From contig JASJYH010000001.1 in the NCBI GenBank assembly GCA_030123675.1, positions 1 to 64,000 of the forward strand: 64,000 nucleotides of DNA, in the 5' to 3' direction. Origin of the DNA: Anaerolineae bacterium (GTDB lineage Bacteria; Chloroflexota; Anaerolineae; Anaerolineales; Villigracilaceae). Below, in pieces: positions 1 to 64,000 of this stretch. How positions within the stretch are numbered: the first letter of the stretch is position 1; every line of letters begins with the position of its first letter. The notes under the pieces were generated by a model that had not been told where the DNA came from, ran no database searches, and saw only the letters and a program-made list of their open reading frames with translations. The position numbers and the translations under genes were made by a program.

Positions 1-99
1 GGGATACAAGGACTTTTTGATCGTCTTTCTGTCCTAACCCAGTTTTACTTGTTCTTTGATTTCGTAGGGCTGATTATCATTGTTATTCGTAACGTCTAA
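1..99 (+). CDS. C-terminal fragment of a hydrophobic membrane protein (truncated by window edge)
   Basis: Open frame from base 1, GIQGLFDRLSVLTQFYLFFDFVGLIIIVIRNV then TAA; hydrophobic tail. Confidence 0.4.
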   Translation, partial: GIQGLFDRLSVLTQFYLFFDFVGLIIIVIRNV

Positions 100-119
100 T
101 CCAAAAAGAAAATGAAAAT

Positions 120-1655
120 ATGATCACCAGACGTGATTTCTTAAAGTTAGCCGGAATGTTACCCTTGAGCATAGCCGCGCCAAAACTTGTAAGTTCTTTG
201 CCCCCACTCCAAACTGGAAAACAGCAAAATGTGATAATTATCGTGTTTGATGCTTTATCAGCTTACAACATTTCATTGTATGGGTATGAGCGAGAGACTA
301 CACCAAACCTTGCCCGTCTGGCTGATCGGGCGATTGTATACCACAAGCATTATGCGGGTGGAAATTTCACTACACCTGGAACTGCATCACTCCTGACTGG
401 AACACTGCCTTGGACACATCGTGCCTTTTCCGTGAATGAAGAAGTCGATGACGCTTATGTAGATAAAAATGTGTTTTCTGCATTCCATAATTACCATCGA
501 CTTGCTTATACTCATAACCCATTAGTATCTACACTTCTAAGACATTTCGGAGGGGATATAGATGATCATATAAGAAGAAACACGCTCTTCTTGAAACACG
601 ATTTTATTATTCCGACCATTTTTAAAAAAGATGAAGATGTAGCTTTTATAGGATGGCTGAGAGCGATGCGAAGTAAAGAAGATGGCTATGCATATTCGTT
701 ATTTTTGTCAAGATTGGTTGAACAATATGATCGACAACTTGAAGCCAAACTTAAAAGTTTGAAACAAATCTATCCTCGTGGTGTCCCAAAACAAAGTGCT
801 GGCAATTATTTTTTACTAGAAACAGCAATTGACTGGTTTAACGAAAAAGCATCATCTTTACCTCAGCCTTTTTTGAGTTACCTTCATTTTTTTCCTCCTC
901 ATGACCCTTATCGAACTCACCATGATTTTCATGGTCAATATAAAAACGATGGATGGAACCCTGTACCAAAGGAAAAAGATGTATTATTGTTCGGTACAAA
1001 GAATTATTTCCGGAAACATATAATAAAGGAACGTAGGCACTATGATGAATTCATCCTGTATGTTGACAGAGAATTTGGAAAGCTTTTCGATAATTTGGAG
1101 CGCTTAAGATTACTGGATAATACCTGGGTAATCCTGACTTCCGACCATGGTGAAATGTTTGAACGAGGTGTTCTTGGTCACAGAACACCGCTGCTATACG
1201 AGCCTGTTATTCGCATTCCCCTGATGATCTTTGAGCCTGGACGGAAAACACGGCTGGATATTCATACATCCACCAGTGCAGTCGATTTGTTACCGACATT
1301 ATTACATGTGACCGACCAACAACCAGTGAATTGGACCGAAGGAAGGGTATTGCCACCATTTTCGAACGCTACTAGAAAACCAAGCAGAAACATCTATGTG
1401 TTAGAGGCAAGAAATAATTCGAAGTACGCGCCATTTACAGAAGCTACAACCGTATTGGTAAAAGGGAACTATAAGCTGATGTACTTTTTCGGGTATGAGG
1501 AGTTAGGTTCAGAAGGTGAACGCATTGAACTTTATGATCTTGGAAAAGATCCTGAAGAACTCAACGATCTTTCATTGATCAAGAGGGAAACGACGGCCGA
1601 ATTGCTGAATGAGCTCAAAGGAAAACTAGCAGAAGTGAACGAGCCGTATCAATAA
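120..1655 (+). CDS. Sulfatase/alkaline-phosphatase superfamily protein with Tat-like signal peptide
   Basis: TRRDFLKLAG twin-arginine motif at N-terminus; sulfatase-like NVIIIVFDALSAYNISLYGYERETTPNLARLA and TSDHGEMFERGVLGH motifs. Confidence 0.85.
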   Translation: MITRRDFLKLAGMLPLSIAAPKLVSSLPPLQTGKQQNVIIIVFDALSAYNISLYGYERETTPNLARLADRAIVYHKHYAGGNFTTPGTASLLTGTLPWTHRAFSVNEEVDDAYVDKNVFSAFHNYHRLAYTHNPLVSTLLRHFGGDIDDHIRRNTLFLKHDFIIPTIFKKDEDVAFIGWLRAMRSKEDGYAYSLFLSRLVEQYDRQLEAKLKSLKQIYPRGVPKQSAGNYFLLETAIDWFNEKASSLPQPFLSYLHFFPPHDPYRTHHDFHGQYKNDGWNPVPKEKDVLLFGTKNYFRKHIIKERRHYDEFILYVDREFGKLFDNLERLRLLDNTWVILTSDHGEMFERGVLGHRTPLLYEPVIRIPLMIFEPGRKTRLDIHTSTSAVDLLPTLLHVTDQQPVNWTEGRVLPPFSNATRKPSRNIYVLEARNNSKYAPFTEATTVLVKGNYKLMYFFGYEELGSEGERIELYDLGKDPEELNDLSLIKRETTAELLNELKGKLAEVNEPYQ

Positions 1656-1777
1656 AACGAGTTCAAAAAAGTAATTTTATCTTAGCAGTATAACCGCCGA
1701 TATTCCGATGGGATTATTCTGTTAGTCCATCGTCAGTACATTATAATCTGCCCGCTTTACGTAAATTCAACGTTCCA

Positions 1778-2533
1778 ATGAAAGATTATCTTTATCTTCA
1801 CCTACGTGACTTACCTTATTTCCGGGCCCTCCTTCGGGGTGTGGAGTCAACATATTATCAGAACATCGATTTGCCCGCACCTATTTACGATGTAGGTTGT
1901 GGCGATGGTCATTTTGCATCACTAACGTTCGACCAAAAAATTGACGTGGGGCTCGATCCTTGGCATGGACCGATCCATGAAGCCAAACTTTATAGCACAT
2001 ATCATGGATTGGTAGAGGCAGACGGCGCGCAAGCACCTTTCCCAAACAATTATTTTGCCTGTGCCGTTAGCAATTCTGTTTTAGAACACATCCCGCATAT
2101 TGAGGCAGTGCTGACTGAAACTGCGCGCGTGCTACAAAAGGGTGCCCCTTTTTATTTTTGCGTACCCAACCATCGCCATCTGACTGAGCTTTCCCTTACC
2201 CGTTTTCTGGGGAAAGGGTACACAGCGTGGTTTCGGCGTATCTCACGCCTCCATCACGCCGATGCCCCCGATGTCTGGGAGGCACGATTAGGTCACGCTG
2301 GATTTAAACTGGAGCGATGGTGGCATTATTTCTCACCGTCCGCGTTGCATGTTTTAGAATGGGGACACTATTTCGGGGTACCCTCACTCGTCGCCCATGC
2401 GGTGACTGGCAAATGGATTATTAGCCGCTCCCATTGGAATTTATGGCTGACAGAACGGTTCGTTCGGAAATATGCCTCTCCAGATCCAGTTGAAGATGGC
2501 ACATATACCTTTTACATTGCAAGAAAGGGGTGA
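1778..2533 (+). CDS. Class I SAM-dependent methyltransferase
   Basis: YDVGCGDGHFASL motif I and SNSVLEHIPHIEAVLTETARVLQKGAPFYFCVPN. Confidence 0.85.
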   Translation: MKDYLYLHLRDLPYFRALLRGVESTYYQNIDLPAPIYDVGCGDGHFASLTFDQKIDVGLDPWHGPIHEAKLYSTYHGLVEADGAQAPFPNNYFACAVSNSVLEHIPHIEAVLTETARVLQKGAPFYFCVPNHRHLTELSLTRFLGKGYTAWFRRISRLHHADAPDVWEARLGHAGFKLERWWHYFSPSALHVLEWGHYFGVPSLVAHAVTGKWIISRSHWNLWLTERFVRKYASPDPVEDGTYTFYIARKG

Positions 2534-2728
2534 GCGAGGGTGATTTTCAGGAATTTCATAATAGAGAAACCAATCCCGTTGGACTATATTTCCGATAAAA
2601 TTATTTGCAAACACTTTTCGTAAAATATCTAGTTTCCCAATCAGGCCTGTGTTGGTGGCCAATTCACTTTTATGCTATGATTCTCCGCCAAAATGGGTTG
2701 ATTCACTCTTGACCATCTATGATTAACA

Positions 2729-4900
2729 ATGAGCAACGATTCCAAAGTTCCAATTCCTGATTCCCAACAAGTAGAACCAACAGTCCTTGACCTGTTCAAA
2801 TCCATTTTCAAAGATTGGAAATCATTTTTTAATTTTGTGGCTTCCGTATTTGACGCGGCGCGACGAGAACAAATAAATCGTAGCCTTACTAAAGAACAAG
2901 CCCTAATCGTTGACCCACAACCCCAATCTATACTTTTGGATTCTCAAAAATCTCCCAGGATTCCTTGGCGAGCATTGCTCGGGGTTGGTTTTGCCTTATA
3001 TGCGCAGCAAGTTCTCGAACCAGAAGGCCGAAATGCTAGCTTCGGATTAATAATTTACACTATCTCAATTTCGCTGATCTTATGGTCCTATTTTAAAAAC
3101 GAATGGAGTTTGCCGACTTTAGCGCCTTCTCATGATCGCCATGACCCGGAGACAATCAGGTTTATCCCCTTGATTATTGCAACAGTCCTGGCAGCAATCG
3201 CTTACGCAAGTTTTGATGGAAACAGATTTGGTCTCTTTAACATAACATTTTGGTTGCTTTCCATAAGTTTTTTCGTTTATGCGTTTTGGTTACCCTATCG
3301 TCGAGTCCGCCACGAGCAAAGTGCAGAAGAGCGCCGCAAGAACAAGTTGTGGACCTTATTGGTGCTAGGCGTGGTAGTTATTGTGGTCTTCTTTCGAGTT
3401 TATCAAATAGATTCAGTCCCACCTGAACCGATCAGTGATCACGCAGAGAAGATTTTGGATGTATTCGAGATATCCCAGGGCGAAACACGAATTTTCTTCC
3501 CGCGTAATACAGGACGTGAAGCAATCCAAATGTATTGGACATTATTAATAACCTGGGTTTTTGGTACAGGGTTTACCTTTCTCAGTTTGAAGATCGGTAC
3601 CGTGATATTCGGCCTACTAACATTGCCTTATATGTATCTACTGGGTAAAGAATTTGGTGGTAAGCGTGTGGGATTGTTCGCCTTACTATTTGCAGGCATC
3701 GGATATTGGCCTAACCTGATCAGTCGCATAGGACTGCGCTTCCCGCTTTACCCCCTCTTTGTAGCGCCCACGCTCTATTATCTGATCAAGGGCTTACGTA
3801 CGCGCAACCGCAATGACTTCATTCTATCTGGCTTATTTCTCGGTTTGGGCCTCCATGGGTACAGTCCTATTAGGGTTTTGCCCATCGTGGTGGTGGTAGC
3901 AATTGTTTTGTATCTGTTTCAGACCCTATCCAAACGCGACCGGCGCGATGCCGTAATGTGGCTCGTAATACTGAGCCTTGCTTCACTGCTTGTTTTTATA
4001 CCTCTCTTGCGATATACCGTTGATTTTCCAGATACTTTCTCTTCTCGCTTTTTATCACGTGTAAGTGGGAGTGAACAGGACTTACCCGGGCCTGCACTTG
4101 AGGTTTTCTTTTCGAATTTGTGGAATGCCATGTTAATGTTTAATTGGGATGATGGCGAAGTTTGGGTTAATTCAATCACCCACCGGCCGGCATTGGATGT
4201 AGTATCAGGCGCACTTTTCCTGATTGGGATATTCCTCTTGCTGATCCGATATATTCGAAAGCGCCACTGGCTACACCTATTCCTGCTACTGTCCATTCCG
4301 CTTTTGGCGCTGCCTTCAATCTTGTCATTGGCATTCCCGGGAGAAAACCCGGCACTAAACCGTGCAGCCGCCGCGTATGTGCCGGCTTTTATTGTAGTTG
4401 GGTTAGCGCTTGATGGTCTGTTAACAGCCATTGGGCGCGGAAAGATGCGAACTATATTTGCCTGGGGGTTGACTTTGGGTTTGGTAAGTTGGTCGGGGTA
4501 TCTGAATTATGATCTTGTCTTCAACCAACATTTTGAGTCTTATCGAAAGCATGCCTGGAATTCATCAGAAATGGGTGCGATCGTCAAAGAATTCAATGAA
4601 ACGTATGGTCATACTGAAACGATCTGGATCGTTGCTTTTCCACACTGGGTGGACACACGCCTGCCAGGTGTTTGGGCAGGAATTCCTAATCGCGATTTGG
4701 CTATATGGCGTGACAATCTGCCTGAGACAGTAGAATTACCCGGGCCGAAGCTTTTTATGGTAAGAGCTAATCTACAAGTTCCGGAAGCCAACGACATGGA
4801 ATCGATAAACACACTGGAACAGCTTTACCCAAAAGGAACAACTGAACTATATAAGTCGAGTGTGCCTGGGAAGGATTTCTGGATTTTTACGGTACCTTAA
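2729..4900 (+). CDS. Multi-TM glycosyltransferase-family-39-like membrane protein
   Basis: 723 aa with many hydrophobic segments; SDHAEKILDVFEI acidic motif after a TM helix; PMT/ArnT-like layout. Confidence 0.7.
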   Translation: MSNDSKVPIPDSQQVEPTVLDLFKSIFKDWKSFFNFVASVFDAARREQINRSLTKEQALIVDPQPQSILLDSQKSPRIPWRALLGVGFALYAQQVLEPEGRNASFGLIIYTISISLILWSYFKNEWSLPTLAPSHDRHDPETIRFIPLIIATVLAAIAYASFDGNRFGLFNITFWLLSISFFVYAFWLPYRRVRHEQSAEERRKNKLWTLLVLGVVVIVVFFRVYQIDSVPPEPISDHAEKILDVFEISQGETRIFFPRNTGREAIQMYWTLLITWVFGTGFTFLSLKIGTVIFGLLTLPYMYLLGKEFGGKRVGLFALLFAGIGYWPNLISRIGLRFPLYPLFVAPTLYYLIKGLRTRNRNDFILSGLFLGLGLHGYSPIRVLPIVVVVAIVLYLFQTLSKRDRRDAVMWLVILSLASLLVFIPLLRYTVDFPDTFSSRFLSRVSGSEQDLPGPALEVFFSNLWNAMLMFNWDDGEVWVNSITHRPALDVVSGALFLIGIFLLLIRYIRKRHWLHLFLLLSIPLLALPSILSLAFPGENPALNRAAAAYVPAFIVVGLALDGLLTAIGRGKMRTIFAWGLTLGLVSWSGYLNYDLVFNQHFESYRKHAWNSSEMGAIVKEFNETYGHTETIWIVAFPHWVDTRLPGVWAGIPNRDLAIWRDNLPETVELPGPKLFMVRANLQVPEANDMESINTLEQLYPKGTTELYKSSVPGKDFWIFTVP

Positions 4901-4959
4901 TCTTAATTTGTTATGCTGCCTCAAATAAACACTACTTTTTTTGAGTAGGCCGGGAACCA

Positions 4960-7900
4960 ATGAAAAGAGAAAAAAACACTTGGATTTACGATGTACTCTT
5001 GATTGTCGTGCTAGCCGCGGCGGCCTTTTTGCGTATTTCCGGTGATGACTGGGGCGAACTTCAACACCAACATCCTGATGAATCTTTCCTTACGGGCGTT
5101 GTGGCCAACTTACGCGCGCATGAGTGCATTGATTCCGAGATCTTGATCGATATTTGTCCGCAAGACCAGCAGCGCTGGATGGGCATCGCTGATTTCTTCG
5201 CCACGAAACAATCCACGCTCAATCCTCACAATCGCGGGTTTTCTTTTTTTGTGTATGGCACTTTGCCATTATTTATTGTTCGTTACACAGCTGAAATAAT
5301 TGGTCAAACCGATCATGGCGCGTTAAAGCTGCTCGGTCGCCAGTTCTCTGCATTCGCCGACCTAGGAACCATATTTTTACTCTATCTTATTGTTGCCAGG
5401 CTTTACAACCGGCGAACAGCATTGCTAACGGCGGCATTTTCAAGTTTAGCAGTAATGCAGATTCAGCAGTCGCATTTTTTCACGACCGACTTATTCGTAA
5501 ACTTATTTTCGTTTCTGGCTATTTATTTTGCGGTAGGGATCATTACAGGCAAATCTAGACCCGCTGAAGACGATTTCCAACTCACAAATTCCCTTTCGAG
5601 TTTCTCGGGTATTAGAAAGCATCTTTGGCGTAATCCTTACTTTTGGCTTAGCTTGGGGTTTGGATTCTGCTTTGGTCTGGCCATGGCTTCCAAGCTCAAT
5701 ATCTTTCCCATGGCACTGCTTTTGCCAGGCGCATTCGCTATTCGGATCTTTACGAATAAAGAAAAACGGGAAAAGTTCCACCATGCGGATTATTGGGGTC
5801 TGATATTTTTTTACCTGAGCGCTGGTGGTTTCGCTGCCTTTATGGCTTTCCGTATTTTCCAACCCTACGCCTTTGACGGAATCTTAATTAATGAACTATG
5901 GTGGGCAAACATTGTTGAACAGCGCGCACAGGCAAATCCCGATGCAGAAGTACCATGGAACTTACAATGGGCCCGACGCAATAACTTTTATTCTTTTAAA
6001 AATCTGACATTGTGGGGTCTGGGCCTGCCACTTGGAATCCTGGCTTGGGCTGGATTCCTCACCATGGGTTGGCGCATCCTGAAGGGTGAATGGAAACACT
6101 TGTTGCTATGGGGCTGGACAGCCTTGTATTTCGGATGGCAATCGCTGCAATTTAATCCAACTATGCGCTATCAGCTTCCTATCTATCCACTGCTGGCTAT
6201 GATGGCTGCCTGGTTCATTTTTCAAATACCAAAATTTAATTTAAATATTCGGCGAGCGAAAAAAACGGGTACCTTCAACTTTACACCAATTGCAGTGATT
6301 CTTGGCATTGGCATTCTTATATCAACAGGGATATGGGCTTATGCCTTCCATACCATCTATATCCGCGAGGAGCCCCGTATGGCTGCCTCACGTTGGATTT
6401 TTCAAAACGTGCCGGGGCCAGTCAATATCCATATCCAGACGCTGGGTGATGAGATCTATAACCAGCCCTTGTCCTATTCTCTGGGTACAATCATACAAGC
6501 TGACACACCTTACGAACTAAGTTTCAGAGCCTTACGTGACGGGTTTGTGAACGAGATATCCTTGGGATATATTGTGGACGTTAGCGCATCTGGGCCACAG
6601 ACGTTAGACTTGCGTGTCGCTTCCGGACCGAATCCCGCCCCCGAACAAATTCTCGCCAAATCCAGCCTGACAACAGACTTTTCCCCACGATCTGATCCGC
6701 GCGGTGCGCCGGCCAGCCTGGCCCTTGATCAGCCACTGCAAGTATCGGAAGGCCAAACGTACTTTTTACAATTTGTGACTACAGGCGGCGAACTCAAAAT
6801 TTCTGGCTCTGCTGTTGTCAACGAGACCGATTACGATTATGGTTTGCCCTTCCGCGTTGATGGCTATGATGGCTTTGGCGGCATTTATCGCGGCGACCTT
6901 AATCTCCAAGTTTATTGGGATGACAATCCAGATAAGCTGATTCGGTTCACAGAAACGCTCGACCAAGCAGATTACATATTTATCCCGACCCATCACCAGT
7001 ATTCACAGATCACCCGGTTGCCTGAACGCTATCCCCTGACTACAGTTTATTATCGTGAGTTGTTGGGTTGTCCGTTTAGAAGCAACATAAATGAATGCTA
7101 CCGGATTGCACAGCCTGGTATGTTTTCAGGCAATCTGGGATTTGAGTTGGTTGCAGTTTTTGATTCCTACCCCAGAATTGGGCCATTCGTTATTAATGAC
7201 CAAGCGGCCGAAGAAGCCTTCACCTTCTACGATCATCCCAAAGTGATGATCTTCAAAAAGAGCACTGAGTACAACTCTGATCAGGTTGCATCCATCCTCG
7301 GTGCAGTGGACTTGACGAACGTTGTCCGTCTAACGCCTGGGCAGGCTTCTTCTTACAAGAACTTAATGTTGCCGGATGAACGCTTGGCCGAACAACGCAA
7401 TGGCGGCACCTGGTCAGATTTGTTCAATTACAACCATTTGCAGAATAAATATCCTTTTCTCGGGCTGGTAATTTGGTATTTGTTTGTGTTCCTATTGGGT
7501 TTGCTGACATACCCGATTATCCGTTTGGTATTGCCCGGCTTGGGCGATAAGGGCTATCCATTGGCGCGAATATTGGGGCTTGTTATTTTGGCATATGTCC
7601 CGTGGTTATTAGGTTCGCTAGGAGTAGCGTATAGCCGTTTGACAATTGGGCTGGTATTCGTTGGAATAGCGGTAGCAGGTATAAGTCTGGGTTGGATGCG
7701 TAGGGATGAATTGCTCGAAGAATGGCGCACCAAACGGCGTCACTTCCTGATGATCGAAGGTCTATTCCTGTCCTTCTTCGTTTTCGATTTATTAATCCGT
7801 TTGGGCAATCCTGATCTGTGGCATCCATCAAAGGGCGGCGAACGCCCTATGGATTTTTCCTACTTCAACGCTGTGCTGAAGAGTACCAGTTTCCCACCTT

Positions 7901-9858
7901 ATGATCCATGGTTTGCAGGCGGGTATATAAATTATTATTACTATGGTTTTGTGTTAGTCGGAACTCCTGTTAAATTGCTGGGCATTGTGCCGTCTATTGC
8001 ATATAACTTTATTCTGCCGACGCTGTTTGCCATCGTCGCAATAAACGCCTTCTCAATCGGTTGGAACCTTGTGGAGACTGTAAAGTCCGGACGAGATAAG
8101 AGCATTGATCAACCCGCCTCTCAGTTCAAATCTCTGCCTTTTATTGGGGGCTTTGTCTCTGCTCTTCTGATGGTTATGCTTGGGAACTTGGGCACGATCC
8201 AAATGGTGTTCCAAGCTTTCGCGCGCATTGGTGCGCTGGGTGCTGATATTCATAATTCCGGTTTTTTCCAAAAGTTGGTATGGGCGGGGAATGGCTTCAT
8301 CAAAAACCTGGTTGATGGTATTACGCTTCCTATCGGGCGTGGAGAGTGGTATTGGAACCCCAGCCGAGTGATTCCTCCCGGGCCCGGTAATGAGATTACC
8401 GAATTTCCGTTATTTACCTTTTTGTACAGTGATTTACATGCCCACATGATCGTCATGCCACTGACGCTTTTCATTATCGCATGGGCTTTGGCCACAGTGC
8501 GTGCAAAGCGCACGTCGTTGATTTCCATTACATTTGGCGCATTGGTGTTGGGCGCGATCCGTCCGGTCAATACATGGGACGTTTACACGTACATCCCGAT
8601 CGCCGCAATTGCATTGGGTTACACAGTCTATCGATACACGGACTTATCTACTAGCAGGCTGCCTTTCTCACAGGGCTTGCAGCGGGTGGGCCTGGTGCTG
8701 GCTGCGGTCGGTGGACTGATTTTGTTACAGTCTGTCTTCTATTTACCGTTTACCAATTGGTACGGCCAGGCTTATGGTGCGCTATCCCCTTGGCAGGCTT
8801 CGCAAACTCCACTGGCCTCATATTTGACTCATTGGAGTCTGTTCCTCTTCATAATTACAGCCTGGCTGATTTGGGAAACGCGCCAATGGATGGCGGTTAC
8901 ACCGGTCTCTGCACTGAAAAAATTGAAACCCTACCTACTCTTGATTGAATTGGGACTGGCGGTTTTCCTGGTAACTTTGCTTTTTATGGCGTACCGCAAT
9001 GTCTGGATCGGTTGGCTGGCATTCCCGCTTGCTACTTGGGCTGGCCTCCTTCTTTTGCGCCCTGACCAAAGCGTGACCAAACGTAGTGCCTTATTTATGA
9101 TTGGGACCGCACTTGTACTAACTTTGGTGGTTGAATTCGTATCGTTGCGCGGCGATATCGGCCGTATGAACACCTTGTTCAAACTCTACATGCAAGCCTG
9201 GACTCTGTTAGCCGTCAGCGGGGGCGCAGCATTTGCTTGGGTCTTGGCCGATATCAAATTATGGTTACCTCGCTGGCGCGTAATCTGGCAAACTATCCTA
9301 ACCATTCTTTTCGCCAGTACTGCGCTGTTCACCATCGCAGCGGCAACCGACAAGATCAGCGATCGCATAGACACAGATGCGCCCCATACGTTAGACTCGA
9401 TAACGTATATGGCCTCCGCTCAGTACTGGGATACCACGACAATTGATCTCAGCCAAGATTACCGCGCGATCCGCTGGATGCAAGACAACGTCCAAGGTTC
9501 GCCCGTGATTGTTGAGACCAACTGCCCCGAATACCGTTGGTGTTCGCGTTTCACCATCTATACTGGTCTGCCGGGCGTGGTCGGTTGGAACTGGCATCAG
9601 CGTCAGCAGCGGGCACTCATACCATCAAATCTTATTACCGAACGAGTGGAGTCTATTGGAAAGTTTTACAATACCACCGACATTGTATTTGCAAAAGATT
9701 TCCTCAGCAAATACGATGTGCGCTATATCATCGTGGGCCAGCTCGAGCATATTTATTATCCGGGTGATGGCTTGCTAAAATTTGAGCAATATAATGAAAC
9801 CTTATGGAAATCGGTTTACCATGACATTCAAACGACAATTTATGAGGTAATACCTTGA
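4960..9858 (+). CDS. Giant membrane protein: N-terminal GT39-like half plus C-terminal DUF2298 (Chlor_Arch_YYY) half
   Basis: 1632 aa; N-terminal HPDESFLTGVVANLRAHE; C-terminal GGYINYYYYGFVLVGTPVKLLG, EFPLFTFLYSDLHAHM, NTLFKLYMQAW motifs. Confidence 0.85.
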   Translation: MKREKNTWIYDVLLIVVLAAAAFLRISGDDWGELQHQHPDESFLTGVVANLRAHECIDSEILIDICPQDQQRWMGIADFFATKQSTLNPHNRGFSFFVYGTLPLFIVRYTAEIIGQTDHGALKLLGRQFSAFADLGTIFLLYLIVARLYNRRTALLTAAFSSLAVMQIQQSHFFTTDLFVNLFSFLAIYFAVGIITGKSRPAEDDFQLTNSLSSFSGIRKHLWRNPYFWLSLGFGFCFGLAMASKLNIFPMALLLPGAFAIRIFTNKEKREKFHHADYWGLIFFYLSAGGFAAFMAFRIFQPYAFDGILINELWWANIVEQRAQANPDAEVPWNLQWARRNNFYSFKNLTLWGLGLPLGILAWAGFLTMGWRILKGEWKHLLLWGWTALYFGWQSLQFNPTMRYQLPIYPLLAMMAAWFIFQIPKFNLNIRRAKKTGTFNFTPIAVILGIGILISTGIWAYAFHTIYIREEPRMAASRWIFQNVPGPVNIHIQTLGDEIYNQPLSYSLGTIIQADTPYELSFRALRDGFVNEISLGYIVDVSASGPQTLDLRVASGPNPAPEQILAKSSLTTDFSPRSDPRGAPASLALDQPLQVSEGQTYFLQFVTTGGELKISGSAVVNETDYDYGLPFRVDGYDGFGGIYRGDLNLQVYWDDNPDKLIRFTETLDQADYIFIPTHHQYSQITRLPERYPLTTVYYRELLGCPFRSNINECYRIAQPGMFSGNLGFELVAVFDSYPRIGPFVINDQAAEEAFTFYDHPKVMIFKKSTEYNSDQVASILGAVDLTNVVRLTPGQASSYKNLMLPDERLAEQRNGGTWSDLFNYNHLQNKYPFLGLVIWYLFVFLLGLLTYPIIRLVLPGLGDKGYPLARILGLVILAYVPWLLGSLGVAYSRLTIGLVFVGIAVAGISLGWMRRDELLEEWRTKRRHFLMIEGLFLSFFVFDLLIRLGNPDLWHPSKGGERPMDFSYFNAVLKSTSFPPYDPWFAGGYINYYYYGFVLVGTPVKLLGIVPSIAYNFILPTLFAIVAINAFSIGWNLVETVKSGRDKSIDQPASQFKSLPFIGGFVSALLMVMLGNLGTIQMVFQAFARIGALGADIHNSGFFQKLVWAGNGFIKNLVDGITLPIGRGEWYWNPSRVIPPGPGNEITEFPLFTFLYSDLHAHMIVMPLTLFIIAWALATVRAKRTSLISITFGALVLGAIRPVNTWDVYTYIPIAAIALGYTVYRYTDLSTSRLPFSQGLQRVGLVLAAVGGLILLQSVFYLPFTNWYGQAYGALSPWQASQTPLASYLTHWSLFLFIITAWLIWETRQWMAVTPVSALKKLKPYLLLIELGLAVFLVTLLFMAYRNVWIGWLAFPLATWAGLLLLRPDQSVTKRSALFMIGTALVLTLVVEFVSLRGDIGRMNTLFKLYMQAWTLLAVSGGAAFAWVLADIKLWLPRWRVIWQTILTILFASTALFTIAAATDKISDRIDTDAPHTLDSITYMASAQYWDTTTIDLSQDYRAIRWMQDNVQGSPVIVETNCPEYRWCSRFTIYTGLPGVVGWNWHQRQQRALIPSNLITERVESIGKFYNTTDIVFAKDFLSKYDVRYIIVGQLEHIYYPGDGLLKFEQYNETLWKSVYHDIQTTIYEVIP

Positions 9859-10223
9859 CCGACCTGATATTCCACATCGCTTCAAACGGGACCTGGCTTG
9901 CTGCCGTTAAAAAAGGCGCCTACCATTCAGACACTTTGTCCACAGAGGGATTCATCCACTGCTCGACCGCCTCCCAGATCGTGGACGTGGCCAATGCTTT
10001 CTACCAAGATCAGCGCGGCCTAGTATTGCTCGTTCTTGACCCCACCAAACTAGACGCAGAATGCAAATGGGAACCACCGGTCGAACCCGAACCGACGCAT
10101 GCGCGTGCAGGTGAATTGTTTCCACACGTTTATGGCCTGCTCAATCTAGATGCGGTCACGAATGTGATCTCATTTGAACCTGATTCAGAGGGGATTTTCA
10201 GTATGCCAAATTTGGAAACCTAA
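9855..10223 (+). CDS. DUF952 family protein
   Basis: IFHIASNGTWLAAVKKGAYHSDTLSTEGFIHCSTASQ; TTG start overlaps upstream TGA (TTGA). Confidence 0.8.
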   Translation: MTDLIFHIASNGTWLAAVKKGAYHSDTLSTEGFIHCSTASQIVDVANAFYQDQRGLVLLVLDPTKLDAECKWEPPVEPEPTHARAGELFPHVYGLLNLDAVTNVISFEPDSEGIFSMPNLET

Positions 10224-10228
10224 TCCTT

Positions 10229-12847
10229 ATGGGCTGGTTTTTTTCATGGTATCTAACCATCACTTTGCTTGGCTGGCTGACCTTCCCGTTGGCATCCCGC
10301 CTGTTCGCAGCGCTGCCTGACCGCGGGTACACGCTCTCCCGCTCATTTGGGTTTCTACTTTGGGGCTATGTCTTCTGGCTACTGACTTCACTGGGCCTTT
10401 CGCAAAATGATGTAGGTGGCTTGTTTCTGGGTTTGTTGGTATTGGCTGGTTTGAGTGTTTGGGCCACCCAATCTAAAAATTCCGGAGGAGATGCACTTAG
10501 TCGGCTGTCACGCAATTTTTCTGATTTAATATCCTGGGCAAAACAAAACCGTCGTTTGGTTATGAATGTTGAAATCCTTTTCTTTATTGCTTTTGCGTTT
10601 CTGGCATTTGTCCGTGCGAGCAATCCAGAATTGGGCAGCACCGAAAAACCGATGGAATTGATGTTTATTAATTCCATCCTGCGCTCACCCACATTTCCCC
10701 CGTGGGATGCCTGGCTTTCGGGCTACGCCATCTCATACTACCATTTTGGCTATGTAATGACCGCAATGCTCGCCAAACTGACGAGTACCCCCGGCAGTGC
10801 GGCCCATAATTTGATGACAGCATTGATCTTTTCGCTGGCGGCGATCGGATCATATGGAATTTTGTATAACTTGCTTTCACTGGGCCGAACGTCTGGAGAT
10901 GGGAACTCATCATCTATCATTCGTCGCTCATTTCTTGCTCCAATGTTTCTCTTGCTCATTAGCAATGCCGAAGGCTTTCTTGAAATCCTGTACAAGCGTA
11001 GATGGTTTTGGTCGGGAGACAGCTCTGCATTTTGGAAGTGGCTGGATATTAAGGATCTAAATCAACCACCTGCACAACTTCCAGGTGGCCTTTTGAACCG
11101 CCTCGGTTTTTGGATAACTTCGGATGGGGTAAGTGGGATTGGTAAATTTTTCAGCGAACAATTTGAACCCGACCGTTACCTGTGGTGGTGGCGTGCCTCA
11201 CGCGTTGTCTCAGACTTTGATTTGGGTGGCGGTTTCAAAGAGATCATTGATGAATTCCCGTTCTTCTCGTTCCTGCACGCGGACTTGCATCCACACGTGT
11301 TGGCGATTCCTTTTGGGTTGCTGACGATTGCGGCGGCTTTCAATCTGTATTTAGGTGGTTGGAGAGGTGAGATAAACGTTGGGCGCTTTCGTATGCGTAT
11401 CAACTTATTGGGGTTTGGCCTTCTCAGTCTGCTGTTAGGTGGGCTGGCCTTCCTCAACACCTGGGATATTTTGATCGCCGCTGCACTGGTCCTTGGGGTG
11501 TATGCGCTGAAACGGGTCGAGGAATTCGGTTGGAGCTGGGGAAGGCTAAAAGAAGTTTTTAGCTTTGGCTTGCCGCTAGGAATATCGTCTGTCTTGCTAT
11601 ACCTACCGTTTTATATTGGTTTTTCCTCACAATTAGGCGGTGTCATACCCAACCTTGTTTACCCCACGCGCGGAGCACACTTATGGGTGATGTTTGCCAC
11701 GTTGCTTCTACCCCTTTTTGCTTATCTTATTTACTTGAGACTCGCAGAGAAATGGCCTGGCAGATGGTGGCCAGCAATTAGATTTTCACTAGGGTTGGTG
11801 TTGCTTCTGTGGGGCATTTCATGGTTTATCGGATGGGCTATCAATTGGTTTGAACCAGATATGGGAGCCTTGTTCTTACAGGAGCAGGGTGTATTTGATA
11901 TAAGAAGTTTGTTCAGGCAGGCTAGCCTAAAACGACTCACGCATATTGGAGGCTTACTGACTTTGTTGGCGGTGTTGATCCCCGCGATAGCTCTTTTGGT
12001 TGCAGACCGCAAGTCGCAGACCAAAAAAGCTCAGGGTAAGGTCTCAAGTCCAAAATCTAATACCTTTGTTCTCCTGCTCATCACTATGGGTGCATTGCTG
12101 GTGATCGGGCCCGAGTTCCTTTATCTGCGCGACCAATTTGGCACCCGCATCAACACGATATTCAAATTCTATTATCAAGCCTGGATGGTATGGAGTTTAG
12201 CCGCTGCTTATGGGATGGCGGTTTTGATTCAGAAATTACGTAGCTGGTGGAAATACACCTTTTGGTTAGGGTTTGTCTTTTTGCTATTCGTTGGCTTGAC
12301 TTACCCTGTCCTACGCCTGAATATTTGGGCAGGAGGATTCAAAATTGAGAGAGCAACTACCCTTTTGGATACAATCTTTACCGATGAAAGTGAGATTGCC
12401 AAGCTAGCGGCCCGACAGGAGCTATCCAGCCTGTGGACATTGGATTATTTTGATTTGCTTCAACGCCAAAATCCTGACGAAGCTGCTGCTCTGCGTTGGT
12501 TGGGTAACGCGCCAGATGGCATAATTTCTGAAGCCATTGGTGGCAGTTACAGTGGGTTTGGACGAGTTTCCACTAATACCGGTATGCCAACTTTGTTAGG
12601 CTGGCCAGGGCACGAATCCCAGTGGCGTGGTGGCTATGAAGCACAGGGTTCACGGAAGAGTGATGTGGAAACGTTATACGCCACAACAGACTGGCAGCTG
12701 GCAGATGAAATTATTTCTCGCTATAACATTCGATATATCTTTGTGGGTAGACTGGAAAGAGACAAACCGCTGCGGGAAGAGAAATTTCAACAAAATATGA
12801 GGGTTGTATTTCAGCAAGGGAATGTTGTTATTTATGAAGTACGATAG
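10229..12847 (+). CDS. DUF2298 (Chlor_Arch_YYY) membrane protein
   Basis: Shares motifs with the preceding giant protein: SGYAISYYHFGYVMTAMLAKL, EFPFFSFLHADLHPHV, NTIFKFYYQAW. Confidence 0.85.
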   Translation: MGWFFSWYLTITLLGWLTFPLASRLFAALPDRGYTLSRSFGFLLWGYVFWLLTSLGLSQNDVGGLFLGLLVLAGLSVWATQSKNSGGDALSRLSRNFSDLISWAKQNRRLVMNVEILFFIAFAFLAFVRASNPELGSTEKPMELMFINSILRSPTFPPWDAWLSGYAISYYHFGYVMTAMLAKLTSTPGSAAHNLMTALIFSLAAIGSYGILYNLLSLGRTSGDGNSSSIIRRSFLAPMFLLLISNAEGFLEILYKRRWFWSGDSSAFWKWLDIKDLNQPPAQLPGGLLNRLGFWITSDGVSGIGKFFSEQFEPDRYLWWWRASRVVSDFDLGGGFKEIIDEFPFFSFLHADLHPHVLAIPFGLLTIAAAFNLYLGGWRGEINVGRFRMRINLLGFGLLSLLLGGLAFLNTWDILIAAALVLGVYALKRVEEFGWSWGRLKEVFSFGLPLGISSVLLYLPFYIGFSSQLGGVIPNLVYPTRGAHLWVMFATLLLPLFAYLIYLRLAEKWPGRWWPAIRFSLGLVLLLWGISWFIGWAINWFEPDMGALFLQEQGVFDIRSLFRQASLKRLTHIGGLLTLLAVLIPAIALLVADRKSQTKKAQGKVSSPKSNTFVLLLITMGALLVIGPEFLYLRDQFGTRINTIFKFYYQAWMVWSLAAAYGMAVLIQKLRSWWKYTFWLGFVFLLFVGLTYPVLRLNIWAGGFKIERATTLLDTIFTDESEIAKLAARQELSSLWTLDYFDLLQRQNPDEAAALRWLGNAPDGIISEAIGGSYSGFGRVSTNTGMPTLLGWPGHESQWRGGYEAQGSRKSDVETLYATTDWQLADEIISRYNIRYIFVGRLERDKPLREEKFQQNMRVVFQQGNVVIYEVR

Positions 12848-12964
12848 ATAAAGAGGTGCGTTAAAATACAACCAGTAGGATGACTAATTTCCCCCCCACA
12901 TTCGGGTCATTTTGGTTTTTAGTAGTGCAATTAGTCGTATAAATGCAAAATGAAATATTTGTAA

Positions 12965-12970
12965 TATAAT
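12965..12970 (+). promoter_or_regulatory. Candidate -10 box (TATAAT) upstream of korA
   Basis: TATAAT in the AT-rich 400-bp intergenic region; no good -35 seen. Confidence 0.3.
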
Positions 12971-13060
12971 CACGATGGAGGTACAATCGGATTAATTAAT
13001 ATTAAAATTCCTACTGCTTAAATTATTTCAGTTGCGGTATGCGAAATTATCCTCATAACT

Positions 13061-13110
13061 GCCGAAGGCTGCCTGGGTTTTAACTAGGATGTATCCTCCG
13101 GCTGTTTTTT
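13061..13110 (+). terminator. Terminator-like hairpin (GCCGaAGG / CCTcCGGC) followed by T6
   Basis: 8-bp stem with one mismatch, then gctgTTTTTT. Confidence 0.4.
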
Positions 13111-13247
13111 AGCGAGATTTTTTAAACTAGGCCCCATTTTTGCGGCTTGAACAAAGGCATCTCAGCAGATCTAACTTACAGAGCTTTGGCATTTGGATAC
13201 CTGTGATTTAGATAGCATTTGCAAAGAATTTTTTGGAGGTATAAGAA

Positions 13248-15263
13248 ATGGGTACAGAGTGGGATTTGACAAAAGGCGTAACCATTGCCATCGGCGGGGC
13301 AGCCGGCGACGGGCTGGATAAAACTGGCGATACGCTAGCACGCACGGCCACTCGTTTGGGGCTATATGCACACGCCTTTAATAGTTATCAGTCTATTATC
13401 CGAGGTGGACACATCTGGTTGAAAATTCGTATGAGCGAGAAAAAGATGCACAACATCGGGGACAATACCAATGTGATGATTGCCTTAAATGAAGACAGCC
13501 TCGAACGTCACGCGCGCGAAGTGCAGCCGGGCGGAGTTATCTTCTTCAACAGTAGTAAGGTCAATTGTGATCCGTTGTTGGTGAGTGAGGGTGTCCAATC
13601 CCTGGGGTTGCCTGTCAAAGAACTGACCAAGCCCTTCGGCCGTGTGTTGCCAGTAATGCAAAACACAATCATGCTGGGTGCATTGCTATATTGGCTCAAT
13701 TTGGACTTTAAAATGACAGAAAAAGTATTAGCCGATACATTTGGTTACAAGGGGCAAGATGTGATTGACCAAAATATAGCTATTGCGCGAGCTGGTTACG
13801 ATTATGCGAACGAGAACCTAGAAAAATCGGGAATCGCCTGGAAATTTAGTGGCGTTCGGCGTCCATTCGTAACTGGAAACGAGACAATTGGCATGGGCGC
13901 TGTCGCAGCCGGTTTAAAATTATATGCAGCCTACCCCATGTCTCCTGCAACCAGCCTGTTACACTGGATGGTTGAAAACAGCGAAAAGGTAGGGGTGGCA
14001 GTAAAGCAGGCGGAAGATGAACTGGCTGTGGTCAATATGGCCATTGGGGCCGGCTTGGCCGGGGTGCGAGCTATGTGTGGCACATCAGGCGGTGGCTTTG
14101 CCCTGATGACTGAGGCCATCGGAATGGCCAGCATCATGGAAGTGCCGGTGGTTATCGTCAACGTAATGCGTGGTGGACCCTCGACGGGGTTGCCGACCAG
14201 AACTGAACAAGGAGACCTTAATCAAGCCTTTGGCGCTTCGCAGGGAGATTTTCCACGCATCATTATGGCACCCACCTCTATTACCGATTGCTTTTATACG
14301 GCTGCTGAGGCGCACAACTTGGCCGAAGAATTTCAGGTGCCGGTCATCATTCTCTCTGACTTGCTGTTAGGTGAAAATCCTGAAACCATCGACTCGGACG
14401 CCCTGAACGCTGAAATCCTCATTAACCGGGGTAAATTGCTCTCCGAAGCACCTGAAGGCTACAAACGCTTTGCTTTGACAGCCGATAATATCTCCCCGCG
14501 AGTCTTGCCGGGCACGCCAGGTGCAGCGTATGTGTCTGGCTCTGACGAACACGACGAAGAGGGCGTGCTCATCAGTGATGAGTTTACGAATGAGGCCATT
14601 CGACGCAAGATGCAAGAAAAACGCATGGCCAAACTTGATGCCATCCTACAATCGCTGACGCCTCCCCAGCTGGAGGGTTCAGCTAAGGCCGAGGTAACAC
14701 TGGTGGGTTGGGGCTCTACCTGGGGCGTGATCAACGAAGCTGTTGCACAGTTAACCGAGGCCGGCCTTAGCGTTAATCATTTGCAAATTAAATATCTATT
14801 CCCCTTCCAGGCCGAGCAGGTTGAGAAAATTCTCTCTAACAGCAAGCGGATTATCGTAATCGAACTCAATAGCAGCGGCCAGTTTGCACGTCACTTAAGA
14901 GCTGAAACGGGCATCAAAGCCGATGACACCATCCTAAAATATAACGGTGAACCCTTTACGCCCGGATATATCACCCAATCCGTGCAGGATATCGTCGAAG
15001 GTCGCGCGCTCTCCCTGGATGTGAGCGAAGACGAAGCAGGTCAAATCGCCTATCACTACATTCGCGTCAAGCTGGGCAATGACGCCCGCCCGGTGGGCTA
15101 CGAGCAAGTATCTTTGCCTGACTATGACGAGCCATTGTGGCAGGTGTCCATTGTCGGTCGCAAGGAAGGCGAGCCGCGTGGCACACTACTAATTGGGGTA
15201 CAAACCGGCGCTACTTATACCTGGCAAGAGAATACTCCCGAAATTACCAAGGAGGTTAATTAA
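13248..15263 (+). CDS. korA: 2-oxoacid:acceptor oxidoreductase, alpha subunit (gamma-alpha fusion)
   Basis: N-terminal GGAAGDGLDKTGDTLARTATRLGLYAHAFNSYQSIIRGGHIW; alpha part AAYPMSPATSLLHWM; GGAGG SD; adjacent beta subunit. Confidence 0.9.
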   Translation: MGTEWDLTKGVTIAIGGAAGDGLDKTGDTLARTATRLGLYAHAFNSYQSIIRGGHIWLKIRMSEKKMHNIGDNTNVMIALNEDSLERHAREVQPGGVIFFNSSKVNCDPLLVSEGVQSLGLPVKELTKPFGRVLPVMQNTIMLGALLYWLNLDFKMTEKVLADTFGYKGQDVIDQNIAIARAGYDYANENLEKSGIAWKFSGVRRPFVTGNETIGMGAVAAGLKLYAAYPMSPATSLLHWMVENSEKVGVAVKQAEDELAVVNMAIGAGLAGVRAMCGTSGGGFALMTEAIGMASIMEVPVVIVNVMRGGPSTGLPTRTEQGDLNQAFGASQGDFPRIIMAPTSITDCFYTAAEAHNLAEEFQVPVIILSDLLLGENPETIDSDALNAEILINRGKLLSEAPEGYKRFALTADNISPRVLPGTPGAAYVSGSDEHDEEGVLISDEFTNEAIRRKMQEKRMAKLDAILQSLTPPQLEGSAKAEVTLVGWGSTWGVINEAVAQLTEAGLSVNHLQIKYLFPFQAEQVEKILSNSKRIIVIELNSSGQFARHLRAETGIKADDTILKYNGEPFTPGYITQSVQDIVEGRALSLDVSEDEAGQIAYHYIRVKLGNDARPVGYEQVSLPDYDEPLWQVSIVGRKEGEPRGTLLIGVQTGATYTWQENTPEITKEVN

Positions 15264-15265
15264 GC

Positions 15266-16156
15266 ATGGCAACTGTATTGGATAGAGAACAATTAACGGT
15301 TAAAGTTTATGATGGAGCGGTTGATCCAGACTGGTGTCCTGGCTGTGGCGATTTTGGAGTGCTCAATGCCCTTAAAAAAGCGTTGCTGGAACTCGAGCTG
15401 CTTCCCCATGAGATAATGGTTGTGTCTGGTATTGGCTGTTCGTCTAATTTGCCGGGCTACATTCACAGCTATGGGGTCCACAGCCTGCACGGTCGCTCCA
15501 TACCCGTAGCGACCGGTCTCAAGCTCGCTAACACTGATTTAAATGTTATCGTCACAGGTGGCGATGGCGATGGCTATGGGATCGGCATGGGTCACTTTAT
15601 CCATGCCATGCGACGCAACTTAGACCTGACTTACATCGTAATGAACAACCAGATCTACGGCTTGACCACCGGCCAAGCCTCGCCGACCACCATGAAAGAT
15701 GTGCGCACAAAAACAACACCGCGTGGAAATGTCGAACTTCCCATCAACCCGCTGGCACTTGCAATTGTGTCTGGCGCCACATATGTAGCGCGGGCCTTCT
15801 CGGGAAATACTAAGCAACTCAGTTCCCTGTTCGCGGACGCCATCGCCCATAAAGGATTTTCTTTACTCGATGTCTTCAGCCCCTGCGTCACGTACAACAA
15901 AATTAACACCTACGCTTGGTTCAAAGAGCGCGTTTACGATCTGGCCGAGGAAGATGGCTATGATCCAAGCGATCCCGATGCAGCATTAAAAAAATCTTTT
16001 GAGTGGGGTGATCGTATCCCTTTGGGTTTGATCTACCAGAGCGAGCAGCCTACCTACGAAGACAGCGATCCTATTCTGCAACGTGGCCCTTTGGTAAAAC
16101 AACCTCTGGGTATCAAGCAGTCTGTTCTTGACGAATTGCTGGCCGAGACAATGTAA
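15266..16156 (+). CDS. korB: 2-oxoacid:ferredoxin oxidoreductase, beta subunit
   Basis: DWCPGCGDFGVLNALKKAL and GGDGDGYGIGMGHFIHAMRRNLDLTYIVMNNQIYGLTTGQ TPP motifs. Confidence 0.93.
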   Translation: MATVLDREQLTVKVYDGAVDPDWCPGCGDFGVLNALKKALLELELLPHEIMVVSGIGCSSNLPGYIHSYGVHSLHGRSIPVATGLKLANTDLNVIVTGGDGDGYGIGMGHFIHAMRRNLDLTYIVMNNQIYGLTTGQASPTTMKDVRTKTTPRGNVELPINPLALAIVSGATYVARAFSGNTKQLSSLFADAIAHKGFSLLDVFSPCVTYNKINTYAWFKERVYDLAEEDGYDPSDPDAALKKSFEWGDRIPLGLIYQSEQPTYEDSDPILQRGPLVKQPLGIKQSVLDELLAETM

Positions 16157-16178
16157 CAACATAGAATTGTAGCTCGCA

Positions 16179-16222
16179 AACCCTAGTATTGGAAACTGTT
16201 TTTCCATTGCTAGGGTTATTTT
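16179..16222 (+). terminator. Rho-independent-like terminator after korB
   Basis: AACCCTAG...TTGGAAA-ctgt-TTTCCA...CTAGGGTT long stem then ATTTTGTT. Confidence 0.65.
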
Positions 16223-16261
16223 GTTAATAAGGGAAGTACTGCCCAAGGGGAACCAAGCTCC

Positions 16262-17827
16262 CTAATTTTGTGGGCAATTCAAGGAGGAATCGCGCTGCTC
16301 GGTGACGTCAATAATCTGGCGAGTCAAACGGTGGGAGGTAAAATAGGTTTTATCCGGCAATAACTCTAATTCAGCATCGAAAAACTCATTCAAGACAATC
16401 CGAAATGAATTGACCGGACTGATATCTGGAGTCAACACGTTTGGCTCTAAACCGGGGAGATAATAAGCATTGAAAATGGCTGAACGTTCCCATAGGCAGG
16501 TCTTATCGGGTGTATCCCAATCCAGAAACGCACCCGGGCCATGGTCACCCTGAATAATGATAATAGGGGCGCTTGCTGATTTTCGAAAAATTGCATCTAG
16601 CGTTTCTTCCAACATCCCATTAACGAAACCTAACTGCTCAGCATAACCTCTCCGGTACTCTTCCCAGTCCCCGCGATAATCATTGCCATCGTGAATAGAG
16701 TAGGAACGAGGCGGTTCGCGGGTGTTCCCATCCGCATCAAACACAAATGGCGGATGCGGCGACAAGATGTGAGCAAAGACCATCTTCGGTCCAGGCAAAC
16801 CAGGGATGAATGTAGCAAGCTGGTCAAAAGTGTATAAGATCCGTTGTCGGTGGCCTTCATAACTATGTGCGAGCGGTTTTTGATAAAGAGCCTCTGGCAG
16901 CCATTCCAAGGGCGAATCGGCCAAAAGCAAATTCTCAAAGTGATTAAGAGGAGATCCGCTGGAAAGGTATAAGTCCACCTGCGAATGTTCGGTAAAGGTA
17001 AAGCCAGTCTCGAAGGCGATGGTTTGATAACCACATTGTTTCAATACCCGCATGAGTTGGTTGTTCGTAGTCTGGTTAGTAAAATACTGTACGGCGTTAG
17101 CGCCTTCCGGCTCTGATTCAAGATAAGAAAAGTTCAACACAGAGGGTATAGAAAATATCGATTGAAGATAATTAGAATGCCCCTTACTCGCGATGTAAAA
17201 ACCTTTAGACTCGAGCATATCTATAAAACTGGAATTGTCGACGCCATATAACACTTTCAGGACATCGGCTCGGCCGTATGCATCCAGAATAATGTAATAA
17301 ATATCAGGAGAGTTGCTGCAATTAAGTTTGATTGCGCCTTCAAAGGAGGCTGGTGGTTGATATTGCGAATCGGGAGTTGCAAAGGTCTTGTATATGGCTG
17401 GAAGGGCGGAAATTATCCCAACAAGAAGAGTAATGCCTAAATAGATATTCAAAGCGTTGGTTGTTCGCTCCCCGCCGAATCGCTCCCAATTATTCTTAAT
17501 TCCCAGAATCAATAATAGTCCGCCCCAAACAATCAACATTGTCAATCGATTTTCAATTGCATCGAAGGTAAGCCAAACCTTCAGCAAACGAGCCAGATGA
17601 GCATAAAGAAAGACAAATAACAAAGTTAAGAAGGTCAGATAGCTCGCGTAGTGCCATTTTGTAAACAACCAATAAAAAATGATATTTATTAAGGCAGTGA
17701 CGACTAGCAATACAATCAAAGGACGTAGCCCCTGTGATGGCGCTATTTCCCCCAAGTTGTTGATGAGAGGATTTAAGATAACAAAAAAAACGAACAAAAA
17801 TGGGTAAAGGATAGGTCGTTTTAGCAT
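16262..17827 (-). CDS. Membrane-anchored sulfatase-like / phosphoglycerol-transferase-like protein
   Basis: N-terminal TM helices then PDIYYIILDAYGRADVLKVLYGVDNSSF and IIIIQGDHGPGAF. Confidence 0.8.
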   Translation of the reverse strand: MLKRPILYPFLFVFFVILNPLINNLGEIAPSQGLRPLIVLLVVTALINIIFYWLFTKWHYASYLTFLTLLFVFLYAHLARLLKVWLTFDAIENRLTMLIVWGGLLLILGIKNNWERFGGERTTNALNIYLGITLLVGIISALPAIYKTFATPDSQYQPPASFEGAIKLNCSNSPDIYYIILDAYGRADVLKVLYGVDNSSFIDMLESKGFYIASKGHSNYLQSIFSIPSVLNFSYLESEPEGANAVQYFTNQTTNNQLMRVLKQCGYQTIAFETGFTFTEHSQVDLYLSSGSPLNHFENLLLADSPLEWLPEALYQKPLAHSYEGHRQRILYTFDQLATFIPGLPGPKMVFAHILSPHPPFVFDADGNTREPPRSYSIHDGNDYRGDWEEYRRGYAEQLGFVNGMLEETLDAIFRKSASAPIIIIQGDHGPGAFLDWDTPDKTCLWERSAIFNAYYLPGLEPNVLTPDISPVNSFRIVLNEFFDAELELLPDKTYFTSHRLTRQIIDVTEQRDSSLNCPQN

Positions 17828-17858
17828 TTCTAATTTACGATTATAGTCCTTGTTCCCG

Positions 17859-17874
17859 TGCTAAAATTGCAGCA
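17859..17874 (+). promoter_or_regulatory. -10 box TGC-TAAAAT placed 6 nt before ATG (leaderless candidate)
   Basis: gTGCTAAAATTgcagcATG; extended -10; no SD possible. Confidence 0.5.
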
Positions 17875-19637
17875 TGCAAAACCGACCTATTAAACATGAA
17901 AGCCTGCTATATCTGTTGGCTTTCACCCTGGCTATAACTTTGCGGCTTACCAACTTAGGCACACTTTCCCTCGGTAACACCGAAGCCGAATGGGCTTTAC
18001 AAGCCCTCAGCGTTGCGCAGGGCAATCGGCCTTTGCTCGGCCCACAACCAGCCTATATTTTGCCAACTAGTCTTTTGTTCTTCCTTTTTGGGACATCGAA
18101 TTTTCTGGCACGCCTCATCCCTGTCCTGGCTGGGATTGGGTTGATCTTCGTCCCATACATGTTTCGGACACGCCTCAAACCGATCCCCAGCTTGCTTCTG
18201 ACCTTCTTCTTGGTGCTTGATCCAGGTTTGGTATCGTTATCTCGTCAGGCTGGAAGCTTGATGCCGGCATTAAGCTCCATTTTCCTGACGTGGGCTTTCT
18301 GGTATCAAAAGCGTCCACGAGCTTTAGGGATCTTTGCTGGATTGGCTTTGCTATCTGGATCTTCTGTTTGGGCTGGTCTGCTAAGTCTTGGGTTGGCCTT
18401 GGGGTTGAAGTGGATATTCGAGTTGCCTTTTGCTAACGATAAAGATCAGAAGAAAATCCCATCAGAGAAAGCGAAGCAGAATTTTGTAAGTGCCCTTGGC
18501 GACGATTTGAAAAAACCGTTAATTTACATAGGGGCGACCCTACTATTAGGTGGGACCTTATTCCTATTGGCTCCAAACGGATTAAGTGCCTGGTTAAACT
18601 CATTACCAGTCTATTTGGCCAGCTGGTTTCAACCTTCAGGTGTACCAGCATCCCGACTATTATTTGCACTATTAGTGTATCAACCATTTGCATTGGTGTT
18701 TGGTTTGTTAGCTATCGTGCGCGGATGGTGGCAAGAGCAGAGAGCCCGCTTGCTATTAAGCCTTTGGTTTATTACAGGTCTAATATTAGCCATGGTTTAC
18801 CCTGCCAGGCAAGTGAGCGATTTGGTTTGGGCCCTGGTGCCATTATGGGTTTTGGCCGCTTTTGAGCTTTCAAGCCATTCACAAATATTATTGAAAAAAA
18901 ATCATCAAGTTGCGTGGGTGGCAACTTTAGTTGTGATCTTGTTAACTTTTTCCTGGTTGGTTTATGCTGGCATAGCAATTAACCCGAACAGTGCGGCTAC
19001 AAATGCGATCAGCTTCGGAGGTGTAGCCCTACCGCCAACTCCTTATATTTCATTGATTAGCGTCTTACTATTGTTGGTTGTGAGTATATTGTTGATTGCA
19101 TTGGGTTGGTCAACTCAATTAGCGCGACTGGGATTGGTATGGGGCTTGACGATTGCAGTAGGTATTTATTCCCTGGGAATATCTTGGGGCGCAACGGGCC
19201 TACGGACTTCCAATGGCTGGGAACTTTGGTGGCCAGAAGGGCGGTTTTCTCAAGCCGATTTGGTACTGAGAACGGTAAATGACCAATCAGAATGGAGTAC
19301 AGGTCATGCACACTCACAAGAAGTCACCTTGCTTGAGCTTGAATCACCTTCGTTAGAATGGCTGCTGCGTGACCGAAAAGTTACGACGGTTTCTACGCTA
19401 GATATACAAGAAGCTCCTGCAATTGTCATCTCTACTCAAAATGTAGGCCTTAACCTTACTACTGCATATCGTGGACAAGATTTTGTCTGGCGGCAGGAGC
19501 CAGCTTGGGAATTATTAACCAGGAATGATTGGATCAAATGGTCTGTGTTTCGCGAGATGCGATATCATTCGGAAACCATCATCGTTTGGGTTAGAAACGA
19601 CCTTTTTCTAGATACAAGCGGGAGTTTCCCGCAATAA
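17874..19637 (+). CDS. Multi-TM glycosyltransferase-like membrane protein
   Basis: 587 aa, many TM segments; LRLTNLGTLSLGNTEAEWALQALSVAQG GT39-like N-terminus. Confidence 0.65.
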   Translation: MQNRPIKHESLLYLLAFTLAITLRLTNLGTLSLGNTEAEWALQALSVAQGNRPLLGPQPAYILPTSLLFFLFGTSNFLARLIPVLAGIGLIFVPYMFRTRLKPIPSLLLTFFLVLDPGLVSLSRQAGSLMPALSSIFLTWAFWYQKRPRALGIFAGLALLSGSSVWAGLLSLGLALGLKWIFELPFANDKDQKKIPSEKAKQNFVSALGDDLKKPLIYIGATLLLGGTLFLLAPNGLSAWLNSLPVYLASWFQPSGVPASRLLFALLVYQPFALVFGLLAIVRGWWQEQRARLLLSLWFITGLILAMVYPARQVSDLVWALVPLWVLAAFELSSHSQILLKKNHQVAWVATLVVILLTFSWLVYAGIAINPNSAATNAISFGGVALPPTPYISLISVLLLLVVSILLIALGWSTQLARLGLVWGLTIAVGIYSLGISWGATGLRTSNGWELWWPEGRFSQADLVLRTVNDQSEWSTGHAHSQEVTLLELESPSLEWLLRDRKVTTVSTLDIQEAPAIVISTQNVGLNLTTAYRGQDFVWRQEPAWELLTRNDWIKWSVFREMRYHSETIIVWVRNDLFLDTSGSFPQ

Positions 19638-20351
19638 ATGATTGTGATTAATAAAAAAGCTATGTCTTCTTCAACAAGTACGATCCCATCTATAATAGCT
19701 ATCGATGGCCCAGCGGCTTCAGGAAAATCTACAATCGCCAAACTTCTGGCAGATTCCTTGGATTATATGTTTTTCGACACTGGCGTAATGTACCGTGCAA
19801 TCACTTGGACAGCCCTCCAGCGCGAAGTAAGCATAGCTGATGAATCAGCCGTTACATCTCTGGCAAAATCTGTATTGGTTGATATCCAGCCAGCCTCCAA
19901 ATCCGACGGTCGCACATGTGATGTGTTTGTCGAAAACCAGGACATCACATGGAAAATACGTCGCCCTATTGTAGATGCCAATGTATCTGTGGTTTCAGCT
20001 TACCCAGGGGTACGTAGTGCACTTGCAGCTCAGCAGCGCCGTATAGGAATGCGTGGACGAGTTGTGATGGTTGGGAGGGATATTGGCACGGTCGTGCTGC
20101 CTGAAGCAAACTTGAAAATCTACCTCGATGCATCTGCTGAAGTTCGCGCGCGAAGGCGATTTAACGAGATTATCGCGCGCAACGAAAGTGCCGATTATGA
20201 TGAGATTTTGACGAAAATTATTGAGCGTGATCGGGTTGACTCTACCCGGAAAGTTGCGCCCCTTAAAGCAGCCGATGACGCAGTTATCGTAAATTCTGAT
20301 AACCTGAATTCTGATGAGGTCTTCCAACAGATAAAGGCGTTATGTATATGA
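19638..20351 (+). CDS. cmk: Cytidylate kinase
   Basis: IAIDGPAASGKSTIAKLLADSLDYMFFDTGVMYRAITWTAL and GRDIGTVVLPEANLKIYLDASAEVRARRR. Confidence 0.93.
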   Translation: MIVINKKAMSSSTSTIPSIIAIDGPAASGKSTIAKLLADSLDYMFFDTGVMYRAITWTALQREVSIADESAVTSLAKSVLVDIQPASKSDGRTCDVFVENQDITWKIRRPIVDANVSVVSAYPGVRSALAAQQRRIGMRGRVVMVGRDIGTVVLPEANLKIYLDASAEVRARRRFNEIIARNESADYDEILTKIIERDRVDSTRKVAPLKAADDAVIVNSDNLNSDEVFQQIKALCI

Positions 20352-21049
20352 ATAAATCCTATCGCGTACCTATCCGTGTCCGTTTGACGCGACCAGCTGT
20401 GTTAGCCGCATTACGCTTGAGCTTTCGCATTCTTGGCCGTGTTAAAGTAAGAGGAAAAGAAAATATCCCATTGGGCAAGCCATACGTTTTGGCAATGAAC
20501 CATATTTCCATATTTGATCCGCCGCTAATCGCAAGTTTTTGGCCAGAATATTTGGAAATTATTGCTGCAGCAGAAATTTTTGACAAACCTGGTCAAGGCC
20601 AAATTTTGAAACTTTATGGGGCCATACCAATCCAGCGTGGTGGATATAATCGCACCTTAATGATGATGCTGGTTTCTATGATTAAAGGTGGATACCCTTT
20701 ACTAATTTCGCCAGAAGGTGAACGCTCCCACGTCACGGCTATGCAACGGGCATTGCCAGGGGTAGCTTACATCATCGAAAAAACCGGTGTGCCGGTTGTG
20801 CCGGCTGGCTTGGTCGGTACCACAGACGATTTTTGGCAACGTGGCAAACGCGGTCAAAAGCCACTGGTTGAAATTCGTATTGGCAAACCATTTCATCCGC
20901 CGCAAATCATCGAGAAAGGTGCTGCCAGGCGAGAAGCCCGTCAGCGTAATGCCGACTTGATCATGCGGCGCTTGGCAGGTTTGCTACCAGAAGAATATTG
21001 GGGTTATTATGCCGACTCAGTCATCTTCCCCTCCCAAACCTCTGAGTGA
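20342..21049 (+). CDS. 1-acyl-sn-glycerol-3-phosphate acyltransferase family (PlsC-like)
   Basis: MNHISIFDPPL (HxxxxD-like) and SPEGERS motifs. Confidence 0.85.
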   Translation: MYMNKSYRVPIRVRLTRPAVLAALRLSFRILGRVKVRGKENIPLGKPYVLAMNHISIFDPPLIASFWPEYLEIIAAAEIFDKPGQGQILKLYGAIPIQRGGYNRTLMMMLVSMIKGGYPLLISPEGERSHVTAMQRALPGVAYIIEKTGVPVVPAGLVGTTDDFWQRGKRGQKPLVEIRIGKPFHPPQIIEKGAARREARQRNADLIMRRLAGLLPEEYWGYYADSVIFPSQTSE

Positions 21050-21737
21050 GGTATGGAGACCAGAGTTAACGCGTTTGCCGCGGTTGCACCGCGCACGGCG
21101 TTGGTTCCGAATTTTTGGTCGGGGGTTGTGCAAATTTATCATCACGATTTTTACTAGACGAACGATAGAAGGGTTGGAAAATTTTCCAAAACAGGGCCCT
21201 GCCTTAGTGGTCATCAATCATCTGGGCGATGTAGATTCTCCATTGTTGGTTGCGTCTATACCAGCTTCGCTGGATGCTTTGGGAAAAATTGAACTTTATT
21301 ATCTCCCTGTTTTGGGAAAAATGATGGACTGGTATGGAGTCATCTGGCTACATCGTGGCCGAGCAGATCGGCGTGCAATGCGGGCTGCATTGGATGGACT
21401 CGCCCAGGGACGTATAATCGTGATTGCCCCGGAAGGGCGCTATAGTTTGATGGGTAGATTAGAAGAAGGCGGTCAGGGTGCAGCATTTTTGGCATTGAAG
21501 GCACAAGTACCGATTGTCCCAGTTGTCATGATCGGTACAGAGAACGAAGTTGTTTATGGTCATATAAAGCAGTTTAAGCGAGCCCCCGTCAGATTGAGGG
21601 TAGGAAAGGCCTTTCGACTCAGCCAGCAGTCAAATCGTCGAGTAAGGATGCGTGAGGGAACACGCCAAATCATGGAATCGCTGGCAAGATTATTGCCCGA
21701 GTCTTATCGAGGCGATTATCGTACCCTCAGCGATTAG
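21009..21737 (+). CDS. 1-acyl-sn-glycerol-3-phosphate acyltransferase family (PlsC-like), second copy
   Basis: VINHLGDVDSPLL and APEGRYSLMG motifs; overlaps preceding gene by 41 nt. Confidence 0.82.
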   Translation: MPTQSSSPPKPLSEVWRPELTRLPRLHRARRWFRIFGRGLCKFIITIFTRRTIEGLENFPKQGPALVVINHLGDVDSPLLVASIPASLDALGKIELYYLPVLGKMMDWYGVIWLHRGRADRRAMRAALDGLAQGRIIVIAPEGRYSLMGRLEEGGQGAAFLALKAQVPIVPVVMIGTENEVVYGHIKQFKRAPVRLRVGKAFRLSQQSNRRVRMREGTRQIMESLARLLPESYRGDYRTLSD

Positions 21738-21771
21738 CAATTTTGTGTCACTTACTTTTTGAGATTGAAAT

Positions 21772-21805
21772 TTGACCGATAATAAGCGTTACGGTATAAT
21801 ACCGT
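21772..21805 (+). promoter_or_regulatory. Sigma70-type promoter for rpmH with a palindrome over the -10 box
   Basis: TTGACC (21772-21777), 17-nt spacer, TATAAT (21795-21800) inside ACGGTAT-A-ATACCGT. Confidence 0.75.
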
Positions 21806-21868
21806 GCTAGTTTGTAAAATAGGCTTACAATATTTAGAATAGCAATTATCTATTTATAAGGAAAGTTT

Positions 21869-22039
21869 ATGCCGAAGAGAACGTATCAACCCAAGATCCG
21901 CAGACGTGTGCGGGTGCATGGTTTTCGTAAACGAATGTCGACCGCAGATGGGCGCAAAGTACTCAAACGCCGACGATTGCGCGGGCGCCATCGCTTAGCT
22001 GTAAAATCCAATGAGCACGTAAAGAAAGTTCGGTGGTAA
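21869..22039 (+). CDS. rpmH: 50S ribosomal protein L34
   Basis: [56 protein letters not shown] (56 aa; below the ORF track cutoff). Confidence 0.97.
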
Positions 22040-22129
22040 GTTCGCCAATTTGTTTAAACATGCAAGGCAGTGTCCAAACCCCACCTACCGCTTTGAGAAA
22101 TCAAGTTCATTCAGTGATTAGAGGCTCGG

Positions 22130-22468
22130 GTGCAGCACAAATTCCGGCTGACTCGATCGATTGATATCAAGCGGGTGCGGCGCACAGGAAAATCTTTTGC
22201 CCACCCATATGTTGTGTTGATAGCACAAGCGAGTGAAGCGCCCAGCGTGCGTGTGGGGGTGACAGCCGGCCGTTCTGTCGGAGGGGCTGTGCAACGCAAC
22301 AGAGCCAAACGACTCTTGCGCGAGGCCGTTCGGCCTTTATTACCCGACCTGCTCCCAGGCTGGGAATTAATCCTGATCGCAAGACCAGCATTACGTATTG
22401 CACCCTTATTAGACATTCGCCAAGCGTTATCAGGTTTACTCCGTCGTGCAAAAATAATCTCCATATGA
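22130..22468 (+). CDS. rnpA: Ribonuclease P protein component
   Basis: HKFRLTRSIDIKRVRRTGKSFAHPYVVLIA, GRSVGGAVQRNRAKRLLREAVR; GTG start; between rpmH and yidD. Confidence 0.95.
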   Translation: MQHKFRLTRSIDIKRVRRTGKSFAHPYVVLIAQASEAPSVRVGVTAGRSVGGAVQRNRAKRLLREAVRPLLPDLLPGWELILIARPALRIAPLLDIRQALSGLLRRAKIISI

Positions 22469-22758
22469 AAACTGAATATTACCCCACAAATGATTATCCC
22501 CATGAGCCGCGTTTGCGGGACTTGGCGTTTACAATTAAAAATTTGCCGAGATTAGTCATTTTGAGCCTTATTCGTTTGTATCAGAAAACTATCTCACGTG
22601 GCCTACCTGAGGGAACTTGTCGGTTCTATCCGTCTTGCTCTCACTATGGCTACCAATCCGTTTATAAATTTGGTGCGCTCAAAGGCTCACTAATGGCCAC
22701 CTGGAGGGTCTTGCGTTGCAATCCCTTCAACGATGGTGGTTATGACCCAGTCCCCTAG
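22465..22758 (+). CDS. yidD: Membrane protein insertion efficiency factor
   Basis: LIRLYQKTISRGLPEGTCRFYPSCSHYGYQSVYKFGALKGSLMATWRVLRCNPFNDGGYDPVP; ATGA overlap with rnpA. Confidence 0.95.
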   Translation: MKTEYYPTNDYPHEPRLRDLAFTIKNLPRLVILSLIRLYQKTISRGLPEGTCRFYPSCSHYGYQSVYKFGALKGSLMATWRVLRCNPFNDGGYDPVP

Positions 22759-22774
22759 GAGAAAATTTACCTCA

Positions 22775-23887
22775 ATGAATCCGAAGAAAATCCTTTTTGT
22801 TTTAATGTCTGTGTTCGCCGCTATTCTGCTCAGTGGTTGTGGCACAGGATTTGGCTTTACCAATAGTTGGCCTGGACTAACATCCGATGGCGAGATAATC
22901 TATCTTGCTTCTGGGCCCCATGTATATGCCATCCGAATGAGCGACGGGCAGGAAATTTGGCGTTACCCTGAAGCTCCTAACGCTAGTTTGCAATTCATTG
23001 CGCAACCGGCTATAGCGCCTGATGGGAGTGTCATTGTCGGTTCAACAGGGAAGGAGTTTAAATTGGTTGCGCTAGACCCAACCAATTTAAAGGGAGTTGA
23101 ATTTAAAACCCCCGCTGAAAAGTGGGTCTTCTCAGAAGCCAAATCCGGCTGGATTGCTGGTGCCCTTATTCTGAACGACAAAGTTTTTGCCCCAAACTCC
23201 GATGGCACCCTGTATGTGATCGATCTTGAAGATGGGTTTTCCACCAAGTCGTCCTTGAAAAATATCGATCTTGGGGGTGTATTATGGGCACAGCCAAGCA
23301 CAGATGGCAACCTGGTCTTTGTTGCATCCATGGATCACCATCTTTATGCTATTGATCCCAACACATACAAATTTGGCTGGCCTGCGATCGAATTAGGAGG
23401 AGCCATTCCTGGGACTCCGGCAATTGGTCCGGATGGCAGCTTATATATAGGTTCGTTTGCATCGGAGGTCGTTAAAGTAAATCTTGCTTCAGGAGCGAGC
23501 ACATTGTTAATCGGCACGCAGGGTTGGGTCTGGGGTGGACCGGTGACAGATGAGCAGAATATATATTTTGGAGACTTGGAAGGTAACTTGTTTGCTGTAG
23601 ATGCCAAAAGCGGTCGTCAGCTCTGGACTATCCAACCCGATGGCCCGGTTGTTGGTAGTCCATTGTTGGTCAACGAAACCATTGTGTTCGTTACTGAATC
23701 AGGCTCAGCTTATGGGGTAGACAGCCAGGGTAAAATTATCTGGCAGAGAGACGTTGGCGGGAAAATATATACTGCACCAGTTGCTGGTTCCGACCGAATT
23801 ATTGTTGCTCCTTTGGAAGCCGGGTTTCATTTGGCATTTCTTGACGCCAACGGGAATCAGGTTAATACTTTTACCCCTGAGAACTAA
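22775..23887 (+). CDS. PQQ-like beta-propeller lipoprotein
   Basis: MNPKKILFVLMSVFAAILLSGCGTG signal/lipobox; repeated blades ending LYVIDLEDG, LYAIDPNT, LFAVDAKSGRQLW; AGGAGA SD supports start at 22775. Confidence 0.85.
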   Translation: MNPKKILFVLMSVFAAILLSGCGTGFGFTNSWPGLTSDGEIIYLASGPHVYAIRMSDGQEIWRYPEAPNASLQFIAQPAIAPDGSVIVGSTGKEFKLVALDPTNLKGVEFKTPAEKWVFSEAKSGWIAGALILNDKVFAPNSDGTLYVIDLEDGFSTKSSLKNIDLGGVLWAQPSTDGNLVFVASMDHHLYAIDPNTYKFGWPAIELGGAIPGTPAIGPDGSLYIGSFASEVVKVNLASGASTLLIGTQGWVWGGPVTDEQNIYFGDLEGNLFAVDAKSGRQLWTIQPDGPVVGSPLLVNETIVFVTESGSAYGVDSQGKIIWQRDVGGKIYTAPVAGSDRIIVAPLEAGFHLAFLDANGNQVNTFTPEN

Positions 23888-23898
23888 GGAATTTAACT

Positions 23899-24699
23899 AT
23901 GTGGAATACCATAATTATTCACCCATTTACAAACATGCTCCTGTATATCTATTCTTTGTTGGTAGATATTCCGGGCGCGTTTGGGTGGGCGATAATATTG
24001 TTTACCGTTTTGATCAAGGTCATAACTTGGCCGCTTAATGCCCAGCAATTGAAGGGCGCCCAAGCTATGCAAGAACTACAAAAAGACAAAGAATGGCAAA
24101 AAATTCAAAAGAAATATAAAAAGGACAAGGAAAAACTTGCAAAAGAACAGATGCGGATATACAAAGAGAGAGGCATTAGTCCATTTAGTTCTTGTTTACC
24201 TATGTTGGTCCAGTTCCCGATAATTATTGGTTTGTATCAGGCCATCATTCGGTCCTTGGCATCTGCGCCTCTTGGGCTGCTTGACCTAGCTCAAGGCCTT
24301 TACTCATCATTAGATGCAGCCGCTCTCATTCCACTCAATAGCCGCTTTTTTTGGATGGATTTGGGCCTCCCAGAGGGAATTCCACTCCCATTTGAGATCT
24401 CATTTCTTCCGAACGGGTTACCTACACTGGCCTTAATAGTGGCAGTAACAACATACATTCAATCGAAACTGACTATGCCGGTTTCCGGTAACCCCAATGA
24501 TCCATCTGCAAATATGTCTAGGCAGATGATTATGATTATGCCTTTTATGCTTGGTTACTTCGCACTCACCTTCCCTTCAGGTTTGGCAGTTTACTTTGTC
24601 ACCAGCAACCTGCTAGGAATCTTCCAGTATGCTGTCACTGGGCGTGCAAATTGGAAAAACCTGCTGCCCGGCGGCGATAAGCTAGTTACAACTAGATAG
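23899..24699 (+). CDS. yidC: YidC/Oxa1 membrane protein insertase
   Basis: FGWAIILFTVLIKVITWPLNAQQLKGAQAMQELQ..YKERGISPFSSCLPMLVQFPIIIGLYQAI. Confidence 0.95.
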   Translation: MWNTIIIHPFTNMLLYIYSLLVDIPGAFGWAIILFTVLIKVITWPLNAQQLKGAQAMQELQKDKEWQKIQKKYKKDKEKLAKEQMRIYKERGISPFSSCLPMLVQFPIIIGLYQAIIRSLASAPLGLLDLAQGLYSSLDAAALIPLNSRFFWMDLGLPEGIPLPFEISFLPNGLPTLALIVAVTTYIQSKLTMPVSGNPNDPSANMSRQMIMIMPFMLGYFALTFPSGLAVYFVTSNLLGIFQYAVTGRANWKNLLPGGDKLVTTR

Positions 24700-24717
24700 G
24701 GAATAAGGGAGGGATCC

Positions 24718-25506
24718 ATGAACGAGAAACCAACGCTCGAGATCATTGCCCCCACTGTTGAAGAAGCTCTCACGCAGGGCTTGGCACAGCTGGGCCTACC
24801 AGCCGAAGCCGTTAGTTTGGAAGTGCTAGATGCGGGCACAAAAGGTTTGTTTGGATTAGGGGGACGGCAAGTCCGTGTGCGTTTGACAATTAAATCAGAC
24901 GATGATGATGAAATAGCTGCACCCGCTTCAGCTCCTTACAGTAAAGCTGCTACCGAGAAATCGTCGAAAATCCAAAAGAAAAAGAAAAGTAAGCAGAAAG
25001 CAAAAGGTTCTGCCACTAAAGAAAAAGGAACGCCAGCCGGAATTTTAAACTTGGTGGAAGAGACCGTCTCAAAATTGCTGTTTCATATGAACATGCAAGC
25101 ACAAATCTCTGCTGAGTATGCAGAATCTGATCGAGAAGGACGGAAAACTATCCACGTGGATATACGAGGTGAAGATCTAAGTGGCCTCATTGGTCGTCGT
25201 TCAGAGACCTTGAACGCCTTTCAATATATTGCCAGCTTGATGGTTGGCAAGGAAGTGGAGCAATGGGTGCACCTTGTTGTTGATGTCGAAGGGCATCGCA
25301 GCCGTCGGGAGGATCAATTGCGTCGTATGGCTAACCGACTGTCTGAGCAGGTCATAAAAACTGGGCGCCGTCAAGTGTTGGAGCCAATGTCTGCTGGCGA
25401 ACGCCGTATAATCCATATTGAGTTGCAGGAGCATCCGGCGGTCATTACCGAAAGTATAGGTGCAGACCCATATCGCAAAGTGTCGATCATTCCTAAAGAT
25501 TCTTAA
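24718..25506 (+). CDS. jag: Jag/KhpB (SpoIIIJ-associated) KH-R3H RNA-binding protein
   Basis: Jag_N GTKGLFGLGGRQVRVRL, KH LIGRRSETLNAFQYIASLMV, R3H SAGERRIIHIELQEHPAVITESIG. Confidence 0.93.
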   Translation: MNEKPTLEIIAPTVEEALTQGLAQLGLPAEAVSLEVLDAGTKGLFGLGGRQVRVRLTIKSDDDDEIAAPASAPYSKAATEKSSKIQKKKKSKQKAKGSATKEKGTPAGILNLVEETVSKLLFHMNMQAQISAEYAESDREGRKTIHVDIRGEDLSGLIGRRSETLNAFQYIASLMVGKEVEQWVHLVVDVEGHRSRREDQLRRMANRLSEQVIKTGRRQVLEPMSAGERRIIHIELQEHPAVITESIGADPYRKVSIIPKDS

Positions 25507-25542
25507 ATATGATAAAGGGGCCGATGCAGCCGCCCCTCAGTG

Positions 25543-25555
25543 TATAATTTGTTCA
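25543..25555 (+). promoter_or_regulatory. -10 box TATAAT placed 6 nt before ATG (leaderless candidate)
   Basis: gTATAATttgttcATG. Confidence 0.5.
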
Positions 25556-26403
25556 TGGATAACCTGAGCCTCCTGGAGCCAGTGGATTATTTGGTCATTG
25601 GGCATGTTTCTCAAGACCTAACTTCCTTCAGCGTCTGTCTGGGTGGAACAGCCGTTTATTCTGCACTAACAGCCCGAGCTTTGGGACTGCGAGTGGGAGT
25701 CGTCACTGCCAGTGGGGAAACATTAGATTTGTCCGCGCTGCAAGATGTTATGGTTATATCAACCCAGTCAGATCGGAGCACTATGTTTGAAAATATCAAT
25801 ACGGAAAACGGGCGTAAACAGCTCTTACATCATCAGGCTACCTCACTGACATTCGAGAGTGTGCCAGAAATTTGGCGCCGATCTGCTATCATTCATCTCG
25901 GGCCGATCGCACAAGAAATTGATGCAAATTTGCCAGATCTCTTTGCACCCTCCTTATTGGGACTGACCCCACAAGGATGGTTGCGCAGCTGGGATGAGAT
26001 TGGCCAGGTTACGGAATCGAAATGGGTAAACGCCGAGCAAGCTCTGGGTCAAGCTGGAGCCGTTGTAGTCAGCATTGAGGATGTAGCCGGTGACGAAGAG
26101 CAGCTCGAGTTCATGGCCAGCCACACTCGTGTTTTGGTTGTCACTGAGGGGGCCGCAGGATCACGTGTCTACTGGCATGGCGATCAACGGCGCTTCCAGG
26201 CTCCAGAGGTGGAGGAGGTAGATTCGACCGGAGCAGGTGATATTTATGCCGCAGCTTTTTTCATTCGATTGCAGGCTACCCGTGATCCGTGGGAGTCGGC
26301 TCGATTTGCAACCCAATTGGCAGCACGTTCAGTAACACGCACGGCGGTGGAAAGCATTCCGACTGTTGAAGAAATTCAAGCATGTATGGTGGAGGTTCTA
26401 TAG
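25555..26403 (+). CDS. PfkB-family carbohydrate kinase
   Basis: LGGTAVYSALTARALGLRVGVVTASG; DSTGAGDIYAAAFFIRL. Confidence 0.88.
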   Translation: MDNLSLLEPVDYLVIGHVSQDLTSFSVCLGGTAVYSALTARALGLRVGVVTASGETLDLSALQDVMVISTQSDRSTMFENINTENGRKQLLHHQATSLTFESVPEIWRRSAIIHLGPIAQEIDANLPDLFAPSLLGLTPQGWLRSWDEIGQVTESKWVNAEQALGQAGAVVVSIEDVAGDEEQLEFMASHTRVLVVTEGAAGSRVYWHGDQRRFQAPEVEEVDSTGAGDIYAAAFFIRLQATRDPWESARFATQLAARSVTRTAVESIPTVEEIQACMVEVL

Positions 26404-26406
26404 ATT

Positions 26407-27195
26407 ATGGGAAGAATTTATACGATTGTTAACCAGAAAGGCGGGGTGGGTAAAACTACGACCGTTATCAATTTGGGAGCTTACCTGGCTAATTTTGGCC
26501 AGAAAGTTTTAATTGTGGATTTGGATCCGCAGGCAAATGCCACTTCCTGCCTGGGTGTGGACAAGAATACAGTGAAAGGCAGCACGTATGATGTTTTGTT
26601 AGGAACAGCCACCCCGAATTCACTGGTGCTATTTAATGATCGTCTAAATATATCAATACTACCCTCTTCTCCGTCGTTGGCTGGGGCAGAGGTGGAACTT
26701 GTGGATCAGTCCGACCGGGAGTCGCGATTAGAGCGGGCTCTTACTCCGTTGACAGACCGCTATGATTATATTTTGATCGACTGCCCGCCTTCGTTAGGAT
26801 TGCTGACGTTAAATGGTTTGGTGGCCGCTCGCGATGGCGTCATAATTCCGGTACAGTGTGAATATCTTGCATTGGAAGGATTGGGCCAATTAACACATAC
26901 TTTAAAGCTCGTGCGCTCTGGATTGTTTCCCGATCTTAAAGTGCGCGGGGTCCTTCTAACTATGTTCGACGGCCGCACCAAACTGTCTGTAGATGTAGTG
27001 GCTGAAGTCAATAATCATTTCCCGGATAACGCCTTCAAAACTGTGGTGCCCCGAAATATCCGTTTGGCTGAAGCCCCTTCTTACGGCCTTCCGGTATCAT
27101 CCTATGCGCCTGACTCATCTGGCGGGCAAGCCTACGAAGGGTTAGCAAGTGAATTGCTGAAAGGGGATGGTGTAAAGGATCCAGCGATGGGTTGA
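26407..27195 (+). CDS. parA: Chromosome partitioning ATPase ParA/Soj
   Basis: IVNQKGGVGKTTTVINLGAYLANFGQKVLIVDLDPQANATSCLG. Confidence 0.95.
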   Translation: MGRIYTIVNQKGGVGKTTTVINLGAYLANFGQKVLIVDLDPQANATSCLGVDKNTVKGSTYDVLLGTATPNSLVLFNDRLNISILPSSPSLAGAEVELVDQSDRESRLERALTPLTDRYDYILIDCPPSLGLLTLNGLVAARDGVIIPVQCEYLALEGLGQLTHTLKLVRSGLFPDLKVRGVLLTMFDGRTKLSVDVVAEVNNHFPDNAFKTVVPRNIRLAEAPSYGLPVSSYAPDSSGGQAYEGLASELLKGDGVKDPAMG

Positions 27196-27470
27196 CCTGA
27201 TGTCTTTTTCGTAAATTGGCCACTAACACCTGAAGGTATGGTTATAGAACAAGGGAAAAAAATAAATTTTCCATAAAACTATGCGATGTGGCCGTAAATA
27301 GGGATATTTTATCATTCGCAATCCGTTTTTTTTTGAATTAATTCCCCGTTTCGTGAAATGTCCGGAATCTTTGTGAAGCAGTATAATAAAGTAAAAAACC
27401 ATCTTTCTGTGTTCATCCACGGCCAAAATAAAGAAAATATCAAGTAGTTAGAATTGGTAAGGAATTAATC

Positions 27471-28388
27471 ATGCCAAAACGACCAGGTCTCGGTAAAGGA
27501 TTAGAGGCCCTTATACCCTCGACGGAAAGCTCCCAGCAACTTGCAGCAGGGGAAGGCGGCGTTCTACAACTATCCGTTGATGTGATCTCTCCTAACCCTC
27601 GCCAGCCACGAAGTGGTGGCTTTGATGAAAAAGACCTAAAGGAACTTGCAGATTCTATTCGTGAACATGGCATTATTCAACCTTTAATCGTCTCATCGTC
27701 TGACGGCAAAAATTACACACTTATTGTAGGCGAGCGTCGTTTGCGTGCCGCCAAACAGGTAGGACTTCTCACTGTTCCAGCGGTGATGCGCGAGGTTAGT
27801 GATCGTGAGTTTTTGGAACTTGCACTAATTGAGAATATCCAACGAGCCGAGTTAAATCCGTTGGAGGAGGCGGAAGCATATCGACAATTAACCGAGGATT
27901 TCAAACTTTCTCATGAGGAAGTCGCCCAACGCGTGGGAAAAAGCCGCCCCGCAGTTAGCAATACGATGCGTTTGTTGCAGCTTTCTGAAACTGTCAAAAA
28001 TACATTGATCGCGAGCTATGCTCATTATGATGAGGATGATGTGGACATCGACCAACAGAGTCAAAATAAATTTCATCTGAGTGAGGGGCACGCACGTTCC
28101 TTATTGAGTTTGTCCACACATAAAGCACAAGATGCGGCATTAAAAACAATAGAGGCGGGTAAACTCAATGTCCGTCAGACTGAAGAACTCGTTAAAAGAT
28201 ATGGTGGGGATAGAAAACCACCTGTTCCGAAAAAAACTACAACCCCCGAATTAGACGATCTGGAAAAACAGCTGGAGAGGAGCCTCGAAACCGAGGTCAG
28301 ATTGCGACCTGGGAAAAAGGGTGGTACTGTGACCATTCGCTATTATTCAGATGAAGATTTTGAAAAACTATTGAAAAGATTGTTGTAA
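27471..28388 (+). CDS. parB: Chromosome partitioning protein ParB/Spo0J
   Basis: RPGLGKGLEALIP; PNPRQPRSGGFDEKDLKELADSIREHGIIQPLIV; ERRLRAAKQVGL; ALIENIQRAELNPLEEAEAY. Confidence 0.95.
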   Translation: MPKRPGLGKGLEALIPSTESSQQLAAGEGGVLQLSVDVISPNPRQPRSGGFDEKDLKELADSIREHGIIQPLIVSSSDGKNYTLIVGERRLRAAKQVGLLTVPAVMREVSDREFLELALIENIQRAELNPLEEAEAYRQLTEDFKLSHEEVAQRVGKSRPAVSNTMRLLQLSETVKNTLIASYAHYDEDDVDIDQQSQNKFHLSEGHARSLLSLSTHKAQDAALKTIEAGKLNVRQTEELVKRYGGDRKPPVPKKTTTPELDDLEKQLERSLETEVRLRPGKKGGTVTIRYYSDEDFEKLLKRLL

Positions 28389-28597
28389 TAATCGTGAGGG
28401 TCATACCCAATTGCACCAATCAATGCCCTGGGACAATACAGCCCTTTCCTAAATAAATCGGCCCCCGAATCAAAGACACTAGATCGAACTCTAAAGCCGT
28501 TCAAAGGATAGGCTAGTTTATTGTTAGCCTGGAGATTAGACGCTTAGACACGGCTTAATTAATTTTGCTCGGTAAATGGGTATTCTAGATATCACTG

Positions 28598-29617
28598 ATG
28601 GCTAAACAAATTCAACTCACCCCCGAAATGCTCGTTCCGCGCCTGGGCGAATATCTAGTAAAACATAAATACATTACCAAATCAAATCTTAAAAAAGCGC
28701 TTGCTCTGCAAAAGGAAAAGGTTTCCAATCACAAGACCTATTTGTTAGGCCAGGCCCTGATCGATCTCAAGCTGATTGATCGGATTATCCTTGATCAAGC
28801 GGTTACGGAGCAGATCATCAAGTTGCGCTCAGCTTTGGAGGCGGCCAACCGCAATCTGGAACTACGCGTTCAAGAGCGTACTTCCGAATTAAAAGAAGCA
28901 CTAGAAAGACTTTCTGAACTAAATCAACTAAAAGCCAATTTAATTAGCAATGTCTCACATGAATTGCGTACACCACTAACCCATGTAAAGGGTTATATTG
29001 ATCTAATGATTACAGGTTCGCTAGGGCCTATCTCAAATGAGCAACGGCAAGCCCTCGAGGTGAGTCAAAAAGCAGCTGCTCGATTAGAAGCAATGATCGA
29101 AGATTTGATCATGTTCTCTTTGACATCGAAAGGTAATTTCAGTATTAAACAGGAAGAAATTGATATTGGTCGATTGGCGGGAAACGCAGTAAATTCCGCT
29201 ACTGAAAAAGCTTCAGAAAGAGATGTGACAGTTCAGGCGGAACTAGAGGCTGATTTGCCCCTTGTGCAGGCAGATTCGCAGAAAATTGCTTGGGTATTCT
29301 CTCAACTTTTAGATAACGGTATCAAATTTACTCCTGCAGGAGGACGTGTTGAGGTAAAGATAGTCAAGGAGGCTGAAAAACTTGTAATGGTCACAGTTAC
29401 AGATAGTGGTATTGGAATCCCTTCGTCCCAAATCAGTGAAATATTTGAACCTTTCCACCAATTGGATAGCTCGTCCACCCGTCGTATTGGTGGTGCAGGT
29501 CTGGGCCTATCTTTGGTAAGACAAATTGTGGAAGCGCATGGTTCAATGTTAGATGTACACTCGATAGAGGGACATGGGACTAGGTTTCGGTTTCCATTAT
29601 TAGTAGTTGATTCATAA
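28598..29617 (+). CDS. Sensor histidine kinase with N-terminal T2SSE_N/MshEN-like helical region
   Basis: SNVSHELRTPLTHVKGY H-box, DSGIGIPSSQISEIFEPFHQLD and GAGLGLSLVRQIVEAHG; N-term LGEYLVKHKYITKSNLKKALALQK..LGQALIDLKLIDRIILDQAVTEQ. Confidence 0.88.
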   Translation: MAKQIQLTPEMLVPRLGEYLVKHKYITKSNLKKALALQKEKVSNHKTYLLGQALIDLKLIDRIILDQAVTEQIIKLRSALEAANRNLELRVQERTSELKEALERLSELNQLKANLISNVSHELRTPLTHVKGYIDLMITGSLGPISNEQRQALEVSQKAAARLEAMIEDLIMFSLTSKGNFSIKQEEIDIGRLAGNAVNSATEKASERDVTVQAELEADLPLVQADSQKIAWVFSQLLDNGIKFTPAGGRVEVKIVKEAEKLVMVTVTDSGIGIPSSQISEIFEPFHQLDSSSTRRIGGAGLGLSLVRQIVEAHGSMLDVHSIEGHGTRFRFPLLVVDS

Positions 29618-29618
29618 G

Positions 29619-29632
29619 TATTCTTTTCGATA
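29619..29632 (+). promoter_or_regulatory. -10-like TATTCT 7 nt before ATG (leaderless candidate)
   Basis: TATTCTtttcgatATG. Confidence 0.3.
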
Positions 29633-30828
29633 TGGCCCAATTCCGACTTGATCCTAATACACTTACTTACATTCGTGACCTCCTTCAAGGGGCCGCAATA
29701 GATGAAAACTGGAAAGTTGCCTTAGACAAATTGTTAAGGGCGACACGGGAGGAATTTGTTTTTGATAATGTTGCTATTTATCTCATTGACCAAATCTCGA
29801 ATACCCTTGAAATTACGTACGCCCGTGCAATAGGCAGGGAAAAAACTGCAGAGGCAGATGCCACATGGGGTGAAATCTTTGCAAATCAGGTTCTGGAAAA
29901 AAAAGGCGTACTTATACAGGAACCTGTTAAGGGGGATGATAACCGGCTTTTGCAAGCCTATTTATTGGGGTTACCTCTTTATGGCAGGGAAAAAATTATT
30001 GGCGTAATGGTTTTGATACGTTTTGGTGGTCCAGAATATAAAGATGCCCAAATAACTCTCGCAACAATTATTGGCAGTTGGGTTTCAGTTTTATTGAATC
30101 GTAAGGTACATATTGAGACGGATCAGATTTTATCGACGCTACAACAAAAAGTACAGTTGCAAGATGATTTTGTCGCCACGATTTCCCATGAATTGCGAAC
30201 CCCACTTGGATTTATAAAGGGATATACTACGACTTTGCTTCGTAAGGATACTACTTGGGATGATGAAACCAAAATTGAATTTTTGACAATCATTGATGAG
30301 GAAACAGACCGCCTGACACAGCTAATTGACAATATCCTGGAATCAGCAAAATTACAAAGTAGCACTATCGAGCTTAACCTACTGCCTTTGCGCCTTGATT
30401 CATTAATCCGTGATGTGGTTGTTCGGGTTCAAGCACGCAATAAAGACCTAAGAATTGAAGTTGACCTTGATAAAGTACCTCCAATTCAAGGTGATAATAT
30501 TCGGCTCACACAAGTATTAGATAATTTGTTTAGTAATTCTACGAAATATGCCCCAGGATCAAATGTTTTGGTACGGATAAAAAAAGAAAAAAAGTACTTG
30601 CTGATTACATTTTCTGACGAGGGGCCAGGCATTCCAAATGCTTATTTACCATATATTTTCGAACGTTTTTATCGTGTCCCGGGAGAAAACAACAGATTCG
30701 GCAGCGGATTAGGGTTATACATTTGCAATCAAATCATTTTGGCTCATCATGGTAAGATTTGGGTAGAGTCTGAAATTGATCGAGGCACTACCTTTTTTAT
30801 CCAATTACCTATTGAGAACACTGCATAG
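29632..30828 (+). CDS. GAF-domain-like sensor histidine kinase
   Basis: ATISHELRTPLGFIKGYTTTLLRKD H-box, N-box/G-box motifs, GSGLGLYICNQIILAHHGKIWVES. Confidence 0.9.
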   Translation: MAQFRLDPNTLTYIRDLLQGAAIDENWKVALDKLLRATREEFVFDNVAIYLIDQISNTLEITYARAIGREKTAEADATWGEIFANQVLEKKGVLIQEPVKGDDNRLLQAYLLGLPLYGREKIIGVMVLIRFGGPEYKDAQITLATIIGSWVSVLLNRKVHIETDQILSTLQQKVQLQDDFVATISHELRTPLGFIKGYTTTLLRKDTTWDDETKIEFLTIIDEETDRLTQLIDNILESAKLQSSTIELNLLPLRLDSLIRDVVVRVQARNKDLRIEVDLDKVPPIQGDNIRLTQVLDNLFSNSTKYAPGSNVLVRIKKEKKYLLITFSDEGPGIPNAYLPYIFERFYRVPGENNRFGSGLGLYICNQIILAHHGKIWVESEIDRGTTFFIQLPIENTA

Positions 30829-30858
30829 GTCTCTATTATTGTAAAAGGAGTTGGGCAA

Positions 30859-31554
30859 ATGTCAAAACGATTTCTCATAGTAGATGACGAGCCGCGGTAT
30901 TTACGCTTATTGGAAGCGAACTTGCGCACAGAGGGATATGAAATAGTGACAGCTCGGGATGGCTTAGAGGCAATAGATATTTTCTCATCTCAACCAATTG
31001 ACTTGATATTGCTAGATGTAATGATGCCCCGCATGGACGGATTTGCAACTTGTCAACGGATCCGCGAATATTCCAACGTACCGATCATCATTCTAACTGC
31101 CAAAGGGGAAGAGCAAGACCGCGTCCGGGGTCTTGACCTAGGAGCTGATGATTACCTGGTAAAGCCTTTCTCTGCAACAGAATTACTTGCACGAGTTCGT
31201 GCTGTTCTGCGACGAACTGAGATTCCAGTGGAATCTGGGCAGGCTCGTTATTTCAATCATGAGGATCTCAAGATTGATTTTGCGCGGGCCGAAGTGTGGC
31301 GGGACGAAAATCCAGTTTCTCTTTCTGCAACAGAATATCGATTGCTTTTACAGTTTGCACATAATATTGGCAATATCCTATCTTCTGAAGATTTATTAAC
31401 CGGTGTTTGGGGACCTGAATATAAATCCGAGAAGGAAATCTTATGGGTAAGTATTGCTCGCTTGCGACAAAAACTAGAGCAAGACCCGCATACTCCCAAA
31501 CATATCGTAACCCGCTCGGGCTTAGGCTATCTGATGCCGCCAGTTGAAGCATAA
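30859..31554 (+). CDS. OmpR-family response regulator
   Basis: FLIVDDEPRYLRLLEANLRTEGYEIVTARDG receiver, LILLDVMMPRMDG, winged-helix C-terminus. Confidence 0.93.
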   Translation: MSKRFLIVDDEPRYLRLLEANLRTEGYEIVTARDGLEAIDIFSSQPIDLILLDVMMPRMDGFATCQRIREYSNVPIIILTAKGEEQDRVRGLDLGADDYLVKPFSATELLARVRAVLRRTEIPVESGQARYFNHEDLKIDFARAEVWRDENPVSLSATEYRLLLQFAHNIGNILSSEDLLTGVWGPEYKSEKEILWVSIARLRQKLEQDPHTPKHIVTRSGLGYLMPPVEA

Positions 31555-31702
31555 TTTTTATCGCCAAATATAAAAGAGGGTTATTTCATTAAATGAGCTG
31601 TGGCGTGCATCACTCCAATACCAAATTCGGTGCAAATTCTTCTCTGCTATAATTAAACAGTCTGATGCATAGAAAGCTCATACTTATTAATTTAAGGAAG
31701 TA

Positions 31703-32380
31703 ATGGATAAAACAGCCAAATTTACTCTTCGTGCGAAGAAATTAGGAATTCTAATTCGTGATGCGCGGAATGCATCTCGCCGAAGTACACAAGATTGTGC
31801 AGCTGCGATTAATATCTCAGAAAATGATTTTACGGCCTATGAAGATGGACAAAAAGCGCCATCTTTACCCCAGTTAGAAACCCTCGCTTACTATCTAGGG
31901 ATATCTGTTTATCATTTCTGGAGCAATGAATCACTATCATCTGATTCAAATCGCATCGATGAATCAGTGTTACCGCGTCTGACGGAATTGCGCCATCGTA
32001 TGATTGGCGCACTTTTACGTCGGGATAGAATGGAAGCCAATTTGTCTCTTAAGGCCGTCTCCGAACAATCTGAGATTCCTGCGCAGCGGTTAAAAAATTA
32101 TGAATTGGGTGAACGCGCAATCCCGTTACCAGAATTGGAAGTGCTCTTAAATATAATAGGCGGACGGATTGAAACATTCTTTGATAAGGGTGGCCCGATA
32201 GGCCAATGGATAACCCAACAGATCGCTACTCAACAATTTTTAGAATTGCCAGTTGAGTTACAGAACTTTGTTTGCAAGCCTGTGAACAAACCATATATTG
32301 AGTTAGCAATAAAACTCAGTGATATGTCCACAGAAAAGCTGAGATCTTTAGCTGAAGATCTACTTGAAATTACCTACTAA
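31703..32380 (+). CDS. XRE-family regulator with two tandem HTH domains
   Basis: LGILIRDARNASRRSTQDCAAAINISENDFTAYEDGQKAPSLPQLETLAYYLGIS and RRDRMEANLSLKAVSEQSEIPAQRLKNYELGERAIPLPELEVLLNIIG. Confidence 0.85.
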   Translation: MDKTAKFTLRAKKLGILIRDARNASRRSTQDCAAAINISENDFTAYEDGQKAPSLPQLETLAYYLGISVYHFWSNESLSSDSNRIDESVLPRLTELRHRMIGALLRRDRMEANLSLKAVSEQSEIPAQRLKNYELGERAIPLPELEVLLNIIGGRIETFFDKGGPIGQWITQQIATQQFLELPVELQNFVCKPVNKPYIELAIKLSDMSTEKLRSLAEDLLEITY

Positions 32381-32385
32381 GGGCT

Positions 32386-32907
32386 ATGGCTACCGAATTA
32401 GAAAAACTTGTTGATCAAGGGAAACAAGCATTTGCTGCCAAGAAATACGATCAAGCTACTGCCTCTTTCAAAGATGCTGCTACCGCTTATGAAGCAAAAA
32501 ATGATGCTCTACATGCCGCTGAGATGAAAAATAATCTCAGCGTAGCTCTGTTACAAACAGGCAAGCCGCAGGCTGCTTATGAAGCTGCGATAGATACAGA
32601 CAAAGTATTTGCCAAAACGGGGGATGTAAAACGCCAGGCAATGGCAATTGGCAATCAGGCTGCTGCTTTGGAAGCGTTGAAAAAATATGATCAGGCCCTG
32701 GAAGCCTATGAACGTTCTGCCGAACATTTTCGTGAAGTAGATGAGAGTGAAATGCGTTCTATGGTTTTACAGTCGGCTGCCGCAATAAAATTGCGGCGTG
32801 GCAAATTTATGGATTCGGCGTTTTCGATGATCGGTTCCGTGGATGCTACCAAAAAACCAAACCTTATGCAAAAAATCTTGAGGCGGCTATTACGTATAAT
32901 ATCATGA
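32386..32907 (+). CDS. TPR-repeat protein
   Basis: AAEMKNNLSVALLQTGKPQAAYEAAIDTDKVFAKTGDVKRQAMAIGNQAAALEALKKYDQALEAYERSAEHFREV. Confidence 0.8.
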   Translation: MATELEKLVDQGKQAFAAKKYDQATASFKDAATAYEAKNDALHAAEMKNNLSVALLQTGKPQAAYEAAIDTDKVFAKTGDVKRQAMAIGNQAAALEALKKYDQALEAYERSAEHFREVDESEMRSMVLQSAAAIKLRRGKFMDSAFSMIGSVDATKKPNLMQKILRRLLRIIS

Positions 32908-33767
32908 TCGAAGTCAGCCTCAGAATTCGTCCAGCAGCTCCTCAAGATCAACAACAGATTGCTAATTTAATGTTCTTCGAGTCTCACGTACATAGGCACT
33001 TAGATTGGCGTGCGCCCTTGGATTGGCTGGGCTCCCATTTTTATTGGGTAGTAGAAAACAATGCTCGCGTTCTGGCTGCATTGGCCTGCCCGATAAATCC
33101 AGCAAATATAGCCTGGGTGCGCTTGTTTACTCATTCGAACAAATTGACTGCAGAAGACGCGTGGACAGCTCTTTGGCAAGTCGCCAAAATGGAAATCGAA
33201 CAACAGGGGGGCGCAACGGTTGCATTGATTGCTATGCATCAATGGTTGAATGATTTGCTAGTAAAAAATTCCTTTAACCACGCACAAGACATACTCATGC
33301 TGGAATGGAAAAGCTCGAAAATTCCTGATCGGATTAAGCCTAATGGGTTAGTAGTGCGGAACATGCAAAAGAATGATCTACCTAAAGTTGCAGAATTAGA
33401 TGCTTCAGCCTTCCTGCCTCTATGGCAAAACCCGTTGGATGCATTAGAAAAAGCGCTTCCGCAAGCAGCCTCTGCAACAGTTGTAGAGAATGGACAGGGG
33501 CTGGTTGGGTATCAGATCAGTACCCCGAATCCGTTTGGGGCTCACCTCGCCAGGCTAGCAGTTAGCCCTGATGCACATCGGCTTGGAATTGGATCATTGA
33601 TTGTGAATGACTTGATTCGGCGACTGAAACGCAAAGGAGTCTCGCGCTTGACTGTCAATACCCAGAGCGATAATTATGCTTCTATCGCCTTGTACGAGAA
33701 GATGGGATTTTTTATGACAGGTGAAAAGTTTCCGGTTTATTGTTATTCGATTCCGGGCTCCCATTAG
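32904..33767 (+). CDS. GNAT N-acetyltransferase, apparently two GNAT-like halves
   Basis: C-terminal LARLAVSPDAHRLGIGSLIVNDLIRRLKRKGVSRLTVNTQSDNYASIALYEKMGF; ATGA overlap with TPR gene. Confidence 0.82.
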   Translation: MIEVSLRIRPAAPQDQQQIANLMFFESHVHRHLDWRAPLDWLGSHFYWVVENNARVLAALACPINPANIAWVRLFTHSNKLTAEDAWTALWQVAKMEIEQQGGATVALIAMHQWLNDLLVKNSFNHAQDILMLEWKSSKIPDRIKPNGLVVRNMQKNDLPKVAELDASAFLPLWQNPLDALEKALPQAASATVVENGQGLVGYQISTPNPFGAHLARLAVSPDAHRLGIGSLIVNDLIRRLKRKGVSRLTVNTQSDNYASIALYEKMGFFMTGEKFPVYCYSIPGSH

Positions 33768-33818
33768 GGGAGCTTGTAATAATTCACAGCACCACTATGA
33801 GGTCTGGGAGTTACACAA

Positions 33819-34433
33819 ATGAGCGAGCCAGCACTGCCAAAACATTTTTTACAACATTTTGTCAAATCCACGGTCAATGAGTTAAGCCAAGACAATTTAT
33901 CAACTGTCCTGACGAAAGCAGGATTGCCATCAGATTGGTCAGCCCCGTCGCGGTGGGAGGATTTTGAAGGCCTTGCTGCTGCTGAAACATATGCTGGAAT
34001 ACAAAAGGCAATCCGTACCTATTATGGAAGAGGCGCGCGAGGTACCCTGCTGCGGGTGGGAAGCGGACTTTGGAAACGATTACTGGAAAATGCCTCGCTT
34101 GTTGTAAAAACAAAATCAAAAATTATTCAGGGATTACCGGTCAATGCACGCCGCAAACCGACCCTAGATTTGCTTGCCAATCTAATCGGGGCTCAACGTG
34201 GGGATGTCAGCGTCCATACACTGGACTTAGATCTGCTTCTGTCCGACAAAAGCAGCCCAGGTACCTTGGAACAAACAGAGACAGGTCCTATCTGTTTCGT
34301 AACCCTCGGCTTACTGCAGGAAAGTCTTTATTGGTCGACCGGCCAGGAACACGATATCGAAGAGAACTCTTGCCGTGCAAACGGAGAAAATGCTTGTGAA
34401 TTCAAAATCACCGTTTCTGGCGAATTGTTATGA
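33819..34433 (+). CDS. V4R (4-vinyl reductase-like) domain protein
   Basis: C-terminal GPICFVTLGLLQESLYWSTGQEHDIEENSCRANGENACEFKITV resembles V4R. Confidence 0.6.
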   Translation: MSEPALPKHFLQHFVKSTVNELSQDNLSTVLTKAGLPSDWSAPSRWEDFEGLAAAETYAGIQKAIRTYYGRGARGTLLRVGSGLWKRLLENASLVVKTKSKIIQGLPVNARRKPTLDLLANLIGAQRGDVSVHTLDLDLLLSDKSSPGTLEQTETGPICFVTLGLLQESLYWSTGQEHDIEENSCRANGENACEFKITVSGELL

Positions 34434-35269
34434 TCACCAAAGAATGGACTTGGACGAGCAATGACCGGTACCAGATATTCTCCCAGAGTTGGGAACCAGA
34501 AATTAAACCCAAAGCTGTCGTCTGCGTTTTGCATGGACTTGGAGAACATTCGGGACGATACGCGCACGTTGGGAAAGCCTTTGTTGAAGCTGGTTATGCT
34601 TTGAGTGGATTTGACCTACGCGGAAACGGGAAATCTGGAGGCACCCGCGGACATTATCCATCTCTCAAGGTTTTAATGGATGATATTCATCAACAGTGTT
34701 TGCAAATAGAACACAGATTCCCAGAAGTTCCACAAGTACTATATGGACATAGTCTTGGAGGATTGTTTGCTTTGGTTTACGCAACCTATCGCAAAAATTC
34801 GTTAGTTGGGGTCATAGCTACTGCACCAGCATTGCGTTCTCCTATACTCGAGCAAAAAATTAAAATGTCCTTGGTCAGGATTCTTGGGGGGTTGCTACCA
34901 AAACTCAGCGTCCCGACCGGTTTAGACCCTAATAGTATTAGCCGAGACCCAGCTGTCGTGCGTGCGTATGTGAACGACCCCCTTGTGCATGGTAAAGCAA
35001 CTTTGTCTACTGGCAAGGTGGGGCTGCAAGTTATCGACTGGGTATTATCACACACGGATCCCTTCCCAATTCCTGTGCTCATCTTGCACGGAAAAGAGGA
35101 TACGTTGGTCTATCCACGGGGGAGTGAAGAGTTGGCCAAGTTAATAAAAGGGAAATTGACATTCAAATTGCTTGATGGCCTGCATCATGAAATTCATAAT
35201 GAGCCAGAAAAAGAGCAAGTATTTAGACACATGATCGATTGGTTGAACACGCAGCTTATATTGAAATAA
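34430..35269 (+). CDS. Alpha/beta hydrolase, monoacylglycerol-lipase type
   Basis: VCVLHGLGEHSGRYAHVGKAFVEAGYALSGFDLRGNGKSGGTRGH; YGHSLGGLFAL; ATGA overlap with upstream gene. Confidence 0.9.
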   Translation: MITKEWTWTSNDRYQIFSQSWEPEIKPKAVVCVLHGLGEHSGRYAHVGKAFVEAGYALSGFDLRGNGKSGGTRGHYPSLKVLMDDIHQQCLQIEHRFPEVPQVLYGHSLGGLFALVYATYRKNSLVGVIATAPALRSPILEQKIKMSLVRILGGLLPKLSVPTGLDPNSISRDPAVVRAYVNDPLVHGKATLSTGKVGLQVIDWVLSHTDPFPIPVLILHGKEDTLVYPRGSEELAKLIKGKLTFKLLDGLHHEIHNEPEKEQVFRHMIDWLNTQLILK

Positions 35270-35351
35270 GTTTTACGCAATTTACTGGACATTTCAGCTT
35301 GTACATGCCAAAATTTAGAAACTAAGTACAAAGATAAATGAGGAGAAAGAA

Positions 35352-36098
35352 ATGAGCGCTGATAAGAAAATTAGCAAACGCCAGGCAATCCGTGTAAAAA
35401 GAAAGCGCGATAAGCAATTGAAAAAACTGGCCCAAATCGGGATTATCGTTGGTGCTGTCTTGGTGGCATATTTATTAATTTCTCCAGGTTTGAAACCTGC
35501 TGGAGAGATCATACTCCCTGAACCAAAAGAACGACCAATGGCAAGCGGCAGCTCGTTGGGAGATCCGGATGCGCCTATAAGGATCGAAGAATTTTCGGAT
35601 TTCCAATGTCCGTTTTGTGCACGGTTTTATCGAGACACTGCAGGAGATCTTGAAGATACATATGTAGCGGATGGCACAGTCTACTTTGTTTATCGTTCCT
35701 TTGGGTCTTTTATTGGCCCCGAATCCGGAGCTGCAGCGGAAGCAGCATATTGTGCCGGTGACCAAGATAAATTCTGGGAATATCACGATGTTCTATTCGC
35801 TAATCAGACCGGTGAAAATGTAGGAGCTTTTCGTGATTCCCGTTTGAGAGGTTTCGCAGAGGCCCTTTCGCTAGATGTTGAAGTTTTTAATGAATGCTTT
35901 GATAACAATACCTATTCTGACCGAGTTGAACAGGATTTTGCCGAGGGCAGTGCGGCTGGTGTAACCGGTACTCCGGGATTCATCGTCACTTATTTGGTCG
36001 ATGAAGAAGAAAAAATTCGCTTGATTGCCGGAGCGGTCCCGTTCAGTGACTTCCAGACTCAGATCGAACAGATATTAGTAGAAATGGGATTGAAGTAA
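35352..36098 (+). CDS. DsbA-family thioredoxin-fold protein, membrane anchored
   Basis: N-terminal TM; FSDFQCPFCARFYRD CxxC motif; GVTGTPGFIV. Confidence 0.9.
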   Translation: MSADKKISKRQAIRVKRKRDKQLKKLAQIGIIVGAVLVAYLLISPGLKPAGEIILPEPKERPMASGSSLGDPDAPIRIEEFSDFQCPFCARFYRDTAGDLEDTYVADGTVYFVYRSFGSFIGPESGAAAEAAYCAGDQDKFWEYHDVLFANQTGENVGAFRDSRLRGFAEALSLDVEVFNECFDNNTYSDRVEQDFAEGSAAGVTGTPGFIVTYLVDEEEKIRLIAGAVPFSDFQTQIEQILVEMGLK

Positions 36099-36125
36099 AA
36101 GTATTAGTTGCCAACCTGGCTAAAC

Positions 36126-36845
36126 TCACAGGATACCAAGCCCCCAAACGATCAGGGGGGCAATAATCAGTGCGGGCAAGAAGTTGCCTGTCCGGATTTT
36201 CTTAATTTCCAACAGGCTACTGAATGCCAGCCCTATTAGAATCACTCCACCAGTGGCGGTCATTTCGTTTAGCATTGGCGTTGTGATTATGGTATTCAGC
36301 TGTACAGCTAGGAGACTGATACTACCCTGGTAAAAGAATATGACCAAAGTGGAAAACAGCACACCTACTCCTAGTGTAGAAGCGAAAGCCAGTGAGGCAA
36401 ATCCATCAAGCACTGATTTGACCGCCAGCAGCTCATAATTACCGCTTAATCCGTCCTGGATGGAGCCAAGGATGGTTATCGGGCCAACGCAAAATAGCAG
36501 GGAAGCGGTTAAAAAACCCCGCACAAAGTTTTCAGGATGATTTGTGTGATTATCGGTAGCAATTTCAGGGTCGGGGAGGAAGCGTTTTCCGAGCATCTCA
36601 CCGAAATTTTGCAGCCCATCTTCAATTCTCCACCATTCTCCCAGCAACGCTCCGATCAATAGCGCACTTAGGACGATGACTGGATTTTCGGTTTGGAGGA
36701 ACATCTGGATCCCGATTGCTGCAGTGAAAAGCCCCATACCTGCGACAACGGTATTTTTTAATCGGTCTGGCAAGCGTGCACCAAAAAGCAAACCAAGTAT
36801 CCCACCAATAAGGACGGTGATGATATTTATTATCGTTCCAGTCAT
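36126..36845 (-). CDS. DUF554 family membrane protein
   Basis: MTGTIINIITVLIGGILGLLFGARLPDRLKNTVVAGMGLFTAAIGIQM; start moved from 36944 to internal Met because the longer form overlaps the upstream gene. Confidence 0.85.
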   Translation of the reverse strand: MTGTIINIITVLIGGILGLLFGARLPDRLKNTVVAGMGLFTAAIGIQMFLQTENPVIVLSALLIGALLGEWWRIEDGLQNFGEMLGKRFLPDPEIATDNHTNHPENFVRGFLTASLLFCVGPITILGSIQDGLSGNYELLAVKSVLDGFASLAFASTLGVGVLFSTLVIFFYQGSISLLAVQLNTIITTPMLNEMTATGGVILIGLAFSSLLEIKKIRTGNFLPALIIAPLIVWGLGIL

Positions 36846-36877
36846 GAAATGGGTTTGGGGGTGCCTATCGACAGGGC

Positions 36878-37420
36878 CTATTTTTTGGCCATCGAAGTGG
36901 AGTGTCCGGCTGTCTGATTTTCCAGGAGTTCGAGCACAAAACACAACGATGACAAACGATTGAGGTATGGTAGCAAATTGGTATTGGTGAGTTCTTCGAG
37001 TTTGAAAAGTTGTGTGATTCGACGTTCGGCCCGCCTTACAATGGCTCGCGCGAGTGAAAGGGCTGCGCCACTAGCCGAATCGCCCGGTAGGATGAATTCC
37101 TTGGGTAGTACTACCATTTTTTCTATGGTATCGGTTTGCTCTTCTAGCCAGGTGACCAGTGCGGCATCGATACTCTTGAAATTCCCCGCGTTTTCTGGCG
37201 TGGCCGCAACTTCTGTCATGAGCTTATAAATATCTCGTTGGATTTGTTCTAGGACAGGCGGCGTTTGCAGGGCCTGGCAAGAGGCGCGCGCAATGCCCAA
37301 GGCCGCTGAGGCTTCATCCAATACGCCCAAAGCCTCGATGCGTGGATCGTCTTTGGAAACCCGGCCTTCCCCGAGCAGGCCGGTTGTACCGTCATCTCCG
37401 GTGCGTGTGTATAGAGGCAT
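36878..37420 (-). CDS. PduO-type ATP:cob(I)alamin adenosyltransferase
   Basis: MPLYTRTGDDGTTGLLGEGRVSKDDPRIEALGVLDEASAALGIAR; TATAAT 6 nt upstream supports start at 37420. Confidence 0.93.
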   Translation of the reverse strand: MPLYTRTGDDGTTGLLGEGRVSKDDPRIEALGVLDEASAALGIARASCQALQTPPVLEQIQRDIYKLMTEVAATPENAGNFKSIDAALVTWLEEQTDTIEKMVVLPKEFILPGDSASGAALSLARAIVRRAERRITQLFKLEELTNTNLLPYLNRLSSLCFVLELLENQTAGHSTSMAKK

Positions 37421-37432
37421 TTTGGTATTATA
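37420..37432 (-). promoter_or_regulatory. -10 box TATAAT 6 nt before ATG (leaderless candidate)
   Basis: minus strand: TATAATaccaaaATGCCTC. Confidence 0.5.
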
Positions 37433-37507
37433 AACGCCAATTCGACTGATAAGTAGATTGGCTGACAATCACATAAACTTGAACAAGACAAAACCCTCGT
37501 TCGGCTC

Positions 37508-38143
37508 ATGTTAACCCGATATCACGCTGCAATTACCCGCAAAGCCCTGGTTGAACGTTTCAGCCCAAGCGCACTAGATGCCATCGTTGCTGCCAACCTG
37601 AAACAAGATAACCTGCTATTTGGTCAGATCGGTCATGATGAATACCATTTTGATAATAATGCTTTCGATCGAGGCTTTGCTCATATCAAATCTCAGCGTG
37701 GGTTGGTCCATTATGCTCTAGAAAACGAGGATGTGGCTAGTGCCTTGACTGCGTTTGGGAAATTGATCCATGCGGCCCAGGATTTTTACGCCCACAGTAA
37801 TTACGTTGATCTTTGGCTGGCCCAATATGATGCACACACGCCTCCGACCCCGCCCGAAATTGATCCCCTTATTGAAGAGTTTATTAATAGCCCCGCGCTG
37901 CATTCCGGAAAACTTTATTATCCATTAGAAATTTTTTCATACATCCCAATCCTGAAATGGTTTGTCACGCCGCTTTTGCCGAAAGATTCACATTCTAATA
38001 TGAATCTCGATTCTCCTACGCGAGGCGTCCGCTTCGCCTATGCTTTCGAAGCAGCGGTTAAGAAGACGATGGTAGAATTTGATCAAACAGTAGCAGAACT
38101 ATCAACTAGCCAGTCAGTACTGTTCACGGGCTTGTCGTCTTGA
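37508..38143 (+). CDS. Het-C / zinc-dependent phospholipase C-like hypothetical protein
   Basis: NLLFGQIGHDEYHFDNNAFD and ALTAFGKLIHAAQDFYAHSNYVDLWL (His/Asp-rich metal-site-like). Confidence 0.5.
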   Translation: MLTRYHAAITRKALVERFSPSALDAIVAANLKQDNLLFGQIGHDEYHFDNNAFDRGFAHIKSQRGLVHYALENEDVASALTAFGKLIHAAQDFYAHSNYVDLWLAQYDAHTPPTPPEIDPLIEEFINSPALHSGKLYYPLEIFSYIPILKWFVTPLLPKDSHSNMNLDSPTRGVRFAYAFEAAVKKTMVEFDQTVAELSTSQSVLFTGLSS

Positions 38144-38213
38144 CCCTCCCCATGATTTTCAAATGATTCTCGCTGTTTAGGGCTCCCACTTATTAATATA
38201 TATAGAAAATGCC

Positions 38214-39161
38214 ATGAAACCCTATAAACTTATTTTGGTTTTATCTGTGCTAGCCTTAACAACATTGGCGTGTAAGCTGTTCATACCAGACACACCTATT
38301 TAAGAACCGTAACCAGTTAACGATGGAGGCCAGTATGAATTTCACAGATGACACTTACTTTTGTGGCACGCAGGATGAGCGAATCACCAAAACTATCCGA
38401 TGCAGGCCAGGCTTCCAACGGAACAGTACCGCTTTTGGATGGTAACGTGTACACTGGGCTGACCTGTGCCTACTGGCCCAGCGCTCCCATCGATGTGGTT
38501 ACAACAGAATCGTTGACTGCCGAGGGTGTCTCCACGTTTGTACTAAATAGCTACCCTTTTGACACCGCCCGCGACACCATTCCATGAAAGCAAGGCTATC
38601 TATGAAAACCTGGCTGACGTATAAAATATTTACGTGAACGGTGGCCATCACTCCATTCTTGGCTGGGGCTATGACTGTCCCGATATGTATATAAGGGATT
38701 TCCTGGTGAATGGGGTGTTCCCAGACCAACGTGAAATTATCTACGAAGATTGGGGGGCTGCAGGTATTCAAGCATATGTACCGCGCATATATAAAAATGC
38801 TTATGAATTTGGCAACCTACTTGAAACCTTTTGGGCGATTGACTCCGAGCTAATATTTCAGCCGAAATATTATTACAATAATTCTGACGAAGATGTTTCG
38901 GTCGCATGCCCTTATGGCGGTTCATTCAGCTTTAGATCCAGCGATCTTGGGGATACTTACTCCTTCAAGGATTGTGCGTATACACAGGGCTTTGTCATGA
39001 CGGGCACTGGTAGTTCGATTATAGAAACTGGCCTGTTCACCATCGAAGCCCAGGTGAGCGGGGATAAGTCCGGTAAGTTGATCTATACCCAGGATTATAG
39101 CAATGGTGGTAGTTCCGTCTCTGGTGAATACGGCGGTAAAGAAATTGATTTGAAAGAGTAG
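38214..39161 (+). pseudogene. Degraded alpha/beta-hydrolase (TAP-like C-terminal) lipoprotein
   Basis: Intact signal/lipobox MKPYKLILVLSVLALTTLACKLFIPDTPI then stop; frame-2 piece LTCAYWPSAP..FVLNSYPFDTARDTIP; frame-0 piece AIYENLADV*NIYVNGGHHSILGWGYDCPDMYIRDFLVNGVFPDQRE. Confidence 0.7.
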
Positions 39162-39232
39162 GTTTCAAAACGCATGCCCGGTTCGGGAGATAAATTTGTA
39201 TTATTTACATTACCTATAGTTAATAAAGGTGC

Positions 39233-39351
39233 TGTCATTCTGCCCGCGTAGTGCCGCACATCGTTCTCCCGGCCTGAACGGGGATGCCGCACCAGTGTCC
39301 GTCCCCGGCATCCGTCGGGAGGACGGTGCAGTGTCTTACGGGTGCATGACA
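39233..39351. repeat. 119-bp GC-rich imperfect palindrome, MITE-like
   Basis: Ends TGTCAT...ATGACA; inner arms cgttctcccgg/gtcgggaggacg and GGATGCCG/CGGCATCC around a 16-nt loop. Confidence 0.6.
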
Positions 39352-39547
39352 TAATCAATTAACTAGCTACCTGAAACTTTTGTTTTCAACGACATATTGG
39401 TTTCGATACGGCGGACAAACATCGCCTACTTAACCAACATAGTGGTTATGTAGCAAACTGTCAGGTAAGTAGATCAATTAATGTGAATGTCAATAGGTGA
39501 TTAATAAATCATTCTGCTGACACAATGTAGATATAAATCAATCATTT

Positions 39548-41143
39548 ATGTCCAAAATAAAAACCTTTCCCCTCTCTTTTTGGTCTTTTGTCACCATACT
39601 AGTCGCGCTGAACACCATTGTTTTCAGCGTGTTTATTATGACATCAGTCGCTGATATAAAAGTTCAATACATTCCCGACGATGCATACTATTACCTTACA
39701 CTCGCCAGGAATTTTTCTTCTCTTGGCATCTGGACATTTGATTCAGGTGTTAGTGTCACTTCTGGTTTTCATCTTCTATTTGCTTATTTGCTCTCAAGTC
39801 TCTTATTCTTTTTAGATCTGGATACAAATAGTTTTGTGACTTCAGCCCTCATAATGAGTACCTTGTTTACTTTAGCTTCAATTTCAGTTATGTGGTTTTG
39901 GGGTCTTAAACAAAAAAATGTTTTGTTTCTAATGTTTTTTGTACTCGTAATAAGCTCTAGAAATTTTGTTTACAACACCGTATCTCTAACTGAATGGTCA
40001 TTAACTATCTTAATTGCTTCGGTATATTGCGTCTGGTTTTTTTCCAAACTTAAAAACCCTTTAATCACAATCACTAATTTCCTCGTACTTTTTATGGTTG
40101 GGCTACTAGGAAGCCTAGCCAGGTCAGATTTTGGTTTGTTTCCCTTTTCGATTTTCCTAGCTACAACTGCCTTTTTATTCAAAAGGAACGCAAACAAGAA
40201 ACTACTATTCGCGTTTGTAGGTTTAATGGGAACTTTAACAGGTCTTCTGGCGGTTTTAATCCATAACTATATATTTACAAATGAAATTCTACAGTCAAGT
40301 GCCAAAATGAAAACCTATTGGGCAAAATTTTTGGCACCCAACTATTATGCGGTTCCCTCTCTGATTGGAGAGATTATCGGTTTTACTGGTCTTTTGTTTT
40401 TGGCATTATTAATAGTTTTAGCAATCTTACCCAAATTTACTAGAAAAATGGATACGCGTTCTAGTATCGATGAAAATCAAAAAACTAATTTCCATAACCG
40501 CAGTTATAGTTTTTATATAATGTTGGTTTCTGGAGCAATATGCATATTGGGGTACACATTGTTTTACTCACGAAACGGAGTAATTCAACTATGGTACACC
40601 TCAAATCTTATTACTCCAATTCTGATCATTATCTTTGCAATTTCAGACTACGTAACTGGTTCACTTCATAAACATGTAAAGTATATATTCTCGCTCCTTT
40701 TATTATCAACCTTGATTTTCAATATCTCACAGCTCTATCCTATAAGCACAATTAAAGCACCCTGGCCACACCAAAAATTCCTGTTTGATGCAGGAGTTTA
40801 TCTCAATGAAAATTCCCCGAATTGCAAGATCGGAGGCTGGAATGCTGGCATCATTGGTTACTATCAAGGTGGTCATATTATCAATCTTGACGGGTTGGTA
40901 AATAACGACATATATTTGTATGCAGTGAACAACGACTTACCGGCTTACCTCTCAAGTAGAAAAATTTGTTACGTCATAGATTTTGAAAACATGCTTACTC
41001 ATGAGCCATATCGTGTCAGAGGAGGCTACGACGATCCTGATTTTCTTACAAAGTTAAAACCTATAATGGTATTTGATAGAGGGGAGTATAAATGGAGATA
41101 CTTAACCCTGTATTACATAGACAACATTAATGGACCAGACTAA
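39548..41143 (+). CDS. Multi-TM glycosyltransferase-like membrane protein
   Basis: 531 aa, many TM helices; YIPDDAYYYLTLARNFSSLGIWTFD motif after first TM; AT-rich. Confidence 0.6.
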   Translation: MSKIKTFPLSFWSFVTILVALNTIVFSVFIMTSVADIKVQYIPDDAYYYLTLARNFSSLGIWTFDSGVSVTSGFHLLFAYLLSSLLFFLDLDTNSFVTSALIMSTLFTLASISVMWFWGLKQKNVLFLMFFVLVISSRNFVYNTVSLTEWSLTILIASVYCVWFFSKLKNPLITITNFLVLFMVGLLGSLARSDFGLFPFSIFLATTAFLFKRNANKKLLFAFVGLMGTLTGLLAVLIHNYIFTNEILQSSAKMKTYWAKFLAPNYYAVPSLIGEIIGFTGLLFLALLIVLAILPKFTRKMDTRSSIDENQKTNFHNRSYSFYIMLVSGAICILGYTLFYSRNGVIQLWYTSNLITPILIIIFAISDYVTGSLHKHVKYIFSLLLLSTLIFNISQLYPISTIKAPWPHQKFLFDAGVYLNENSPNCKIGGWNAGIIGYYQGGHIINLDGLVNNDIYLYAVNNDLPAYLSSRKICYVIDFENMLTHEPYRVRGGYDDPDFLTKLKPIMVFDRGEYKWRYLTLYYIDNINGPD

Positions 41144-41455
41144 ACAAAAATTGCAAGTTTGTCCACCAAATGAGCCTTTGCAACCACCCCAGCCAAAGCC
41201 GAATATTTTGCCTGCAAGCGCAGGAGATTTTAGAATACATCGCCGACTACATGACGGCTTACATCCAGGATTTGTTTTTAAAATTTCCGGAAGTGCCAGC
41301 GATAAAACAGAGCCTCTTATAACCAGAAAACGCGAATCTAACCTATGAAATTCAACCCGCTTCATAAGTGATGATTAAGGCTTCAAACATAATCTGATCA
41401 ATCAGCCTTTACTCATCCCGGGCACCAGCGGTGCATTTCCTATCACTAATTCTAG

Positions 41456-41469
41456 TATAATCCTCAGCA
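41456..41469 (+). promoter_or_regulatory. -10 box TATAAT 7 nt before ATG (leaderless candidate)
   Basis: TATAATcctcagcATGG. Confidence 0.5.
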
Positions 41470-41915
41470 TGGACATAAAAACACAACTTAACGAATCAAT
41501 GAAAGACGCCCTACGCTCAGGTGATGTGCTGCGTAAGAATACCGTCCGGATGGTTTTGGCAGCCATCAAACAAGCTGAAGTGGATAAGCAAATCACACTG
41601 GAGGATATGGCGGTTATTGCGCTCTTGCAAAAGGAGATCAAGAATCGCAAGGAAGCTATTGATGAGGCCAAAACGGCAAGTCGCGATGATCTCGTGGACG
41701 AAAATGAAGCGGAGATCGTTGTCCTCGAAGTTTTTTTACCGGAGGCACTATCTGCTAATGAACTGAGAGAAATTGTTACAGTCGCTATCTCCGAAGTCAG
41801 TGCTACCTCTGTTACTGATATGGGGGCGGTGATGAAAGTTGCCCAGGCCAAAGTAGCCGGCCGCGCGCCGGGTGGCGATGTCAGCGCGTTGGTGAAAGAA
41901 CTGCTTAACTCGTAA
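41469..41915 (+). CDS. GatB/YqeY domain protein
   Basis: MDIKTQLNESMKDALRSGDVLRKNTVRMVLAAIKQAEVDKQ; APGGDVSALVKELL. Confidence 0.92.
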   Translation: MDIKTQLNESMKDALRSGDVLRKNTVRMVLAAIKQAEVDKQITLEDMAVIALLQKEIKNRKEAIDEAKTASRDDLVDENEAEIVVLEVFLPEALSANELREIVTVAISEVSATSVTDMGAVMKVAQAKVAGRAPGGDVSALVKELLNS

Positions 41916-41920
41916 TAAAA

Positions 41921-44038
41921 ATGGTTTTTGCCCAATCTGGGAGAATTTCTACCCGCATTCGCACAATTCAAATTAGCCTGCTTGTCTCTGTAGGACTAAT
42001 CTCGATGGCCGCTTTGATTGTGCCATTATCGCTTAACCCTGGAGCGCTGCCTCTCTCAGCAGGTGAGGTCGCACCTCGTGACTTACAAGCGCCGGATGCC
42101 ATCGAATATGTCAGCGAAGTAAGAACAGAAGAAGCACGTGCAGCAGCCGAACGTGCCGTTCCCCAAATTTATTCCGTACCAGACCCATCCACCGCACGCG
42201 GTCAGATTGAACGCTTGCGCGCTGCGCTTGACTATATCAGTCTGGTACGAATCGACGAGTATGCCAGCCCTGAACAAAAACAGGCAGATTTGGAATCGTT
42301 AAGTGACCTAAGCCTTGATGTTGAGACCACCCAACAGATTATGGATTTGTCATCTGCACGTTGGGATACCATTCAGCAAGAATCTTTGAGCGTGCTCGAA
42401 CAAGTCATGCGCAACACCATCCGTGAAGCCAATGTGCAAACGTTGAGACGAAGTGTGCCATCCCTTGTCAGTTTGGCGCTAACTGCGGAACAAGCGCGGT
42501 TGGTCCCGGAGTTGGTATCCGCCTTTATTGTGCCCAACAGTTTCAAAAGCCCTGAACTGACCGAATCTGCGCGTCAAGAAGCACGAGAGGCTGTCCAACC
42601 TGTAGTCCAAACCTATAAACCGGGGGAGATGGTCGTTGCAGGCGGGCAGATAATCAACCTTGCCCAGGTCGAAGCGCTTGAAAAACTGGGTCTAATAGAA
42701 CCAGGCCAACAATGGCAAGATTATCTCGGAATTGTCGCACTAGGTATCTTGACGACTGTTTTTATTGGTTTGTATTTTTTCCGCCGCAATAGATCTTATA
42801 TATTAGAAACTCGCAGCATGGTATTGATTGCGGTAACTTTTATTATTTTCTTAATCGGTGCTCGGCTGACCATTCCCGATCGAACCATCATTCCATACCT
42901 ATATCCGTTGGCCGCTTTTGGCTTGTTGCTCGCCACCCTTTTTGGCATGGAAGCCGGGATAATTTTTTCTCTACCACTGGCTATATTAGCAGCTTATGGC
43001 TTGCCAAACACGCTCGACTTGATGCCCTATTACCTGCTTTCCACTCTGACTGCTATATTGGTACTTGGTCCCGCACGCCGTTTTTCTGCATTCCTTCGTG
43101 CAGGAGCGACGATTGCCGGGGCAGGGATCGCAATGATCTTGGCATTTCGACTACCCTTTGTACAGATGGATTGGCTTGGAATTGCCACCTTGTTAGGCGC
43201 GGCCATATTTAACGGATTTGCCTCTGCCGGCATCACCCTATTGTTGCAATATTACTTAACCCAAACTTTGGGCTTGACAACCCCATTGCAATTGCTGGAG
43301 ATATCACGCCCCGACTCGCCTTTGATGCAATTCCTCCTGCGCAATGCACCTGGTACGTATCAGCATAGTTTACAAGTTGCCAACATGGCTGAACAGGCAG
43401 CCGAACGGGTTGGAGCGGACGCCCTTTTAACCCGCGTTGGCGCGCTTTATCATGATGTGGGTAAAGCCCGGAAACCGAGATATTTTATTGAGAATCAGGT
43501 TCCAGGTAGTATAAACATGCATGATGATTTAGATCCGGCTGAAAGCTCTCGAATTATTATCAACCATATACCGGATGGGATTGAACTGGCCCGCAAGTAT
43601 CGCCTTCCTAACCGTATAGACGATTTTATTCTTGAACATCACGGCACAATGCTCACGCGGTACCAGTACTCTAATGCGGTTGAAGCTGCGGGGGGTGATG
43701 AGTCTAAGGTAAGCCAGGAAAAATTTCGTTATCCTGGCCCGCGCCCACGCTCGCGAGAAACAGCTTTGCTAATGCTGGCTGATGGTACTGAAGCACGCGT
43801 TCGCGCTGGCAAACCTGAAAATGAGAAAGAACTCACTAAGATCGTGCGTGCCGCCATAGACCATGCCCAGGGTTCCGGCCAGCTAGATAACACCCGGCTT
43901 ACTTTGAGAGATCTTAGCAGGATTGTTCAGTCATTCGTGACCACGCTGCGCGGATCCTATCACTCACGGATCGAATATCCAAAATCCAAAAACACACCCG
44001 GTCTCGAGAATGTCCAAACGACCCCGCGCAATAATTAA
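41921..44038 (+). CDS. 7TM-HD (PgpH/YqfF-like) HDIG phosphohydrolase
   Basis: N-terminal extracellular region, 7TM segment, APGTYQHSLQVANMAEQAAERVGADALLTRVGALYHDVGK. Confidence 0.93.
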   Translation: MVFAQSGRISTRIRTIQISLLVSVGLISMAALIVPLSLNPGALPLSAGEVAPRDLQAPDAIEYVSEVRTEEARAAAERAVPQIYSVPDPSTARGQIERLRAALDYISLVRIDEYASPEQKQADLESLSDLSLDVETTQQIMDLSSARWDTIQQESLSVLEQVMRNTIREANVQTLRRSVPSLVSLALTAEQARLVPELVSAFIVPNSFKSPELTESARQEAREAVQPVVQTYKPGEMVVAGGQIINLAQVEALEKLGLIEPGQQWQDYLGIVALGILTTVFIGLYFFRRNRSYILETRSMVLIAVTFIIFLIGARLTIPDRTIIPYLYPLAAFGLLLATLFGMEAGIIFSLPLAILAAYGLPNTLDLMPYYLLSTLTAILVLGPARRFSAFLRAGATIAGAGIAMILAFRLPFVQMDWLGIATLLGAAIFNGFASAGITLLLQYYLTQTLGLTTPLQLLEISRPDSPLMQFLLRNAPGTYQHSLQVANMAEQAAERVGADALLTRVGALYHDVGKARKPRYFIENQVPGSINMHDDLDPAESSRIIINHIPDGIELARKYRLPNRIDDFILEHHGTMLTRYQYSNAVEAAGGDESKVSQEKFRYPGPRPRSRETALLMLADGTEARVRAGKPENEKELTKIVRAAIDHAQGSGQLDNTRLTLRDLSRIVQSFVTTLRGSYHSRIEYPKSKNTPGLENVQTTPRNN

Positions 44039-44044
44039 AGTATC

Positions 44045-44494
44045 GTGATACATATAAAATCCAATCCATCGTTGCAAATCAAAATCGCACCGGAAATTGT
44101 CGAGCGGGCGGCACTGTCAGTGCTTACAAATCAATCTAAAGATGGGGATCTAACTGTTGTGTTGACGGATGATAAGCAACTACAGGATCTGAACCAGGAG
44201 TATCTTGGAATTGAGGCACCTACCGATGTGCTCTCCTTCCCCGCCTCTGAAACGGATCCAGAAACCGGCCGCCGTTATTTGGGCGATATTCTGGTCTCGA
44301 CCCCACGAGCGGAAAAACAGGCCACCGCTGCTGGCCATACACTCGAGACAGAACTTCAACTGCTGGTTGTGCATGGAACCTTACATTTGCTAGGATTTGA
44401 TCATGCCAAGGCTGAAGAAAAAACCCAAATGTGGAAAACGCAGGCTGAAATCCTAGAAAGACTCGATCTGAAACAAATTAATATAAGAGAATAA
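44045..44494 (+). CDS. ybeY: Endoribonuclease YbeY
   Basis: LNQEYLGIEAPTDVLSFP; LLVVHGTLHLLGFDHAKAEE. Confidence 0.95.
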   Translation: MIHIKSNPSLQIKIAPEIVERAALSVLTNQSKDGDLTVVLTDDKQLQDLNQEYLGIEAPTDVLSFPASETDPETGRRYLGDILVSTPRAEKQATAAGHTLETELQLLVVHGTLHLLGFDHAKAEEKTQMWKTQAEILERLDLKQINIRE

Positions 44495-44500
44495 GATCCA

Positions 44501-44884
44501 TTGAATTCCTTTGTTCCATCTCGCATTCGGTCCTTTAAGAATGCCTTCCGTGGCTTGTGGCATGTTATCAAAACCCAGCAAAACGCCTGGATCCACGCTA
44601 CCGCCTCCACCTTGGTACTCATTCTCGGACTCTGGTTGAAACTGCCCCCACATGACTGGGCTGTGTTACTAATTACTTTTGCAATAGTTTGGGCTTCTGA
44701 GTTTTTTAATACCGCCCTCGAAGCAGTTGTAGACCTTGCAAGCCCTGCCAAACATCCACTTGCTAAGGTAGGTAAAGATGTAGGAGCTGCTGCGGTTTTG
44801 ATAACAGCGCTGGCAGCCATTGGGGTCGGCTTGTTAATATTGGGCCCTCCTCTGTGGGAACAGGTACAATTATTGTTTGGATAA
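44501..44884 (+). CDS. dgkA: Diacylglycerol/undecaprenol kinase family
   Basis: FKNAFRGLWHVIKTQQNAWIHA; ASEFFNTALEAVVDLASPAKHPLAKVGKDVGAAAVL; TTG start. Confidence 0.9.
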   Translation: MNSFVPSRIRSFKNAFRGLWHVIKTQQNAWIHATASTLVLILGLWLKLPPHDWAVLLITFAIVWASEFFNTALEAVVDLASPAKHPLAKVGKDVGAAAVLITALAAIGVGLLILGPPLWEQVQLLFG

Positions 44885-45007
44885 CTTTTAGTACCCGGAC
44901 AACATGATAATGATGGCTGAAATTGCCCTACGCAACCACTTCACCAATCAAAATCAACTTGGACGGGCACTAGTGAATAACATGCTGGTAGTTAAGAAGG
45001 AGAAGAA

Positions 45008-45856
45008 ATGGCTTTATCGTTTCAATTTGGTACAGTAGGTTCCCCGAAAGGTACACCTAAAAAACCCGGGGGTTCAGTTGGCTCGATAGAGTTCAGCAAT
45101 TCAATTGGATTGGAGACACTCGAACTGGGTTGGGTGCGGGCGGTACGTGTCAGTGAAGAAACCTGTGCCGCGATCAAACAGACCGGGGAAGACCAAGGTG
45201 TAAGTTTGAGTGTCCATGCTCCCTATTTTATTAATCTAAATGCAGACGAAACCGAATGGCCCAAGTCTCGTAAACGCCTGATGGATGCGGCTCATTACGG
45301 CAACCTGGCTGGTTGCACTGACATTATTATCCATCCGGGCTCGTATTTTAAGAATGACCCAGCGGAAGTATTGAAAATTGCCATTCCGCGGCTACAAGGT
45401 TGCGTAGATGATCTGCGCGCGGCGGGTAACCCTGTTACCTTGCGGCCTGAGACAATGGGAAAATCTGCTATGCTTGGCTCACTCGAAGATACGCTTGAAA
45501 TGAGTAAGGCTATCGATGGCGTAGAACCCTGTCTCGACTTTGCACATATGCATGCCCGCCCTGGTGATGGAACGATTAACACCTATGAGGAGTGGTCGCG
45601 CTATTTAGAAATGTATAGTAAAGCTTTAGGAGAGTCTTCTCTTAAACAAGTGCATGGCCATCTGTCAGGTATCGAGTACGGCCCCAAAGGTGAGAAGAAG
45701 CACCTGATATTGGAAGAAGCTGATCTAGATCTGCCCGCTCTTTTTCAGGCGCTAAATGACTTCGGCTGCGCCGGTCGGATCCTGTGCGAAAGCCCTATCA
45801 TGGAAGAAGATGCGCTCGTGATGCTGAAAGCCTGGAAGGAAGTCAGCGGAGAATAA
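45008..45856 (+). CDS. TIM-barrel AP endonuclease family 2 / endonuclease IV-like
   Basis: SVHAPYFINLNADE; IIIHPGSYF; LRPETMGKSAMLGSLEDTLEMSKAIDGVEPCLDFAHMHAR; KQVHGHLSGIEYG. Confidence 0.85.
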   Translation: MALSFQFGTVGSPKGTPKKPGGSVGSIEFSNSIGLETLELGWVRAVRVSEETCAAIKQTGEDQGVSLSVHAPYFINLNADETEWPKSRKRLMDAAHYGNLAGCTDIIIHPGSYFKNDPAEVLKIAIPRLQGCVDDLRAAGNPVTLRPETMGKSAMLGSLEDTLEMSKAIDGVEPCLDFAHMHARPGDGTINTYEEWSRYLEMYSKALGESSLKQVHGHLSGIEYGPKGEKKHLILEEADLDLPALFQALNDFGCAGRILCESPIMEEDALVMLKAWKEVSGE

Positions 45857-45934
45857 CGAAGTGTGGCCTAAGTTTGTTTTGGAAGAAAGGCATAGCACAA
45901 ACTAGAAATTGTTAATATTTTGGCTCCAATTCGG

Positions 45935-47488
45935 TTACCGATGCCAGCGCCTTTGTTTTAACCCCATATAAGCTTCGAAATCCGAACATAGGTGCACTTG
46001 GTAGTTTATTTCTCCTTGCGAACACTTACATGAAATGGAGGCGCCTGGTAATCCTTGGGCAGATACTCTACCGGAATGGTTGAGTGACTGCCATCCCGGG
46101 CGGCATTGGTAATGCGGGGACAGAATTTCAATACCTGCCTCATTAAATTTGTCTTGAATATTTTGATGTAAATCTGAGTAAATCTTGGCCATATCGCTTG
46201 GCAGATTGGTATAAGCATTCAATTCATAGCTGACGTAGTAATCGTCCAAGCTGGTTTGATAGACAAAGGGCTTTGGCTTTTCTTGAATGTTTGATGTAAC
46301 TAGCGCAGCCTTAATCAGAGTTTCATGCACCAGCCGCCAGGGCACAACATAGCCCAGCGTAATAGTGGTATTAAGGATCAAGCCACGTTCCTGAGCCACG
46401 GAACTGTAATTGATGATGTGGCTACCTAGCACCATGCCATTTGGAACAGTGATGTCTACGTTTTTAATTGTGCGGATGCGCGTTACGAGTAATGTTTTTT
46501 CGATCACATCCCCAACCGTATCCGCGATTTTCACGCGATCGCCAACTTTGAATGCGCGAGTATACGTCATCACAACCCCTGCAATGACATTGGCTACAAT
46601 TGAAGATGAACCAAATGAGAATAAAAACCCAACAAAAATGGATACGCCTTGAAATACAGGCGATGACGATCCGGGCAAAAATGGAAATGCGACCACCAGA
46701 GCCAGGGCGATAACTAGGAACCGCACAAGTTGGTAGGTAGGTTCGGACCAATCTGGATCAAAATTGGCAAACGTAATAGTACCCTTGCCAATTTCGCGGA
46801 AGATGAAGTGAAGAAACTTCAACAAATAATTGGTGGCAAGGATGATGATGATTAAATTGAACAAACTTGGTAAGTAACCGACAAAATTTTGCCACCATCC
46901 TGCAATCACACCCAAAATGCCTTCCAGGATAGATGTGACGATACCGCGCGTTTGCGGAAAGATGCTAAACACCCCGGATAAGTAAATTAAGATGACCAAT
47001 ATATTAACCAAGAAACGGCCATACTTGTTAATGCTCAACACGAAATTGGTCAGTTGATCGGCGCTGAGAAGCTGCAATTTTTGAATCGAGATTTTCTTAA
47101 TGCTGGTTCCCCGTTGTGCTTTAATGTTTTTTTCAAATCGCTCAAAGCCGATTCTGATCCAGCTTATTACACGGAAGAGTAAGAATGTTGCAAGCACGAC
47201 CACTGCAAGGTTAAACACGAATACAACGATTGGAAGATTGAAGAATTTGGCAATCCATTCTCCGGCACTTTGTGTAAATCCTTGGATTTCTTCGATCGGA
47301 CTAACAAATTGCCATGCGGCCCACAATCCAATCAAAAAGAAGAGTAGCCGATTTATGCTGGCAAACCAGGCATTTAAACGAATGGAATCTGATTGCCCAA
47401 ACCAACCGGCTAATTTTTCATTCAGGGTGGTCCGATCAAGTAACCTATATATTAGCCGTGTATTTATGCGACCAAGTACCCAACCCAA
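45935..47488 (-). CDS. MscS-family mechanosensitive channel-like protein; the likely full gene starts at ATG 47569 but is interrupted by TAG at 47522-47524
   Basis: GSSSIVANVIAGVVMTYTRAFKVGDRVKIADTVGDVIEKTLLVTRIRTIKNVDITVPNGMVLGSHIINYS MscS core. Confidence 0.85.
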   Translation of the reverse strand: MGWVLGRINTRLIYRLLDRTTLNEKLAGWFGQSDSIRLNAWFASINRLLFFLIGLWAAWQFVSPIEEIQGFTQSAGEWIAKFFNLPIVVFVFNLAVVVLATFLLFRVISWIRIGFERFEKNIKAQRGTSIKKISIQKLQLLSADQLTNFVLSINKYGRFLVNILVILIYLSGVFSIFPQTRGIVTSILEGILGVIAGWWQNFVGYLPSLFNLIIIILATNYLLKFLHFIFREIGKGTITFANFDPDWSEPTYQLVRFLVIALALVVAFPFLPGSSSPVFQGVSIFVGFLFSFGSSSIVANVIAGVVMTYTRAFKVGDRVKIADTVGDVIEKTLLVTRIRTIKNVDITVPNGMVLGSHIINYSSVAQERGLILNTTITLGYVVPWRLVHETLIKAALVTSNIQEKPKPFVYQTSLDDYYVSYELNAYTNLPSDMAKIYSDLHQNIQDKFNEAGIEILSPHYQCRPGWQSLNHSGRVSAQGLPGASISCKCSQGEINYQVHLCSDFEAYMGLKQRRWHR

Positions 47489-47611
47489 TATTAAAGCTAG
47501 GAAGGCTAAGCCTAACCGAACCTAGATAGCTGCATCCAGGGTTGTTTGGAAAAATATATCTATTGACATTTTGTTCCTTTCATATCAGGCGATGTTCCTA
47601 AGCAAGATTGA

Positions 47612-48286
47612 TTATTTTTTCTCTGGAATATATTCGAATCTGAAGCCATCGATTTGAATATACGGTTGCCATTGTTTATAGCTGATTGCACGCACACGGC
47701 GGAGAATCTCATCCTTGCTCATATCTGGTTCGATAACAAACAATTTGTTAAATTGTGCGCGGGTAAATGGCGCACGGGTCCAGGTTTCTTCCGAGATGGG
47801 CAGTTCAGTCCCTTTTACCATTAACCCCAAGATTTCGAAGAACAGTGCGGTTTGATGCTCATAAGTGCGCTCCAACAATTCGGCCACACCATCTTCTGGA
47901 TAAATAGGAAAACGCCTTACAGCGATGATAACTCCCGTGTCCACTTTAGGCTCCATGTGGTGGCAGGTCACACCGTATTCCTTAGCTCGTTCATAAAGGG
48001 CAAAATTGTTACATCCAATTCCTGGGTATTCAGGTGAAGCTGGGTGAAAATTTATGGAAGCTTTTTGAGCACGGTTTAGTAGATATTCCGGTACCACCCA
48101 GCGCGAGAGATATGAGACGATGTAATCTCCATCCCAGTTTTGGGCAGCATCGGGCAATGGCTCACCCCATTCACCCAAACAATGAATCACTTTACTAAAG
48201 TGTTCCTGGCAGAAAGCTAGGGCACGAGCACAATGCGAGTCATTGGCTTTTCCTAGAAACAGGATAGGAATATCAGATTTGGGCAT
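47612..48286 (-). CDS. Formyltransferase-domain protein (methionyl-tRNA/sugar formyltransferase family)
   Basis: SINFHPASPEYPGIGCNNFALYERAKEYGVTCHHMEPKVDTGVII; start set to second Met because TATAAT overlaps the first ATG. Confidence 0.75.
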   Translation of the reverse strand: MPKSDIPILFLGKANDSHCARALAFCQEHFSKVIHCLGEWGEPLPDAAQNWDGDYIVSYLSRWVVPEYLLNRAQKASINFHPASPEYPGIGCNNFALYERAKEYGVTCHHMEPKVDTGVIIAVRRFPIYPEDGVAELLERTYEHQTALFFEILGLMVKGTELPISEETWTRAPFTRAQFNKLFVIEPDMSKDEILRRVRAISYKQWQPYIQIDGFRFEYIPEKK

Positions 48287-48299
48287 AATTTCCATTATA
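48286..48299 (-). promoter_or_regulatory. -10 box TATAAT 7 nt before ATG (leaderless candidate)
   Basis: minus strand: TATAATggaaattATGCCC. Confidence 0.5.
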
Positions 48300-48376
48300 A
48301 ACCGGTAGCAGGGATGAGTGTGGGTTGATACGGAAAGGGGGGATCAAGCGATCATAGGATTGCTTTTGCAAATACA

Positions 48377-48408
48377 TAAAACAACCTGTGCAAACACAGG
48401 TTGTTTTT
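48377..48408 (-). terminator. Rho-independent terminator downstream of the signalling operon
   Basis: AACAACCTGTG-caaa-CACAGGTTGTT perfect 11-bp stem flanked by A and T runs on both sides. Confidence 0.8.
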
Positions 48409-48511
48409 CTTCTAAAGATTCTAATGGATCAGCAATATCAGACCGCGTTTCCATGGATCGCCCTACGTCACCAGTTAAAATTTCTCCAGGAGCTAGTCTG
48501 CTACTATCGGG

Positions 48512-49255
48512 TTAATTTGAATCGGGGGGATTATTTTCTATTTTATCTCGTCTGAAATCTACAAACCTATAACCAACTCCGCGCTCGGTTAGCATGTATT
48601 TGGGGTCAGACGGATTGGCTTCTAATTTTTGGCGTAAATAATTGATATAAAGCCGAACATAATGAGGCTCATCTCGATATTCATAGCCCCAAACTTTTGT
48701 CAACAATTGATCGTGTGTAACAACCCAACCGGCATTTTGCACCAGATGGTAGAGCATACGATATTCTGTTGGGCGCAGTTTGACCAGCTTGCCTTCCAGC
48801 CAGATTTCGCGACGGTCAAAGTCTATTTTCAGGCGTTCATCTACCTCGATCAATCCGTGCATCGATCCACTGGCGCCTTCTGTGCGACGCAACACAGCCT
48901 TCACACGGCTGACTAACTCGCGTGGGCTGAAGGGCTTGGTGACATAGTCATCGGCGCCCAGTTCCAAACCGCGCACGCGATCATCTTCCTCTCCTTTGGC
49001 CGTCAGCATGATGACCGGTACCGTGCTCACCTCACGAATGGTTTCCAAAACTTCAAAACCATCGATATCGGGCATCATAATATCCAATAGGATCAGGTCT
49101 GGTGTCACATTGTGCATTTTATTAAGGGCTTCTTTCCCATTAAAAGCCTCGCTTACTTGAAACCCATCATGTTCCAGGTTCATTCGTATAAAGCGCACCA
49201 TGCGCTCTTCGTCATCCACTACAAGTATTCGGCGGCGTTCAAAATTTTCAGCCAT
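48512..49255 (-). CDS. OmpR-family response regulator
   Basis: [45 protein letters not shown]; winged-helix [14 protein letters not shown]. Confidence 0.93.
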
Positions 49256-49259
49256 GGTT

Positions 49260-49502
49260 TTAATCTCTTACAAAACCTATTATGCGTTCTTCGTCCGTGC
49301 CTTCTAACACTTCAATGAGGTTGACCCGATGCATAGGCCAGATCACCTGTACTACCTCGGATTCCAGGTATTGTATGTCTTTACCATCTTTCAGACGTGG
49401 GTTGGAAACAGTAATTATTGAATCCATTGGTTTTGGCAATTCCTCAATTTCACCAATAACTGAGTGTTCACCTGTGAGATGTATGATAATAGAATGTGCC
49501 AT
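49260..49502 (-). CDS. Small 80-aa protein of unknown function
   Basis: 4-nt gap to response regulator; SD-like context; [46 protein letters not shown]. Confidence 0.7.
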
Positions 49503-49523
49503 AGTTTGAGTATCCTTTCCTTC

Positions 49524-50030
49524 TTAGTGATTGTTAAAAAATATTTGGAGTTTGAGATTGCCGAGTACTATCGTATCGCCATGCTGTAAAGGCTGATCCG
49601 TATTTGGTTCTAATCGTTTTCCGTTTACGTAGGTTCCATTTGAAGTGCCAAGATCCGATAGTACTACTTGCTTACCCTTTCTCTTTAAGGCGGCATGCAA
49701 GCGTGAAACACCATTTGAATAGGCCTTATAAGGAGTTAGATCAATATCTGGCAAAATAGGCTGGGCATCACTTACACGCCCCAGGGTGATTTCATCGCGA
49801 TCCAGGAGCGGCACAAATTGGCCGCTGTCGACTATATGTAACGCAGCCCACGCGTTTAAATCTTCTGGGGCGGATAAATGTTGTGTGGTTTTTAGCACAG
49901 TTTGTTCTTGTTGTTCAGGTGGGATATTATGAGTGACTATTGGGTTTAAGTCAATAACCTGTATTCCACATTCACCACAAAACAAAGTGCCTTCCAGATT
50001 TTCATGTTTACAATTCGTACAAATGATCAT
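49524..50030 (-). CDS. Zinc-ribbon plus FHA-domain protein
   Basis: MIICTNCKHENLEGTLFCGECG; FHA motifs ITLGRVSDAQ, GVSRLHAALKRKGKQVVLSDLGTSNGTYVNGKRL. Confidence 0.92.
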   Translation of the reverse strand: MIICTNCKHENLEGTLFCGECGIQVIDLNPIVTHNIPPEQQEQTVLKTTQHLSAPEDLNAWAALHIVDSGQFVPLLDRDEITLGRVSDAQPILPDIDLTPYKAYSNGVSRLHAALKRKGKQVVLSDLGTSNGTYVNGKRLEPNTDQPLQHGDTIVLGNLKLQIFFNNH

Positions 50031-50041
50031 GATGTTTGATC

Positions 50042-51499
50042 CTAGTCCTTTGCCATGATGAGAGCTCGGGTACCATATTTTATCGCTTTACTTCCTTCTC
50101 CGGATATAGTTCGTTCATTTTGAATATTTTTGGCTTCAATGAAGGCTGTATTTGCGAGATCTTGCTCGCCCCATGCAATTAAACTGGTTGCAAGTTGCTT
50201 CATTTGTTGGGAAGCCAATTCAAAGTTCCCTTGCTCAACCGCTCTGTGTGCTTTTTCCTGCATACGATATAAGGTTAACTTTCCAAGAGCTTGAATGATC
50301 AATTGCGAGGGCATTTCGTTACCGACTTCATCTTTTATGGCAGATGAAAATTCAATTGGTATCGGTTGAATTGGGGTCGGCCTGGCAGCAATGTTAAGTT
50401 TTAGTAATCCTTGGGTTAATGTTAGGGAATCTTGAATTGTTAGCGATGGGTCGATCCGAAATTCAAATAATAGGTTCAAAGTTGTGTCTTGTAGCACCGG
50501 GCCAAGGTGAATTGAATCTTTTAAAGGCAATGGACCAGTTTCTGGCTGTGTCCGAAATGCGTAAGTCATCTTGACTCCGGTATGGATTTTTATTTCCAAG
50601 ATAACGTTATCGGCGATGGTTTGAGAGAGCGATTCGAACTTATCTATCAGAAATCTTTGGATTTCTTCTGGGCGTGAGATATAACGGCTGCTGCCGCCTG
50701 TTTGCTTGGCAAGGGTATCCAGAAACTCGTCGTTCCACTCTTTCCCTATACCCATTGTGCTTATGCCAATTCCTAGCTGGGAGGCTTGCTCCGCGAGTTT
50801 AAGGCACTCCTTTTCATCACCATACGTACGACCATCGGTTATAAGAATAATATGATCCACATAGTCTTTGTTCGAATTCTTTTTAATTTCGTCAAATGCT
50901 GCTTGCAAGCCTTGAAATATTTCGGTTGAACCAGATGGATTCAACATGTGGATTCGATTTTCAAGCCTATTTATTTCATAGGACGATGTTGCTGGTATAA
51001 CAACTTCCGCACGATCACTAAATGTAATCATACTAATAACATCCTGTTGACGAAGGTTCCGCATCACCTTTATGGCAGCGCCTTTTAGCATTTCCATTTT
51101 ATCACCCTGCATAGATGTTGAACGATCAAGTACCAGGCAGATGTTTAACGGGGGCGCAGTAATTTCCCCCACATTTTTGTGTGGTGAGATTTCCAGAAGT
51201 ACATAAATAAGCTGTGGTTCATCTGAGCGTAGCAAATTAGGTCGACTGTAATATGTTTTTAGCCGTATTGGTAAATTAGACTGTTTATCAGTCGGTAGTG
51301 TGGAATCGTATTTTTTTCGTAACTTTTGATTAGAGAGGGTTTCATAGGCCTGCTTAATGTCTAAGAATATCTCTGTTTCCCCAGCTACTTTATTTTTATC
51401 AGGATGCAAACGTTGGGCAGCTTGAAGGTAAGCTTTTTTAATCTCCTCCCGTGATGCATTTCGTAATACACCAAGTATTTCGTAATAATCAGGGGGCAT
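50042..51499 (-). CDS. J-domain fused to von Willebrand A domain
   Basis: YYEILGVLRNASREEIKKAYLQAAQRLHPDKN (HPD); NICLVLDRSTSMQGDKMEMLKGA (DxSxS MIDAS). Confidence 0.9.
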   Translation of the reverse strand: MPPDYYEILGVLRNASREEIKKAYLQAAQRLHPDKNKVAGETEIFLDIKQAYETLSNQKLRKKYDSTLPTDKQSNLPIRLKTYYSRPNLLRSDEPQLIYVLLEISPHKNVGEITAPPLNICLVLDRSTSMQGDKMEMLKGAAIKVMRNLRQQDVISMITFSDRAEVVIPATSSYEINRLENRIHMLNPSGSTEIFQGLQAAFDEIKKNSNKDYVDHIILITDGRTYGDEKECLKLAEQASQLGIGISTMGIGKEWNDEFLDTLAKQTGGSSRYISRPEEIQRFLIDKFESLSQTIADNVILEIKIHTGVKMTYAFRTQPETGPLPLKDSIHLGPVLQDTTLNLLFEFRIDPSLTIQDSLTLTQGLLKLNIAARPTPIQPIPIEFSSAIKDEVGNEMPSQLIIQALGKLTLYRMQEKAHRAVEQGNFELASQQMKQLATSLIAWGEQDLANTAFIEAKNIQNERTISGEGSKAIKYGTRALIMAKD

Positions 51500-51506
51500 C
51501 TAAATA

Positions 51507-52409
51507 TTACCCAATGAGTTGAGCAAGAATTACGCTGATGTTATCGGGCCCTCCTGCTGCGTTTGCAGCTTCAACAAGGTTTTGACAGGCGCGATGCAGG
51601 TTGGGTGCTTCTTTGATCATCTGCACCATATCTGGGTCGGTGACAACACCCCAGAGGCCATCACTGCAGACCATAAGATAGCCGGGCTTTGGAAAGGCAA
51701 TTGTAAATACATCAGCTTCAAAAATTTCTCCCTGCCCCAGTGCACGATATAAGACATTGCGATGAGGATAATCTTCTGCTTCATCCGGGCTGATATGCCC
51801 AAGCTCTTCAAGACGCTTAACCAATGAATGGTCACGAGTGATAACTTCAGTTCGCCCGTCTGGTTGGATGGTATATGCACGGCTATCACCAACGTGAGCG
51901 ATTGTGACTTGTTGACCGACGACTAGGGCAGCAGTTAGGGTAGTGCCACTATTGGGCGCCTTGGTCTGAATGGTTTTTTGTGCATCCTTTACTGCGGTCT
52001 GCATGATCTCTTGTAAAGATTCTTGAGGCTGAGAGGGGCTTAATGCAAACAAATACGGCGCAAATTTTTTCATGATATGACCGGACACAATTCGAACAGC
52101 TACATCGCTTGCCACCTCCCCATCTTTATGGCCGCCCATACCATCTGCAACGATGAATAAGCCAAAAGGCAAACTGCCAGAATTCCCGGCCATTGTCGAG
52201 GTTATGGTTAATAAGCTGTCTTCGTTGATCTCACGCTGTTTGCCGGAAGATTGCCCAGATGCAGCTATTAATTGGGGTAATTCATATTGAACATTTGACC
52301 TATTTAAGATCGATTGAACTTTTAAATCTGAGAGAGGAGCTGTGGTAGTTTCCTCAATTCTATTTGCACGTTTCTTTCTACCGAACAGCTTGCGGAATAA
52401 ATCCGTCAC
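51507..52409 (-). CDS. PP2C-family Ser/Thr phosphatase
   Basis: REINEDSLLTI; LFIVADGMGGHKDGEVASDVAVRIV; IAHVGDSRAYTI; GGPDNISVILAQL. Confidence 0.95.
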   Translation of the reverse strand: MTDLFRKLFGRKKRANRIEETTTAPLSDLKVQSILNRSNVQYELPQLIAASGQSSGKQREINEDSLLTITSTMAGNSGSLPFGLFIVADGMGGHKDGEVASDVAVRIVSGHIMKKFAPYLFALSPSQPQESLQEIMQTAVKDAQKTIQTKAPNSGTTLTAALVVGQQVTIAHVGDSRAYTIQPDGRTEVITRDHSLVKRLEELGHISPDEAEDYPHRNVLYRALGQGEIFEADVFTIAFPKPGYLMVCSDGLWGVVTDPDMVQMIKEAPNLHRACQNLVEAANAAGGPDNISVILAQLIG

Positions 52410-52424
52410 AATATTATCTCCTTC

Positions 52425-54302
52425 TCAAGCGAGCAATGCATAAATCTCGTTGTTGGTTGAGCCAATATACACTATATCATCATACACCAATGGAGAACCG
52501 ATAATCTGACCATCTGTCCCAAATTTCCATCGTAATCGACCTGTACGAGATTCCAGACAGTATAAATAACCGTCAACTGAACCGCAATAAACTGAGTCTT
52601 TGTATACAACTGGAGAACTGCTAACTTGGTGATCTGTACCAAAACGCCAAATTTCTTTTGCTGAGCGAGTGTCTACACCATATATAAACCCATCTGCTGC
52701 ACCGACAAATACAATATCATCGTTTACAGAGGGTGATGAAATCGAACCTTTGCCCATCCGAAAACGCCATATTACAAACCCATTACGATTATCTAAGGCA
52801 TAAAGCGTAGAATCATGAGAGGTGAACAGCACCATTTCCCCGCTGATTGTCGGGGAGGATGTGATACCGCGTTTGGCACTGAACCGCCATTTCAATTTTC
52901 CGTGAAAATCAATTGCCAGAAAATCTCCTTGTTCATTGCCTACATATACCAGGTCATTGGCTATTATAGGAGTGGAGCGGACAAAGTCTGATGTTTCAAA
53001 TTTCCATGCTGAGCGTCCAGTATTTAAGTTTACAGCGTGCAGGTGCTGGTCATCAGAACCGAAAAAAGCATGTCCTTCAGCAATTCGGATAGAGGATCGT
53101 ACCGGGGCTTCTGTGTAATAGGTCCACACTACTTTTCCGGAGCGTGAACTAATCACATGAAGCCGATGATCTTCTGACCCAAAGTAAATATTGTCATCGA
53201 AAGCGACAGGTCTTGAAACAATACTGCCTTCGGAAGGATATTTCCACAAGAACTCTCCATCAGCCGCGTTGAGTGCATACAAATTGTTATCATAGCTACC
53301 CACGAAAATTGTATTTTTATAATTTAATGGTGCACCGCGGATCTCATCTTCGCATTTGAATGACCACAATGGTTTGATGCCATCTCCTGGACCTCCCATG
53401 GTTGCAGTCTTTGAAAGGATGCCTGTTTTTTGACCGGCAGCCATTAGAGAATTTTTCATATCTTCTGATGTCTGGAAGCGGTCTTCAGGGTTATATTCTA
53501 CAGCTCTTGAAATGACAGCTTCCATTTCGGCAGTGACGCCAGGATTTATTTTCCGGAGTGGGCGTTCTTCAAAAGAGAAAGGTGGTTCCATGCGCGGATC
53601 GCGTCGAGAAAGGGCGTGGTGCAAGGTTGCACCCAATGCGTACATATCAGCCAGAGGGGTGGCTTCGCCCCGATATTGTTCAGGTGGAGAATATCCCTCG
53701 GTACCGATCATCGTCCCTTTTTGGCCCGTCTGGAAGATTTTGGCGATGCCGAAATCTACGAGTTTAATATCTCCGTTGTGATCAATCATCACGTTGGATG
53801 GTTTCATATCCCGGAATATGATCGGGTCTGGTTTGTGGTTATGTAAAAAGAAGAGCACATCGCATAGTTCAATGGCCCAAGTCAGTACCTGTTTTTCACT
53901 TAGAAAACCTTCATTATCGGAAATTACCGCTTCAAGATCTTTGCCATGGATATATTCAAGCACAAGATAGGAACGGATTTCTTCTGAGAAGTAATCATAG
54001 ATTCGGGGAATTGCTGGATGACTAAGTGTAGCCAGAATATTGGCCTCGCGCTCAAAATTTTGCACAATTGTTTTGCGCACATCTGGATCGGTTGTGTTAT
54101 TTACCATTTCTTTAACTGCAACCAATTTGACTACATTTGGAAAATGTAGATCTCTGGCTCTGTAGACGGATCCCATTCCACCAACCCCAATAACATCTTG
54201 GATTAGATAGCGCTCCAAAAGGGTAACGCCCGAATCCAGCTGTCTTTGTGGGATTGCTTCCTCGTTATTATCTTCCGGCGGGACTATGTGTTTTGTTTCC
54301 AG
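52425..54302 (-). CDS. Ser/Thr protein kinase with C-terminal 8-repeat PQQ-like propeller; proposed CTG start (ORF track start is TTG at 54218)
   Basis: Kinase RYLIQDVIGVGGMGSVYRARD, FRDMKPSNVMID, DFGIAK, GTEGYSPPEQYRG; eight ~40-aa W..F/Y....I.SSP.....VYVGS.DG.LYALD repeats. Confidence 0.88.
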   Translation of the reverse strand: METKHIVPPEDNNEEAIPQRQLDSGVTLLERYLIQDVIGVGGMGSVYRARDLHFPNVVKLVAVKEMVNNTTDPDVRKTIVQNFEREANILATLSHPAIPRIYDYFSEEIRSYLVLEYIHGKDLEAVISDNEGFLSEKQVLTWAIELCDVLFFLHNHKPDPIIFRDMKPSNVMIDHNGDIKLVDFGIAKIFQTGQKGTMIGTEGYSPPEQYRGEATPLADMYALGATLHHALSRRDPRMEPPFSFEERPLRKINPGVTAEMEAVISRAVEYNPEDRFQTSEDMKNSLMAAGQKTGILSKTATMGGPGDGIKPLWSFKCEDEIRGAPLNYKNTIFVGSYDNNLYALNAADGEFLWKYPSEGSIVSRPVAFDDNIYFGSEDHRLHVISSRSGKVVWTYYTEAPVRSSIRIAEGHAFFGSDDQHLHAVNLNTGRSAWKFETSDFVRSTPIIANDLVYVGNEQGDFLAIDFHGKLKWRFSAKRGITSSPTISGEMVLFTSHDSTLYALDNRNGFVIWRFRMGKGSISSPSVNDDIVFVGAADGFIYGVDTRSAKEIWRFGTDHQVSSSPVVYKDSVYCGSVDGYLYCLESRTGRLRWKFGTDGQIIGSPLVYDDIVYIGSTNNEIYALLA

Positions 54303-54682
54303 TAGAAATCTCCTGAAATGAATAAATAATGATAGTTTGTCTTACACAAATAAAATATTGCAATATTGGATTATTATAGTAGGCACTTATTGGTTTGACA
54401 ACCATACTTAAGTTTACCCTGGCTCAAGGTAATAACTGCTTACTATTTTGTAAAGGGTGGCTCTTGCCTTGTAGCCCTTTTTACGGCAAAATTAAGACTA
54501 CAAATGCTGTTTGTCAGGATCTTTTGAAAAAGTGTGATCCTGGAAAAACGACCAGACATAATTGAGCAATACTTTACCAAATGAGCGCATGCCCATCGGT
54601 ATTATTTGGCAGAATGCAGTGGACTATAATTTCAACCGTTCAATAAGTCGGAACGACAGTTTGTCGAAGGTGTAAAATCCCG

Positions 54683-55588
54683 ATGACAACCCATCCATTA
54701 TCTGGCGTTTACGCAGCTGCTGTCACCCCACTTAAGCCTGATTCAACCCCTGATACTGAAGTGTTTCCCGATTTTCTGGCCTTCCTAGCCGAGCGCGGTT
54801 GTCATGGGGCCCTGATACTGGGAACGACAGGTGAAGGCCCATCCTTCTCGGCCGAAGAACGAATGGCTATTTGGCAAGCAGCGATAAAAATTCGCGAATC
54901 GCATCCCGAATTCCGTCTTTTGGCCGGTACCGGCACCCCTAGTTTACAGGAAACCATTGAATTGACAAAAAGGGCCTTTGATCTGGGCTTTCAAAGTGTG
55001 GTTGTTCTTCCACCGTATTATTTTCGCGAAGCCAGCGAAGATGGATTGTTCACATGGTTCGAGCGGTTGATCCAAAAAGCTGTCCCAGCGGATGGCTATC
55101 TGCTGGCCTATCACATCCCTGGTTTAGCAGGGATTGGCTTTTCTCGAAATCTACTCATGCGGCTCAAAGATGCTTTCCCAGTACAGTTTGCAGGTATCAA
55201 GGATTCATCTAACGACCCCGACTTTGCTAGCTTTCTGGGCCAAACTTTCGGAAAAGATCTGGCGGTCTTTACCGGCATAGACTCGAATTTATCACTGGCT
55301 TTACAAAATGGAGCCGCAGGCTGTATCACGGCGCTGGCTAACCTGATCTCGCCGAGCTTGCGTGCTATCTATGATGGTATATCTCGAAACGAAGATCTTT
55401 CAGAAACGCAAATCTTAGTGACTGCTCAGCGCCGAATCTTGGAACAATACGTGCCCTTTCCATCGCTAATTAAAGGCTTGGTAGCTGACAAACATGGATT
55501 TCCACGTTGGCCAGTCCGGCCTCCGCTGGAAGATATCCCTAAGATTTCTGTAACTCAAGCTTCAAGAGAGTTGGATGAGTCTGTATAG
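54683..55588 (+). CDS. Dihydrodipicolinate synthase family (DapA-like) aldolase
   Basis: GVYAAAVTPLKPDSTPD; GALILGTTGEGPSFSAEER; YLLAYHIPGLAGIGFS; FAGIKDSSND. Confidence 0.9.
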   Translation: MTTHPLSGVYAAAVTPLKPDSTPDTEVFPDFLAFLAERGCHGALILGTTGEGPSFSAEERMAIWQAAIKIRESHPEFRLLAGTGTPSLQETIELTKRAFDLGFQSVVVLPPYYFREASEDGLFTWFERLIQKAVPADGYLLAYHIPGLAGIGFSRNLLMRLKDAFPVQFAGIKDSSNDPDFASFLGQTFGKDLAVFTGIDSNLSLALQNGAAGCITALANLISPSLRAIYDGISRNEDLSETQILVTAQRRILEQYVPFPSLIKGLVADKHGFPRWPVRPPLEDIPKISVTQASRELDESV

Positions 55589-55654
55589 CCAAGGGACCTC
55601 ACAGACTGATTCCACCTCAAGAACTATACACCTTTTGAGTACTATACCCCTACC

Positions 55655-56467
55655 ATGACAACTTGGCGATTGATCAAAAATGAGGCTGCTTCCGGAGCAT
55701 GGAATATGGCTGTGGATGAGGCACTACTCGAACATACTGGCCGCGGCGCTTCACTAGCGACTTTACGCTTGTATGCCTGGAACCCGGCCTGCCTCTCGCT
55801 TGGCTTTTCACAACCGTTTAGGGAGGTTGATATAGCAGAAATACAGTCGTATGGCTGGGAAGTAGTGCGCAGGATGACGGGTGGACGTGCTATCCTGCAT
55901 ACCGACGAACTGACCTATTCCGTCACCGGGCCACCTGATGAACCCAATCTGGAGGGCACGATTCTTCAATCATATAATCGTTTGGCGGGGGCATTATTGG
56001 TTGCCACGCGTGACCTACATTTGCCAGTAGAGATGAAAGATGGTGGCTCAAGCAACAATAACCACTCCAACCCGATTTGCTTTGAAGTACCCTCAAACTA
56101 TGAGATTACGGTTGATGGGAAGAAGTTGATCGGCTCGGCTCAGGCGCGCCGCAAGGTGGGGGTGCTGCAACACGGATCAATGCCGCTGACTGGCGATTTG
56201 ACCCGAATTTGCCAGGTAATGGTCTTCACGGACGAGGCGAAGCGCGAACGGGCTAGGCAGCAGCTAAGGGCACGCGCACTGACGGTCGAAACCGTTTTGG
56301 GGCAGGAAGTGGCCTGGGAAACCGCCGCGCAGGCTTTTATCCGAGCCTTTGAAGCGCAGCTGGGGCTGAAGCTCGAGGTAGGGGAATTGTCACAGTCCGA
56401 AGTTGAACGTGCGGAGGAGCTCCTAAAGGAAAAATATGCGCACCCCTCCTGGACTGAGAGAATTTAA
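55655..56467 (+). CDS. Lipoate-protein ligase A / LipM-like octanoyltransferase
   Basis: WNMAVDEALLEH; PACLSLGFSQPFREVD; VVRRMTGGRAILHTDELTYSV; KKLIGSAQARRKVGVLQHGSMPL. Confidence 0.9.
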   Translation: MTTWRLIKNEAASGAWNMAVDEALLEHTGRGASLATLRLYAWNPACLSLGFSQPFREVDIAEIQSYGWEVVRRMTGGRAILHTDELTYSVTGPPDEPNLEGTILQSYNRLAGALLVATRDLHLPVEMKDGGSSNNNHSNPICFEVPSNYEITVDGKKLIGSAQARRKVGVLQHGSMPLTGDLTRICQVMVFTDEAKRERARQQLRARALTVETVLGQEVAWETAAQAFIRAFEAQLGLKLEVGELSQSEVERAEELLKEKYAHPSWTERI

Positions 56468-56477
56468 TACCCAAAAT

Positions 56478-56508
56478 ATAATGCCCCGTGAAATTCACAG
56501 GGCATTAT
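56478..56508. terminator. Terminator-like hairpin between convergent genes
   Basis: ATAATGCCC-c-GTG-aaatt-CAC-a-GGGCATTAT stem-loop. Confidence 0.6.
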
Positions 56509-56509
56509 C

Positions 56510-57025
56510 CTATTTCTTATCATTTTGGCTTCCGAGAGGTACAGAAGTTACTTTTGATTTCTTTGCAGTCGTACGGCGCATGCGATCTTCATCTACTGTG
56601 CGAATACCATTCCTGACTTGGTTAATCGTGCGTTCCAGTTCGTCTTGCAGGCGATTAAGTGTGTCGGACACGTAATCATCTGCTTCACGTCGTGTAGCCT
56701 CAGCATCGGCATCTACCTGGCTAAGGATTTGATCAGCACGTCGTTCGGCTTCCCGTGTGACTCCGTCTTTATCAACCATATCATCCGCTTTTTCACGTGC
56801 TAACTCAATGGTGCGATTGGCTTCCTCTTGTGACTGGGCCATGACCCGGTCGCGTTGGGAGAGTAATTGCTGAGCTTTCTTAACTTCTTCCGGGATGGCG
56901 ATACGCATCTGGTCGATGATATCTAACATACGGTCTTCATCTACAATAATATTTTTTGAAAACCAGAGAGCCTTACCCTCATTGAATAATTCTTCTAGAC
57001 GGTCAATCAGTTGTAGGATGTCCAT
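56510..57025 (-). CDS. Coiled-coil (DivIVA/ATP-synthase-b-like) protein of unknown function
   Basis: MDILQLIDRLEELFNEGKALWFSKNIIVDEDRMLDIIDQMR then long charged helix; GGAGGAG SD. Confidence 0.75.
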   Translation of the reverse strand: MDILQLIDRLEELFNEGKALWFSKNIIVDEDRMLDIIDQMRIAIPEEVKKAQQLLSQRDRVMAQSQEEANRTIELAREKADDMVDKDGVTREAERRADQILSQVDADAEATRREADDYVSDTLNRLQDELERTINQVRNGIRTVDEDRMRRTTAKKSKVTSVPLGSQNDKK

Positions 57026-57072
57026 AGACTCCTCCGTTTAACCTCGACGGATTCCCCAATTCTATCCGATTT

Positions 57073-57588
57073 TTAATCTCTGAGTGAGGTTTGAACGTCT
57101 TGCTCATCAATATTGCTAAATCTTTGTTTTAGCGCATCATGTACATACGGCGGCACCATGCTTGATACATCACCACCCAGCGAGGCAATCTCACATACTG
57201 TGGTTGATGAAAGGAAGGTGTGCCCTTCGGATGTAATCAGCGAAACAATTTCAATATCTGGTGACAGGCGATGATTGGCCAGTGCCATACGAAATTCATA
57301 CTCAAAATCTGAGAAGACTCGCAATCCGCGCACGATGACTTTGGCTCCAATTTTATGAGCATAGTTTACCGTCAGGCCGCTGTAGCCGGTCACTTGGATC
57401 TTGGGATTGCCGGCAACCGCTTTTTTCACTAACGATATGCGCTGCGCGGGCGAGAAGTATAAAGATTTGAGCGGCTTATCGTACACAGCCACTATGAGTT
57501 CATCGAACAAACGCGAAGCGCGTTTTGCAATATCTACGTGACCATAATGTATCGGATCGAAAGTGCCCGGAAATAATGCTTTGATCAT
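57073..57588 (-). CDS. coaD: Pantetheine-phosphate adenylyltransferase
   Basis: ALFPGTFDPIHYGHVDIAKRASRLFDELIVAVYD; YEFRMALANHRL; SSTTVCEIASLGGDVS. Confidence 0.96.
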   Translation of the reverse strand: MIKALFPGTFDPIHYGHVDIAKRASRLFDELIVAVYDKPLKSLYFSPAQRISLVKKAVAGNPKIQVTGYSGLTVNYAHKIGAKVIVRGLRVFSDFEYEFRMALANHRLSPDIEIVSLITSEGHTFLSSTTVCEIASLGGDVSSMVPPYVHDALKQRFSNIDEQDVQTSLRD

Positions 57589-57665
57589 TTTGTCTTTATG
57601 TCTCCTGGTCGTCCTGAATTTTTAATATCTTGGCTATTTGCCTATGATATGTAAAAATTATCAGG

Positions 57666-60155
57666 CTAACTTATATCCCCTTTGCCATTGCCCCAAAAAC
57701 GTTCCAGGGCTTCAGAAAGCAGGGCGTGTTCAGGTTTTTCAAGGTTGGCATCTGTATTAAATAAATTCAGTGCTTGTGAACGTGCATTCTCAATTAATGC
57801 TATATCGGTTAAGCTGGCCATCCTTAAACCAGATGCATAGCCAGACTGGCGTGTTCCTAAGAATTCACCGGGCCCGCGCTGCTGCAAATCGCGTTCAGCC
57901 AGAACGAAACCATCGTTGGATTCAACCATAGCCTGCAGGCGTTCATTTTCCATTGCGTCTTCATGTGCGGGAATCAAGAGGCAATACGATTGTTCTGAGT
58001 CGCGTCCGACACGCCCGCGTAACTGGTGTAACTGCGTCAGACCGAAGCGGTTTGCGCCTTCAACGAGCATGACGGTTGCGTTTGGTACGTCCACGCCAAC
58101 TTCCACAACAGTTGTTGAAACCAGAATATCAAATTTTTTGTTCCGGAAATCGAGCATGATCGCATCTTTTTCGTCGGGTTTCATTTTCCCGTGTAGCAAG
58201 CCAATTTTGAGATCCGGGAAAATCTCCTTTGAAAGGATTTCGTGATCATCTACGGCGGCGCGTGCATCAACCTTATCACTCTCTTCGATTAACGGATAAA
58301 TGATAAATACCTGCCGCCCGTTGTTGATCTGGGCGCGGATCAGGGTGTAAGCACGTTCGCGTTCTTTTGGGGAGAGTACATAGGTATCGATCGGTTTGCG
58401 TCCGATAGGCATTTCATCCATGACACTGATGTCGAGGTCACCGTATAAGGTTAATGCCAGTGAACGTGGGATTGGCGTGGCTGTCATTACCAACAGGTGG
58501 GGTGTACTGCCCTTGGTCCTTAAGGCAGCGCGCTGTTCCACGCCGAAGCGATGCTGTTCGTCAATCACCGCCAGTTGTAAATCTGCAAATTTGATCGGGT
58601 CTTCGATTAGCGCATGGGTACCGATCAGGACTTTGATGCTGCCATCTTTTAGCCCTTTTCGGATTGCTTCTTTCTCAGCCTTGGGCGTGTCTCCGACTAA
58701 CAAGCGAATCTCGTCTTCAGAGAGAATTCCATTTTCACCAGTCATCAGCTTGATGAAGTTGTTGTAATGTTGATCCGCCAAAATGGATGTGGGTGCCATG
58801 ATGGCCGCTTGAGAGCCCGCATTTGTGACAATGGCTGCGGCTGTTATAGCAATCACCGTTTTTCCAGAGCCGACATCACCTTGTAATAAGCGGTTCATTG
58901 GGCGGCCAGACCCCAAATCAACTAATATGTCATCAATGGCGCGTTTCTGAGCCTTGGTGAGTTCGAATGGCAAGGATTTAAAACGTTCTTCGAGCCAATC
59001 ATCTTGAACATCAAAGATGCGTCCAGGCACAGATTGCCAATCACGTTTCTGGCGCAGAACACCCATTTGCAAGAAGAAGATTTCATCAAAGGCCAATCGT
59101 TTGCGTGCAGCCTTCAATTTTTCTTGCGAATTTGGGAAATGTGCTTGCAAGAGTGCATTATTAAGTTCAGGTAGTTTTGCAGCTGAGCGCACACTTTTCG
59201 GCAAATGATCGGTCACCCGTAGGGCCCAGTGAGTGACTACCTGGTTCATCAAGTTACGCAGCCACTTTTGGGTAACTTTCGCAGTTAATGGGTAGATAGG
59301 CACGATACGATTTGTGTGTAAATTTTCTATTTCGACTGGTTCGAATTCAGGGTTATTCATCACCAACCGACCTAGGTATTGCTCCACCTTACCTGAAACA
59401 GAAATGGGATCATCTTTCTTCAATCGATTTGCTATCCAGGGTTGGTTAAACCACGAAAGTCGTAACGTGCCTGTGCTGTCTGAAATAATTACTTCAACCA
59501 GTTGGGATTTGCCTCCGCGAATGGGGCGTGTACTGACTGATTGAACTGCTGCAATTACGGTCACCTGCTGTCCATAAAATAAATCCTTGATAGGCTTGAG
59601 CTGGCTATAATCTTCATAGCGGTACGGGAAGTAATAAAGCATATCGCCTAAGGTATACAGGCCCAGCTTCTCCAATGTCTTTGAATGGCGTGGCCCGACC
59701 CCTTGCAATACGGTCAGGTTGGCATTTAGGGCAGCGGGTGTAGCAGATGTTTTGCCGCCAGGGGCGGTCTCAGACCGACCTGGTTTTGCTTTCGTTTTTA
59801 GTTTCCCTTTTCCGGGTTCTGTTTGGGGTGCAGATGGTTTTTGTTTGGTGGAAGCAAGTTTGGGCTGAGTGTGAGGCGTGTTGTTTTCCTTTTGTGCCGC
59901 CTCAGGATATTGTTCTTGAATCCGATTCCACAGTCCTTTAAGCGATTCAGCCCGGGATTCAGTCGTTAAGCTGGCGTATGATCCCAATCGTTCGAGCACG
60001 GCCTGGATGATTTCATCGGTGATATTATCTGCACGGGCTTCGCTCTCCCAGTAATCAAGCATTTTTGCGAGGCCACCGATGATGGCTGTGTCGTTATATT
60101 TGTTTTGATGTTCAAGACGAAAAAATTTACGAAGATTCACTAACGAGGGTTGCAT
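57666..60155 (-). CDS. recG: ATP-dependent DNA helicase RecG
   Basis: Wedge/OB region GVGPRHSKTLEKLGLYTLGDMLYYFPYRYED; RLLQGDVGSGKTVIA; DEQHRFGVEQR; MTATPIPRSLALTLYGDLD. Confidence 0.96.
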   Translation of the reverse strand: MQPSLVNLRKFFRLEHQNKYNDTAIIGGLAKMLDYWESEARADNITDEIIQAVLERLGSYASLTTESRAESLKGLWNRIQEQYPEAAQKENNTPHTQPKLASTKQKPSAPQTEPGKGKLKTKAKPGRSETAPGGKTSATPAALNANLTVLQGVGPRHSKTLEKLGLYTLGDMLYYFPYRYEDYSQLKPIKDLFYGQQVTVIAAVQSVSTRPIRGGKSQLVEVIISDSTGTLRLSWFNQPWIANRLKKDDPISVSGKVEQYLGRLVMNNPEFEPVEIENLHTNRIVPIYPLTAKVTQKWLRNLMNQVVTHWALRVTDHLPKSVRSAAKLPELNNALLQAHFPNSQEKLKAARKRLAFDEIFFLQMGVLRQKRDWQSVPGRIFDVQDDWLEERFKSLPFELTKAQKRAIDDILVDLGSGRPMNRLLQGDVGSGKTVIAITAAAIVTNAGSQAAIMAPTSILADQHYNNFIKLMTGENGILSEDEIRLLVGDTPKAEKEAIRKGLKDGSIKVLIGTHALIEDPIKFADLQLAVIDEQHRFGVEQRAALRTKGSTPHLLVMTATPIPRSLALTLYGDLDISVMDEMPIGRKPIDTYVLSPKERERAYTLIRAQINNGRQVFIIYPLIEESDKVDARAAVDDHEILSKEIFPDLKIGLLHGKMKPDEKDAIMLDFRNKKFDILVSTTVVEVGVDVPNATVMLVEGANRFGLTQLHQLRGRVGRDSEQSYCLLIPAHEDAMENERLQAMVESNDGFVLAERDLQQRGPGEFLGTRQSGYASGLRMASLTDIALIENARSQALNLFNTDANLEKPEHALLSEALERFWGNGKGDIS

Positions 60156-60167
60156 AGCAGTATTTTA
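60155..60167 (-). promoter_or_regulatory. -10 box TAAAAT 6 nt before recG ATG (leaderless candidate)
   Basis: minus strand: TAAAATactgctATGCAACCC. Confidence 0.45.
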
Positions 60168-60187
60168 TCATGAGGGAAATTGGATAA

Positions 60188-61030
60188 CTAATGGATGACC
60201 GCTGCAAAACCCAACCCGTTTGGCCCGACATGCGTGCCGATCACAGTGGTTACATTAACCATTAAAATTTTGCGCGGGATAGATTGTCTGATGGTGTTCA
60301 TCAACTCATCGAGTAATTGGAGTGCGCGGGTTTCAGCATTGGAATGCAGGATTGCCAGGCGCTCTAATGGGCCAAGCTCTTGCAATGTTTTATAAATACG
60401 GGCCCCAGCCTGTTGTGTGGTTCGCACCGTTCCGAGAGACAATATTTCACCATCTTTGAGTGCAACAATTGGTTTGAGACTCAATATTCCAGCCAGCGTA
60501 GCTTTAGTGCCATGCACACGTCCGATTCTTTTGAGATATTTCATCGTGTCTAGTGCGGCGATCACCTTTTGTCGCGCTCTTGTGGATTTGATAGCATTAT
60601 AAATTGCATCTAAGCCCACATCCTCCAATGCAGCCTCCGCGGCTGCCAACACCTGGAATCCAAGCCCCAATGAGAGCGAGCCACTATCGATTACTTTGAT
60701 GCGGTCTCCGAAATCTTTAGCGGCTAATCGAGAGGTATTAAAGATATTTGTTAATTGGTGGGCTGCATGAATGGAAATAATATGATCGCATCCAGCCTTT
60801 ATCAATTTTTCATAACGCTCTGAAAATTCCCCAATGGAAGGTGCGGAAGTGGTAGGTAGGGATTTAAAGTGAGGTAAGCGTGTATAAAATTCTTTACGCG
60901 TAATACCGTTCCCATCTACATACGCTTTTCCATCCAATACAAGCACCGCAGGAACCACTTTAATCCCAAGTTGATTGACAATATTATTTGGCAAATCGCA
61001 AGTGGAATCAGTGACAATGCCTATTTTCAT
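60188..61030 (-). CDS. DegV family (fatty-acid-binding, FakB-like) protein
   Basis: IGIVTDSTCDLPNNIVNQLGIKVVPAVLVLDGKAYVDG; TTSAPSIGEF. Confidence 0.93.
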   Translation of the reverse strand: MKIGIVTDSTCDLPNNIVNQLGIKVVPAVLVLDGKAYVDGNGITRKEFYTRLPHFKSLPTTSAPSIGEFSERYEKLIKAGCDHIISIHAAHQLTNIFNTSRLAAKDFGDRIKVIDSGSLSLGLGFQVLAAAEAALEDVGLDAIYNAIKSTRARQKVIAALDTMKYLKRIGRVHGTKATLAGILSLKPIVALKDGEILSLGTVRTTQQAGARIYKTLQELGPLERLAILHSNAETRALQLLDELMNTIRQSIPRKILMVNVTTVIGTHVGPNGLGFAAVIH

Positions 61031-61126
61031 TTTTGGAAAACCATTCTTTTTAAAAATGGTGAGAGGCTAAGGGCCCTGCGTTGTAATTACGCGACCTTGG
61101 GCTCTTCACGAATCAAGATTACTTAA

Positions 61127-62809
61127 TTATTCCACGGATATGATCAGCTGATACTGTGGCTGGCCGCCATTTTGTAATTCAATCTCCTGTCCCTCATAGG
61201 CTTCCTGGACCACATTGGAAATAAGTTTGGCATCAGTTTCTGGCAGGTCTTCACCATAATATAACGTGATTAGCTCACGCTCTTTGGCATTTGCTTTTTT
61301 GAGTATTTTCAGGCAAGCGCGCTCGACAGATTTTTCAGAGCAAACTAGTTTGCCATCCAAAAGCCCAATAACCTGGCCTTCCTTCACCTTGACACCTTCA
61401 ATTTCCACGGAGCGTGTCGCGATAGTGATTTCACCGCTATTAACCAACGTCATTGACTTATTCATCTTCTTTACGATGATTTCTAAATCACTGTCTGGGT
61501 TGAGAGCCAGCATCGCAGAAAATCCTTGCGGGGCATTGAGGCTTGGCACAACCTCCACATTTTTAGCACTTAGCTTTTTTGCTTGATTGGCAGCCAAAAT
61601 AATATTCTTATTATTTGGCAAGAGGATGATGCTTTCAGTGGGTAAATCTTCGAAAGCTGCCAAAAGCTCCTTTGTGCTTGGGTTCTTCGTTTGACCGCCT
61701 TCAACGATTGCAGCCACACCCAGGCTGGCAAAGATCCGACTCAGTCCGGGCCCAGGGGAAACAGTTACTACCGCGATCTGCCCGAACTCTGTATTTGTTA
61801 ACACCAAGCTATCGCCTTTGGCCTTCTTGTCGATTTCATCCATCTGGGCTGCCAAGTTTTCCATAGCTACCTTGGTGATAGTTCCTAGTTCCATGATGTA
61901 ATCTATCGGCAGATAGCGGTTTTCCAAGGGTACATGAATGTGCATACGGTACATATTCTCGCCTTCAGCCATTTGTATGGAGGTGCCCAGCTCTTCAAGT
62001 TTGGCGTAAAATTTTTCCAAATCTAATTCTTTGTGGGGACGAAAATCTACAACGACCTCAAAATCTTGTCCTTCCTCGATCTCTTGCATGGCGCTCTCAA
62101 AGCTCATAGCCGAAAGAGACTGGACCGATACTAAGGGAGTATCCAAAGGCTCACCGTTTATGTAACGCAACATGCCTTCCAGGATAAAAAATAGACCTTT
62201 GCCGCCTGCGTCAACAACACCGGATTCCTTGAGAACCGGAAGCAGGTCTGGGGTGCGTTTAACCGATTCGTCCGCTTCTTTAACTACCGAAACCAGGATT
62301 TCGACTAGGTCTTGCTTGGACTTCAAACTTGCGTCTGCTGCTTTCGCAATGTCCTTGGCAACGGTCAGTATCGTCCCTTCCACGGGACGGGCGCCACCTT
62401 TATAGGCCGTATCGCGTGCCTCGGCAAAAGCTTTAACCAGCCCCGGGCCATCCAGTACAGCCTGACCTTGCAAACTGCGCGAAAAGCCGCGCCAAAGTTG
62501 AGAAAGAATAACGCCTGAGTTTCCGCGGGCTCCCATCAATGCGCCTTGAGAGAGAGCGGTGGCAATTTCCGTAAAACTAGATTGAGACAGCTCGCTGATT
62601 TCATCTAAGGCAGATTGCATCGTCAGGACCATATTAGTGCCTGTGTCGCCATCTGGAACCGGAAAAACATTTAATGCATTTACAATCTCTTGATTGGTAC
62701 GTAGCCAGTCCAGACCAGCTTTCACAAGGCGCTTAAGTGACTGCCCATCCACCACAGCTTGGGGAAATTTTGTTAGTCGTCTTTGTGTCTTTGGGGAATC
62801 TAAGCCCAT
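61127..62809 (-). CDS. DAK2-domain fatty acid kinase (FakA-like)
   Basis: NALNVFPVPDGDTGTNMVLTMQSALDEI; GARGNSGVILSQLWRGF; DAGGKGLFFILEGML. Confidence 0.93.
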   Translation of the reverse strand: MGLDSPKTQRRLTKFPQAVVDGQSLKRLVKAGLDWLRTNQEIVNALNVFPVPDGDTGTNMVLTMQSALDEISELSQSSFTEIATALSQGALMGARGNSGVILSQLWRGFSRSLQGQAVLDGPGLVKAFAEARDTAYKGGARPVEGTILTVAKDIAKAADASLKSKQDLVEILVSVVKEADESVKRTPDLLPVLKESGVVDAGGKGLFFILEGMLRYINGEPLDTPLVSVQSLSAMSFESAMQEIEEGQDFEVVVDFRPHKELDLEKFYAKLEELGTSIQMAEGENMYRMHIHVPLENRYLPIDYIMELGTITKVAMENLAAQMDEIDKKAKGDSLVLTNTEFGQIAVVTVSPGPGLSRIFASLGVAAIVEGGQTKNPSTKELLAAFEDLPTESIILLPNNKNIILAANQAKKLSAKNVEVVPSLNAPQGFSAMLALNPDSDLEIIVKKMNKSMTLVNSGEITIATRSVEIEGVKVKEGQVIGLLDGKLVCSEKSVERACLKILKKANAKERELITLYYGEDLPETDAKLISNVVQEAYEGQEIELQNGGQPQYQLIISVE

Positions 62810-62833
62810 AATGTCTTTTGCTCCTCAGGCTTA

Positions 62834-63202
62834 TCAGTCGGTGTCGCTAACCCGCAAGCCTGTTATATGTACATTAATATTGTTGACAGGTAGATCTAAT
62901 GCTTTTTCCACATGGTAACGGACTGTGTTGACTACATTGTTTGCTACAGTGGAAATCCGAGTACCATACTCTAAAATTATGTAAATGTCAATATTTAACT
63001 CTTCGTTTTCATGGTTTACAGATACTCCCCGAGTTGGCTCTCGTGTGAGCGTGTTTACCAATCCTTGGGCTAGGTTTTTATGCGCCAAACCAATTACACC
63101 GTATGATTCCAGAGCTGCATGATACGCAATGGTTGTGATAGCATTTAGGGAGATGTGAATTCTGCCTAAAGATATAGTCTCTTTGCCCATAAGTCTTCCC
63201 AT
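62834..63202 (-). CDS. Asp23/Gls24 family protein
   Basis: KETISLGRIHISLNAITTIAYHAALESYGVIGL; VNNINVHITGLRV; adjacent to fakA-like gene. Confidence 0.88.
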   Translation of the reverse strand: MGRLMGKETISLGRIHISLNAITTIAYHAALESYGVIGLAHKNLAQGLVNTLTREPTRGVSVNHENEELNIDIYIILEYGTRISTVANNVVNTVRYHVEKALDLPVNNINVHITGLRVSDTD

Positions 63203-63214
63203 TGTCTGATATTA
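63202..63214 (-). promoter_or_regulatory. -10-like TAATAT 6 nt before ATG (leaderless candidate)
   Basis: minus strand: TAATATcagacaATGGG. Confidence 0.4.
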
Positions 63215-63311
63215 CAACTCTTCTTGTCTAAGGATACGTTGTGTGATAAAATGCTGTGCTTGCGGGAGCAAGTCCAAGTTCTGATATTATAGCAAGAAAG
63301 GTATTCGTAAG

Positions 63312-63497
63312 ATGGCCAAATGTGCCCAGTGCGGAAAAACGACAACTTTCGGCCACAATCGGTCGTTTTCAATGCGTGCTACTAATCGCAAGTTTAAACC
63401 TAATTTGCAAAAAGTAACCGTTTTTGAGGGCAATCAAAAGGTTAAAAAATTAATGTGCACCCGTTGTATTCGCACATTGTCTAAATCGAAAGTGTAA
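63312..63497 (+). CDS. rpmB: 50S ribosomal protein L28
   Basis: MAKCAQCGKTTTFGHNRSFSMRATNRKFKPNLQKVTVFEGNQKVKKLMCTRCIRTLSKSKV. Confidence 0.95.
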   Translation: MAKCAQCGKTTTFGHNRSFSMRATNRKFKPNLQKVTVFEGNQKVKKLMCTRCIRTLSKSKV

Positions 63498-63527
63498 CTG
63501 TAACTGCCAACTACTTTATTGATCGAT

Positions 63528-63557
63528 AAAATCGCGGCCACTTCCGCGGTTTTTTTT
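63528..63557 (+). terminator. Rho-independent terminator after rpmB
   Basis: AAAATCGCGG-ccactt-CCGCGGTTTT plus T-run. Confidence 0.85.
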
Positions 63558-63602
63558 ATTTCCATGTTTAATATTGGGGGAGTGATACCAAACCGTTGAA
63601 GA

Positions 63603-64000
63603 TTATAAATCTCTTAATGCTGCGATCCCCGTTGCAATACCGTGTGAATGTTTAAAAATTGCAGTGGCTGCTACAAAAGCATTTGCACCAGCAGCTATCA
63701 TTTTTGGCAGGGTTTCTGAGGAAATTCCTCCGTCGACTTCCAGCCAAGCCGATGATCCAAGCGCATCCAATTTTTCACGGATTTTTGCCACCTTCGCAAC
63801 AGATTCGGGCAGAAATGATTGCCCAGAAAACCCCGGATTAACGCTCATTATTAGGACCAAATCTACCATATTCAGCACAGGGAAAATAGATTCTGCCGGC
63901 GTGCCGGGATTGAGTGTAACGCCTGCCTTACAACCCAACGATTTAATTTCTTGCAAAGTGCTGTGCAGGTGCGGACAGGTCTCTACATGGACGGTCAAAT
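63603..64000 (-). CDS. rpe: Ribulose-phosphate 3-epimerase (N-terminus outside window)
   Basis: VDLVLIMSVNPGFSGQSFLPESVAKVAKIRE; LEVDGGISSETLPKMIAAGANAFVAATAIF. Confidence 0.94.
   Translation of the reverse strand, partial: LTVHVETCPHLHSTLQEIKSLGCKAGVTLNPGTPAESIFPVLNMVDLVLIMSVNPGFSGQSFLPESVAKVAKIREKLDALGSSAWLEVDGGISSETLPKMIAAGANAFVAATAIFKHSHGIATGIAALRDL

Follow-up and report, generated by a model that had tools for sequence, protein, structure and literature searches.

A probable young pseudogene of an MscS-type channel carrying an amber codon and a frame break in an Anaerolineae genome

There are two disabling lesions, relative to intact homologs, in the assembled copy of an MscS-type channel gene on the minus strand of the window, which is the whole 64,000-nucleotide stretch of Anaerolineae DNA that was analysed. 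Each of these lesions is flanked by homology on both sides. The TAG at codon 16 and a one-base break at ~46105 leave no complete ORF running from the start codon to the tail typical of the family. This locus is quite probably a young pseudogene of a dispensable channel, in which ribosomes would start at 47569 and halt at the TAG after 15 codons, ahead of the first membrane helix. Independently, the one-base break would swap the last 32 residues for 56 unrelated ones. We infer that the lesions belong to the organism and are not confined to its assembly, and that the locus yields no functional channel. The initial annotation had described the amber codon as lying in an otherwise intact gene and had listed a recent nonsense mutation first among its explanations. 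The TAG does interrupt a genuine N-terminus that bears the first transmembrane helix (TM1), but the description as otherwise intact fails at the break near 46105, which puts the last 56 residues out of frame. This second lesion near the 3' end shifts the balance from one odd codon towards a decaying gene.

Judged by its predicted domains, the locus is an MscS-superfamily channel gene. The MS_channel beta-domain (PF00924; 46403..46600, minus strand) scores 66.2 bits against a cut-off of 20.2, and the MscS C-terminal domain (PF21082) scores 55.4 bits against a cut-off of 21. Comparison with the PDB reveals likeness to MscM, MscK and MscS across residues ~219-485 only, and the NCBIfam matches, to the same three families, are all sub-threshold and far below the equivalog cut-offs. 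In its pore helix, beta-domain and C-terminal domain, the protein can be aligned with MscS-superfamily channels that have extra N-terminal transmembrane helices (MscM/MscK-like). It differs from them in three ways: the likeness to named families is limited to its C-terminal half, its N-terminus and tail are those of a separate subfamily that is unnamed in the PDB and NCBIfam libraries compared, and the copy in the window is broken at both ends. Three further MscS-domain genes are located elsewhere in the genome.

The architecture of the start region is confirmed at base level. A Shine-Dalgarno-like AAAGGA (47575..47580, minus strand) is located within the sequence GATATGAAAGGAACAAA ahead of an ATG at 47567..47569, with a spacing of 5 nucleotides. 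From this probable original start, the minus-strand frame reads MSIDIFFQTTLDAAI-TAG-VRLGLAFLALILGWVLGRINTRL, wherein codons 1-15 (47525..47569) are cut off from the remainder by the in-frame TAG (47522..47524). The frame then continues through a hydrophobic segment, VRLGLAFLALILGWVLG (47471..47521), into the channel; this segment was called as TM1 by inspection of hydrophobicity. The TTG used as the start by the ORF track (47486..47488) is codon 28, lies 12 codons downstream of the TAG and falls inside TM1. Among the three minus-strand frames, the annotated frame alone has a positive coding score from 47521 to 46150. The TM1 segment that follows the TAG is, on this reading of the sequence, a real part of the channel gene. 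The 15 codons before the TAG are probably genuine coding sequence as well, with weaker support drawn from the Shine-Dalgarno-like element, the start spacing, an FFQ in this segment that matches the closest relative (L085) and the codon model, in which the segment scores 0.6 versus -7.2 and -3.7.

Alignment with close homologs places their starts 15-17 residues upstream of TM1 and puts sense codons opposite the TAG. The relative L085, from the same family as the source genome, shares 55% identity and begins MRDFFQSLFVPGDIQNILFAILTLILAVVGGRLL, and L005, from an Anaerolineales MAG, shares 51% identity and begins MDLPAILNDLLSSPWIILGLAALLLFVAWILGGLL. Both carry TM1 in frame, and their spacing from start to TM1 equals that in the window to within one or two residues. 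A sense codon occupies the position aligned with the TAG in these two genes and also in L009. These relatives bear out the earlier proposals that the residues after the TAG form the first transmembrane helix and that the predicted 517-aa form initiated at the TTG lacks its true N-terminus, and so this form is truncated. In the wider family the N-terminus is variable, with very different N-termini in some relatives, and this region has no significant score against an HMM built from mixed homologs. The argument for an upstream segment thus rests on the closest relatives, the Shine-Dalgarno-like element and the spacing.

One possibility is that the gene has been functionally shortened. Translation that starts or restarts at the TTG at 47488 would give a 517-aa product in which TM1 is cut short and the tail replaced, but the pore helix and the beta- and C-terminal domains are kept. 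The ORF from this TTG is open and holds both PF00924 and PF21082, the constraint on the core is undiminished, and the divergent N-termini of some relatives would suit such a product. However, the TTG is preceded by TAGCCTTCCTAGCTTTAATA and has no Shine-Dalgarno sequence, there is no in-frame ATG across the 185 codons past the TAG, TM1 would be cut inside a helix that relatives keep, and the tail is out of frame. We consider a shortened gene of this kind rather improbable. Reinitiation at this TTG, which had been raised previously, could occur at a low level, but without a Shine-Dalgarno sequence, with TM1 deleted and with the wrong-frame tail still attached. It is very unlikely that reinitiation past the amber codon combined with a tolerated replacement of the tail would give a working channel with altered ends. 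If it did, this would be a natural lineage with an MscS-type channel altered at its ends.

The young pseudogene reading treats the TAG as an ordinary stop, and this is what it is in this genome. RF1 is present, and the stops of the 74 ORFs of coding composition on the 121.7-kb contig are divided among TAG (18), TAA (39) and TGA (17). There is no tRNA with a CUA anticodon among the 36 typed tRNA genes, and PylS is likewise missing from the genome, which is 94% complete. An alternative would be programmed recoding, wherein the full protein arises from a +1 frameshift combined with readthrough of the TAG, either through a suppressor tRNA or as pyrrolysine. A stem-loop can form directly 3' of the TAG (z -2.84), as such a mechanism might use. 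However, other, stop-free parts of this gene fold more strongly (to z -4.2), the homologs have neither the TAG nor a frameshift site and are read through this region in one frame, and a single gene would need two recoding events. With no CUA tRNA or PylS, and with RF1 present and TAG common as a terminator, programmed recoding is extremely improbable. The same observations leave the readthrough and the suppressor tRNA entertained by the initial annotation unsupported. The only feature that the locus has in common with readthrough and pyrrolysine genes is an in-frame TAG in a coding frame; it differs from them in that its genome has no CUA tRNA or PylS and uses TAG as a normal terminator. Three candidate explanations of the TAG were rejected: a suppressor tRNA or pyrrolysine, by the missing CUA tRNA and PylS; genome-wide reassignment, by the presence of RF1 and the use of TAG as the stop of 18 of the contig's 74 coding ORFs; and structure-driven readthrough, by a stem-loop that is not special within its own gene.

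Separately, a selenocysteine tRNA gene (anticodon TCA) is located beside tRNA-Pro(GGG) elsewhere in the genome (L123 2038-2133; G000 contig C66). In this lineage, the recoded stop is therefore probably UGA and not UAG.

The second lesion is a one-base frame break (46104..46106, minus strand; ~46105) between Q488 and a conserved A-x-RDG motif, although the exact base can be placed only to within a few nucleotides. Codons 1-488 of the channel reading frame (46106..47569) precede it. Homology in frame 0 ends at GIEILSPHYQ (46106), while the predicted ORF extends to 45935. Homologs with a full tail run on in the same frame after SPHY-x with A-x-RDGN-x-T-x-P-x-x-YLP-x-x-Y-x-x-P-x-F. In the window, the corresponding peptide, AARDGSHSTIPVEYLPKDYQAPPFHVSVRKEK, is found one frame over (46006..46104, minus strand), where it starts at 46104, ends with a TAA (46008-46006) and matches an HMM of the homologs built without the window's own sequence (E 6.5e-10). 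The frame-0 tail after 46105 has no match to the family HMM and is negative in the coding model. A homology-free seven-state coding model agrees, in that its frame-0 signal stops at 46121, which is 183 nucleotides short of the stop codon. In the predicted 517-aa ORF, the final 56 residues and the stop (45935..46105, minus strand) are therefore outside the family frame and are not conserved.

The main rival to the pseudogene reading is that the organism's channel gene is intact. On this view, the substitution and the indel arose in a metagenome-type assembly, either as errors in the consensus or as artefacts of mixed strains. In its favour, the assembly is a draft in 204 contigs, and the core of the gene is conserved as it would be in an intact copy. 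However, the frame break is not within a homopolymer, and two independent random errors would share this one 1.56-kb gene only ~1-2% of the time, as estimated from its share of the length of the contig's coding DNA. A scan for frame breaks across 321.7 kb of the same assembly (six contigs, including ten further 20-kb stretches, with 279 kb coding) also suggests that there are few others. Only 4 of 221 coding segments were flagged because their coding signal ends far from the stop, and the channel gene is among them. Another flagged segment, 21047-21558, proved on inspection to be an intact acyltransferase-like ORF, and so a flag by itself lacks specificity. When single-base insertions were spiked in, the scan noticed 26 of 30 that were placed mid-gene and only 7 of 30 that were placed ~110 nucleotides from the 3' end. 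Given this low sensitivity near 3' ends, the scan counts against frequent mid-gene indels more than terminal ones. Assembly error is less likely than a biological origin, and we regard it as unlikely overall. The remaining two flags of the frame scan mark genes at C127:3703-4382 and C149:1677-2491 (L144 and L147), in which the coding signal ends 159-188 nucleotides before the stop.

The distribution of the gene is sporadic. Only 5 of the family's 152 genomes yielded a relative, with a best identity of 55%, and homologs are scattered among Bacteroidetes, Nitrospira, Acidobacteria and others. The gene is intact in L085, L005, L009 and other genomes. A search for a closer relative in an equivalent gene neighbourhood found none; the sole other genome of the genus (G001, 65% complete) has no channel gene beside either flanking gene. 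In that genome, the AP-endonuclease-type and formyltransferase-type flanking genes are on separate contigs and have other neighbours. On the pseudogene reading, the gene belongs to a channel subfamily that is sporadic in its distribution, probably acquired horizontally, and dispensable. This patchiness and the three further MscS-domain genes in the genome would explain how it could be lost.

Two features of the neighbourhood are recorded here in their own right. There is a synteny break between window positions 47612-48537 and L134 (G001 contig C137). In G001, a NarL-type response regulator is located between the formyltransferase-like gene and an OmpR-type regulator, and a ribose-phosphate pyrophosphokinase-like gene is found downstream where the window has the channel, with gene names taken from translations. 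In addition, an intergenic element of ~85-90 bp at 44889-44979 has more than 30 dispersed copies in the genome at 76-98% identity, and one weak copy in G001. Its single-stranded DNA folds to an imperfect hairpin better than shuffled sequences do (z -2.65), and it has no match in Rfam. It has the appearance of a repeat of the REP or MITE type.

Conserved sites in the core of the channel are violated at 4 of 83 positions (rank 24 of 85) and at 2 of 53 positions (rank 14 of 85). The constraint is comparable with that of intact homologs, and violations are not clearly raised, as is expected if the loss is very young. At 4/83, the core shows no clear signal of relaxed selection. The undecayed state of the amino-acid sequence, which fits a recent loss, is also a point against the pseudogene reading in that an assembly error or some residual function would look alike. 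If the gene is indeed a pseudogene, the core codons would not yet have had time to decay visibly, and the inactivation would therefore be young. As a rough estimate, in which one mutation in about seven is assumed to be disabling, the loss would date to the order of one percent neutral divergence.

The gene is most likely an ordinary pseudogene of an accessory channel, of a kind known from other bacteria. Most pseudogenes in Salmonella are young, with little or no accelerated divergence, and their usual lesions are premature stops and small indels (Kuo and Ochman, PMC2916853). In a survey of 64 prokaryotes, a large share of pseudogenes was put down to failed horizontal transfer (Liu et al., PMC522871). 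The locus shares with these young bacterial pseudogenes a premature stop plus a small indel, little or no acceleration, and a sporadic, possibly horizontally acquired, lineage-specific gene. It differs in carrying two lesions where one is usual. Counting against the pseudogene reading, two lesions beside an undecayed core are a little unusual, since most Salmonella pseudogenes have a single lesion and only 32 of 378 had more than one (PMC2916853). The locus also differs from the published sets in coming from a draft genome of an uncultured lineage.

The locus provides no evidence for reassignment of a stop codon. For annotation, the 517-aa ORF should not enter as an intact MscS protein, because it lacks part of the N-terminus and ends in 56 out-of-frame residues. 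The locus would instead be one further example of the loss of a patchily distributed accessory channel gene.
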